Made by a program: the position numbers and the translations under genes. From Ignavibacteriota bacterium (GTDB lineage Bacteria > Bacteroidota > Ignavibacteria > UBA10030), in assembly GCA_003142575.1 (NCBI GenBank), contig PLMS01000111.1:3637-53658 (forward strand): a stretch of DNA of 50,022 bases. Direction: 5' to 3'. Shown piece by piece: positions 1 to 50,022 of the stretch (positions within the stretch are counted from its first letter, which is position 1; the number at the start of each line of letters is the position of its first letter). The notes under the pieces are model-generated. The model searched no databases, was not told the DNA's origin, and saw only the letters and a program-made list of their open reading frames with translations.

Positions 1-2
1 AA

Positions 3-623
3 GAACATCGCGATCTCCATTTGATTTCACAATGCGATTCTATTGATTCCTTCCGAAATCTCACGGAAAATTTAGATCGGATGACTACCGGACTGTCGGT
101 TTTAGAACTCATCGATCAGGTAACGCACCATGAAGAACGAACTCCGGCGATGTTCGACTTGCTCGTTGAAACATTGAGCGCATTGAATGCCAGTACGAAA
201 AATTATCAGACGTATTTGCAGGCGTTCCAGCTGCGGCTTGCAGCATTGTTTGGTTATGCACCGAATTTTGATGCTTGCGGCCAGTGTGGAAAACCCGTTC
301 TTATCGGCAATGGAGAAAGACAAGTTGCATTTCAGATTGTTCGCGGCGCAGTGTTTTGCACTAAATGCTGCACTCCAAATGATTCTTCATTACACAACAG
401 CGATCAGAGTATCGCATTCACGACACTTTCAGTACAGGGACTTCAAATTGTTCGCCGTCTCGTACATGCGCAACTCTCAAGTCTCAGTACTCTTGAGTTC
501 GATGCGCGTGTCGGGAACGAAATGAATGAGCTATTACGTTTGTACTTACGATATCACTTCGATGGATTAAAACCATTGAAATCAGCAGAGTTTTTTCAAC
601 AACAACACATATCAACAATGTAA
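3..623 (+). CDS. recO: DNA repair protein RecO, C-terminal part (5' end outside window)
   Basis: Frame stays open to the window edge (EHRDLHLISQCDSI...). RecO-like C-terminal helical region with zinc-site FDACGQCGKPV...FCTKCC. Confidence 0.85.
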   Translation, partial: EHRDLHLISQCDSIDSFRNLTENLDRMTTGLSVLELIDQVTHHEERTPAMFDLLVETLSALNASTKNYQTYLQAFQLRLAALFGYAPNFDACGQCGKPVLIGNGERQVAFQIVRGAVFCTKCCTPNDSSLHNSDQSIAFTTLSVQGLQIVRRLVHAQLSSLSTLEFDARVGNEMNELLRLYLRYHFDGLKPLKSAEFFQQQHISTM

Positions 624-636
624 AGGAAGAAGCAGT

Positions 637-2169
637 ATGTCAACAAAATCGATTCTTGCAGCAGTTTTTCTTATTAGTCTCGGCATTATTTTCGGTGTTG
701 TCCTGGTGTCCAGTTTCAAGGGTGTTGATTTCTCGTTTGCAGGAGAAGACGTCAAGCTTGGTGCACAACAGGCTCCCATAAAACCAAACTCTACGCTTCA
801 AGCCTTGAATGATGCATTCCATACCGTCAGCAAAACGGTGACGCCTTCAGTGGTTTTCGTGAAAGTGGAAATGGATCAGGAGCCAGATTCTCAAGATGAT
901 GGAGGTCAGTTCTTTCATCGGTTCTTCGGTCCTGATTTTAAATTTGATATGCCGAAGCGCGGTCCGGAAATCGGCACTGGTTCAGGATTTATTATCACAG
1001 CGAACGGATATATTCTTACGAACAACCATGTCGTGACGAATGCAAAGAAAAATGGCATAAAGGTTCAGCTTTCTGATACACGTGAGTACAAGGCAAAACT
1101 TATCGGTACAGATAAGTATACGGATCTTGCCGTGATCAAGATTGATGCAGATAACTTACCGGTTGCTACCCTTGGAAATTCCGATGAAGTCGAAGTTGGA
1201 CATATCGTCTTTGCAATCGGTGCACCCTTGGGATTGAAATCGACCATGACACAGGGAATTGTCAGCGCGCTTGGACGAAACATCGGCATCATCGGAGATG
1301 AGTATGGAATTGAGAACTTCATTCAAACTGATGCCGCAGTCAATCCCGGGAACAGCGGCGGACCGCTTGTGAATATCAACGGCGAGGTTGTCGGTATTAA
1401 CTCTGCGATTGCCACAACAAACGCTCGATATCAGGGATACAGTTTTGCTATTCCGCTGAATCTTGCAAAGCAGGTGGCAACCGATATTATCAAGTACGGA
1501 AAATTCCGGCGAGGATTTCTTGGTATCGGAATTAAACCTGTCGATGCAGTTACGGCAAAAGCGGCTGGTTTGGATAAAGCGAAAGGTGTGTGGGTTGAAA
1601 ATGTAACGAAAGATGCTGCCGGCGATAAAGCAGGTGTCGAGTACGGCGATATTATTCTCACAGTTGATGGAAGGGAAGTAAATTCACCGCAAGAGCTGCA
1701 GACCACAGTTGCCAGCAAACATCCAGGATCAATTGTTGCGCTTCAGATTTGGAGAGATAAGAAGACCATAGAGAAAAAAGCAACACTTGGTTCGCGTGAC
1801 GAAGAAAGCGAAACAAGTGCTGAAAAAGTAAAAAATGATAAAGGAGAGTCTGACTCTGATTCGGATGCAGAAAAAGTTGTTACTGTGAAAGAACTCGGAG
1901 TGACCGTGAAATCGATCGATTCAAAAATAAAGAAACAGTACGAAGTGGAGAAAGGTGTGATGGTTTCGAATATCGAAGACATGAGTCCCGCACAAGATCG
2001 TGGACTCAAGAAAGGCGATGTGGTGACAGAAGTCGGAGGTCAAAAAGTCTCAACCCCGGATCAGTTTGAAAGTTCGGTAAAGAAGCTTAAGCCGGGTGAT
2101 GCTGTGATGCTTCGGGTAAAGGGCGAAGACAAAAAGATGCGATTTGTCCCTATAGAAATGCCTAAATAA
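637..2169 (+). CDS. htrA: HtrA/DegP-family periplasmic serine protease with two PDZ domains
   Basis: Trypsin-like motifs TNNHVV (His), DLAVIKID (Asp), NPGNSGGPL (Ser). PDZ segments RGFLGIGI... and ELGVTVKS...; N-terminal hydrophobic signal. Confidence 0.93.
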   Translation: MSTKSILAAVFLISLGIIFGVVLVSSFKGVDFSFAGEDVKLGAQQAPIKPNSTLQALNDAFHTVSKTVTPSVVFVKVEMDQEPDSQDDGGQFFHRFFGPDFKFDMPKRGPEIGTGSGFIITANGYILTNNHVVTNAKKNGIKVQLSDTREYKAKLIGTDKYTDLAVIKIDADNLPVATLGNSDEVEVGHIVFAIGAPLGLKSTMTQGIVSALGRNIGIIGDEYGIENFIQTDAAVNPGNSGGPLVNINGEVVGINSAIATTNARYQGYSFAIPLNLAKQVATDIIKYGKFRRGFLGIGIKPVDAVTAKAAGLDKAKGVWVENVTKDAAGDKAGVEYGDIILTVDGREVNSPQELQTTVASKHPGSIVALQIWRDKKTIEKKATLGSRDEESETSAEKVKNDKGESDSDSDAEKVVTVKELGVTVKSIDSKIKKQYEVEKGVMVSNIEDMSPAQDRGLKKGDVVTEVGGQKVSTPDQFESSVKKLKPGDAVMLRVKGEDKKMRFVPIEMPK

Positions 2170-2220
2170 ATCCAAAATCCTAAATTGGAAATCCTAAATC
2201 CGAAACTCGAAATCTACGAG

Positions 2221-2250
2221 GCGCGGCCGAGAATATCGGTCGCGCTTTTT
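2221..2250 (+). terminator. Rho-independent terminator after htrA
   Basis: GCGCGGCCGA-gaata-TCGGTCGCGC stem (one G-T) followed by TTTTTG. Confidence 0.75.
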
Positions 2251-2357
2251 GTTTGTCCGCTAATTGAATCTCCCTCGAAATTTTGTTTAATTAAGTATAG
2301 ATAAAGGTTGGTGGTATTCACCTTGATGAACAAATTGTATAATAAGGAATCAAACCT

Positions 2358-3518
2358 ATGATCCGCTATCTCACAGCCGGAGAATCACATGGGAAAGTGC
2401 TTATTGGGATTGTCGAAGGAATGCCGGCAGGCGTCGAAATTTCAACTGAGTACATCAATCAACAATTGCGGCGACGCCAGCAGGGTTATGGGCGCGGCGG
2501 CAGAATGAAAATTGAAACAGATACCGTGAAAATTCTGTCCGGTGTCCGATTCGGAAAAACTATCGGTTCTCCTATTGCATTAGTAATACAGAATAGAGAT
2601 TGGCAGAATTGGAAGGAGAAAATGGCGGTAGAGGGGAACGGTGCAGGAATAGAAAAAATTACGGTTCCTCGTCCAGGTCATGCAGATTATGCGGGAGCAA
2701 AGAAATATGGATTTGATGATATACGCAATGTCATTGATAGATCGAGTGCTCGGGAGACAGCCATGCGTGTTGCGTGCTGTACCATTGCACGAAAACTGTT
2801 AGAAGATTGTGGAATTATCATCGGAAGTCATGTTCTGAGCATTGGTCCCATACTTATAAAAGACAGAAAAAAAATTGACAAGTTAATTATCCGGTATGCT
2901 GAAAATGCGTATCTGGTATCCAAAGAAGCAGATAGCTCCGAAGTACGCATTCTCGACAAATCCGCCGAAGTGAAAGCTATTGCAGAAATTAAAAAAGCAA
3001 AGAAAGCCGGTGATACGCTTGGCGGTGTTTTTGAAGTTATCGTAAGCGGTGTGCCGGTTGGGCTCGGCAGTTATGTGCAGTATGATCGAAAGCTTGATGG
3101 AATGCTCGCTCAAGCTCTCATGTCGATTCAAGCAATCAAGGGTGTAGAGATTGGAGAAGGCTTTGCGAATGCTGCAAAATTCGGTTCGGATGTACATGAT
3201 GAATTTACACTGAAGAACAGAAATAGTATACGCAAAACCAATCGAGCCGGCGGACTCGAAGGGAGTGTGACAAACGGCGAGATGATCGTTCTTCATGCTG
3301 CAATGAAACCAATAGCGACGCTTGCCAAGCCATTAATGGCTGTTGATCTTGCTACAAACAAACTTGTGCAATCGCGCTACGAGCGTTCGGATGTTTGTGC
3401 CGTTCCGGCTGCTTCCGTTATCGGCGAGGCGGTGATTGCTCCGGTGTTAGCAAATGCATTGTTGGAGAAGTTCGGCGGGGACTCGCTGAAAGAGTTATCG
3501 AGCAGGTGTAAGGTCTGA
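2358..3518 (+). CDS. aroC: Chorismate synthase
   Basis: MIRYLTAGESHG start, RRQQGYGRGGRMKIE, RPGHADYAG, and SARETAMRVACC motifs. Confidence 0.95.
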   Translation: MIRYLTAGESHGKVLIGIVEGMPAGVEISTEYINQQLRRRQQGYGRGGRMKIETDTVKILSGVRFGKTIGSPIALVIQNRDWQNWKEKMAVEGNGAGIEKITVPRPGHADYAGAKKYGFDDIRNVIDRSSARETAMRVACCTIARKLLEDCGIIIGSHVLSIGPILIKDRKKIDKLIIRYAENAYLVSKEADSSEVRILDKSAEVKAIAEIKKAKKAGDTLGGVFEVIVSGVPVGLGSYVQYDRKLDGMLAQALMSIQAIKGVEIGEGFANAAKFGSDVHDEFTLKNRNSIRKTNRAGGLEGSVTNGEMIVLHAAMKPIATLAKPLMAVDLATNKLVQSRYERSDVCAVPAASVIGEAVIAPVLANALLEKFGGDSLKELSSRCKV

Positions 3519-3614
3519 TTCCCAATCGGGCAAAGCAAGAATTTCCGCGGCTTCAGTTGCCGACCTGAAGAATATCATCATTCTTCCCGAAGAGAAAGAA
3601 CCTTATTCAGCGGC

Positions 3615-4151
3615 TTACTTTTTTCGAGGAAGAATCTTTGGGGACTCCAAATAATGTAACTGGTCAACCACGGGTGCCAGAACATGTGCAACGTCGGACA
3701 ACCGTTGTTTTGTTCTGGCGTACAATGCCGGAAAAGAGTCGAACTGCTCTTTGTCCAATCCTTCCTTCGCTTGTCTCATGCAGACTTCGGCAATTTCCAT
3801 GCGTTGTGAAATTATTAAATACGTAGGGTTGTTAATTCTCTTTCTGATATCGCCAAGTGTTATTTTGTCACGAGAATATTCTTGGACCAGGGATGCGACT
3901 TCGGAACTTAAAATTCCCTTGAGCCGTGTTTTTTCCGTTTCGGTTTTTGCAATAGCTTTTAACGCAATTTGTTGTGCACTCTCTGCCAACATCTTGCTCT
4001 TGAACGGATCGCTCATTGCCAGAGACCGAGCTTGAATCAAAAGTGTTTCTGCTCGATGAATCGTTTCCATATCAAATTGGGCTGCGCGGCTGTAAATAGC
4101 AGTACGAAATGTTCTTTCAGCTTGTTTAATGGTTTTATGTGGCATACACAA
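3615..4151 (-). CDS. Hypothetical helical protein, 178 aa
   Basis: Uninterrupted ORF on the minus strand, predominantly helical composition; no family recognised. Confidence 0.55.
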   Translation of the reverse strand: MCMPHKTIKQAERTFRTAIYSRAAQFDMETIHRAETLLIQARSLAMSDPFKSKMLAESAQQIALKAIAKTETEKTRLKGILSSEVASLVQEYSRDKITLGDIRKRINNPTYLIISQRMEIAEVCMRQAKEGLDKEQFDSFPALYARTKQRLSDVAHVLAPVVDQLHYLESPKILPRKK

Positions 4152-4294
4152 TGACTCGATTCACCAAATCTCTATGCCTTCTCTAAGGCGTTATCAGTAT
4201 ATGAAAAGGAGGTAGAAGTGTTGTGACGAATCACACACCACTCCTCATGTAATGAGGGCGGAATATAAAGTGCCCTCACGCCGTATTCGAATAT

Positions 4295-5002
4295 TTACTG
4301 TTTGTACGAAACATCCCAGCTGTCGCCGCCAGAAACCTCAAGGATATAGGTACCGTCTTCCGGTATATCCGCGGTTGCTTCCAGTGTAGGCGAAGTGTCG
4401 TTATGGCACAAGTCACTCACAATCTTGCCCGTGTTAGCATCGTAGAGAGCGACCTCAAGGCGCATAGAGAACTGGCCTTTCAGCTTTTGGTGCATGGTAA
4501 ACGTCGCTGATCCTTTGTTTAGGTTGAAGAACGGCGTTACTTTATTCGTAGTGTCGCTGAACGTAGTTTTGCTGGATATTGATGTGGGCTTCGGGTTATT
4601 CAAAATCTCGATCGTCCATGGCCCTTCTGCATTTTCTACATAAATCATGTAATCTTCTGAGTTTGCTGAACCTTTAGACCGAATTTTCTCGGTCGTATTC
4701 GGCCCCATCCAGTTCGTTAACAAGCCGACAACAGTCTCTTGATCGGTGATCATTTTCTGGGTAACAAGTGATAGCTGGCAAATACTGGCATCAGCGCCCG
4801 TGTACGAAACCTTAATGATATACCACCCATCATTGCTGAGCGCGAATTTGTCTGAAGTGATTTTTTTACCTTTATAACCTGAGATGGTGATTTTTTCTGC
4901 AGTTTGAGTGACGGAGATCTTGACAGCGGCTTCCAACTTTGACGCGACAGTCACCACGATAAAAGCAACAACGATGATGATAGCCAGATATTTACTCTTC
5001 AT
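4295..5002 (-). CDS. Secreted hypothetical protein
   Basis: Signal peptide MKSKYLAIIIVVAFIVVTVASKLEA; AGGAGG-like RBS upstream (complement of cctcct at 5008-5013); C-terminal beta-rich segment EDGTYILEVSGGDSWDVSYKQ. Confidence 0.7.
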   Translation of the reverse strand: MKSKYLAIIIVVAFIVVTVASKLEAAVKISVTQTAEKITISGYKGKKITSDKFALSNDGWYIIKVSYTGADASICQLSLVTQKMITDQETVVGLLTNWMGPNTTEKIRSKGSANSEDYMIYVENAEGPWTIEILNNPKPTSISSKTTFSDTTNKVTPFFNLNKGSATFTMHQKLKGQFSMRLEVALYDANTGKIVSDLCHNDTSPTLEATADIPEDGTYILEVSGGDSWDVSYKQ

Positions 5003-5133
5003 AAGATACCTCCTGTTAGGTTAGATTATATCTCATGTTAATGATAGGAAAAGTTATCATGGTTAGCAAGTAAGTTTGCGGGATAGTATAGAAAAGAGTT
5101 GGGCAAATGCGCTGAGTTAAGAGATAATTTCAA

Positions 5134-5164
5134 TTGACAAAGTGTGGGAAGATGATTAGGTTTC
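5134..5164 (+). promoter_or_regulatory. Candidate promoter TTGACA ... TAGGTTTC
   Basis: TTG, 20-nt spacer, TAGGTTTC; resembles the FCB-type TTG/TAnnTTTG promoter with one mismatch. Confidence 0.35.
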
Positions 5165-5212
5165 CAACGCGTAGCTCCCTCCCAAAATGGCGACGTAAAA
5201 CACTTTTATGAG

Positions 5213-5246
5213 CCCTCAGTTGTTGGCATTGCTGAGGGTTTTTTGT
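5213..5246 (+). terminator. Rho-independent terminator with no + strand CDS upstream
   Basis: CCCTCAG-ttgttggcattg-CTGAGGG followed by TTTTTTG. Confidence 0.7.
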
Positions 5247-5338
5247 TTCAATGCGTAAACTCATCAAACTTAAGAGTGGAAAAGAATTATTAAATTGATT
5301 ACCATTTAGAAGCATTTATCTCTCTATGTTAAGAAAGG

Positions 5339-8300
5339 ATGCTGCCTTTCATGAATACAATACATCGATTGCGATGGTTGCTATTGTTTCTCCTCACCAG
5401 TTTGTTTGTATGTCCCGGCTCTCTTGCACAAGAACAACAAAAAACACCACTGAGGCAGTATATCCATAAAATATGGACGAACAAAGATGGATTGCCGCAT
5501 AATTCCGGTCGGGCACTTGTTCAGACACAAGACGGATATCTCTGGATTGCCACACAAGATGGTCTCGTTCGCTTCAATGGATCCGTCTTTCAAGTGTTTG
5601 ATAAAGACAACACGCCTGCGTTAAAGCACAATGACATTACAGCACTGATTGAGTCTGCCGATGGAACTCTTTGGATTGGAACGTACAATGGACTCACCAG
5701 TTTCAAGAACGGCATCTTCACATATCATCCAACGAACATGGCAGGAGGACTTGAAATCATTCGGGCGCTGGCAATAGACCATGAGGGAAATTGTTGGATA
5801 GGCACGATGAATGCCGGGCTTCTCAAGTACAAAGATGGGAAAACAGAATCCATCACCACTGCACAAGGTCTTTCCAGTAACGTAGTGTATGCAATTGCAG
5901 AAGATCATCAAGGGAACATTTGGATAGGAACAAATGCAGGTGTAAGCGTGTATCGTCATGGTCGATGGTCGTACTATACGAGTAAAAATGGATTACCGCA
6001 TGAAACGGTGAGAAGTATTTATGAAGCATCTGACAGCACTATGTGGATTGGTACGTCGGGAGGTCTCGTCAGGTGGAGGAAAGGTTCACTTCACACATTT
6101 ACAACAGATGACGGACTTTCTAATAATAGGATTCGGACAATCTATGAAGATCGTTCAAGAGAGTTGTGGATTGGAACCGAAGGAGGTGGTATTTGCCAGT
6201 TTGATCATGGTGTCTTCACGCCATTTCGTTCTTCCGATGGTCTCTCGGGTGATGTAGTAGTTTCCATATTGGAAGATCGTGAAGGGACTTTATGGGTCGG
6301 CAACTATAATACCGGATTGGATCAATTCTGGAAGGGGAAGTTTCTCAATTACACTGTTCATGAAGGATTGCCTGATGTTGGTACCGGGTCTATCATGCAA
6401 GCACATAATGGCGAGATGTGGATCGGTTGTGCTGGCGTAGTACGTTTCGACGGGAAGAAGTTCATGGTCTGTAACATAAAGAATATTCTTCCGAGTAATA
6501 ATGTTCGTTCATTTTTTGAGGATTCTCATGGTACCATATGGATTGGTACGGAAATAGGTCTCACAGAATTTCGTAATGGTATTTTCCATGCATATACTGC
6601 GAAGGATGGATTGACAGATGTCTACATTCGCGCAATTGGAGAAGATCACCAGGGATATTTATGGGTAGGAACGCTCAACGGTGGAATTCATCGACTGGAA
6701 AATGGAAGATTTGTGAATTATCGGGATAAAGGATTACCGATGAATGTGATCCGGTCTATTCTCGTTGACTACAGCGGCGCCATGTGGGTTGGAGGGAATG
6801 AGGCGGTCATGCGATGGCAAAATGGATCTGTAACAACATATACACAAAAAGATGGATTGCCGGTTGAACCCATCTATGGTATGATGGAAGACCGCGAACA
6901 CACTCTTTGGATGGGAAGTTATGGCGGCGGGCTTGTACGAGTGAAGGATGGCAAATTTACTCGATTCACCCGCAAACATGGTCTCTATAATGATGCAGTA
7001 TATGAAATCCTTGAAGATGATCTTGGATATCTTTGGATGAGCCATATCAATGGTATCAGTCGTGTCAGTAAACAAATTCTCAACGATTTTGCGGATGGTA
7101 AAATCGATCGTATTCAACATACAGCATACACATATTCTGATGGCATGTTGAATGATGTTTGTTCCAGTAATGGGCAATCAACTGCGTGTAAGACTTCCGA
7201 CGGTCGTCTCTGGTTTTCCACTGCCGGAGGTATTGTCGTTGTAGATCCAAAGCAATTACAGAAAAGCAATCTTCCACCACCCATAGTGATTGAACGTGTG
7301 GTGATGGATAGAGTGGATTATTCTCCATATGAGTACGGTCATTTCATGCCCGGTTATGGACAGGTAGAATTCCACTATGGAGGATTGAGTTTTACTACAC
7401 CGCAGAAAGTAAATTTCCGTTATAAGTTGGAAGGGTTTGATAAGGAATGGAGATCGGTGGGAACACGTAACGAAGCGTTTTATACGAACTTACCGCCAGG
7501 GGAATACGTCTTTCGTGTCACGGCGTGCAATAGCGATGGTGTGTGGAATGAAACCGGAGCAAGTTTTGCTTTCGAACTTAAACCGCACTTCTACCAAACA
7601 TTGTGGTTCTATGGTCTTATGCTGGTGGCTATGATTGGCATCGGATTTGGTATATATCGCTGGCGTATGCAGCAATTTGTAAAGAGAGAAAAACAACTGG
7701 AACAGCACGTCCTTGAACGCCGAGCGGTAGAGGAAGCGCTGGCAGAAGAACGCAATTTATTCCGGATATTGATTGATCATATTCCAGATGGTATCTATGT
7801 TAAAGATACTGATTGCCGTATAACTATAGCGAATATCACAGATTTTCATAATATGGGAGCACAGTCAGAAGCAGAAGTTTTAGGAAAAACTAATTTTGAT
7901 TTTTTCCCAAAAGACATAGCAACAGATTTCCATAATGAGGATCAGTCAGTCATTCAGACTAATAAACCGCTCATCAATAAGGAGGAATTCTTTCTCGATA
8001 AGGAAGGGAAAAAACATTGGATGCTTACATCCAAGCTGCCTTTGCGAGATGAACAAGGAAAGATCGTTGGTCTTGTCGGCATTAGTCGAGACATTACCGA
8101 GCAAAAAAAACTCCAACAAGAGCTGCTCCAGTCACAAAAGATGCAGAGTATCGGCACGCTTGCCGGCGGTATTGCGCACGACTTCAATAATATTCTCGGC
8201 ATTATGCTCGGGTACACTTCGTTGCTGAGTAAACAAAGGTCAGATGATCAGAAATTTACCGAGAGTCTATCGGCTGTCACGCAAACAATTCAGCGCGGAG

Positions 8301-9265
8301 CAGCGCTGGTACGTCAAATTTTGACATTCGCACGAAAGACCGAAATTTCATTCGAGCCGATAGATGTTACGGAACTCGTGCACGAAATTCTGTCGATGCT
8401 CAAACAAACCTTTTCCAAGCTCATCATCTTTACAGAGACTTTTGATAAGAACATTCCATACATCTCTGCCGATCGCATACAGATTCATCAGGCATTATTG
8501 AACCTTTGTGTCAATGCGAGGGATGCCATGCCCGATGGCGGAACAATTTCAATTAAAGTAGAGAAACATCTTAAAGATTATGTACGAACACAATTTTCTT
8601 CCGCTGATCAAGATTCGTATGTGAGTATCGATGTGAGTGATACTGGCGAAGGAATGGATGAGGCAACTCGACAAAGGATATTTGATCCGTTTTTCACAAC
8701 AAAGCCATCAGGAAAAGGAACGGGGATGGGATTGTCTGTTGTCTACGGTGTTATGCAAGCACATCAAGGTTTCGTTAGTGTAGAAAGCAAACCAGGCAAT
8801 GGGACTACTTTTCACCTTTATTTCCCGATTTCAACTCTTGGTGATAAAATTATGGATGTGCAAACATCGGACAAATCTTTTTCGGTTGGCGGTACAGAGA
8901 CCATTTTGTTTGTTGAGGATGAAGAACTCCTGAGAGATACCGTATGTCCATTTCTCGAATCCAAAGGATATACTGTCCATATGGCAAAAGACGGTCTTGA
9001 AGGGATCGATAGGTACTCACAACATAAACAGGAAATTGCTCTTGTTATCACTGATCTTGGTCTTCCGGGAATTAGTGGTATGGAGGAATTTAAAAGACTC
9101 AAAGAGATAAATTCGAATGTAAAAGTAATTTTTGCGAGCGGTTTTTTTGATCCGAATGTTAAATCTGAACTTCTGAAAGCTGGAGCTCATGGTTTTATTC
9201 AGAAACCTTATATGATTGATGAAATTCTACAGATAATCCGGAAAGTATTAGATGAAAGTTCCTAA
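5339..9265 (+). CDS. Hybrid two-component sensor: Reg_prop beta-propeller, Y_Y_Y, TM, PAS, HisKA, HATPase_c, receiver
   Basis: Repeated LWIGT..GL..F.NG..T.. blades, PGEYVFRVTACNSDGVWN (Y_Y_Y), PAS (FRILIDHIPDGIYVKD), GGIAHDFNNILG H-box, DTGEGMDEATRQRIFDPFFTTK, receiver ETILFVEDEE...VITDLGLPGISG...QKPY. Confidence 0.93.
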   Translation: MLPFMNTIHRLRWLLLFLLTSLFVCPGSLAQEQQKTPLRQYIHKIWTNKDGLPHNSGRALVQTQDGYLWIATQDGLVRFNGSVFQVFDKDNTPALKHNDITALIESADGTLWIGTYNGLTSFKNGIFTYHPTNMAGGLEIIRALAIDHEGNCWIGTMNAGLLKYKDGKTESITTAQGLSSNVVYAIAEDHQGNIWIGTNAGVSVYRHGRWSYYTSKNGLPHETVRSIYEASDSTMWIGTSGGLVRWRKGSLHTFTTDDGLSNNRIRTIYEDRSRELWIGTEGGGICQFDHGVFTPFRSSDGLSGDVVVSILEDREGTLWVGNYNTGLDQFWKGKFLNYTVHEGLPDVGTGSIMQAHNGEMWIGCAGVVRFDGKKFMVCNIKNILPSNNVRSFFEDSHGTIWIGTEIGLTEFRNGIFHAYTAKDGLTDVYIRAIGEDHQGYLWVGTLNGGIHRLENGRFVNYRDKGLPMNVIRSILVDYSGAMWVGGNEAVMRWQNGSVTTYTQKDGLPVEPIYGMMEDREHTLWMGSYGGGLVRVKDGKFTRFTRKHGLYNDAVYEILEDDLGYLWMSHINGISRVSKQILNDFADGKIDRIQHTAYTYSDGMLNDVCSSNGQSTACKTSDGRLWFSTAGGIVVVDPKQLQKSNLPPPIVIERVVMDRVDYSPYEYGHFMPGYGQVEFHYGGLSFTTPQKVNFRYKLEGFDKEWRSVGTRNEAFYTNLPPGEYVFRVTACNSDGVWNETGASFAFELKPHFYQTLWFYGLMLVAMIGIGFGIYRWRMQQFVKREKQLEQHVLERRAVEEALAEERNLFRILIDHIPDGIYVKDTDCRITIANITDFHNMGAQSEAEVLGKTNFDFFPKDIATDFHNEDQSVIQTNKPLINKEEFFLDKEGKKHWMLTSKLPLRDEQGKIVGLVGISRDITEQKKLQQELLQSQKMQSIGTLAGGIAHDFNNILGIMLGYTSLLSKQRSDDQKFTESLSAVTQTIQRGAALVRQILTFARKTEISFEPIDVTELVHEILSMLKQTFSKLIIFTETFDKNIPYISADRIQIHQALLNLCVNARDAMPDGGTISIKVEKHLKDYVRTQFSSADQDSYVSIDVSDTGEGMDEATRQRIFDPFFTTKPSGKGTGMGLSVVYGVMQAHQGFVSVESKPGNGTTFHLYFPISTLGDKIMDVQTSDKSFSVGGTETILFVEDEELLRDTVCPFLESKGYTVHMAKDGLEGIDRYSQHKQEIALVITDLGLPGISGMEEFKRLKEINSNVKVIFASGFFDPNVKSELLKAGAHGFIQKPYMIDEILQIIRKVLDESS

Positions 9266-9427
9266 GTAATTTCTAGTCAGTTTTATTTCATAAAAATATA
9301 TGTCCATGAAAGATCGAAGAAAATAGTACGCAGTGTCAAGGTAAAGGCAAGAAAAAAATTGAATTTCAGGTTAAGACAACATATATATTGCACTCTATAA
9401 AACGGATCTCGATATGAAAGATGTAAA

Positions 9428-12145
9428 ATGAATGAGGATGTTCGTATGATAAACTCTCAGAGTTGTAGTACTATAGAGGTGAAAAAGATTGCATGGAACA
9501 TTCTTGTCGGGTTACTACTTGTCCAACTTGCTGTAACTCCATCTTCCTTTGCCCTTAACCCTCAGAAAGCTATTTCTCAGTACATGCACAGCAATTGGCA
9601 GACTGACGACGGATTACCACAAAACGCGGTACAATGTATCCTTCAAACTCGAGATGGATATCTCTGGTTTGGCACGCAAGAAGGCTTAGCAAAATTTGAC
9701 GGCATAAAATTTACTGTCTTCGACAAAGCAAATGTGCATGGGATTGATAATAATAATTTTAAATCTCTTCTTCAGACCGCAGATGGAAGCATATGGGCAG
9801 GAACGCAAGGTGGCCTTGTACATTTGGTTCATGGTACTTTCATTACATATACAAAAACAAATGGCCTTGCAAATAATAGCGTGAACGATCTCTATGAAGA
9901 TGCACAACAAAATCTTTGGATTGCTACAAATAACGGTCTCAGTGTATGGAAAAGCGGCACCTTTAAAAATTTTACTATGAAAGACGGAGCAGCCCATAAT
10001 TATATAATGAGCATAAAAGGCGGAAAAGATGAAACTATATATCTTGGTACAACTGGAGGTCTGATCAAGTATTCTCATGGAATCTTTACCAACTACAGGG
10101 CAACTGATGGCTTCGCCAATTCAGGCGCGCCCTCCCTGTATATCGATGCTGATAATGTTCTCTGGGTTGGCACAGTCACTGGACTTTGCAAATTCAAGAA
10201 TGGGAAATGGAACACATTTACTACAAGAGATGGCTTAACAAGAAATTGGATTACTAGTATTCTCAAAGACCGTGACGGTAGCCTATGGATTGGGACAGCA
10301 GGAGGAGGTATCAACCGCATGCGGGGAACTCATTTCTCCTCTTATTCTGCTAAAGATGGCTTGGATGAATATATCTATACCGTTTTGGAAGACAAAGAAG
10401 GGAATCTATGGATCGGGACTTATAGCGTCGGACTGCATTGTCTCCATGATGGGAAGTTTACAGTATTTGGTGAAAAGGAAGGACTCAGTCAAGATAATAC
10501 GCGCGCTATCTATGAAACACGCGACGGTTCTGTATGGGTTGGAACTGAAAGCCGCGGGATGACACGCTTTAAAAATGGATTATTAATAGCACATCTATCA
10601 ATACCTTATATTGCTAATAGAGGATCTCGTGCCATCTGTGAAGGTCCTGATGGTTCTTTATGGATCGGGACTTATGGTGGTGGTCTCTGCCGACTCAAGG
10701 ATGGCAAATTGACCGTCTATACCATGGAAGACGGACTCCCCAATTACGTAATATTTGGCCTCTCTATGGCAAAAGATAACACTCTCTGGGTAGGGACCTA
10801 TGGCGGCGGTCTCTCTGCTTTCAAAAATGGAAAATTCACTACCTACACGACAAACAATGGTTTGACGAATAATGAAGTACGAAATATTTTAGAGGCAAAC
10901 GATGGAAGTATCTGGATTTGTACGAACGATGGATTGAATAGGTTTAAAAATGGGAAGTTCACAAATTATACTATAGAAAATGGTCTTTCGTACAACATTG
11001 TTTATACTATCTTCGAAGATGAAAACAAGGTCATTTGGATAGGGACATATGGTGGCGGTCTGAACAGATTAAAGGATGGTCGTTTCACTGTGTTTACCAC
11101 AAAAGACGGAATGTATGACAATACCGTATTTCAGATTATTGAAGATAAGCAAAAATATTTTTGGTTGACGTGCAACCGAGGGATTTACCGTGTCAACGAG
11201 AAAGACCTGAATGATTATGCTGATGGAAAAATCCAGACAATCCACTGCACAGTTTTTGGAAGAGCCGACGGATTAAGAAACGCTAAGTGCAATGGTAGTT
11301 GCCAGCCTGCAGGAATACGGACACGAGATGGGAAATTATGGATCCCAACAATGAAGGGTGTTGCCATTGTTGATCCTTCAAAACTAGAGCAGAACAAAAT
11401 TCTTCCGCCAGTGTTTATAGAGCACGCTTTTGTCAACAACGAGGAAGTAGCTATTGATAGTTTAATACAAGTAGGACCGGGGCAAGGCGAGCTAGAGTTT
11501 CACTATACGGCGCTGAGTTATGCAGCACCCCAGCTGATAAGCTTCAAATATATGCTTGCTGGTTATGACAAAGATTGGATTGATGCCGGCACACGACGCG
11601 TGGCATCTTACACTCATATTCCTCATGGAAACTATACTTTCAAGGTCGTTGCCTGCAATAACGATGGTGTTTGGAATTGGAATGGTGCAGCCCTAAAACT
11701 GGATATTGCTGCTTTTTTCTATCAAACGAATTGGTTTCGTGGCCTTATGGTAATTGTGGCTATCCTATCGGGTCTTGGTATGCATCGACTTCGCGTGTGG
11801 CGCCTCATAGTGCGGGAAAAAATACTGAAAGTAAATGTTGAAGAAGCAATGTCGAAGATCAAAGTACTCAATGGTCTCATTCCAATTTGTGCAAGCTGCA
11901 AGAAAATACGTGATGATAAGGGGTACTGGAACCAGTTGGAAGAGTATATCAATGAACACTCGGAAGCTACATTCAGTCATGGTGTTTGTCCGGCATGTGC
12001 AGAAAAGCTGTATGGAGGCTATCTGTCAAAAATCAAAGATAAACGCGGAGCGATTTTATCTCAACATCTCCCGACAGATTTACCGAAGAAAGAGAATCCC
12101 AACTCTAACCGCCGCGGCGCAGACTCCGACAATATCCAGTCATAA
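9428..12145 (+). CDS. Reg_prop beta-propeller / Y_Y_Y / TM protein with a C-terminal CxxC...CxxC module, no kinase domain
   Basis: Same propeller and Y_Y_Y architecture as the preceding gene; C-terminus GLIPICASCKKIRDDKGYWNQLEEYINEHSEATFSHGVCPACAEKLYG. Confidence 0.88.
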   Translation: MNEDVRMINSQSCSTIEVKKIAWNILVGLLLVQLAVTPSSFALNPQKAISQYMHSNWQTDDGLPQNAVQCILQTRDGYLWFGTQEGLAKFDGIKFTVFDKANVHGIDNNNFKSLLQTADGSIWAGTQGGLVHLVHGTFITYTKTNGLANNSVNDLYEDAQQNLWIATNNGLSVWKSGTFKNFTMKDGAAHNYIMSIKGGKDETIYLGTTGGLIKYSHGIFTNYRATDGFANSGAPSLYIDADNVLWVGTVTGLCKFKNGKWNTFTTRDGLTRNWITSILKDRDGSLWIGTAGGGINRMRGTHFSSYSAKDGLDEYIYTVLEDKEGNLWIGTYSVGLHCLHDGKFTVFGEKEGLSQDNTRAIYETRDGSVWVGTESRGMTRFKNGLLIAHLSIPYIANRGSRAICEGPDGSLWIGTYGGGLCRLKDGKLTVYTMEDGLPNYVIFGLSMAKDNTLWVGTYGGGLSAFKNGKFTTYTTNNGLTNNEVRNILEANDGSIWICTNDGLNRFKNGKFTNYTIENGLSYNIVYTIFEDENKVIWIGTYGGGLNRLKDGRFTVFTTKDGMYDNTVFQIIEDKQKYFWLTCNRGIYRVNEKDLNDYADGKIQTIHCTVFGRADGLRNAKCNGSCQPAGIRTRDGKLWIPTMKGVAIVDPSKLEQNKILPPVFIEHAFVNNEEVAIDSLIQVGPGQGELEFHYTALSYAAPQLISFKYMLAGYDKDWIDAGTRRVASYTHIPHGNYTFKVVACNNDGVWNWNGAALKLDIAAFFYQTNWFRGLMVIVAILSGLGMHRLRVWRLIVREKILKVNVEEAMSKIKVLNGLIPICASCKKIRDDKGYWNQLEEYINEHSEATFSHGVCPACAEKLYGGYLSKIKDKRGAILSQHLPTDLPKKENPNSNRRGADSDNIQS

Positions 12146-12146
12146 T

Positions 12147-12490
12147 AGAGCCATTCGCAAAATAAGATCCACACAGTTGGCGATGAGCGTGATAATCATT
12201 TCATAAGTGCCCGTCGGTGAGAGTGTTTCGTATAAAAAGAAAAATACCATCAGTGCAGACAGGGCTGGAACTGCCGACACAGAACCTGTCTCAGCGGAAA
12301 GCAGAATACGATGGTTTCGTGAATACACTCCCAACAAACATCCTTTATGGGTTGTCAAAAACAAAAATAGAGAAATCATCGGCTGGGTCAGTTTTCAGTC
12401 GTTCTACTCCTTTCTAATCTTGACTCTGGCTGTGGAATATGCTATATTTTCAATGGAAAGAACGATATACATCAAAAAAGATATGAGCTA
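12147..12490 (+). pseudogene. Decayed GNAT (phosphinothricin-type) acetyltransferase
   Basis: TADTEPVSAESRIRWFREYTPNKHPLWVVKNKNREIIGWVSFQSFY resembles this GNAT subfamily. The C-terminal acetyl-CoA-binding part is absent, and an IRK-like N-terminus sits in another frame upstream. Confidence 0.55.
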
Positions 12491-12578
12491 ATAGCTCAAT
12501 TGTTCAAAAGGAGGTGTATAGGTCTTCAGTATATTTGCAGAAACCATCGGTACAAGCACAAAATTAAGCCGAAAAGTA

Positions 12579-13067
12579 TTGGTGCTCAATCATAATTATG
12601 AGCCATTAAGCATCTGTAATGTCAAGAAAGCTGTCATCCTCTTGTATTTAGGAAAAGCTGAATTGATTGCGGCGTGCGATGGGAGAAAATTGCATTCTGT
12701 CTATTTGACAATGCCCTATCCAAGTATAGTTCGCCTCTGTGTTTTTGTCCGCGTCCCTTATAAGAAGATTGTCCTCTCACGTAAGAATATTTTGCGCCGC
12801 GATGGACATAGTTGTCAATATTGCGGGAGAACTGACACCATGCTCACCGTGGATCATATCATCCCAAGAGCAAAGGGTGGTCCAGATTCGTGGGAAAATC
12901 TGGTAGCAGCGTGTGTCTCTTGTAACAACAAAAAAGGAGACAGAACTTTGCATGAAGCAGAGATGACTCTTCTCCGCAGACCGATTCGTCCAAACCACGT
13001 AATGTTTATCCGTCATTTCGTCGGCACTGTGGATGACCATTGGAAGCCGTATTTGTTTATGAATTGA
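12579..13067 (+). CDS. HNH endonuclease
   Basis: LNHNYEPLSICNVKKAVILL...CQYCGRTDTMLTVDHIIPRAKGGPDSWENLVAACVSCNNKKGDRT (HNH with CxxC pairs). TTG start assumed; RBS AAGGAGG lies upstream. Confidence 0.88.
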   Translation: MVLNHNYEPLSICNVKKAVILLYLGKAELIAACDGRKLHSVYLTMPYPSIVRLCVFVRVPYKKIVLSRKNILRRDGHSCQYCGRTDTMLTVDHIIPRAKGGPDSWENLVAACVSCNNKKGDRTLHEAEMTLLRRPIRPNHVMFIRHFVGTVDDHWKPYLFMN

Positions 13068-13167
13068 AATGAGTATTCAGTAATCAGTATCCAGTTGGCA
13101 GTTCGTATATTCTGAAAACTATAAACTGATTCCTATAAACTGTTTTACAAAGGAGTCTATTGTTCTT

Positions 13168-14151
13168 TTGAGTCAGAAGAAAAAAATTATCCTGAGCGGA
13201 ATGCGCCCTACAGGCAAACTGCATCTTGGCCACCTTACAGGCGCTCTCGAAAATTGGGTTGCAATGCAGGGTGAATACCAAAATTATCATCTCATCGCCG
13301 ATTATCATGCGCTGACAACAAATCCAGATACTTCTGATATATACAATAATTCCATCGATATGCTCATCGATTGGCTTGCCGCCGGACTTGAACCTGAGCA
13401 AAGTCCGATGTTCAGACAATCACAGATCAAAGAACATGCTGAATTACATTTGCTTTTCTCAATGCTCATCACAACGGCACGTCTTGAAAGAAACCCGACT
13501 CTCAAGGAACAAATTCGCGATCTCGAGATGGACAGCGTAGTCTATGGACATCTTGGGTATCCGGTGTTGCAAGCTGCGGATATTTTGCTCTACAAAGGCG
13601 ATATTGTTCCTGTAGGTGAAGACCAATTACCGCATATCGAAATTACACGCGAGATTGCAAGGCGTTTCAATGCCCAATACGCACCAGTATTTCCAGAACC
13701 AGAGGGGAAGATCACAAAGTTTGCACGTTTACCCGGGCTCGATGGTAAACGAATGAGCAAATCAATTGGCAATACAATATTGCTGTCAGATGTACCGGAA
13801 GCAATCACAAAGAAATTGAAAACCGCAGTCACGGATCCGCAGAAAATACGAAAAGGCGATCCGGGACATCCGGATGTGTGCTTGGTGTTTGCGTACCACA
13901 ATAAATTTAATCCGATAGAAGTGCCGGAGATTCGCGCCAATTGTGAAAGTGGAAAACTCGGATGCGTGGATTGCAAGATGAACTGTGCAAAAAAAATTAT
14001 CGACACGCTTGCACCAAACCGTGAAAAGCGCGCCTATTATGAATCGCATATGGATACAGTAAAAAATATTCTTGCAGACGGTGAACAGCGAGCCAAAGCA
14101 ATCGCGAAACAGACAATGGCTGAAGTTCATGAAGCAATGAAGCTCGGGTAA
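13168..14151 (+). CDS. trpS: Tryptophanyl-tRNA synthetase
   Basis: SGMRPTGKLHLGHLTGAL (HIGH-like), GEDQLPHIEITREIARRFN, KRMSKSIGN (KMSKS); TTG start with AAAGGAG RBS. Confidence 0.95.
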   Translation: MSQKKKIILSGMRPTGKLHLGHLTGALENWVAMQGEYQNYHLIADYHALTTNPDTSDIYNNSIDMLIDWLAAGLEPEQSPMFRQSQIKEHAELHLLFSMLITTARLERNPTLKEQIRDLEMDSVVYGHLGYPVLQAADILLYKGDIVPVGEDQLPHIEITREIARRFNAQYAPVFPEPEGKITKFARLPGLDGKRMSKSIGNTILLSDVPEAITKKLKTAVTDPQKIRKGDPGHPDVCLVFAYHNKFNPIEVPEIRANCESGKLGCVDCKMNCAKKIIDTLAPNREKRAYYESHMDTVKNILADGEQRAKAIAKQTMAEVHEAMKLG

Positions 14152-14153
14152 CT

Positions 14154-14870
14154 ATGTATACGATTAAACTCCTTGACTTTGAAGGTCCGCTGGATCTTTT
14201 GCTTTTCTTCATCAAGCGGGATGAATTGGATATCTACGACATTCCGATTGCTCGAATCACGAAGGAATTTTTGGAATATCTCCATTACATGCAGCAGCTC
14301 GATTTAGAAATTGCAGGTGAATTTTTAGTCATGGCGGCTGAACTGATGCAAATTAAGGTCAGATTACTTCTTCCACCGGAACCGGGCGAAGAAGAAGAAA
14401 CAGACCCCCGCGCTTTTTTGGTACAACGGTTGGTGGAATACAAGCGCTTCAAAGAAATGTCTTTGGAGATGAAGAGGCGTGAAGATGAACAAATGAAAGT
14501 ATGTTACCGCGGGTATCATTCTGCCGATGAACATGTGGTAGAAGAAGAGACCGGCGAAGATTTGATTCGTGATGTGACATTCTTCGATCTCCTCGCATCA
14601 TTTAAATTTGCGATGGACCGGATGCCAAAGAAGTTTATTCACGAAATTGAGAAAATTAATGTCACTGTAGAAGAACAGATTATTTATATTGAAGATTTCT
14701 TCTCACGGCGGTCAGAGGCAACATTCTATGAAATGGTGAAAGATTTTGCAGATAGAATTCGCATTATCGTAACATTTCTTGCCTTGCTTGAAGTCATTCG
14801 CTCAAAAAAACTCATTATCCGCCAGTTGCAGCCGTTTGGTGAACTTTCGATCATGAGAAATGTAAGTTGA
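14154..14870 (+). CDS. scpA: Segregation and condensation protein A
   Basis: LLDFEGPLDLLLFFIKRDELDIYDIPIARITKEFLEYL; overlaps scpB. Confidence 0.93.
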   Translation: MYTIKLLDFEGPLDLLLFFIKRDELDIYDIPIARITKEFLEYLHYMQQLDLEIAGEFLVMAAELMQIKVRLLLPPEPGEEEETDPRAFLVQRLVEYKRFKEMSLEMKRREDEQMKVCYRGYHSADEHVVEEETGEDLIRDVTFFDLLASFKFAMDRMPKKFIHEIEKINVTVEEQIIYIEDFFSRRSEATFYEMVKDFADRIRIIVTFLALLEVIRSKKLIIRQLQPFGELSIMRNVS

Positions 14871-16066
14871 TGCAAGAACAAACAACGATAGAAAAAGCAG
14901 AACTGAAAATTCCGACAACGCTGAAGGCGTTGGTGGAAGCGCTCATCTTTGCAGCACAGGAACCACTTTCGATCAACCAGATTCGTGCGATCTATCAAGG
15001 TGATGATGCGCGAAATAATGGATCAAAGCAAATTGAACCGGAGACCATTAGGCAAAGTGTAACAGATCTGAACTTAGAGTACGAAAAAAGCGATCGGCCG
15101 TATCGCATTGTGCAAATTGCAGGCGGATATCAATTCGCAACATTATCTGACTATGCAGAATGGCTTGGGAAACTCTATAAGGAACAGGGACGGCGAAAGC
15201 TTTCACAATCCGGTGTGGAAACACTTGCAATTGTAGCTTACAAACAGCCTGTCACGAAGGCGGAGATAGAGAAAATCCGCGGCGTGAATTGCGATTATGT
15301 GCTCAAGACTTTGTTAGAGAAAGAATTGCTTACCGTAACAGGACGTGCGGAAAGTGTCGGGCGTCCGCTTCTCTATGGCACAACGAAGGAATTCCTAAAA
15401 CACTTTGGATTGAACGATATCACCGATCTCCCGCGTCCGAGAGAGATTGAAGAAATTCTTGGTGAAAGCCAGTTCGAGACAGAGCGCAGAATGTTGGAAG
15501 CTCAAGAAGGCGCCGAGCTCATGAAGAAGGAGCAGGAAGACTTCAAGTCGCGCTTACCGCATATTCCAAAGAAGAAATCAGGCCTTGAAGAGAAAGATGT
15601 TGAAATCATTCAGAGCAAAAAGACACGCGATATCAGAATTGTGCCGGTTGTGGATCGTAAGCTTTTAGAAGAAGCAGGGCAGGAGACGATCATATTCAAT
15701 TCGGAAGATGTGCCGCCGGTAGAACAATTACTTCCTCCGTCTGTTCACGAGGAAGAGCCCAAAGGGGAATTGCCGTTCATTTCGTCCAAGGAAAACATTC
15801 AGGAAGAAGTTGATGTACAAGAAAATTCTATTCAAGTGCCGGACGAATTGGTGGTTAAGCCGATTGCCGAAATCTCTCAGAGTGAAATGGAAGTAGATGC
15901 TATACCGGAACAGGCAATCGAAGTAGATAGAATAAAAGTCAAGACCGAGAATGCGGTTGGACTCGCAGAAGTAAACGCAGCAGCGGAAGAAAATATTCAA
16001 CAACCAAAACGTTGGAAGGTATGGAAAGAAAAAATCCAGGGCTTCATAAAGAAACTGTTCGTCTGA
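14867..16066 (+). CDS. scpB: Segregation and condensation protein B with a long acidic C-terminal extension
   Basis: LKALVEALIFAAQEPLS..., LSQSGVETLAIVAYKQPVTKAEIEKIRGVNCDYVLKTLLEKELLTVTGRAESVGRPLLYGTTKEFLKHFGL. Confidence 0.92.
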   Translation: MMQEQTTIEKAELKIPTTLKALVEALIFAAQEPLSINQIRAIYQGDDARNNGSKQIEPETIRQSVTDLNLEYEKSDRPYRIVQIAGGYQFATLSDYAEWLGKLYKEQGRRKLSQSGVETLAIVAYKQPVTKAEIEKIRGVNCDYVLKTLLEKELLTVTGRAESVGRPLLYGTTKEFLKHFGLNDITDLPRPREIEEILGESQFETERRMLEAQEGAELMKKEQEDFKSRLPHIPKKKSGLEEKDVEIIQSKKTRDIRIVPVVDRKLLEEAGQETIIFNSEDVPPVEQLLPPSVHEEEPKGELPFISSKENIQEEVDVQENSIQVPDELVVKPIAEISQSEMEVDAIPEQAIEVDRIKVKTENAVGLAEVNAAAEENIQQPKRWKVWKEKIQGFIKKLFV

Positions 16067-16800
16067 ACCGTTACCTCGCCATGGCAGGTGTTGGTTCCAG
16101 AAGAAAGAATGATGATTTGATTCTTTCCGGTGCAGTAAAAGTGAACGGGCGCGTTGTGCAAAAATTGGGCGTTCAAGTGCATGTTGGTAAAGACAAGATT
16201 TCAATGAACGGAGAGTTGGTGAATCTCGAAGAGAAGCTTGTCTATATTCTTCTGAACAAACCGAAAGATACCATCACAACGATGAGCGATGAAAAAGGTC
16301 GTACGACTGTCATGAAATATGTTCGCGTGAAGGAGCGTATTTTTCCGATCGGCCGATTAGATAGGAATACGACAGGTGTATTACTTTTCACGAATGACGG
16401 GGATCTGGCAAATGCATTGATCCATCCGAAGTTTGAAATTGAAAAAATGTACCGTGTAACGCTCGATCGTCAAGTGACCGATGAGGATTTGAAAAAGCTT
16501 CGGAAAGGTGTTCGTCTTGAAGATGGTCCGGCAAAGGCAAGTATTGCAGAAATGATTGAGGGCTCCAAACGAAAGAAAGTGCTGCTCACGCTTCGGGAAG
16601 GGCGAAATCGTGAAGTGCGGAGAATGTTCGAGGTCATCGGGCACGATGTACGTCAGCTTGACCGCGTTTCTTTTGCAGGGCTCACACCGCTTGGGCTTCC
16701 GCGCGGAAGTTCGAGATATTTAACCCGAAGCGAGGTCAACAACCTCAAAAAACTCACCGGTGCAATAAGCAGAAAAGAGATCGATGAGATTTCCTCGTAG
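16012..16800 (+). CDS. rluB: RluB/RsuA-family pseudouridine synthase
   Basis: S4 domain VRLNRYLAMAGVGSRRKNDDLI, catalytic PIGRLDRNTTGVLLFTNDGDLAN, EGRNREVRRMFE. Confidence 0.9.
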   Translation: MEGMERKNPGLHKETVRLNRYLAMAGVGSRRKNDDLILSGAVKVNGRVVQKLGVQVHVGKDKISMNGELVNLEEKLVYILLNKPKDTITTMSDEKGRTTVMKYVRVKERIFPIGRLDRNTTGVLLFTNDGDLANALIHPKFEIEKMYRVTLDRQVTDEDLKKLRKGVRLEDGPAKASIAEMIEGSKRKKVLLTLREGRNREVRRMFEVIGHDVRQLDRVSFAGLTPLGLPRGSSRYLTRSEVNNLKKLTGAISRKEIDEISS

Positions 16801-18301
16801 CAGTGGTATTCTACTCCATCCTACATCTTTACCCGGACAATTTGGCTCAGGGGACCTTGGTGCACCAGCTTACCATTTTGTTGATTGGTTAGTTGCAGCA
16901 GGTCAATCTCTCTGGCAAATGCTCCCACTTGGCCCGGCAGGTTTGGCAAACTCTCCGTATATGTCACATTCCGCTTTTGCAGGAAGCCCGTTACTTATTG
17001 ATCTGCAGGAACTTGTTTCTCATGGCTGGCTGACTCAAGAAGACCTTTGTATCACTCAAGGTCTTTCAGCTTATCGAGTTGATTATTCAGAAGTTACAGC
17101 CTTCAGAATGAGGATAATTGCGAAGGCATCAGAGCAATTTTTTAAACACGGAACTTCAGAAGATTTAAAACAGTATACTCTGTATTGTGCGGCTGAAAAG
17201 TCATGGCTGGAGGATTATGCACTCTTTCAAGCGCTCAATCATAAGTATGGCGAGCAGGAATGGTCTTCCTGGAATACCGATCTGGCGCATCGAGAGCCAA
17301 ATGCACTCAAGAAAGCCTCTGAAGAATTGCACGATAGCGTTGCTTTCCACAAGTTCACACAGTGGTGTTTCGCTCGACAATGGAGTTTATTAAAGAAATA
17401 TGCAAATGATAGAAATGTAATACTTGTTGGAGACATTCCCATTTTTGTCGCTTATCATAGTGCAGATGTTTGGGCACATCCTAAGGAATTTCATTTGGAT
17501 AAAGATGGAATGCCTACGGTTGTTGCCGGAGTTCCTCCGGATTACTTTAGCAAAACAGGGCAACGATGGGGAAATCCACTGTATCGATGGGATGTTATAA
17601 AGGAAACCAAATATCGATGGTGGATCGAACGTTTCAGAAAGACCTTTGCGTTGTTTGATGTTGTTCGCATCGACCATTTTCGGGGTTTTGAATCATATTG
17701 GGAGATTCCCGAAGAAGAAGAGACTGCAGTAAAAGGTAGATGGGTGAAAGGGCCGGGTGAGGAATTCTTTAAGAATGTTCAACGAAAACTAGGTACATTG
17801 CCTATCATTGCTGAGGATCTAGGAATTATTACAATGGAAGTGCATGCGCTGCGTGAGAAATTGGAATTTCCAGGTATGAAAGTACTCCAATTTGCATTCA
17901 ACAGCGGACCCGAGAATGCTTATCTTCCTCATCGCTACGAACCAAATTGTGTTGTTTACACCGGTACACATGACAATGATACGACACGCGGGTGGTATGA
18001 AAAATCATCGAATCATGAACGCGATTTTGTCCGGAGATATTGTAAAACGGATGGGAAAGAAATTCAATGGGATTTTATAAAGCTTGCTTTGGAATCAGTG
18101 GCAGAAATAGCAATTATTCCGTATCAAGATGTCATTGGACTTGGCAGTGAAGGGCGAATGAATATCCCAGGCACAATCGAAGGGAATTGGGAATGGCGTT
18201 TCACTTGGGATCAAGTCGGAACTGATTCGGCGAATCGACTCTATGAGCTCACTGCACTCTACGGCAGGTGTAATCCTGATAGACTTAACCTTTTATCGTA
18301 A
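16784..18301 (+). CDS. malQ: 4-alpha-glucanotransferase (GH77)
   Basis: [78 protein letters not shown]. Confidence 0.95.
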
Positions 18302-18348
18302 CAAAAATTTTACAAGACTCTTCAATTAATCTGAAATTTGGAAGAATA

Positions 18349-19884
18349 ATGACTGACGGAAAGAAAACTCAATCGACTGAACACGAACCTGAAGACTTGA
18401 ATGTGCTGATGCTTCGTCGTCGGGAGGAATTAGACCAATTGACTCAGCTCGGCATCAATCCATACCCATATGAATTTGCCAGAGATGCGTTCTCTGTTCA
18501 AATTATCGAACAATTTCGTGATGATGCTCCCCAGCGCACGGTAGCAATAGCAGGGCGGATTATGTCCATCCGCAGGATGGGGAAAGCATCATTCTGCCAC
18601 ATTCAAGATTCGCAGGGGAGAATACAGGCGTATTTGAAACGAGACGATCTTGGCACAGTGTACGATGCTTTAAAGTTGATGGATATCGGTGACATCGTTG
18701 GTGTCAAGGGATTTGTTTTTCGAACGAAGATGGGAGAAGTATCGATTCATGCATCGGAACTTATCCTTTTATCAAAATCTCTTCGGCCTTTGCCTATCGC
18801 TAAAGAAAAAATTGATGAACAAGGGAATAAAACTGTCTATGACCCGTTTTCGGACAAGGAGTTACGTTACCGCCAACGGTATCTCGATCTTGCAGTCAAT
18901 CAGAATGTACGGCACGTGTTTGTAAAACGAGCAAAGATCATCAGTACTCTTCGCAGGTTTTTAGATGAGCGCGGGTATCTTGAAGTAGAAACGCCTGTCT
19001 TACAGCCGATCTACGGAGGCGCATCTGCTCGGCCATTTGTTACTCATCATAACGCACTCGATGTCAAGCTTTATATGCGTATTGCAGATGAGTTATATCT
19101 TAAACGCCTCATTGTCGGCGGCTATGATGGTGTGTATGAAATTTCCAAAGATTTTCGCAATGAAGGCATGGATCGGACGCACAATCCGGAGTTTACGATG
19201 ATGGAACTCTACGTTGCCTACAAAGATTATCGCTGGATGATGAATTTGGTGGAAGAACTTGTTTCAACGGCAGCAATGGCGATCAACGGAACGACGATTG
19301 CGAAAGTAGGAAATCATGAAATTGATTTCACGCCGCCTTGGAAAAGAATAACGATGTTTGATGCTGTCAAGGAAAAGACCGGCAAAGATCTCAGGGGCAA
19401 AGCGGAAGATGAGTTGCGAAAGATCGCGAAAGAATTGCACATCGAAGTGGATCCGAAAATAGGTGCAGGCGGGATCATTGATGAAATCTTCGGTGAAGAA
19501 GTGGAGCCGCATTTAATCCAACCGACATTTATCACGGACTATCCGCTTGAGATGTCACCGCTGGCAAAGAAGCACCGCATGGAGCCGGGATTAGTTGAGC
19601 GCTTCGAGGCAATTGTGAACGGGAAGGAATTATGCAATGCGTTTTCTGAATTGAACGATCCGCTTGATCAGCGATCAAGATTTGAAGAGCAGATGAAACT
19701 CCTTGATCGTGGTGATGAAGAAGCGCAAGTGCTTGATGAAGATTTCCTTCGCGCTCTTGAATATGGCATGCCGCCGACAACGGGCTTGGGTATCGGTATC
19801 GATCGGCTTACTATGTTGTTGACGAATCAAGATTCGATCAGGGATGTTATCTTCTTCCCGCAAATGAAATCCGAAGAGCGTTAA
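18349..19884 (+). CDS. lysS: Lysyl-tRNA synthetase, class II
   Basis: [71 protein letters not shown]. Confidence 0.96.
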
Positions 19885-19972
19885 GAAAAGATGAGCTGTA
19901 AAAGTGACTTGAATAATACAGCAACTCTCACAATGAATATCCGTATTTAAAAAAGGCTGTGATGGTTGTTGT

Positions 19973-20002
19973 TTGATTTTCCATCGATTTCACGTACCTT
20001 GT
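19973..20002 (+). promoter_or_regulatory. Candidate FCB-type promoter for the S41 protease gene
   Basis: TTG, 19-nt spacer, TACCTTGT (TAnnTTTG-like). It lies inside the extended ORF but upstream of the preferred ATG at 20083. Confidence 0.35.
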
Positions 20003-20082
20003 TCTACAAAGTGATAGAAAGTATAGTTTTGAATCAATGGAACTATATTGAAAATGAATTGATAATTCTAAAGGAAAAAGTG

Positions 20083-21711
20083 ATGAAGAAAAGATTTTCT
20101 TTGGCTACTGTCGCGGCATTGGTTGTTGTCGGTATTTTTGCCGGCATGGGAATCGACAAACTGATTTCTGCTGACAACATCTACACACAGATTAAAAAGT
20201 TTGGAGATGTTCTCAGTGCTACAGACAAGGCATACGTAGAAGATGTTGATACGGGAAAACTGACCGATGCAGCGATTGTTGGAATGCTGAATACACTCGA
20301 TCCGCATTCAGTCTATATTCCCCCAAAACAATATGAAAAAGTAGTGGAAGATTTCAAGGGAAAATTTGAAGGAGTGGGAATTTCTTTCCGCATTCTGAAC
20401 GACACGATTACCGTGATTGAGCCTATCGGCGGCGGACCATCGGCGCGCATGGGTGTTATTTCAAATGATCGTATCGTAAAGATCAACGACTCGTCGTCTA
20501 TTAAATGGACAGATCTACAAGTGATGCACACTCTTCGTGGACCAAAAGGCACAAGAGTAAAGATTTCCATTGTCCGCCCGAGTGTGAAGGAAATTCTTGA
20601 GTTCGTTATTATCCGTGATGAGATATCGATCACGAGTATCGATGCTGCATTTATGCTGGATAAGGAAGTAGGCTATATTCTCGTGAATCAATTCAAAGAG
20701 ACAACACACACAGAAATGGAAAAAGCGCTTCAAAAGCTCCACGAAGATGGAATGAAAAAGCTCATCCTTGATTTACGGGGCAACGGCGGCGGGTATTTAG
20801 AAGAAGCTGTTCGTATGGTCGATCAATTCCTTGACGGAGGAACAACCGAAAACCCGCACCGAATAGTCTACACAAAAGCTCGGAAACCCGAGTTTGAAGA
20901 AACATACTCTGCGAAAACAGGCGATCTCTATGAGAAACTTCCGCTGATTATTCTTATCAACAATGCCTCTGCAAGCGCGAGTGAAATAGTAGCAGGTGCG
21001 ATTCAAGATTGGGATCGTGGTTTAATCGTCGGTGAGACATCGTTTGGTAAGGGATTAGTTCAGAGGCAGTGGCCGTTACAGGATGGTTCGGCATTCCGGC
21101 TCACGGTTGCACGGTATTATACACCGAGCGGGCGTCTGATCCAGCGGTCCTATGAAGGAAAAGACAAAGACGAATATCAAATGGAAGCTTTTCAACGGGA
21201 TGAGCAAGAGGGAGATAATCTCGAGCACAAACATGATGCGAAGCCTGATTCGACTATTCCCATTTTTAAAACAAATAGCGGACGAACTGTCCTCGGTGGT
21301 GGAGGCATTACGCCGGATTATGTTGTAAAATCTGAAAAAGCAACAGGATTGATCTTAACGATATTTCGGAAGAACCTTTTCTATGACTTTATCAAGAATT
21401 ATATGGAAGGTCCGGGGTTCGATTTGAGAAAAAAGTATGATAAACACTATGAAGAGTACAAATTGAAATATATCGTTTCGAAAGAATTCATGAATGAGTT
21501 TCGCAGTTTTGTTGTAAGCAAAGAAATTAAAATCGATGAGAAAGAATATTTGAAAGATATCGATTTCTTGAAAGCACGACTCAAAGCGGAAATCGCGCAA
21601 ATGATTTTTGGGTTCGAGGGATCTATTGGTATTTTGGTAGGCGTCGATAATCAAATACAAAAAGCATTAACTCTCTTCCCGGAAGCAGAGAAAATTGCTA
21701 AACTAGAATAA
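20083..21711 (+). CDS. S41-family C-terminal processing peptidase
   Basis: Signal/TM MKKRFSLATVAALVVVGIFAGMG, NTLDPHSVYI, PDZ GVGISFRILNDTITVIEPIGGGPSARMGV, LILDLRGNGGGYL, NNASASASEIVAGAIQDWDRGLIVGETSFGKGLVQ. Start moved from ORF-track 19966. Confidence 0.93.
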   Translation: MKKRFSLATVAALVVVGIFAGMGIDKLISADNIYTQIKKFGDVLSATDKAYVEDVDTGKLTDAAIVGMLNTLDPHSVYIPPKQYEKVVEDFKGKFEGVGISFRILNDTITVIEPIGGGPSARMGVISNDRIVKINDSSSIKWTDLQVMHTLRGPKGTRVKISIVRPSVKEILEFVIIRDEISITSIDAAFMLDKEVGYILVNQFKETTHTEMEKALQKLHEDGMKKLILDLRGNGGGYLEEAVRMVDQFLDGGTTENPHRIVYTKARKPEFEETYSAKTGDLYEKLPLIILINNASASASEIVAGAIQDWDRGLIVGETSFGKGLVQRQWPLQDGSAFRLTVARYYTPSGRLIQRSYEGKDKDEYQMEAFQRDEQEGDNLEHKHDAKPDSTIPIFKTNSGRTVLGGGGITPDYVVKSEKATGLILTIFRKNLFYDFIKNYMEGPGFDLRKKYDKHYEEYKLKYIVSKEFMNEFRSFVVSKEIKIDEKEYLKDIDFLKARLKAEIAQMIFGFEGSIGILVGVDNQIQKALTLFPEAEKIAKLE

Positions 21712-21719
21712 GGGATAAT

Positions 21720-22595
21720 TTGATTAGAATGAAATCGCTGCGGGTTCTGAGTGGTAGTGCCATTGCTTTACTCATAGTTTCACAAACTATTTTTTGCTTC
21801 TCAAAGCAAGACCAGGACTCTTCCGTCAATCCTGATGAGTCGACAACGCCTCCGATAAAGAGGATGCTTCAAGTGGGAGAAGAATTGGAGTATAGTGTTC
21901 ACTATTCGTTCTTCACTATCGGGAAAATAGTTTTCAGAGTAACAGATAAAGAAGAACGAAATGGAAGGACAGTGTACCATGCCTCTGCGTTCATTGATTC
22001 GAATCCATCACTCAATTGGTTGGCTGAGCTGCATGTCCGCTTCTATAGTGAAATTGATCAGGATGCATTTTCCTACGGATGGGTGAGCGAAGATAGCACG
22101 AGCAAAAAAGTGACCTATCGGAAGATGAGATTCGATTACAAGAAAAACAAGATGTACTTCGAATGGGGAGAAAAATTACCATCAGGTGAACGGAAACAAA
22201 ACGGTACAGGCACCGTTGCTATTACACAAGAATGTCAGGATGGGTTATCACTGTTCTATTGCGCACGAGAACATGTACTAGAGAGAAGACAGAAGAGTAT
22301 TCCAACCTTCGTCGATACAAACGAAGTGACAACAAAAATAAATTTAAGCGTTGAAAACTTAGAAGAAGAGATTGATGCGGTTGATTATCCGATAGATGTT
22401 GTCAAGCTGGACGGGCGCGCAGATTTTGTCGGAGTATTCGGTTTGACCGGTGCCTTTGAAGGAATCTTTAGCAACGATCTTGCTGGTATTCCTATTACCG
22501 CACGAATGAAAGTGGTTTTAGGAAGCGTTCGCGTGGAATTAAGGAAGTGGAAACGCGGCGATTGGATACCGCCAAAAGCAATGACAAACAATTGA
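21720..22595 (+). CDS. DUF3108 domain-containing secreted protein
   Basis: Signal peptide; LQVGEELEYSVHYSFFTIGKIVFRVTD...GRTVYHASAFIDSNPSLNWL...QECQDGLSLFYCARE layout. Confidence 0.8.
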   Translation: MIRMKSLRVLSGSAIALLIVSQTIFCFSKQDQDSSVNPDESTTPPIKRMLQVGEELEYSVHYSFFTIGKIVFRVTDKEERNGRTVYHASAFIDSNPSLNWLAELHVRFYSEIDQDAFSYGWVSEDSTSKKVTYRKMRFDYKKNKMYFEWGEKLPSGERKQNGTGTVAITQECQDGLSLFYCAREHVLERRQKSIPTFVDTNEVTTKINLSVENLEEEIDAVDYPIDVVKLDGRADFVGVFGLTGAFEGIFSNDLAGIPITARMKVVLGSVRVELRKWKRGDWIPPKAMTNN

Positions 22596-23104
22596 ACGGT
22601 TTAATTCCATATCGGGGGCAAATACCGCGTCTACATCCTTCGGTATTTGTTGCTGAGGGTGCAAGGATCATCGGTGACGTGGAGATTGAAGAAAAGAGCA
22701 GTATCTGGTTTAATACAGTTGTTCGCGGTGATGTAAATTACATTCGTATCGGTGCATGTACGAATGTTCAGGATAATTCGGTTTTGCACGTGACGACGAA
22801 GACTGCACCGCTTCATATCGGCTCGGAGGTGACTATTGGACACAGCGCTGTTCTCCATGGGTGCACTGTTGACGATTGTTGTTTGATCGGGATGGGAGCG
22901 ATTGTGCTGGATGGTGTTCGCATTTGCAGAAATTCTATTGTAGCTGCAGGGGCGATGGTGCTGGAAGGATTTCATGTTCCGGAAGGAATGCTTGTTGCCG
23001 GAGTTCCGGCAAAAATTAAACGACCACTTACAGAAGAAGAAAAACAATTTTTACACCGGTCGGCTGCGAACTATGTTCGCTATCGTGATAACTATCGATC
23101 TTGA
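22547..23104 (+). CDS. Gamma carbonic anhydrase family (left-handed beta-helix) protein
   Basis: SSIWFNTVVRGDVNYIRIGACTNVQDNSVLHV, VTIGHSAVLHGCTVDDCCLIGMGAIVLDG, VAGVPAKIKR; true start may be ~22583-22594. Confidence 0.92.
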   Translation: METRRLDTAKSNDKQLNGLIPYRGQIPRLHPSVFVAEGARIIGDVEIEEKSSIWFNTVVRGDVNYIRIGACTNVQDNSVLHVTTKTAPLHIGSEVTIGHSAVLHGCTVDDCCLIGMGAIVLDGVRICRNSIVAAGAMVLEGFHVPEGMLVAGVPAKIKRPLTEEEKQFLHRSAANYVRYRDNYRS

Positions 23105-23123
23105 ATAACCAAAGAGACATGGT

Positions 23124-24026
23124 ATGAAACTAACATTTTGGGGTGTGCGTGGTTCTATTCCGACTCCTGGAAAGCATACTGTTCGCTATGGCGGCAATAC
23201 CCCGTGTTTGGAACTCCGTCTGGATGACGATCGGCTTATTATTTTCGATGCTGGTACAGGGATCCGTAGTTTCGGTGATTATTTGATTAACAAGGGAGAA
23301 TCCGTCAAAGCGCATCTATTCATTTCGCACCCGCACTGGGATCACATTCAGGGATTTCCATTTTTCAAGCCGGCGTTTATTCCCGGCAACGAGTTGACAA
23401 TTATTGGAACAGATCGCGCCGAGAAACCGCTGAATGAAATCATCTCGGAACAAATGAACCGAATCTATTTCCCGGTACAGCTTCATGATCTTAAGGCGAA
23501 GATCAAATTTGTACCAATCAGGGAAGAAGGCGAAATGAAAGTGCATGATGCATTGGTGAAGATGATCTACGTGAATCATCCTGGATTCTCGCTTGGGTAT
23601 CGCGTGGAATATAAAGGAAAGTCACTCATTTACATCAGCGACAACGAACCGTTTGATAGGGCGTCCGCGGCTTCGATGAGTAATTTCGAGCCGAAGGTAA
23701 AAGAAAAATTTATGAGTGATAGCAGCGGCGATCCCAACCAACGTATCTTTGATTTTTGCCGGGGCGCGGATGTGCTGATTCATGATACGACCTATACGCC
23801 GGAAGAGTACATTGATCGCATTGGCTGGGGACACTCGGATTATCTCTTCTCGCTTCGATTGGCAGCGGAAGCGAATGTGCGGCGATTATATATTTTTCAT
23901 CACGATCAGAATCATAGCGACGAAAAAGTGGATGATATTCTAAAAAAATGTAAAAAGGAGATCAGAAGCCGGGGGTACAAATTCGAGTGTGAAGCCGCTG
24001 TTGAGAATACAACAATTTCTATCTGA
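23124..24026 (+). CDS. MBL-fold metallohydrolase
   Basis: MKLTFWGVRGSIPTPGKHTVRYGGNTPCLELR...FISHPHWDHIQGFPFF...YISDNEP...IFHHDQNHSDE. Confidence 0.9.
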   Translation: MKLTFWGVRGSIPTPGKHTVRYGGNTPCLELRLDDDRLIIFDAGTGIRSFGDYLINKGESVKAHLFISHPHWDHIQGFPFFKPAFIPGNELTIIGTDRAEKPLNEIISEQMNRIYFPVQLHDLKAKIKFVPIREEGEMKVHDALVKMIYVNHPGFSLGYRVEYKGKSLIYISDNEPFDRASAASMSNFEPKVKEKFMSDSSGDPNQRIFDFCRGADVLIHDTTYTPEEYIDRIGWGHSDYLFSLRLAAEANVRRLYIFHHDQNHSDEKVDDILKKCKKEIRSRGYKFECEAAVENTTISI

Positions 24027-24028
24027 AC

Positions 24029-24057
24029 TTGACATTCACTGAGGCGGAATGTATATT
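24029..24057 (+). promoter_or_regulatory. Strong sigma70-like promoter TTGACA-17-TATATT
   Basis: TTGACA at 24029-24034, 17-nt spacer, TATATT at 24052-24057; follows the MBL stop codon. Confidence 0.55.
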
Positions 24058-24159
24058 GGCGATGGTTATTTGTATTCTGAGTGCTTGTAGCAGAGCAGTT
24101 GGCGTGAACATGCGGAGAGCAATTGTAGGGAAAAAGGAACATGAATTAAAAGATTCTCT

Positions 24160-24663
24160 TTGAGACAAGTAAGAATGACATTCGAATTCAAACAAAAAGA
24201 TTTTCAAAAGTTGGCACAGGTGCTGGAGGTTAAGCCGAAGCGTATTGGCAACAGCATGCGTTTTGAAATCGAAAATAAAAAACAGCAACGGAAACTGGCA
24301 GTAGAGATTTATTCCAATATCGAAATCGGTAATCGAAAAGGAAGTCTCATTTCGGTCTATACCTCCACGGCGCATCTGCAGTTGCATTTCTGTACGGGGT
24401 ATGTTGTCAGTAAGATGTTAGGAGAAATTACTTTTGTCGGAGAGTCAGATGGAAAACTTTCCGGCCTGACTATTGAACGCGAAGGCGGATGCTCGCTCTA
24501 CGCGAATGTTGATCGAGAAATTTTATCCGGTGATTTCACAAAACTGGGGCCCGAAGTGATGCTCTCGGGTATTGCATTGTCATTGACCGAATCGATTCTT
24601 CCACCGCAAGTTCACAAGAAACTATCGGAACATGTGCGGGGAAGGAGTCAGAAACGGAGATGA
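24160..24663 (+). CDS. Conserved-looking hypothetical protein in ybeY operon
   Basis: Open frame overlapping the ybeY start by 4 nt; ATG at 24175 is the likely start; no family recognised. Confidence 0.7.
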   Translation: MRQVRMTFEFKQKDFQKLAQVLEVKPKRIGNSMRFEIENKKQQRKLAVEIYSNIEIGNRKGSLISVYTSTAHLQLHFCTGYVVSKMLGEITFVGESDGKLSGLTIEREGGCSLYANVDREILSGDFTKLGPEVMLSGIALSLTESILPPQVHKKLSEHVRGRSQKRR

Positions 24664-25097
24664 CGCAGCGAATGATTCTTATATCGACCAACCATCCTCA
24701 TCTGCGGTTTTCCAGCGGGGATGTTCTCCGTGTGTTGTATCTTGTCTATCAGGGAGAAGGGAAGGAACTTCCTTCACTCGCAATCGTCTTTACTCATAGC
24801 CGTTCTATCAGAAAGATGAATCGGGAATTTCTCAAGCACGACTATGGTACTGATGTAATTGCTTTCCCGCTTGGAGAAGATGGCGGCGTAGAAGGGGAAA
24901 TTTATATTAATTTGGATGCAGCGCGAAAACAAGCCCATGAATATGGTGTGACATACACTCAAGAGTCGCGTCGACTGCTGATCCACGGTGCGCTTCATCT
25001 CCTTGGGTACGATGACACAACGCTACGCAGAAAGAAAAAGATGAATGAACGGGAGGATATGTATTTAGAATTGATGAAGAGAAAGAAAAGGAAGTAA
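24660..25097 (+). CDS. ybeY: Endoribonuclease YbeY (rRNA maturation factor)
   Basis: NREFLKHDYGTDVIAFPL and LLIHGALHLLGYDD (HGxLHLxGYDH-like). Confidence 0.92.
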   Translation: MTQRMILISTNHPHLRFSSGDVLRVLYLVYQGEGKELPSLAIVFTHSRSIRKMNREFLKHDYGTDVIAFPLGEDGGVEGEIYINLDAARKQAHEYGVTYTQESRRLLIHGALHLLGYDDTTLRRKKKMNEREDMYLELMKRKKRK

Positions 25098-25103
25098 GGA
25101 GTT

Positions 25104-25550
25104 ATGCAAGAACGGGTTGTGGAGATAATATTATATCTGGTAAGTGAATTGCGTTCCAATAAACGTCTCAGTGACGTGGATGTATCGTCGCTGACGCGTG
25201 ATGGTTATACGCAAAGCGAAATTTCATCAGCATTTTCATGGCTCTTTGAACGTCTCTCTCTGGGAAAGTCCATGACAGATGTTACCAGCGGAGCCAGTAC
25301 ATCACATCGCATGTTGAATGATACTGAGAAGATGGTCGTTGAATCGCAAGCATACGGTTATTTGATTCAATGTCAGCAGCTTGGACTTCTTAACAATATT
25401 GATGTTGAAACCATCATCGAACGAATTATGATGGCAGGATTTACAACCATAGGATTACCGGAAATGAAATCCTTTGTTGCTGGATATTTATTTGATATGG
25501 AAGCCAGCAATGGACAGGTTTCACTTGGTATGAATGATACGATTCACTGA
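25104..25550 (+). CDS. DUF494 / Smg-family protein
   Basis: MQERVVEIILYLVSELRSN...LTRDGYTQSEISSAFSWLFER...; position before topA fits Smg. Confidence 0.75.
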   Translation: MQERVVEIILYLVSELRSNKRLSDVDVSSLTRDGYTQSEISSAFSWLFERLSLGKSMTDVTSGASTSHRMLNDTEKMVVESQAYGYLIQCQQLGLLNNIDVETIIERIMMAGFTTIGLPEMKSFVAGYLFDMEASNGQVSLGMNDTIH

Positions 25551-25562
25551 AGAATAGGCAGT

Positions 25563-27206
25563 ATGGAAAAATCACTTATTATTGTAGAATCTCCAGCCAA
25601 AGCAAAAACCATCAACAAATATTTAGGTAAAGAGTATATTGTTGAAGCTTCTGTTGGTCACATCAAGAATCTTCCAAAAAGCAAATTGAGCGTTGATATC
25701 GATAACGACTTTTCAGTGGTATACGAAACTATCGCAGGAAAAGAAGATATCGTAGCACGAATCAAAGAAAAAGCAGCGAAAGCAAAAGCAGTATTTATCG
25801 CAACTGATCCGGACCGCGAAGGCGAGGCAATTGCTGCGCATATCGCCGATGAAATAAAAGATGTCAATAAGCATATTCGACGCGTACTGTTTCATGAAAT
25901 CACTGAAACAGGTGTCAAAGATGGCATGGCGCATCCAAAGAAGATCGACGCACATATGGTGATGTCTCAGCAAGCGCGGCGTGCGATGGATCGGATTGTA
26001 GGATACAAAGTAACGCCGTTCGTTTGGAAGACGATGTATTACGGTCTATCGGCTGGGCGGGTTCAGTCAGTAGCACTGCGGTTGATCTGCGAACGGGAAG
26101 CATCCATTCTGAAGTTTGTGCCGGAAGAATACTGGTCGTTGACGGCAGAATTCACAACTCAGCGTGACGATAAATTTCTGGCAAAACTTGTTAAGGTTGC
26201 AGGTGATGATCCTCGAATGCCGGATGAAACAACGACCAACGGGTATATCGCTGACGTCCGGAAACAACAATATGAAATTACGAATGTTTCTCGAAAACCG
26301 GTCAAGCGAAACGCCCCGGCTCCATTTATTACGAGTACATTGCAACAGGAAGCGGCGAAGCGACTTCGGATGTCCTCTAAACGTACAATGATGTTGGCAC
26401 AGAAGTTATATGAGGGTCAGGAAATCGGTGAAGAGGGACTGACAGGACTCATCACCTATATGCGTACCGACTCGACTCGTTTGAGTGAAGAAGCAGTAGC
26501 ACAAATACGAGAGTACATTTATAACAATTATGGCAAAGAATACCTGCCAAAAGAACCGCGTCTTTTCAAAAAGGGCAAATCGTCACAGGATGCGCACGAA
26601 GCCATTCGGCCTACCTCTGTTAAACTCACCCCAAAAGTCGTGAAGAAGTATCTCGATAAAGATATGTTTGCATTGTACGAACTCATCTGGAACCGTTTCA
26701 TCGCCTGCCAGATGGAACCGGCAGAATTTGAACAAATCACCGTGGAAGTAACGGGTGGAGATTATCTTTTTCGGGCAAGCGATCAACTTCCGACATTTCG
26801 CGGGTTCCTTCAGGTGTATGATGACATTGTGGAAGAGAATGGTGGAGAACAAGAGGATGCAGATCCGACGTCAAAACTTCCCGCGAATCTAGCGAAAGGT
26901 CAATCAGCTCAGCTTACAGAACTCCTTCCCCTGCAACATTTCACGAAACCGCCAGGCCGATATTCGGAAGCCAGTTTGGTGAAGGAATTAGAATCACTAG
27001 GTATCGGTCGTCCGAGTACCTATGCAATGATTGTTACAACAGTGGTTGATCGAAAATATGTTGAACAAAAAGAACGGAAGCTGTACGCTTCTGAACTTGG
27101 CATGCAGGTAAACAAATTACTCGTCAGTCATTTCCCTGAAATATTCAATGTAAAGTTTACTGCAAAAATGGAGGAGGAGTTAGATACGATTGCCTCTGGT
27201 AAATGA
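25563..27206 (+). CDS. topA: DNA topoisomerase I, catalytic part, ending at in-frame TGA
   Basis: KSLIIVESPAKAKTINKYLGKEY, TDPDREGEAIAAHI, GLITYMRTDSTRLSEEA (active-site Tyr), PGRYSEASLVKELESLGIGRPSTYA, MEEELDTIASGK then TGA. Confidence 0.93.
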   Translation: MEKSLIIVESPAKAKTINKYLGKEYIVEASVGHIKNLPKSKLSVDIDNDFSVVYETIAGKEDIVARIKEKAAKAKAVFIATDPDREGEAIAAHIADEIKDVNKHIRRVLFHEITETGVKDGMAHPKKIDAHMVMSQQARRAMDRIVGYKVTPFVWKTMYYGLSAGRVQSVALRLICEREASILKFVPEEYWSLTAEFTTQRDDKFLAKLVKVAGDDPRMPDETTTNGYIADVRKQQYEITNVSRKPVKRNAPAPFITSTLQQEAAKRLRMSSKRTMMLAQKLYEGQEIGEEGLTGLITYMRTDSTRLSEEAVAQIREYIYNNYGKEYLPKEPRLFKKGKSSQDAHEAIRPTSVKLTPKVVKKYLDKDMFALYELIWNRFIACQMEPAEFEQITVEVTGGDYLFRASDQLPTFRGFLQVYDDIVEENGGEQEDADPTSKLPANLAKGQSAQLTELLPLQHFTKPPGRYSEASLVKELESLGIGRPSTYAMIVTTVVDRKYVEQKERKLYASELGMQVNKLLVSHFPEIFNVKFTAKMEEELDTIASGK

Positions 27207-27821
27207 GAGTATTTAAATGTCATGAAAGATTTTTATGGCCCCTTTCATAATGCCGTAGAGAAAGCTTCCGGTTTAGCGTCCTCCATTAAGAAATCGATGC
27301 AGGAAACGACGGGAGAAATATGCGAGTTGTGCGGGAAGCCGATGGTGACAAAGTGGGGACGGAACGGAAGATTCATGGCGTGCACAGGATATCCGGGATG
27401 CAAGAATACTAAACCGCTTGCCGAAGACGCAGAGAAGCATCAACATGTTGTAGGCGGGAAGTGTGACCTCTGTAGCGGTGATATGGTAGTAAAAGGAGGA
27501 CGATTCGGGGCATTTCTTGGATGTTCAAATTATCCGACATGCAAGAATACAAAACCCATTTCTATGGGTATCAAATGTCCGAAATGTAAAGAGGGCGATC
27601 TTATCGAGCGGAAGACAAAGAAAGGCAAGCGAACATTTTATGGATGTTCGAAATACCCCAACTGTGATTTTGCTTCTTGGGATAAACCTGTCGCTCAAGC
27701 ATGTACCTCCTGCGGTAACGAATATATCGTGGCGAAATACTCTCAGAAAAAAGGTGATTACATGATCTGTCCGGCATGTAAGCAGGAAGTGGATCAGTTC
27801 TCAGTCGCCGCTTCGGCGTAA
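27207..27821 (+). CDS. topA: DNA topoisomerase I, C-terminal part with zinc-finger repeats, same frame as upstream topA
   Basis: EYLNVMKDFYGPFHNAVEKA continues the topA alignment in the same frame; CELCGKPMVTKWGRNGRFMACTGYPGCKNTKPL and two or more further zinc repeats. ORF-track start 27222 is an internal Met without clear RBS. Confidence 0.85.
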   Translation, partial: EYLNVMKDFYGPFHNAVEKASGLASSIKKSMQETTGEICELCGKPMVTKWGRNGRFMACTGYPGCKNTKPLAEDAEKHQHVVGGKCDLCSGDMVVKGGRFGAFLGCSNYPTCKNTKPISMGIKCPKCKEGDLIERKTKKGKRTFYGCSKYPNCDFASWDKPVAQACTSCGNEYIVAKYSQKKGDYMICPACKQEVDQFSVAASA

Positions 27822-27852
27822 GAGATGCAAGGGTAACGGAACGAAAAGGACT

Positions 27853-28749
27853 ATGGAGAAGATCGTCAGAGGTTACCTCGAATATTTAGAAACAGAACGG
27901 AATTATTCTGCTCATACAATCCTTTCGTACGAAACAGACTTGATGAGTTTGGTTCAATTTCTTCGGAATGAAAAGATAGAATCCTTTGATCAAGTACATA
28001 AGGAATCGTTAAGAGCATTTATTGGATTTCTTCTCGATGAAGGTTTTGGTCGAAGGAGTGTTGCCAGAAAAATCGCATCACTGCGTTCGTTTTTTAAGTA
28101 TCTTTGGAGACACAAAATTGTAGAGGGTAATCCAGCGTTAGTGCTCATCACGCCAAAAGTAGGAAAGAGATTGCCAGTGTTCTTGGATGAACTGTCGATG
28201 CGCAAACTTCTTTTATCTTCAGATCAAACCGGACCAAATAAAAATAGAGATCTGGCAATTATGGAATTGTTTTACAGTACTGGTATCCGCCTCAGTGAAT
28301 TAATTGATCTTACGTTGAACGATCTCAAGCAGGAAGAAGGACTGATCAAAGTAAAGGGAAAAGGACGCAAAGAGCGTTTTGTGCCTGTGGGGAAAAAGGC
28401 ATTATCAGTAATCAACGAATACCTTGCCACAAGAAGAGATTTGTTATTGGAAGCGCATAGAACACACAACGAGCGTTCTCTGTTTGTAACCGGAAAAGGT
28501 CGGAAATTGTATCCTCAGGCAGTCGGTCGAATTGTTCGGAAGTACATTGGAGCGGTTTCGGAAATTGAGAAAAAGAGTCCCCATGTGCTGCGTCATACAT
28601 TTGCAACGCACTTGCTTAATCGTGGAGCAGATATACGTGCTGTGAAAGAATTATTGGGACACGAAAGTTTATCTACCACACAGGTCTATACCCATGTATC
28701 ATCTGCGCGCATGAAAAAGGTCTATGAGCAGTCACATCCAAAGGCGTAG
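27853..28749 (+). CDS. xerC: Tyrosine recombinase XerC/XerD
   Basis: YLEYLETERNYSAHTILSYETDL, ATGIRLSEL-type box, SPHVLRHTFATHLLNRGADIRAVKELLGHESLSTTQVYTHVS. C versus D not resolved. Confidence 0.9.
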   Translation: MEKIVRGYLEYLETERNYSAHTILSYETDLMSLVQFLRNEKIESFDQVHKESLRAFIGFLLDEGFGRRSVARKIASLRSFFKYLWRHKIVEGNPALVLITPKVGKRLPVFLDELSMRKLLLSSDQTGPNKNRDLAIMELFYSTGIRLSELIDLTLNDLKQEEGLIKVKGKGRKERFVPVGKKALSVINEYLATRRDLLLEAHRTHNERSLFVTGKGRKLYPQAVGRIVRKYIGAVSEIEKKSPHVLRHTFATHLLNRGADIRAVKELLGHESLSTTQVYTHVSSARMKKVYEQSHPKA

Positions 28750-28803
28750 ATTGAAGAAGAACGATCTCTCAGTACGCACACTTAGCAAGAAGGAGGATTC
28801 GCG

Positions 28804-29136
28804 ATGAACATCAAAGTCACTTCAAGACATTTCAAATCACATGACTCGCTCTCGGAGTATGCAAAGAACTCTATTGAAGAGCTTTCACATTTCTATGATG
28901 GCATCATCAAAGCAGAAGTTATTTTTTCCTTCGAAAAAGCGCGGAATAGTGTGAAGATCGCAGAATTATCTCTGACCGTCTATGGTGCAGTCCTCACCGG
29001 TGTAGGCAAGAGTGAAGAGTTTGAAAAGTCTATCGATTTAGCACTTGCAAAAATAAAAACTCGTTTAAAAAAATACAAAGAAAAACTTCATACAAAAGAC
29101 AAAAAAGGTGTAAGAAAAATACGTGAGAAAGAATAA
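28804..29136 (+). CDS. hpf: Ribosome hibernation-promoting factor, short form
   Basis: MNIKVTSRHFKSHDSLSEYAKNSIEELSHFYDGIIKAEVIFSFEK; AAGGAGG RBS; adjacent hprK. Confidence 0.88.
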   Translation: MNIKVTSRHFKSHDSLSEYAKNSIEELSHFYDGIIKAEVIFSFEKARNSVKIAELSLTVYGAVLTGVGKSEEFEKSIDLALAKIKTRLKKYKEKLHTKDKKGVRKIREKE

Positions 29137-29156
29137 CCAACCCGGGAGACGGGACG

Positions 29157-30164
29157 ATGGCGCTAGAAAATATGAAAGAAACACAGAATAATAATATTAC
29201 GGTTGGTGCTCTGTTCGAAGTCCTCAAGAAGCGGCTCACATTAGAGACATCCAATGGTGATGTTGGTTTTGAAAGAGAGATTACGGATAAAAATATTAAC
29301 AGGCCTGGATTAGCGCTTGCTGGATATGTGGAGTTATTCACTTATGATCGCGTGCAGATTTTTGGTAATACAGAAGTGCGCTATCTCAATCACTTGACCT
29401 TTAACGAAAGGATCAAAGCATTTCAGACAATCTTTCAATTTGATTTACCTTGTATTTTTGTTACAAGCGAAAACAAACTCGACGACGAACTTATTGCCAT
29501 TGCAACGGAGCATCATGTATCAGTTATCTCGACGCCGTTGGAAACCACAAAGTTTGTCTATTTCCTCAGTGATTTTCTTGACGACCATTTTGCACCTCAA
29601 ACTGTTTTGCACGGTTCCTTTATGGATGTCTTTGGCATTGGAGTGTTGATTACAGGGCGTTCAGGTATCGGCAAGAGCGAAATAGCGTTGGATCTCATTG
29701 AACGAGGACATCGTCTTGTCGCAGATGACGTGGTTATGGTCTCTCGTAAAGGAGAAGGGATTTTGTTGGGTGCGGGTTCGGATGTCGTAAGGAATTATAT
29801 GGAAATTCGTGGTCTCGGACTGATTGATGTCCGTTCCATCTTTGGTATTCAGGCAATTCGTTTTCAAAAACGCGTTGAAGTCATTGTGGAATTGCAGGAA
29901 TGGAAGAATGATGTGGAATACACGCGTACGGGCTTAGATCACGAATACATTCCTATCCTGGGAGTTAATCTTCCCCACATCAAATTACCGATTTTTCCTG
30001 GTAAAAACATCACTGTCATCGTCGAAGTGATTGCTTTGGATTATCTTCTTAAGCAATATGGATATGATTCAGCGCATGAATTTAAAGAGCGCCTTGATTC
30101 TACAATTGCTGAAAAAACGAAGGGAAAGAGGACAATTAACTATTTTCACCACGATTTTGAATAA
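29157..30164 (+). CDS. hprK: HPr kinase/phosphorylase
   Basis: RPGLALAGYVELF, GVLITGRSGIGKSEIALDLIERGHRLVADDVV (Walker A), EIRGLGLIDVRSIFG signature. Confidence 0.95.
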   Translation: MALENMKETQNNNITVGALFEVLKKRLTLETSNGDVGFEREITDKNINRPGLALAGYVELFTYDRVQIFGNTEVRYLNHLTFNERIKAFQTIFQFDLPCIFVTSENKLDDELIAIATEHHVSVISTPLETTKFVYFLSDFLDDHFAPQTVLHGSFMDVFGIGVLITGRSGIGKSEIALDLIERGHRLVADDVVMVSRKGEGILLGAGSDVVRNYMEIRGLGLIDVRSIFGIQAIRFQKRVEVIVELQEWKNDVEYTRTGLDHEYIPILGVNLPHIKLPIFPGKNITVIVEVIALDYLLKQYGYDSAHEFKERLDSTIAEKTKGKRTINYFHHDFE

Positions 30165-30266
30165 CGTGATGATGATTCTTGACAAAGAATTGATAATTAC
30201 CTATTTTCAGCCAGCAGTTAGTCTGAACTTGAAGATGTGTTCGCTCACTGAGAGATCTCGATACAT

Positions 30267-31196
30267 ATGAGAAAAACGAAGCTCTATAAATTTTCAATGA
30301 AGTCATTGACCTTCCATGAGGTTCGCTGGGCTCGAACCCGCCTTATGGTAACGGGGCTTCTGATGGGCGGTGCCGTTCTCTGGTCTCTCATTGTTATTAG
30401 CCAACACTATGGCGATGTTTTTGGATTGGGATTCATTCAACAGACTGCTCTGGTTAATGAGAATAGAGTATTGCAGAACCAATTGCAATTTCTCACGCAT
30501 CAATTGAACGGCATTCAGAAGCAGCTAAGCCTTTTAGGTGATAAAGGAAATGAAATGCGGCTGCTTGCAGATTTGCCAAAATTAGATGAAGATTTACGGA
30601 AAGCTGGAACAGGCGGCACTGAATCACGAATTGATTTCACATCTTCCATAAGCGTAAATTCACTTCTTAATAATTTGCGTTCAACTGCCGAGCAAGCAGA
30701 ACATGAGTTGCGTCTCCAAGCATCGAGCTATGAAGAAATTGAAGGTGCATACGAAAAGAATAAAGTGCGCTTCTCTCATCTTCCGGCGATCAAACCGATG
30801 GATGGATTTTATAATAAGAATGGATTTGGAATGCGTTTTCATCCTATCTTGCATATCTTCCGAAAACATGAAGGTATCGATATCGACAATGAAGTAGGCA
30901 CTCCAATTTATGCAGCAGCGGAAGGAACCATAGAGTTCACCGGGCACCAAGGTGGATATGGACTAACCCTTGAGATTAATCATGGTTTTTCATTGAAGAC
31001 GCGGTACGGACATCTTTCGCAGATTCTCGTGCATGAGGGACAACGAGTGAAGCGCGGTGAACTCGTTGCTCGTTGCGGAAATTCAGGACTATCGAATGCA
31101 CCGCATCTTCACTATGAAGTACGAGTGAACGGCGTGGCACAGAATCCGATAGATTATTTCTTTGACGATGTACGTGCAAGTGATTTCCAGAATTAA
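30267..31196 (+). CDS. M23-family peptidase, membrane anchored
   Basis: N-terminal TM, coiled region, NGFGMRFHPILHIFRKHEGIDIDNEVGTPIYAAAEGTIEF...HGFSLKTRYGHLSQ...GNSGLSNAPHLHYEVR. Confidence 0.93.
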   Translation: MRKTKLYKFSMKSLTFHEVRWARTRLMVTGLLMGGAVLWSLIVISQHYGDVFGLGFIQQTALVNENRVLQNQLQFLTHQLNGIQKQLSLLGDKGNEMRLLADLPKLDEDLRKAGTGGTESRIDFTSSISVNSLLNNLRSTAEQAEHELRLQASSYEEIEGAYEKNKVRFSHLPAIKPMDGFYNKNGFGMRFHPILHIFRKHEGIDIDNEVGTPIYAAAEGTIEFTGHQGGYGLTLEINHGFSLKTRYGHLSQILVHEGQRVKRGELVARCGNSGLSNAPHLHYEVRVNGVAQNPIDYFFDDVRASDFQN

Positions 31197-31231
31197 TTCA
31201 CAATAAGAATTTTTAAAGGATTGAACCGACG

Positions 31232-31456
31232 ATGATTTGGACCATCGAGCTGGCAACATATTTAGATGACGCTCCTTGGCCTGCGACAAAGGAAGAGTTG
31301 ATCGACTACGCGATGCGCACAGGCGCTCCGAGTCAAGTTATCCAGAATTTGGAAGAGCTTGAGGATTCGGATGAGCCCTACGAAAGTATTGAGGAAATCT
31401 GGTCAGATTACCCAACCGACGAAGACTATTTCTTTGAGGACGAGAAAGAGTATTAG
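31232..31456 (+). CDS. DUF2795-like small protein
   Basis: WTIELATYLDDAPWPATKEELIDYAMRTGAPSQVIQNLEELEDSDEPYESIEEIW. Confidence 0.8.
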   Translation: MIWTIELATYLDDAPWPATKEELIDYAMRTGAPSQVIQNLEELEDSDEPYESIEEIWSDYPTDEDYFFEDEKEY

Positions 31457-31512
31457 AATCACAACATTCGTTTTTTATCATCAGGGTACCTTGGGATTAT
31501 TTGTATTGAATG

Positions 31513-31544
31513 AAGCCCAGCACTTTCCTGCTGGGCTTTTTTAT
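31513..31544 (+). terminator. Rho-independent terminator
   Basis: AAGCCCAGC-actttcct-GCTGGGCTT followed by TTTTTA. Confidence 0.8.
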
Positions 31545-31556
31545 TGCTGAATTCTC

Positions 31557-33611
31557 ATGCAGAAATTTATTCTAACTATACTCCTCAGTATTCTCTGTTC
31601 GGTACCGGTAGTGGCGCAAGGTGCGGCACAGAAATATGAGGTCGGTCAGCTTCGTTTTGAGGGAAACGAAACATTGAACGACGATCAGCTTCTCAATGTC
31701 ATGAATACACGTGAAACTCCCTGGGTCGTATGGAAATGGATATATCACCGGTTCGATAAAGAAATATTAGGTGGTCAGAAGCCCGAATATTTTGACCCCA
31801 TCACTTTTTCTGCCGACTTTCATCAAGTCAAACGATTTTATAAGGATAATGGTTTTGTTCATTCTCAAATTGATACAAGTATCAGTGTTCGGCCAGAAAA
31901 AGAAATGGTGTTTCTCACCTTTTTAATTCAAGAGGGGAGACGGTCATTGATCGATACGATCGTCTATCAGGGATTTGAAAATCTTCCGCCGGACGTAATG
32001 AACGAACTTACTTTGAATAAACAGATTGAGGTGGGTCAACCATATATCCAAAATAAGGTGGAAGAAGAATCCCGCCGCATCATCAAAGTATTTGCCAATA
32101 ACGGGTATGTGAACGTGAAGCTTGTTACTGTCGATGCTCGCCATTATGCCTCAACAGATAATTTTACTCTTGTGTTTATCTTCAATCCCGGGAGGCGTTA
32201 TACGTTTGGTATAATTTCTGTTGAACAGGATACCACTTCGCCACAACGCATAGATTCCACCATTGTGCTCCGGCATCTCGATTTTACAAAAGGGGAATAC
32301 TATGGTGAACAGAAGAAAATAGAGAGTGAGAGAAATCTCAACAGACTTGGCGTTTTTGAAGCGACAAAAATTGAAAATGCTCTTCCGGATACCTTGTCGG
32401 AGGTAACCAATATTCCCGTACGAGTTTTTGTGCGCACTCGACCGTTTCAAGAGTTGACACCGGAAATCGGTGTGAACGACGAAAATAATGCATTTAATAT
32501 TCTGTTGGGTATTGGATATAATCACAGAAACTTTTTTGGAGGTGCACGGAACTTTTCCATCCGTCTCCGGCTCAATCTCCAATCGATACAATATCTATCG
32601 CTTTTTAACACTGCCGCTTTGCGGGACAGTTCGCTCGTTTCAAGAGCAGAGTTGACGATGCAGGTTATTCAGCCCTACTTCATGAATAACAAAACAAGTG
32701 CCAGCGCCGCCTTCTCTGCTATGCTCGATAAACAGACTACGTATTATAATCCAAGTCTGAGCTTTCGTCTTGGGACTCAATCACAGACAGCGACGTACAC
32801 AAAACTTTTTATCGATTGGAATATTCAATTGAGTGATCCAAAAAATGTTGCGACCCAAAAGGATACAATCAATCAAGCGTTAGGCTTTATAAAACAATTC
32901 AATTCATTTGTTACAATCACCTTACAACGCGATAAACGCAATGATATTTTTTATCCGTCAGCAGGTTTCTTTCAATCTATCTCAGTTGAAGAAGGCGGCT
33001 TTTTTCCACGAACATTTGGCAGCATGCATCTTCCCTATTCCCAGTATGTTAAGTTATATCTCGATGGACAGTGGTATTTGGATCCAAGCAAAAAACGAGA
33101 CCTCATCTGGGCGATGCGCGCGCAAGCAGGGGCAGCGCTTCTCTACGGTGATTCACCATTGAAGGATATACCGCTTTCACAACGGTTTTATTCGGGAGGG
33201 AGTGGAGATGTTCGTGGCTGGAGGGCAAGAACTCTTGGTGTAATGCCAGATTCCCTGAGAAATCTGGGAGGAGATGCAATGTTGGAAGGAACCATCGAAG
33301 CACGATGGAGTCCCCTCAATGAAGCCGGTACATTTTGGTTCCTCGATTTCAAAAAAATTTCATTCGTTTTCTTTTATGACTTCGGTAATCTCTGGACACA
33401 ACCCCAAAAGATGGGTCTAAGTGAAATTGCAATGGCGTTTGGACTTGGATTGAGATATAACACGATTGCCGGACCCATCCGCATTGACTTCGGTATGAAA
33501 TTGTATGATCCTGACGTTCCGGCAACAAGAAGATGGGTCACACAAAAAGGTTTTTTTCCAGAAACCTGCAAAAACGGTATTCTCCAACTTGGGATAGGTC
33601 ACACATTCTAA
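31557..33611 (+). CDS. BamA/TamA-family outer membrane protein (POTRA + beta-barrel)
   Basis: Signal peptide; POTRA YEVGQLRFEGNETLNDDQLL; C-terminal barrel with SGGSGDVRGWRARTLG and GLGLRYNTIAGPIRIDFGMKLYDP...QLGIGHTF. Confidence 0.88.
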   Translation: MQKFILTILLSILCSVPVVAQGAAQKYEVGQLRFEGNETLNDDQLLNVMNTRETPWVVWKWIYHRFDKEILGGQKPEYFDPITFSADFHQVKRFYKDNGFVHSQIDTSISVRPEKEMVFLTFLIQEGRRSLIDTIVYQGFENLPPDVMNELTLNKQIEVGQPYIQNKVEEESRRIIKVFANNGYVNVKLVTVDARHYASTDNFTLVFIFNPGRRYTFGIISVEQDTTSPQRIDSTIVLRHLDFTKGEYYGEQKKIESERNLNRLGVFEATKIENALPDTLSEVTNIPVRVFVRTRPFQELTPEIGVNDENNAFNILLGIGYNHRNFFGGARNFSIRLRLNLQSIQYLSLFNTAALRDSSLVSRAELTMQVIQPYFMNNKTSASAAFSAMLDKQTTYYNPSLSFRLGTQSQTATYTKLFIDWNIQLSDPKNVATQKDTINQALGFIKQFNSFVTITLQRDKRNDIFYPSAGFFQSISVEEGGFFPRTFGSMHLPYSQYVKLYLDGQWYLDPSKKRDLIWAMRAQAGAALLYGDSPLKDIPLSQRFYSGGSGDVRGWRARTLGVMPDSLRNLGGDAMLEGTIEARWSPLNEAGTFWFLDFKKISFVFFYDFGNLWTQPQKMGLSEIAMAFGLGLRYNTIAGPIRIDFGMKLYDPDVPATRRWVTQKGFFPETCKNGILQLGIGHTF

Positions 33612-33623
33612 GGGACACCTTGT

Positions 33624-34751
33624 ATGAGTTGGTCGTTAATCATAGGACAAGAACGCATCAAAACGCAGCTGAAGCAAACTCTGCAAAACCACCGGATTGC
33701 TCATGCGTATCTTTTCTATGGACCTGAGGGAATCGGAAAAGATGCCCTGGCAATCGAATTCGCAAAAGCCATGAACTGTGAGACCGGGAGCATAGAAGCT
33801 TGCGGTGCATGCAAAAATTGCAGACGGATGGATACATTTCAGTATCCTAATACCAAGCTGGTATTCGCGCTTCCTTCAGGAAAAAGCGAAAAAACTGGTG
33901 ACGATCCAATCACCGTGCTTACCGAAGCACAGGTTGCTGATGTACGGGAACAGATCCAATGGAAAGCAAAAGACCCGTACCATCGCATCGAGGTGCCGAA
34001 AGCAAATTTCATCAAGATTAATAGCGTTCGGGATATTAAGCGTGAGGCGTCTATGAGCCGGACGGAAGAAGGGAAAAAAATATTCGTCATCCTCAACGCA
34101 GATATGATGAATGCAGAGGCAAGTAATTCACTTTTAAAGACTTTGGAAGAACCACTGCCCGGAATAATTCTCCTTTTGACTACATCGGTAAAAGACCAAT
34201 TACTGCCAACGATTATTTCTCGCTGTCAATTGCTTCAGTGCGATTCGTTGCAAGATGCGGAAATTGAAAGTGCTCTCATCAGCAAAGAAGGAGTTGATCA
34301 TTCGATTGCCCGGCTTGCGGCACAACTTTCCCAAGGAAGTTATGGGAATGCACGACGACTCAGTTCATTGAACATGCTCGATGAGCGAAAAGATGTCGTC
34401 GAATTTTTGCGTCTGGTACTTGGCAAGAATAGAGCAACGCTCATCGATGCAATCGATGAACTTGCGTCGTCTTCTGATCGTCCCGGTATTGAGCGGTGGC
34501 TGAAACTTCTCCAGTCATGGTTGCGTGATGCGCTCCTTCTGCAGCAGAACGCGCAAACGCCATTGCTCGACGACGAGAAGAAAAGCATGGAAAGTTTTGT
34601 TACGAAATTTAACCACGCAAATCTCATTGCCTCCATTCAGACTGTCGAGAAGGCGATTGCTCATCTAGACAAAAATGTCTACCTTCATCTTATTCTAACG
34701 ACGTTAGCAATTGATTTACGGAAATTTATAACGGAAGCACCATCAGTATGA
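33624..34751 (+). CDS. holB: DNA polymerase III subunit delta'
   Basis: IIGQERIKTQLKQTLQNHRIAHAYLFYGPEGIGKDALAIEFAKAMNC, CGACKNCRRMD, ADMMNAEASNSLLKTLEEPLPGIILLLTT. Confidence 0.9.
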   Translation: MSWSLIIGQERIKTQLKQTLQNHRIAHAYLFYGPEGIGKDALAIEFAKAMNCETGSIEACGACKNCRRMDTFQYPNTKLVFALPSGKSEKTGDDPITVLTEAQVADVREQIQWKAKDPYHRIEVPKANFIKINSVRDIKREASMSRTEEGKKIFVILNADMMNAEASNSLLKTLEEPLPGIILLLTTSVKDQLLPTIISRCQLLQCDSLQDAEIESALISKEGVDHSIARLAAQLSQGSYGNARRLSSLNMLDERKDVVEFLRLVLGKNRATLIDAIDELASSSDRPGIERWLKLLQSWLRDALLLQQNAQTPLLDDEKKSMESFVTKFNHANLIASIQTVEKAIAHLDKNVYLHLILTTLAIDLRKFITEAPSV

Positions 34752-36817
34752 AGTCTCCTTTCAAACGAATCCTTATTACAGCAGCATTGCCATATGCAAA
34801 CGGATATCTGCACCTTGGTCATCTTGCAGGCGCTTATTTGCCTGCAGATATCTATGCCCGTTATCAACGCATGAAGAAACGTGATGTTCTCTTCCTCTGC
34901 GGCTCCGATGAGCACGGTGTCGCCATTACCGTTTCAGCGGAAAAAGAAAAGACGACGCCAAAGAACATCATCGACCGCTACCATCCAGCCAATAAAGCGG
35001 CATTTGAAGCATTCGAAATGAGTTTTGATAATTACTCGCGTACATCGCTTCCTCTGCATCACGAAACAGCAAAAGATTTTTTTAGGGAATTCCACAAACG
35101 CAGTATTGTGATCGATAAGAAGGCACAACAGTTGTATTGTTTAAAAGATGCCATGTTTCTTGCCGACCGTTATGTTGAAGGTACTTGTCCCAAATGTAAA
35201 TCAACGCAGGCGCGTGGTGATCAATGCGAGAATTGCGGTACGTGGCTGGATCAAACTGAACTCATCGATCCAAAGTGCAAGTTGTGCGGAACGACACCAG
35301 TTGTGAGGGAAACAACACATTGGTACTTTCCGCTCGGGAATTATCAGCAGCGATTGGAATCGTACATCGCTGAACGAGACAAAAGAGATGGTTGGAAAGA
35401 TAATGTTCTTCGGTATTGCGAAGGATGGTTCAAAGATGGATTGAAAGACCGTGCGGTGACGCGCGATCTGAACTGGGGTGTTCACGTGCCGGTTGCCGGA
35501 TACGAAGATAAAGTGATTTACGTCTGGTTCGACGCGGTGCTCGGGTATATTTCATCTGGTAAAGAATGGGCAGCAGCTCACGGAAAACCGGAAGCGTGGA
35601 AAGAATATTGGCAGAAGGAAGACACAAAGTATGTTGCATTTATCGGTAAGGACAATGTTGTGTTTCATTGCATCGTTTTTCCGTCGATGCTGATGGCTTG
35701 GAATGACGGCAATACCGAACACTATGTGCTGCCGGAAAATGTGCCCGCAAATGAGTTTCTCAATTTTGAAGGTCAGAAGTTTTCCAAGAGCCGCGGATGG
35801 GGAATAAATGTTCAAGAATTTCTGAAATTCTTTTCGGCGGATATGCTGCGGTATGCTCTCGCTGTCAATCTGCCTGAAACTCGCGACAGTGATTTTTATC
35901 TGAAAGATTTTCAGGCACGCATCAATAATGAATTGGCGGATATTACCGGAAACTTTGTCAATCGCACGATTGCGTTCATCGATAAGAATTTCGGAGGCAT
36001 TGTACCGAAGCTTGACACGCTCAATAAGCTTGACGAAGAAATGATTGCAGCAGTGAAACAAGCACCATCTACAATTGGCGAGTTATTTGAGCATTACAGC
36101 TTTCGCGAAGGATTGATGGAAGTGATGAATCTCTCCCGCGCCGCGAACAAGTATTTTAATGACAGCGAGCCGTGGAAGACACTGAAATCGAGTCCGGAAC
36201 GCTGTTCAACGACTCTTCATGTTGCAATCCAAATAGTGCGGTCTCTTGCAATTTTGTTGGAACCTGTTGTACCTGCCACTTCCGAAAAAATATGGAAACT
36301 CCTCAATCTCGATATTCCATTGAGAGAAGATGGATGGGATTCTGCATCTGAATTCCGAATCAAAGAAGGACACCAGCTGAACAAACCGGAAATTCTCATA
36401 GCCAAAATTGAGGATAAGCAGATCGACGAGATTGTGAAATTCCTCGAAGGCGGAGACAAGCCTGAAGCTGTTCAAATTTCTCCTCTGAAACCTACGATCA
36501 CGATTGATGATTTTAAAAAGATTGATCTTCGCGTTGGACGAATTATCGAAGCAGAAAAAGTACCCAAGTCTGAAAAACTTATAAAGCTGCAAGTTGAAAT
36601 TGGGAACGAAAGGCGTCAAGTGGTTGCAGGCATTGCCCAGCATTACAAACCGGAGGATTTAATCGGAAAGTTGATCGTCGTTGTCGCGAACCTCCAACCT
36701 GCGAAACTCATGGGGCAGGAGTCGCAAGGCATGATTCTTGCCGCTAGTAATGAATCCGGCATATTAACACTCGTTGGTGTGCAATCGGAAATATCCACAG
36801 GAGCGACTGTGAAGTAA
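34748..36817 (+). CDS. metG: Methionyl-tRNA synthetase with C-terminal tRNA-binding domain
   Basis: LITAALPYANGYLHLGHLAGAYLPADIYARYQR, CPKCKSTQARGDQCENCG, KFSKSRGWGI (KMSKS-like), C-terminal IDDFKKIDLRVGRIIEAEKVPKSEKLIKLQVEIG. Confidence 0.95.
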   Translation: MKSPFKRILITAALPYANGYLHLGHLAGAYLPADIYARYQRMKKRDVLFLCGSDEHGVAITVSAEKEKTTPKNIIDRYHPANKAAFEAFEMSFDNYSRTSLPLHHETAKDFFREFHKRSIVIDKKAQQLYCLKDAMFLADRYVEGTCPKCKSTQARGDQCENCGTWLDQTELIDPKCKLCGTTPVVRETTHWYFPLGNYQQRLESYIAERDKRDGWKDNVLRYCEGWFKDGLKDRAVTRDLNWGVHVPVAGYEDKVIYVWFDAVLGYISSGKEWAAAHGKPEAWKEYWQKEDTKYVAFIGKDNVVFHCIVFPSMLMAWNDGNTEHYVLPENVPANEFLNFEGQKFSKSRGWGINVQEFLKFFSADMLRYALAVNLPETRDSDFYLKDFQARINNELADITGNFVNRTIAFIDKNFGGIVPKLDTLNKLDEEMIAAVKQAPSTIGELFEHYSFREGLMEVMNLSRAANKYFNDSEPWKTLKSSPERCSTTLHVAIQIVRSLAILLEPVVPATSEKIWKLLNLDIPLREDGWDSASEFRIKEGHQLNKPEILIAKIEDKQIDEIVKFLEGGDKPEAVQISPLKPTITIDDFKKIDLRVGRIIEAEKVPKSEKLIKLQVEIGNERRQVVAGIAQHYKPEDLIGKLIVVVANLQPAKLMGQESQGMILAASNESGILTLVGVQSEISTGATVK

Positions 36818-36889
36818 AGCGTTTTGCCTGAACACTATTGTTCGGCATTATGATAGAGTGATAAAATCAATCTTATAGAGGAGTATTGC

Positions 36890-37783
36890 ATGAGCAAAAT
36901 GAAATCACTGCTTGGCCCTATGCGAGTACCGTTTTTGATCCTGCCACCTGCGTGTGTTGCTGTGGGCGCAGGAACGGCCTTCTGGCAAACCCATGCAATA
37001 AGCTGGATCCAGGTTTTCATAATTATTCTTGGTGCACTCGCAAGTCATATTAGCGCAAACGCATTTAACGAATATTTTGATTTTAAAAGTGGACTTGACG
37101 CTAAAACTCAACGCACACCATTCAGCGGTGGCAGCGGCACACTACAGGCGCATCCGGAAATGAAGAAAAGCACATTTTATCTTGCCATAGTCTCTTTTGT
37201 TATTACTGCGATAGTGGGGTTCTATTTCATATGGCTGCGAGGTTTCCTCTTATTGCCGCTTGGTATCCTCGGACTGATTTTATTGGTAACATATACTATT
37301 TGGTGGGCATATAATCCGATCCTCTGTTTGATAGCGCCGGGATTGGGCTTCGGAGTTTTCATGGTTATGGGGACACACTTCTGTTTGACGGGTTCATACA
37401 GCTGGATATCCTTCGTTGCATCTCTTGTTCCTACATTTCTTGTGAGCGACTTGCTGCTGCTCAATCAATTTCCTGATGTGGATGCCGATAAAAGCATCGG
37501 ACGCAAACATTTTCCTATTACCATAGGGCGGCAAGCCAGCGCTGTACTCTATGGCGTCTTCTTGCTGCTTGCGTATGTTTCGGTAGTGATCGGTGTGATT
37601 TTTGTTTTACTGCCTCGCTATAGCCTGCTTACTCTCATAACAGTTATCCCTGCTTGGAAAGCCTATCGGGGTGCATATCAAAACGCTGAAAATATCCCTT
37701 CCCTGATTCCCTCGATGGGCCTAAACGTAGTTATCAATTTGACAACACCGATTTTACTCGCTGTGGGACTTTTTATCGGATAA
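36890..37783 (+). CDS. UbiA-family prenyltransferase (MenA/MqnP-like)
   Basis: NAFNEYFDFKSGLDAKTQRTPFSGGSGTLQ and LLLNQFPDVDADKSIGRKHFPITIGRQ aspartate-rich motifs; multiple TMs. Confidence 0.85.
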   Translation: MSKMKSLLGPMRVPFLILPPACVAVGAGTAFWQTHAISWIQVFIIILGALASHISANAFNEYFDFKSGLDAKTQRTPFSGGSGTLQAHPEMKKSTFYLAIVSFVITAIVGFYFIWLRGFLLLPLGILGLILLVTYTIWWAYNPILCLIAPGLGFGVFMVMGTHFCLTGSYSWISFVASLVPTFLVSDLLLLNQFPDVDADKSIGRKHFPITIGRQASAVLYGVFLLLAYVSVVIGVIFVLLPRYSLLTLITVIPAWKAYRGAYQNAENIPSLIPSMGLNVVINLTTPILLAVGLFIG

Positions 37784-37944
37784 TAGATCAAACAACTCAA
37801 AGGTATGACGCATATAGATGTAGTACAGATTTGAAAGTTAGAAGAATTTCAAGAATTGCTTTTAGAAATTGAAAAATTAGGACGCGTGTGACCTCAACCT
37901 GACCTTCCATCATAAGGAATGAGATACTATTCGTAAGCAGAGCT

Positions 37945-38775
37945 ATGCCGGAACAATTGCTAAAAAAATGTGAAGAGTTAATAACCAGCGGAACTCGATT
38001 AGCGCCGCAAGGAGGATTCGAGGCATCCGGGTATAATGCACGATTACAGAATAAATATTTGGATTGGCGCAAAGCATGTTTGGAAACGTTCGAGTCATCC
38101 GGACCAATTGGATTCCCATACAAACAAAAAATTCTTGGCGATAAAAACGGCGGATTCTTTTTTCAGCCATCCGCCCAGTTGATTCTCAACTGTATGCGCG
38201 AACTGTACGAAAAAGTAAAAGCTTCGCCCGATCTCGCATCGGCTCCGGCTGCTCCGGTCATGGATATTCCGACGCCGACAGTTCAGACTGCAACAGACGC
38301 CGGAGGAGTTCGAGTATTGAAACCGCCTCCGAAACACACAGCGCCGATACCTGCTCAACCTTCTGCATATCCGCAGGATGCTGCGCATACCAGTAAAGTG
38401 TATGTTGTTGGGGAAGCAGATGATCCGCTCCGTGTGCAGTTGCTGCAATTTCTCGGAGAAATTGGAATAGAGGAAATTGATATCGAACGTCAACACGGAC
38501 AGATGCTTCCGCTTGAGACACTTCAGGTTGATGCGGGCGTACGGTTTGCATTCTTTATCATCAACCCGGACGATCTTGCGTATGCAATGTTCGAGCTTGG
38601 GCATTTCGTCGGAAAGCTTGGCAAGAATCGTGTTTGTGTTCTCCATATGTCGGATGTTGAATTTCCCAAAAACGTACCGGGCGTGTTGGAGAAATCGATC
38701 GTGATCAAGTTGGAAGAAGCGAGCTTTGGATTATTGAAAGATCTTAAAGCATCGGGGTATCAAATAAATTTGTAG
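37945..38775 (+). CDS. Protein with C-terminal TIR-like predicted nucleotide-binding domain (PF10137/CAP12-type)
   Basis: KVYVVGEADDPLRVQLLQFLGEIGIEEIDIERQ...AFFIINPDDLAYAMFELGHFVGKLGKNRVCVLHMSDVEFPKNVPGVLEKSIVIKLEEASFGLLKDLKASGYQINL. About 100-aa N-terminal domain and Pro/Ala-rich linker. Confidence 0.75.
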   Translation: MPEQLLKKCEELITSGTRLAPQGGFEASGYNARLQNKYLDWRKACLETFESSGPIGFPYKQKILGDKNGGFFFQPSAQLILNCMRELYEKVKASPDLASAPAAPVMDIPTPTVQTATDAGGVRVLKPPPKHTAPIPAQPSAYPQDAAHTSKVYVVGEADDPLRVQLLQFLGEIGIEEIDIERQHGQMLPLETLQVDAGVRFAFFIINPDDLAYAMFELGHFVGKLGKNRVCVLHMSDVEFPKNVPGVLEKSIVIKLEEASFGLLKDLKASGYQINL

Positions 38776-39296
38776 CAGCAAAAAAGGCACTTCTGCCGAT
38801 TGGCTGAATGTCATGCGCATTGCACAGAATATTGGATTTAAAACAACGGCGACAATGATGTACGGACATCTCGAAACAGAAGAGGATATTGTAGAGCATC
38901 TCGAAAGTATCCGCCAGCTGCAGGATGAGACCGGCGGGTTCACTGCCTTCGTTCCGTGGTCATTTAAGCCCGGTAACACGCCTCTAGAGAAGATTATTCC
39001 GCATTATGCTACTCTTTACACGGTATCTGCAGATGATCGCCTTCTCACGCGTTTATTTAGACAATTTTCAGCATATTCAGGCATCGTGGTTTTCAGAAGG
39101 GAAGAAGATCGGTCAGATTGCTTTGCACTTTGGCGGAACATTGCTTGAAGAGAATGTGCATGCGGCTGCTAATTTTATCAATACAACCAACGCCGAAGAG
39201 TGCAGGAACCTGATACGGGAATCAGGATTTATCCCGGCACAACGTACAACGCTGTACGAAATTTTCAAAGTAGAAGAAAAATCCGCTGCAGCGTGA
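38771..39296 (+). pseudogene. mqnC: Truncated, frameshifted mqnC (dehypoxanthine futalosine cyclase) remnant
   Basis: SSKKGTSADWLNVMRIAQNIGFKTTATMMYGHLETEEDIVEHLESIRQLQDETGGFTAFVPWSFKPGNTPLEK, then shifts frame to YLQMIAFSRVYLDNFQHIQASWFSEGKKIGQIALHFGGTLLEENVHAAA. The 5' radical-SAM portion is absent. Confidence 0.85.
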
Positions 39297-39320
39297 CTTC
39301 ATCAACAAACGGAGGGATGA

Positions 39321-39914
39321 ATGTCGAAATGTTTTTTCATCATACTCTTTTTAGCGCCTTACATCGTTGGTTTTGCTCCGCAGGATTCTTCTTATACTGA
39401 ATGGCAAATCGGTGCAGGAAGCGGACAATATACATATGAAGATTGCAGCGGCGAGCATACATCACATTTTTATGACGCCGGTTTTCGTGTCACAACGAAA
39501 TTCAAATCTCCGTGGAGGTTAGGAGCGAGTATAAGCGCGATACCTTCTAACGAGCGCTTAGTGGTTTTCGGCTATCCTGACTTTGCTTATGACAATGGAT
39601 TCTTTTCTCTTGGAACAACAGGTTTACGAGTTGGATATTTGGAAAGAACCTTTTTTGAAATAAAATGTCTGGACGAAATTCCTTACACAACGGGCAGAGG
39701 ACTTTTCCGGATAGGGATGGGGACGCCGATAACACAGAATGGCACATGCATTTGGATGGGAGCTAACGTAGGAGTTTACCAAAGCTGGGGATTTGGAACC
39801 AGTCTGGAATTCCCCCTGCAAGCAAACTATTCCCTGTCTCTCACCGGACGCTACGGTGAACATAATAGTATTCCGGAATACGGTATCTCACTTGGATTAA
39901 AGTTTCGGCGCTAG
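39321..39914 (+). CDS. Secreted hypothetical protein, probably beta-rich
   Basis: Signal peptide MSKCFFIILFLAPYIVGFA; GGAGG RBS; alternating-residue segments ending SLGLKFRR. Confidence 0.65.
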   Translation: MSKCFFIILFLAPYIVGFAPQDSSYTEWQIGAGSGQYTYEDCSGEHTSHFYDAGFRVTTKFKSPWRLGASISAIPSNERLVVFGYPDFAYDNGFFSLGTTGLRVGYLERTFFEIKCLDEIPYTTGRGLFRIGMGTPITQNGTCIWMGANVGVYQSWGFGTSLEFPLQANYSLSLTGRYGEHNSIPEYGISLGLKFRR

Positions 39915-40110
39915 AATTTCTTGCCTTACGTTTTACCAGCCATACATGTCCCGCCAGCAGCGGAATAAACTCCGCGGGTATTTTAATTTAATTACTCACT
40001 CATTCGACAAATAAATTTATCGCTGCTTTCTTTGAGGCGCAAAGCGACCACCCATACGCAATAATGTCTGCGTTTATTTGAAACGCGCATTACGCGTTTT
40101 TTCTTACGCT

Positions 40111-40229
40111 CCTCCTCAAATGAGGAGGGGACAAGCGCAGGGGTGGTGGAGTCGCGGATACAATTAATTTGATGAACCTCTTCTGTCGATTTCGCGGACA
40201 TTGGTAAAAGAAGGGAAAAAAAGAGCACC
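40111..40229. repeat. 5' module of composite intergenic repeat, copy 1
   Basis: CTCCTCAAATGAGGAGGGGACAAGCGCAGGGGTGGTGGAGTC...TCTGTCGATTTCGCGG...; matches 45945-46063 with substitutions. Confidence 0.75.
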
Positions 40230-40360
40230 CGTCATTGCGAGGATCCCGAACGACGAAGTCGATCGGGAGACGCGGCAATCTGCAAAGGGCAGTTACCGTA
40301 GGAGAGCCTCTATTTGCGGATTGCTTCTCCCGATAAAAAACATCGGGATCGCAATGACAG
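40230..40360. repeat. Palindromic dispersed repeat core, copy 1 (~131 bp)
   Basis: CGTCATTGCGAGGATCCCGAACGACGAAGTCGATCGGGAGACGCGGCAATCTGC ... GCGGATTGCTTCTCCCGATAAAAAACATCGGGATCGCAATGACAG; near-identical to copies at 42279 and 46064. Confidence 0.93.
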
Positions 40361-40390
40361 AAATGAAAATAGACTCAAAGCCTTTTTTTG

Positions 40391-40500
40391 CTCATCTACT
40401 CAATTACTCATAGGCTTATTTACTCTTTTACTCCACTGCTTAGTAGCTCAGAGACTCATCTACTCAAAGACTCATCGACTCATAGACTTATTTACTCCAC
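40391..40500. repeat. Degenerate CTCAT-N-TACTCA tandem stretch
   Basis: ctcatctactcaattactcataggcttatttactc...gactcatctactcaaagactcatcgactcatag. Confidence 0.7.
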
Positions 40501-40543
40501 TAACCATTGAGATTCCCATTCCTTTTGCATAAATTCTTAACAG

Positions 40544-41770
40544 ATGCCCTGCTCGAGAAAAATATTCTTTGCATTTGTTTTTCTTCTCCCTTATTTCATC
40601 TTTGCTCAACAGGCATCACCGGACATTGAAATCGTTGAGAGCATCCCGGCGGGCACTTCGTTGGATAATCCTGACATCCGCAATACGCACGAAGTGTGGC
40701 TGGAGATGATCAACCATGCGGATCAGTCACTCGATATCGAGCAATTCTATATTTGCAATGAACCCGGAAAACTTATGGAGGATATCCTTGCAGCCGTCTG
40801 TGCAGCGGCCGAACGCAATGTAAAAGTAAGGATTATCGTCGACGCCCAAATGTATAAAACATATCCGGCAAGTGTTGACAGTCTGGGACGGTACCAAAAC
40901 ATCGAAACACGCCGCATCGATTTCGCTGCACTAACAGGAGGCATACAGCACGCAAAGTATTTCATCGTCGATGGAAAAGAGATCTTTGTCGGCAGCCAAA
41001 ATTTCGACTGGAGGGCATTGGAGCACATCCACGAACTCGGACTTCGAATCCGCAGCAAAGAAATTGCATCAGCCTATGAAAATATATTCAATCTCGATTG
41101 GCAGCTCAGTTCTGCCGGGGCGAAGAGCATACATCCCAATTCCTTTGCAAAACAGTATCAGACTCCTGTTCGAGTGCATACAAGTGTGGAGGAAGATGCT
41201 TTTCTTATTCCCACATTCAGTCCGAAAGGTTTGATTCCGGATTCCGCGTTGTGGGATGAACAGGCCATTGTAGATGTGATTCATAGTGCGCAACAGACAC
41301 TGACACTTCAGTTCCTTTCGTATTCCACATCCGAACGCGGGGGCGGTTTGTATACCGTGATTGATGACGCCGTGAGAAATGCTGCGAAACGCGGGGTAAA
41401 GGTTAAGATGATTGTCTCCGATTGGGAAAAAGGATCGCGCTCGGTGCAAGCGTTGAAAGACCTCAGCAGTTTTGCCAATATCGAGGTTGCTTTCACATCG
41501 ATTCCGGAGTGGTCCGGCGGATATATCCCGTTCGCCCGTGTGGAGCATTGTAAATTTATCGTTGCCGATAGCAAGACATTCTGGCTTGGGAGCAGTAATT
41601 GCGAAAAGAGTTATTATTATTCGGCACGCAACCTTGGCGTAGTTTGCTCGAATGCGAACCTGGCAACGACCCTCGCGCGAATATTCCTCAAGAGCTGGAA
41701 CAGTCCCTATAAGGAATTGATAACACAGACCGGGGAATACGAATCTCGTGAGCATGGGGAGAAGCGGTAA
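40544..41770 (+). CDS. Secreted phospholipase D-family protein (two PLDc motifs)
   Basis: Signal peptide; first motif HAKYFIVDGKEIFVGSQNFDWRAL; second HCKFIVADSKTFWLGSSNCEKSYYYSARN. Confidence 0.88.
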   Translation: MPCSRKIFFAFVFLLPYFIFAQQASPDIEIVESIPAGTSLDNPDIRNTHEVWLEMINHADQSLDIEQFYICNEPGKLMEDILAAVCAAAERNVKVRIIVDAQMYKTYPASVDSLGRYQNIETRRIDFAALTGGIQHAKYFIVDGKEIFVGSQNFDWRALEHIHELGLRIRSKEIASAYENIFNLDWQLSSAGAKSIHPNSFAKQYQTPVRVHTSVEEDAFLIPTFSPKGLIPDSALWDEQAIVDVIHSAQQTLTLQFLSYSTSERGGGLYTVIDDAVRNAAKRGVKVKMIVSDWEKGSRSVQALKDLSSFANIEVAFTSIPEWSGGYIPFARVEHCKFIVADSKTFWLGSSNCEKSYYYSARNLGVVCSNANLATTLARIFLKSWNSPYKELITQTGEYESREHGEKR

Positions 41771-41820
41771 ACTTCACATCGAGCGATGAGGGCCGGAAAT
41801 AGTATCTGCATTCTAAAGAA

Positions 41821-42102
41821 ATGTTTATGAAAGGTTTGAAAATGAAACGAATCGAAATTCTTGGACTCTTCTCGGGAATGTGCACATCATTGGCGTTCGT
41901 CCCGCAGGTCTATACTTTATGGAGTATGAGACCTACACCGGCCGTCTCTATTTCTCTCCCGATGTATATAGTTTTTTTCGTAGGAGTTATTGGTTGGGCA
42001 ATGTATGGATATAAAATTCACGCACAATCAATGGTCATCATGAATAGCATCACTTCCATTCTAGCCCTGTCCATTCTTATTTATAAGTGTATGTATGGAT
42101 GA
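41821..42102 (+). CDS. SemiSWEET / PQ-loop family transporter
   Basis: LGLFSGMCTSLAFVPQVYTLWSMRPTPAVSISLPMYIVFFVGVIGWAMYGYKI...; three TM helices with PQ motif. Confidence 0.85.
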   Translation: MFMKGLKMKRIEILGLFSGMCTSLAFVPQVYTLWSMRPTPAVSISLPMYIVFFVGVIGWAMYGYKIHAQSMVIMNSITSILALSILIYKCMYG

Positions 42103-42156
42103 CAAAAGATTTCTCCCCGTACTATGATGTCTCCGGAAGTGTTTTATTTAGCATTT

Positions 42157-42190
42157 ATCCTCGTTCCCAAGCTCCGGCTTGGGAATGGGA
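42157..42190. repeat. 34-bp repeat ATCCTCGTTCCCAAGCTCCGGCTTGGGAATGGGA, copy A
   Basis: Identical to 45046-45079; contains the inverted repeat TTCCCAAGC/GCTTGGGAA. Confidence 0.85.
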
Positions 42191-42278
42191 ATTGAACAGA
42201 CCATGGAAGCGACGCTTCCGGCGGAACACTCCCAAGTAGAACTTGGGAGCGAGTTGAAGAAAGAGAAAAAAGAGCACC

Positions 42279-42409
42279 CGTCATTGCGAGGATCCCGAAC
42301 GACGAAGTCGATCGGGAGACGCGGCAATCTGCAAAGGGCCGTTACCGTAGGAGAGCCTCTATTTGCGGATTGCTTCTCCCGATAAAAAACATCGGGATCG
42401 CAATGACAG
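42279..42409. repeat. Palindromic dispersed repeat core, copy 2 (~131 bp)
   Basis: Near-identical to 40230-40360. Confidence 0.93.
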
Positions 42410-42475
42410 AAAAGAAAATAGACTCAAAGCCTTTTTTTGCTTATCTACTCATAGGCTCATCTGCTCATTGGCTCA

Positions 42476-42537
42476 CTTGCCCGCCAATCTTAATGGCGGG
42501 TCTGCTCCAAGGCTCCACCACCCATTGAGATTCCCAT
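42476..42537. repeat. 3' module of composite repeat, copy 2
   Basis: CTTGCCCGCCAATCTTAATGGCGGGTCTGCTCCAAGGCTCCACCACCCATTGAGATTCCCAT, identical to 46291-46352; contains the CCCGCCA/TGGCGGG stem. Confidence 0.85.
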
Positions 42538-42812
42538 CTCTTTTGCATAACTTCTTTACGAATTTCACGCTCGGAAGATGCTCTTCACATTCTCAGCGAG
42601 TCCATCAATCTCTCCTGTAAAAACAGAACCAACTTCTCTTACTAAAACAAAATAATCCAAAGAAAATACGACGACAACAAATTTAATACAAACTGAGGTC
42701 TTCAAAAGCGCAAGAGAAGTAACGCGGGCAAGGCCTGATAGTAGCTTCTTATTGACAATTTAATTAATTTCAGACAATTGAAATCTATGTATTACATGGT
42801 AGGAGATCATAC

Positions 42813-44027
42813 ATGAGAATGAATGAAATTGGCCGGCGAAATTTTTTAAGAACAACCTTGTTCGGTGGTGCGAGTGCATTTCTTGCTTCCACATCTCTCG
42901 CTAGTTCTCATCTTAAGAATACTTGTGACGAAGCGAAAGAGAAACCAATCATAAAGCGCAAACTTGGCAAGACCGGCATCGAATTACCCATTGTCAGCTT
43001 TGGCGTCATGCGCGCAGATAGTCCGGCATTAATACAGGCCGCGATAAAAGAAGGGTTGGTGCTTTATGATACCGCGCATGGATATCAAAACGGAAAGAAC
43101 GAAGAGATGCTTGGCGAAGTCTTCAAAGATCTCTCACGCGATTCATTTGTTCTCTCCACGAAAGTAAAGCTTGAAGACGATGATACGAAAACCGGAAAAC
43201 TTACCTCCGCTTCTCTAAACAAGGAATTTCTTGAAAAGTTGGATATAAGCCTCAAGCGGCTCAAAATGGATTATGTAGATATCCTGTATGTCCATGCCCT
43301 ATCAACGCGCGATGCGGTGCTTTTTCCGGAAATGCTGGAGGCGGTGATGCTGGCGAAGAAATCTGGAAAAGCAAGACATGTCGGCGTTTCGACGCATAAG
43401 AACGAACCGGAAGTGATACTAGCAGCAATTGATAGCGGTGTCTATGAAGTTGTTCTTGCATCGGTGAATTACAAACAGGGACAATATGCCGAAGTAAAGA
43501 GTGCAATGAAGGCCGCTGCAAAAGCTGGTCTTGGTATCGTTGCTATGAAAACGATGGCCGGCGGTTTCCATGATAAAGAACGCAAACAGCCGATCAATTG
43601 TAAAGCAGCGCTGAAATTTGTTATGCAGGATGAAAATATTACTACTGCAATTCCGGGCATAACAAACTTTGATCACCTTACAATGAATGCGAGTGTTAAT
43701 TACGACCTCACTTTGACTACAGAGGAACAAGTAGACCTTGCGGTCGGCAAATCGGAGGGCGGACTTTATTGTCAGGGATGCGAACGTTGTGTCCCGAATT
43801 GTCCCAAAGGATTACCCATTCCTGAAATTATGCGTGCATATATGTACACGTATGGATACTCCGATAGCCGACAGGCACGGGAATTGTTGACAAGCCTGAA
43901 ACTGCCGGAAAATCCGTGCGACGACTGTTCGCACTGCTCGGCAGGGTGTGCAAAGAACTTTTCCATCTCGGAACGAGTGAACGATGTCATGAGATTAACT
44001 GCAGTGCCGGAAGAATTTCTTTCATAA
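42813..44027 (+). CDS. Tat-exported aldo/keto reductase with C-terminal Fe-S cluster motifs
   Basis: RRNFLRTTLFGGASAFLAS Tat-like signal; RKLGKTGIELPIVSFGVMRAD; DYVDILYVHAL; CQGCERCVPNCPKGLPIPEIMRAYMY and CDDCSHCSAGC. Confidence 0.9.
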   Translation: MRMNEIGRRNFLRTTLFGGASAFLASTSLASSHLKNTCDEAKEKPIIKRKLGKTGIELPIVSFGVMRADSPALIQAAIKEGLVLYDTAHGYQNGKNEEMLGEVFKDLSRDSFVLSTKVKLEDDDTKTGKLTSASLNKEFLEKLDISLKRLKMDYVDILYVHALSTRDAVLFPEMLEAVMLAKKSGKARHVGVSTHKNEPEVILAAIDSGVYEVVLASVNYKQGQYAEVKSAMKAAAKAGLGIVAMKTMAGGFHDKERKQPINCKAALKFVMQDENITTAIPGITNFDHLTMNASVNYDLTLTTEEQVDLAVGKSEGGLYCQGCERCVPNCPKGLPIPEIMRAYMYTYGYSDSRQARELLTSLKLPENPCDDCSHCSAGCAKNFSISERVNDVMRLTAVPEEFLS

Positions 44028-44035
44028 GAGAAAGC

Positions 44036-44902
44036 ATGAGAACCTCCTTGATTCGCGGAAGCATCATTGTTCTGATTTTCCTCATCTCTGTTTCCGTTTT
44101 GTATGGACAAGAGCCGTTCTTTCCGGAAATACCGAATTGGAGACTCACACAGGGCGATCCTGTCTATGACGCAAATAATTTATGGGATATCATTGATGGA
44201 GCTGCCGATCTCTATCTTGAGTATGCATTCGTCAATCTCCGCATCGCACGGTATGTCAATGCGGATAGTATAGAAGTCAAGGTGGAGCTCTACCGGCACA
44301 GTACAGAGGCAGATGCATTTGGAATTTATTCTCAAGAGCGGGATCCCAAATATAACTTCATGGATATTGGCGTACAAGGGTATCTTCAGCAGGGAGTATT
44401 GAACTTTCTTGATGGTGTGTATTATATCAAATTATCAACCTATCAAACAGGAGACAATGCACAGGAGGCGATGAAACGTATTGCTCAACGTATCGACGAC
44501 TTCCTGAAGCAAAAAAAATCCTGGCCTGATGTGATGCAATTATTTCCTGCGTTAGGGAAGCTTGCCAACGCTGAACAGTATGTTGCGAAGAATTTTCTTG
44601 GGTATAGTTTTTTAAACACCGCCTATGTCGCTACGTACAAAGACAGCACAGTGTTTAAAATATTTATTATACAAACAGAATCAGAGAAGAACGCGGAAAG
44701 AATAACTACAGAATATCTGAAAGCGGTTCCCAAGGAATCTATTACGGAGTTAGACGACAACACCTATGAAATTCATGATGCACATGTTGGAGTGATTGAG
44801 CTGCGGAGGGTACATCGATATGTATACGGCTCTATCAATTGTACAAATCCGAAGACACGAAATTATTGTCTTCAACAAGTTACAAATGCTTTGCCAAGGT
44901 AA
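44036..44902 (+). CDS. DUF6599-like secreted protein
   Basis: Signal peptide MRTSLIRGSIIVLIFLISVSVLYGQ; DANNLWDIIDGAADLYLEYAFVNLRIARY. Start moved from ORF-track 43916. Confidence 0.75.
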   Translation: MRTSLIRGSIIVLIFLISVSVLYGQEPFFPEIPNWRLTQGDPVYDANNLWDIIDGAADLYLEYAFVNLRIARYVNADSIEVKVELYRHSTEADAFGIYSQERDPKYNFMDIGVQGYLQQGVLNFLDGVYYIKLSTYQTGDNAQEAMKRIAQRIDDFLKQKKSWPDVMQLFPALGKLANAEQYVAKNFLGYSFLNTAYVATYKDSTVFKIFIIQTESEKNAERITTEYLKAVPKESITELDDNTYEIHDAHVGVIELRRVHRYVYGSINCTNPKTRNYCLQQVTNALPR

Positions 44903-45045
44903 ATATGATTTCGCAGTTAAATCGAATCTCATTCATAGCTACCGAAACAATAAAGCCAACTCATCTTTTTCCCTCACTCCTCATTCTCCACATCTTTTAT
45001 CTCTAAATCTCGATTTCTCATCTACTCCACTACTCAAGGGCTCAT

Positions 45046-45079
45046 ATCCTCGTTCCCAAGCTCCGGCTTGGGAATGGGA
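45046..45079. repeat. 34-bp repeat ATCCTCGTTCCCAAGCTCCGGCTTGGGAATGGGA, copy B
   Basis: Identical to 42157-42190. Confidence 0.85.
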
Positions 45080-45155
45080 AGTTAAGTTCACGCAAATGTG
45101 GGACGGATGTTGTAACCTGTGGCTGCTAATTTTTTCCTAAAGTTTCCTCCGGTTA

Positions 45156-45542
45156 TTAACGTCTAACTCTCTGTGCTTCTGGTTCTCGAGTTGGTCTATT
45201 ATTGTCGTCATTTCTCGCTGGAGCAGGATTTGAAACAGTCTGTCCGCCTCTCTGGACCCCGAAATCTCGGCGAATAACCGGACTCGGTGGTGCTGGAGGC
45301 GGATTAATAATGACAATCACAGGCGGCGATGTCGGACCTGGAGGTCTTGGTGGACGCGGCCCCGGGCCAGGCGGAGGAGCAGGTATTGGCCATGGTTCCG
45401 GATCAGGAGGCATAGGTGGATCTGGATTGAAACATACATCTTCATCAGTTGGCTCCACAAAGACAATTGTGTAACATCCGGGAAACAGGAGTATTGCTGT
45501 AAGAAGGAGACCAAGGGTCAGGAATGATTTCATAAGAACCAT
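45156..45542 (-). CDS. Proline-rich putative lipoprotein
   Basis: MVLMKSFLTLGLLLTAILLFPGC (lipobox) followed by PPMPPDPEPWPIPAPPPGPGPRPPRPPGP. Confidence 0.7.
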   Translation of the reverse strand: MVLMKSFLTLGLLLTAILLFPGCYTIVFVEPTDEDVCFNPDPPMPPDPEPWPIPAPPPGPGPRPPRPPGPTSPPVIVIINPPPAPPSPVIRRDFGVQRGGQTVSNPAPARNDDNNRPTREPEAQRVRR

Positions 45543-45838
45543 CCTTTCTTTATTATCTTTCTCTTTGGAATATATCACCATATATGCCAGAGAATGGCAG
45601 CGGATTTTATTTAAATTCAAACAAGTGAGCACCTTCACCGGCTATTTCCGGCAACAGAGTGAATGGAATTTAGGACAGGCCAACGCGAGAAGATTCCTGA
45701 AGTTTTCTAGCCGATTCTTGTGAGAACCTTTGGGAATCTAATTGGTCGTGTTCACATCAGTCGATTTCGCGGGCGTTCGTAAAAGAAAGAGAGAAATATA
45801 AGTTGTGTTCCCATCAGCCTCCGGAGGTTCTTTTGTAG

Positions 45839-45859
45839 GGGCACGACACTGTCGTGCCC
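45839..45859. repeat. Perfect palindrome GGGCACGACA-C-TGTCGTGCCC
   Basis: 10-bp arms with a 1-nt centre, intergenic. Confidence 0.8.
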
Positions 45860-45938
45860 GGGATAAACAAGAACATCAAAACACGGAGGAATATCTGTTT
45901 GCCGCTTTCTTTGAAATATAAAACAACCTCCCCTTAAT

Positions 45939-46063
45939 CCCCTCCTTAGTAAGGAGGGGACAGGCGCAGCGTAGGGGTGATGGAGTCTCGGATACAATTG
46001 GTCTGATGAACATCTTCTGTCGATTTTGCGGTCTTGTATAAAAGAAAGAGAAAAAAGAGCACC
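45939..46063. repeat. 5' module of composite repeat, copy 3, including palindrome CCCCTCCTT-AGT-AAGGAGGGG
   Basis: Matches 40111-40229 with substitutions; perfect 9-bp arms at 45939-45959. Confidence 0.75.
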
Positions 46064-46215
46064 CGTCATTGCGAGGATCCCGAACGACGAAGTCGATCGG
46101 GAGACGCGGCAATCTGCAAAGGGCAGTTACCGTAGGAGGGTCTCTATTTGCGGATTGCTTCTCCCGATAATCACGAAGTGATGCCTTCGGCAAAAACATC
46201 GGGATCGCAATGACA
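46064..46215. repeat. Palindromic dispersed repeat core, copy 3 (~152 bp, with insertion)
   Basis: Same core as 40230 and 42279, with extra ataatcacgaagtgatgccttcggc near the 3' arm. Confidence 0.92.
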
Positions 46216-46290
46216 GAAAAGAAAATAGACTCAAAACCTTTTTTTGCTCATTTACTCATTTACTCAACTACTCATCGACTCATAGACTTA

Positions 46291-46352
46291 CTTGCCCGCC
46301 AATCTTAATGGCGGGTCTGCTCCAAGGCTCCACCACCCATTGAGATTCCCAT
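46291..46352. repeat. 3' module of composite repeat, copy 3
   Basis: Identical to 42476-42537. Confidence 0.85.
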
Positions 46353-46601
46353 TCCTTTTGTCTACATTCGTAACAGATGCCCAGCCTAATGATAAGTCAT
46401 GGCGGGCAGGCGGTTGGGGGGATTGACCTCCGGGGCACCTTATGAACCTCAACCCTTCTTAAAATAAGAAAATCCTTATTTTAAGTTGGTAGAATAAGTT
46501 AAAATAGGGCCTTCCGCTATTTCAAGTTGCTCAATAATCTGTATAAACCGGCGTGAATGTAAAATCGTCCACATTATGGATGATTATCAGCTAAATATTG
46601 G

Positions 46602-46634
46602 TTGATTTCAATCATATACAAAAGTATATATTTG
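46602..46634 (+). promoter_or_regulatory. Candidate FCB-type promoter upstream of hsdR
   Basis: TTG, 22-nt spacer, TATATTTG (exact TAnnTTTG); spacer slightly long. Confidence 0.3.
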
Positions 46635-46785
46635 TAAAGAAAAGAATATGGTTCATTTCATAAACGAAATGGAAACGAGGGTTGAACAAGATAGAAGGTT
46701 TGCATAACTTCTTAGCATATGCCATAAGGGGATTATGTGGCTCACCGATGGCATTTGACCAAATGTGTTATCAGATCTTAATAAT

Positions 46786-49578
46786 ATGATAAACCAAACA
46801 CCTGAACAACATGCGCGTGATTTAATCGACAAGCAGCTTACTGCTTCGGGTTGGGTTGTACAAAGCAAAGATAAAATCAATCTGGGGGCAGGTGTGGGCG
46901 TTGCAGTTCGGGAATATCAAACGGATATTGGCCCCGCCGATTATATTCTTTTTGTGAACAAGAAACCGGTTGGTGTTATTGAAGCCAAGCGAAAAGAAGA
47001 AGGCATACATTTAACTGTTCATGAAACACAGACAGAAGATTATGCGACTTCAAAACTGAAATACCTGCACAATGAACCGCTCGTGTTTTTGTACGAAAGC
47101 ACCGGTGATGTTACCCGATTTACAGATTATACCGACCCTAAACCCCGCTCACGTGAAGTGTTCTCTTTCCATCGCCCCGAGACGTTTAGCGATTGTATAC
47201 AACGAGGTTCCTCGCTACGCAAACGATTATTGAGCTTGCCCGCTTTGCCTACGGAAGGATTGCGCGAATGTCAGATACGAGCAATTAACAATCTGGAGGT
47301 ATCATTTAAGGAAAACCGTCCCCGCGCGCTGATACAAATGGCAACCGGATCGGGCAAGACATTTACGGCAATTACCTCCGTGTATCGCTTGCTTAAATAT
47401 GCCGGAGCCAAGCGCATCCTCTTCTTAGTCGATACAAAAAACTTAGGTGAACAAGCCGAACAGGAATTTCTAGCGTACCAGCCAAATGACGACAATCGCA
47501 GATTCACCGAGTTGTATAACGTTCAGCGATTACGAAGCAATTTCGTTCCGGGTGACGCGCAGGTGTGCATCAGCACCATTCAACGGTTGTATTCGATATT
47601 AAAAGAAACAGAATTAGATGAAAGCGCTGAAGAGCAAAATCCGAACGAGCGTAAGTTCCAGCCGAAAGAACCCGTGCCCGTTGTCTACAACGGAAAAGTG
47701 CCGATAGAGTTTTTTGATTTCATCGTGATCGATGAATGCCATCGCAGCATTTACAATTTGTGGAAACAGGTGCTTGATTATTTCGACAGCTTCCTGATTG
47801 GACTTACGGCAACACCTGACAACAGGACATTCGGGTTCTTCAATCAAAATATCGTGAGCGAATACACACACGAAGAAGCCGTAATGGACGGCGTGAATGT
47901 CGGCAGCGATGTTTTTATTATCGAAACCGATATTTCCAAAAAAGGAAGCGTTGTCTGGAAAGGACAGTATGTTGATCATCGTGATAAATTGACCCGCAAG
48001 AAACGCTGGATGCAATCGGATGAGGATGTGACGTACTCGGCAAAGCAGTTGGATGACACGGTTGTGAACACTAATCAGATCCGCCTTATTGTTAAAACTC
48101 TGAAAGAACATTTCCCTGAAATATTCCCTGAACGGTTTGATACTGACGGCAAGTTTGAAGTTCCGAAAACGCTTATATTTGCAAAGTCCGATTCGCATGC
48201 CGATGATATTATCCAGATTGTGAGGGAAGAATTTGCGGAAGAAAATAAATTCTGCAAGAAGATCACCTACACCGCGGATGATCCAAAAAGTGTACTCAGG
48301 CAATTCCGCCTCGACTATTATCCGCGTATAGCCGTCACTGTGGATATGATCGCAACGGGAACCGATGTGCGCCCGCTGGAGTGTTTGTTCTTTATGCGCG
48401 ATGTGAAAAGCCGCAACTATTTTGAGCAGATGAAAGGGCGCGGAACGCGGACCATTACTTTAGACGAATTGAAGAAAGTAACACCAAGCGCAAAATACAC
48501 CAAGGACCATTTTGTGATTGTGGATGCCATCGGTGTTACAAAAAGTTTAAAGACCGACAGCCGTCCGCTAGAAAAGAAACCTTCCGTGCCGTTAAAAGAT
48601 CTGCTTGGCGCGGTTGCGGTAGGGGCACGGGACGAAGACTTGTTCACTTCGCTTGCAAACCGTTTGATACGGCTTGAAAAACAAATCAGCGAATCAGAAC
48701 GGACACTGGTGGTCGAAAAAACACTGGGAAAATCTCTTGCACAAATAGCAAAAGAATTACTCCATGCCTACAATCCTGATGTGGTGGAAGAGTTAGAAGA
48801 AAAAGTAAAGAAGAGCATGCCGGGAGAATCTCCGGTTGCAATTGAATCCGCAATTCGACAAAAACATTCTGCAATTATAGAAGAAGCGGCAAAAGTGTTT
48901 ACGGGAGAATTAAATGCCTACATCGAAAATGTTCGCAAGACGCAAGAGCAGCTGATCGATACGATTAATCCGGATAAAATTACTGCTGTTGGCTGGGATG
49001 GGCAGAATAAAGCGATGGCGAATGAGTTGATACAGGAGTTTACCGCGTGGATAGATGCGCACAAGAATGAAATTATCGCATTGCAGATTTTCTATAACCA
49101 GCCGTATCGCAGGCGCGAGTTGACGTATGCGATGATCAAAGAAGTCTCGGACAAGCTGAAAAGCGATAAACCTGCGCTGGAGCCGCTGCGGTTGTGGAGT
49201 GCGTACGAACAGCAGGAAAATCCTCTTGCAGGTTCTGCTCAGAGTAGTTCGCCAAAGACGGAATTGATTGCGCTCGTTTCCCTCTTGCGCAAAGTGACCG
49301 GCATTGATAAAGTTCTTTCTCTGTACGATAAAACGGTTGATAAGAATTTCCAGGAATGGGTTTTTAAAAAGCAGGCGGGCGCTCTCAAGTTTACGGAAGA
49401 GCAAATGCAGTGGCTGAGAATGATTAAAGACTATGTGGCGACCAGTTTTCATATTGAGAAAGACGATTTTGCATTGTCTCCTTTTGGAGATAACGGCGGA
49501 TTGGGAAGAATGTGGGAGTTATTTGGCGAAAAGACAGATGAGATTATTAACGAATTGAATGAGACGTTGGCGGCATAA
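46786..49578 (+). CDS. hsdR: Type I restriction endonuclease subunit R
   Basis: GVIEAKR nuclease motif, ALIQMATGSGKTFTAITSVYRLL (Walker A), VIDECHRSIY (DECH), LTATPDNR, IAVTVDMIATGTDVRPLECLFFMRDVKSRNYFEQMKGRGTR. ATG at 46786 preferred over ORF-track 46765. Confidence 0.94.
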   Translation: MINQTPEQHARDLIDKQLTASGWVVQSKDKINLGAGVGVAVREYQTDIGPADYILFVNKKPVGVIEAKRKEEGIHLTVHETQTEDYATSKLKYLHNEPLVFLYESTGDVTRFTDYTDPKPRSREVFSFHRPETFSDCIQRGSSLRKRLLSLPALPTEGLRECQIRAINNLEVSFKENRPRALIQMATGSGKTFTAITSVYRLLKYAGAKRILFLVDTKNLGEQAEQEFLAYQPNDDNRRFTELYNVQRLRSNFVPGDAQVCISTIQRLYSILKETELDESAEEQNPNERKFQPKEPVPVVYNGKVPIEFFDFIVIDECHRSIYNLWKQVLDYFDSFLIGLTATPDNRTFGFFNQNIVSEYTHEEAVMDGVNVGSDVFIIETDISKKGSVVWKGQYVDHRDKLTRKKRWMQSDEDVTYSAKQLDDTVVNTNQIRLIVKTLKEHFPEIFPERFDTDGKFEVPKTLIFAKSDSHADDIIQIVREEFAEENKFCKKITYTADDPKSVLRQFRLDYYPRIAVTVDMIATGTDVRPLECLFFMRDVKSRNYFEQMKGRGTRTITLDELKKVTPSAKYTKDHFVIVDAIGVTKSLKTDSRPLEKKPSVPLKDLLGAVAVGARDEDLFTSLANRLIRLEKQISESERTLVVEKTLGKSLAQIAKELLHAYNPDVVEELEEKVKKSMPGESPVAIESAIRQKHSAIIEEAAKVFTGELNAYIENVRKTQEQLIDTINPDKITAVGWDGQNKAMANELIQEFTAWIDAHKNEIIALQIFYNQPYRRRELTYAMIKEVSDKLKSDKPALEPLRLWSAYEQQENPLAGSAQSSSPKTELIALVSLLRKVTGIDKVLSLYDKTVDKNFQEWVFKKQAGALKFTEEQMQWLRMIKDYVATSFHIEKDDFALSPFGDNGGLGRMWELFGEKTDEIINELNETLAA

Positions 49579-49579
49579 G

Positions 49580-50022
49580 ATGATTGAAGAGAATGAATTA
49601 CCCAAAGCGTGGAAACTTGTAAAACTTCGAGAAGTCCTTTCTGCCCTTGAAAGTGGTAAAAGACCTAAAGGTGGTGTACAAAGGATTGAATCAGGAATAC
49701 CAAGTATTGGAGCCGAACACTTAAATAATGAAGGAGGTTTTAAATTTTCAAAAATAAAATTCGTTCCAAAAGAATTTGCTGATTCTATGCAAAGAGGTAA
49801 AATACGCTTAAATGATATCATCGTCGTAAAAGATGGAGCAACAACAGGTAAAACGAGTTTTGTAGGAAAAGATTATCCCTTTGATAATTCTGTTATCAAT
49901 GAACATGTATTTATTTGTAGGGCTGCTGAAAATGCAGACTCCAAATACATTTTCTACAATATGTTTTCTGAAAAAGGAAAGAATCAAATCCTTGAAGACT
50001 TCAGAGGCGCCGCCCAAGGAGG
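49580..50022 (+). CDS. hsdS: Type I restriction specificity subunit S (partial, runs off window)
   Basis: Translated by hand: MIEENELPKAWKLVKLREVLSALESGKRPKGGVQRIESGIPSIGAEHLNNEGGFKFSKIKFVP...LNDIIVVKDGATTGKTSFV...; missing from the ORF track because no stop lies in the window. Confidence 0.88.
   Translation, partial: MIEENELPKAWKLVKLREVLSALESGKRPKGGVQRIESGIPSIGAEHLNNEGGFKFSKIKFVPKEFADSMQRGKIRLNDIIVVKDGATTGKTSFVGKDYPFDNSVINEHVFICRAAENADSKYIFYNMFSEKGKNQILEDFRGAAQG

Follow-up and report, generated by a model that had tools for sequence, protein, structure and literature searches.

A TIR-like protein of 276 residues, encoded by an Ignavibacteriota bacterium, is on a modest balance of probability a domesticated, NADase-inactive TIR protein that serves a housekeeping role as a constitutive, non-toxic adaptor or ligand sensor. 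Its gene lies in a 50,022-nucleotide stretch of contig PLMS01000111.1 (hereafter the window), and in relatives it sits inside an operon for menaquinone synthesis by the futalosine pathway. Within the family of the window genome (f1), the gene is conserved as a single copy, has lost motifs of the NAD pocket, and is retained in genomes from which the operon has disappeared. The features of the window discussed below are:

34748..36817, + strand, metG, an upstream neighbor conserved in f1
36890..37783, + strand, UbiA-family prenyltransferase, MenA-like, scoring below NCBIfam cut-offs, in the place held in relatives by mqnP-ubiX-ubiD-mqnE-mqnA
37839..37944, + strand, decayed tail of mqnA, reading ..EEFQELLLEIEKL.., colinear with locus L038 at 82% DNA identity
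37945..38775, + strand, TIR-like (PF10137) core protein of 276 residues, whole open reading frame with stop codon
37945..38229, + strand, N-terminal predicted helical domain (residues 1-95) with the motif GGFE-SGYNA--Q--Y--WRK-CL, the most conserved part of the protein
38230..38388, + strand, Pro/Ala-rich, predicted disordered linker (residues 96-148), with an LKPPPK motif in nearly all f1 members
38389..38772, + strand, TIR-fold domain (residues 149-276), with the loop before FELG deleted
38593..38595, + strand, codon of Glu217, the counterpart of catalytic E84 of SfSTING, Glu in 29 of 30 members
38774..39293, + strand, mqnC remnant, codons 187-364 only, frameshifted and with its 5' half gone

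The reading frame begins with ATG, as the preliminary description had it, and its initial residues are conserved among relatives. That description, made from the letters alone, had assigned the C-terminal part to the TIR-like family PF10137, and the assignment holds. Residues 151-249 match Pfam PF10137 (CAP12-PCTIR_TIR; E 3.1e-9, 37.3 bits vs. a cut-off of 24.7), as do 29 of 30 relatives at E ≤ 0.01, and TIR-STING is the top PDB match (E 8e-4) of an AlphaFold2 model built from a 30-sequence alignment. In the model (mean pLDDT 78, and 80-91 in the TIR block), residues 2-93 form a helical domain and residues 151-269 an alternating alpha/beta domain, joined by a disordered linker at approximately 100-147. 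Profile-profile comparison with ten canonical PF10137 proteins gave a probability of 99.7%, over the C-terminal 132 residues only, and sequence searches of solved structures with the operon TIR family returned no significant match.

The N-terminal domain, initially described as unassigned, indeed matched no Pfam family over residues 1-95. A search of its fold against the PDB also returned nothing significant, which is weak evidence as the query was a single-sequence model. The possibility that this domain is common to the canonical proteins of the PADLOC candidate system PDC-S35 was rejected at a homology probability of 5%. The Pro/Ala linker is likewise present, and the persistence of LKPPPK in f1 within an otherwise unalignable linker suggests a putative binding site. 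Models of PDC-S35 flag the protein over residues 141-275 only (67 bits), leaving the N-terminal region unmatched, compared with a score of 297 over the whole length of a canonical protein (L070) and 85 bits over residues 7-260 of a distant member (L064). The NCBIfam Cap12 models score 15 on the protein against a cut-off of 450.

In SfSTING, NAD is coordinated through its phosphodiester and ribose by S10, R78, and N80; the catalytic residue is E84, and NADase activity requires the BB loop (PMC9402430). The ten canonical relatives all retain the motifs HG[HR], RARxN[VI]xxE, and PSD, and nine of them retain GxT[IV][IV]E. In the operon family, HGH has become VIGE or similar, GxTIIEKFE is replaced, and PSD has lost its serine and nearly lost its aspartate. 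The shortened loop pointed out at the start is real, since the stretch 'NPDDLAYAMFELG' is without the segment that bears RARxNV in canonical relatives. Deletion of the loop in front of FELG has removed the RxN pair (6 and 4 residues before the Glu; counterparts of R78 and N80 in SfSTING), which occurs in 0 of 30 members, compared with 10 of 10 canonical relatives. By the features expected of a catalytic NADase of the CAP12/Pycsar type, the family has therefore kept the Glu and lost RxN. The one member in which Glu217 is missing belongs to a genome (G096) with an intact operon. Conservation has also been gained in a family-specific manner, at KLEE (255-258), H234, R182, and the N-terminal SGYNA--Q--Y--WRK-CL region.

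These substitutions suggest that the NAD pocket of the operon TIR protein is largely dismantled and that the protein is probably NADase-inactive, and with such a pocket the destruction of NAD is most likely absent. Against inactivity, the retention of Glu in 29 of 30 members is odd without a chemical role, although the residue may be structural. Moreover, loss of RxN alone is no proof of inactivity, by analogy with a TIR-STING relative of Dictyostelium whose activity is kept in a Glu mutant under crowding (PMC13142454). A genome of the same genus (G181) carries a canonical PF10137 protein in which HGHD and RARQNV are both intact (L073, 641-1513, - strand), which provides a natural active-site control.

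The protein resembles several known systems in part. With the stand-alone PF10137 'nucleotide-binding protein' genes of chromosomes, plasmids, and phages that PADLOC groups as PDC-S35, it shares the C-terminal TIR fold (hhalign, 99.7%), a helical region before the TIR domain, and the lack of a cyclase partner. It differs in an N-terminal domain that is not demonstrably homologous (5%), in the lost NAD-pocket motifs, and in being encoded by a core, syntenic, and vertical gene, whereas PDC-S35/PF10137 genes are patchy. The fold and the position of the catalytic Glu are shared with TIR-STING/Cap12 (SfSTING, PDB 7un8 and 9lmq), but the window protein lacks the STING domain, a CD-NTase neighbor, and the R78/N80 counterparts, and its pre-Glu loop is deleted. 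With the Pycsar effector PycTIR it has the PF10137 TIR domain in common, but it has neither a match to a cyclic-nucleotide-binding domain nor a pyrimidine cyclase, and PycTIR retains ARDNV before the Glu. The Dictyostelium proteins TirB, TirC, and TirD offer a further parallel, as PF10137-type TIR domains that have left a defense setting and been domesticated behind a new N-terminus; in the study concerned, no NADase activity was seen for TirB or TirD, while TirC remains a toxic NADase (PMC13142454). Those proteins are eukaryotic and recent, whereas the present case lies within bacteria and inside a metabolic operon.

The surroundings of the gene offer little for an effector of the CBASS or Pycsar type. 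No cyclase adjoins it, as had been stated at the outset, and its neighbors are metG, the UbiA-family gene, and the mqnC remnant; a STING, SAVED, or cNMP sensor domain is also absent. The Type I restriction-modification locus reported approximately 8 kb downstream is present (46765-50022), with HsdR at 46765-49578 and HsdS starting at 49559 and running off the window end. However, nothing links this locus to the TIR gene, and the proposed defense neighborhood is not borne out.

In relatives, the TIR gene is part of a metabolic operon. Locus L003 reads metG - mqnP - ubiX - ubiD - mqnE/mqnA fusion - TIR gene - mqnC, with mqnD and ubiE nearby, and the order mqnA-TIR-mqnC was found in all 23 loci measured in f1 and a sister family (f3). 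The gaps around the TIR gene in these loci are 2-252 nt before and 2-143 nt after it, the latter being 2-22 nt in all f1 loci except one. Three other families of the order (f2, f4, and f5) have the operon in the same order without the TIR gene, with mqnA and mqnC spaced by 6-100 nt in most. In two genomes (G223 and G150), the mqnA-mqnC junction carries what look by eye like RelE/ParE-type toxin-antitoxin pairs; TIR-less junctions with such genes or other small cassettes are exemplified by L132 (5888-6972), L134 (2521-3667), and L133 (5842-7513). The junction seems to accept insertions.

The window itself holds a decayed mqn operon around an intact TIR gene. The preliminary description had treated the gene as stand-alone, overlooking the MenA-like UbiA gene and the broken mqnC. 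It had also named syntenic housekeeping homologs as a sign against its defense reading, and in genomic context this is what the 23 loci contain. An earlier stage of decay is seen in a sister species (G212; L002, 7675-9940), where mqnD is still intact, mqnC is frameshifted, and a tail of mqnA remains, such that the loss of a futalosine operon is caught at two stages, the window (37839-39293) keeping only half of mqnC. A MenA-like UbiA gene stands at the former mqn site in the window genome (G000), G212, and G192. Horizontal transfer of this gene, which is 94-95% identical between species, was considered, but regional DNA identity gave no clear support and it is not claimed.

The place between mqnA/mqnE and mqnC raises the possibility that the protein is a metabolic N-glycosidase, a TIR/NDT-fold stand-in for a missing MqnB or MTAN, with Glu217 acting on a nucleoside instead of NAD. 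Cleavage of N-glycosidic bonds is common to the TIR and nucleoside deoxyribosyltransferase folds. Amongst the mqn-bearing genomes of the order (f1-f5; e.g., L095, L124, and L130), no evident MqnB or MTAN, and hence no assignable enzyme for aminofutalosine hydrolysis, was found among the typed PF01048 proteins, the main ones being purine nucleoside phosphorylases, although some genomes have a third, weaker, untyped PF01048 match. The conserved Glu217 and a faint similarity of two members to Nuc_deoxyri_tr2 would also fit such an enzyme. However, f2, f4, and f5 share the operon, are likewise without evident MqnB in the genomes checked, and yet have no TIR gene, while the TIR gene persists in seven genomes without mqn genes and Glu is lost in G096 despite an intact operon. 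Furthermore, SAH hydrolase is encoded in all 23 genomes checked, and therefore SAH recycling of the MTAN type is unneeded. A metabolic N-glycosidase is decidedly improbable, and replacement of MqnB or MTAN in particular was rejected, as TIR-less relatives are equally without an evident MqnB and the gene outlives the operon.

A profile search of f1 detected the TIR gene in 31 of 32 genomes, including all 26 of good quality, and the only genome without it is 55% complete. The gene is single copy at a fixed site. The genomes are mostly metagenome-assembled, and whole-genome absences refer to profile searches. Individual copies show an in-gene stop codon (G246, possibly an assembly error), a stretch of 11 undetermined bases (N) in the linker (G184), and a split into two frames around the linker (G270). 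Across 294 genomes sampled from the class, the N-terminal domain occurs only in f1 and f3, barring one marginal match (E 8e-4) whose reading frame contains a stop codon, and no full-length copy was found in the class outside these two families. In f3 the gene is present in 10 of 13 sampled genomes; of the three without it, two lack mqnC/E entirely and one has mqnC at a contig end. Outside f1 and f3 only the TIR part occurs, in a patchy manner that includes genes on plasmids and a few genes of E. coli phages that carry a TIR-like annotation. No full-length copy was found on plasmids or in phages, and 42 pattern matches in IMG/VR viral contigs included no relatives.

Distances between TIR proteins correlate with those between the neighboring Mqn proteins (Mantel r 0.35-0.55 overall and 0.55-0.63 within f1, values reached by no more than 8 of 2000 permutations). 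These moderate correlations agree with largely vertical inheritance, as expected of a gene that, judged from its sequence distribution, is a vertically inherited core gene and not a patchy mobile one; the patchy, mobile distribution typical of defense genes was not observed. An active defense effector, i.e., a phage-triggered TIR NADase that senses through its N-terminal domain and has been fixed as a core gene, would explain the PF10137 membership, the match to the PADLOC candidate PDC-S35, the retained Glu217, and the TIR-STING fold. We regard it as very improbable, because the RxN, HGH, GxTIIEKFE, and PSD motifs are lost, neither a cyclase nor a defense partner adjoins, and the gene is universal, single-copy, syntenic, and vertical where canonical PF10137 genes are patchy. 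Hence, the TIR-like domain and the novelty of the N-terminus in the preliminary description stand, and the implied defense role does not, given a vertical core gene at a fixed operon site without the NAD-coordinating residues of characterized PF10137 effectors.

Seven f1 genomes are without intact mqnE and mqnC (the window genome G000, G212, G192, G053, G089, G184, and G599), and all seven have kept the TIR gene. Occurrence of the gene thus does not follow the futalosine pathway, being retained in these mqn-less genomes and absent from mqn-bearing f2, f4, and f5. MenD was not found in the six tested (G000, G212, G192, G053, G089, and G184), and the idea that the gene is retained because these genomes changed to the classical Men pathway was rejected, MenD being found in no f1 genome tested. 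The window genome and the six others retain complex I (NuoH) despite the lost mqnE and mqnC. Each of the seven also has an extra PF02621 protein elsewhere.

Two mqn-less genomes of one genus (G089 and G184) have TIR proteins that are 73-77% identical, with near-saturated synonymous divergence and a pN/pS of 0.18-0.26, similar to their metG (73% identical, pN/pS 0.25). The parsimonious reading of these values is that purifying selection on the TIR protein has continued after loss of the operon. Between the window genome and G212, the dN/dS of the TIR protein is 0.12 overall, 0.05 in the N-terminal domain, and 0.09 in the TIR domain, but that of the mqnC remnant is also low (0.03), and therefore decay in this pair is too recent to inform on retention.

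Such recent decay would also fit a protein that serves only to regulate the menaquinone enzymes or to assist their assembly, kept after loss of the pathway for lack of time only. The tight packing of the operon and the absence of the TIR gene from the two f3 genomes without mqnC/E point in the same direction. However, the mqn genes are traceless in G089/G184 and G053, and the protein is conserved in mqn-less lineages where synonymous sites are near saturation, which makes a role confined to menaquinone synthesis quite unlikely. The literature search found no work linking futalosine with Ignavibacteria or menaquinone with TIR, or treating PDC-S35.

By analogy, an adaptor or sensor role is most likely for the domesticated protein. 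We infer from the combined comparisons that a PF10137 TIR domain was inserted between mqnA and mqnC in a common ancestor of f1 and f3, two families within a single uncultured Ignavibacteria-like order. The inserted domain would then have been domesticated as the TIR-fold part of a protein whose new N-terminal helical bundle is joined to it by a disordered Pro/Ala linker. As the NAD pocket is largely dismantled, this protein most likely does not consume NAD. The helical domain and a face of the TIR domain may bind partners. Because the TIR gene appears to be under purifying selection where the mqn genes are lost, its role is probably tied to respiration or redox physiology and not to one step of menaquinone synthesis. 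A bolder and unlikely reading gives the TIR fold a core or even essential place in central redox metabolism, either as an enzyme (e.g., a glycohydrolase of nucleosides or nucleotides) or as a sensor (e.g., of quinone or NAD(H) status, with a new N-terminal input domain); if true, this would represent the bacterial domestication of an immune TIR domain into housekeeping.

The routine annotation of PF10137 genes in prokaryotes is that of anti-phage effectors, and that label is probably wrong for the whole operon family. With close canonical relatives and a defined active-site deletion, the family would be a clear example of how an immune effector domain can be domesticated into the core physiology of bacteria, and the lineages that have naturally lost the operon allow the role of the TIR protein to be asked without menaquinone synthesis.
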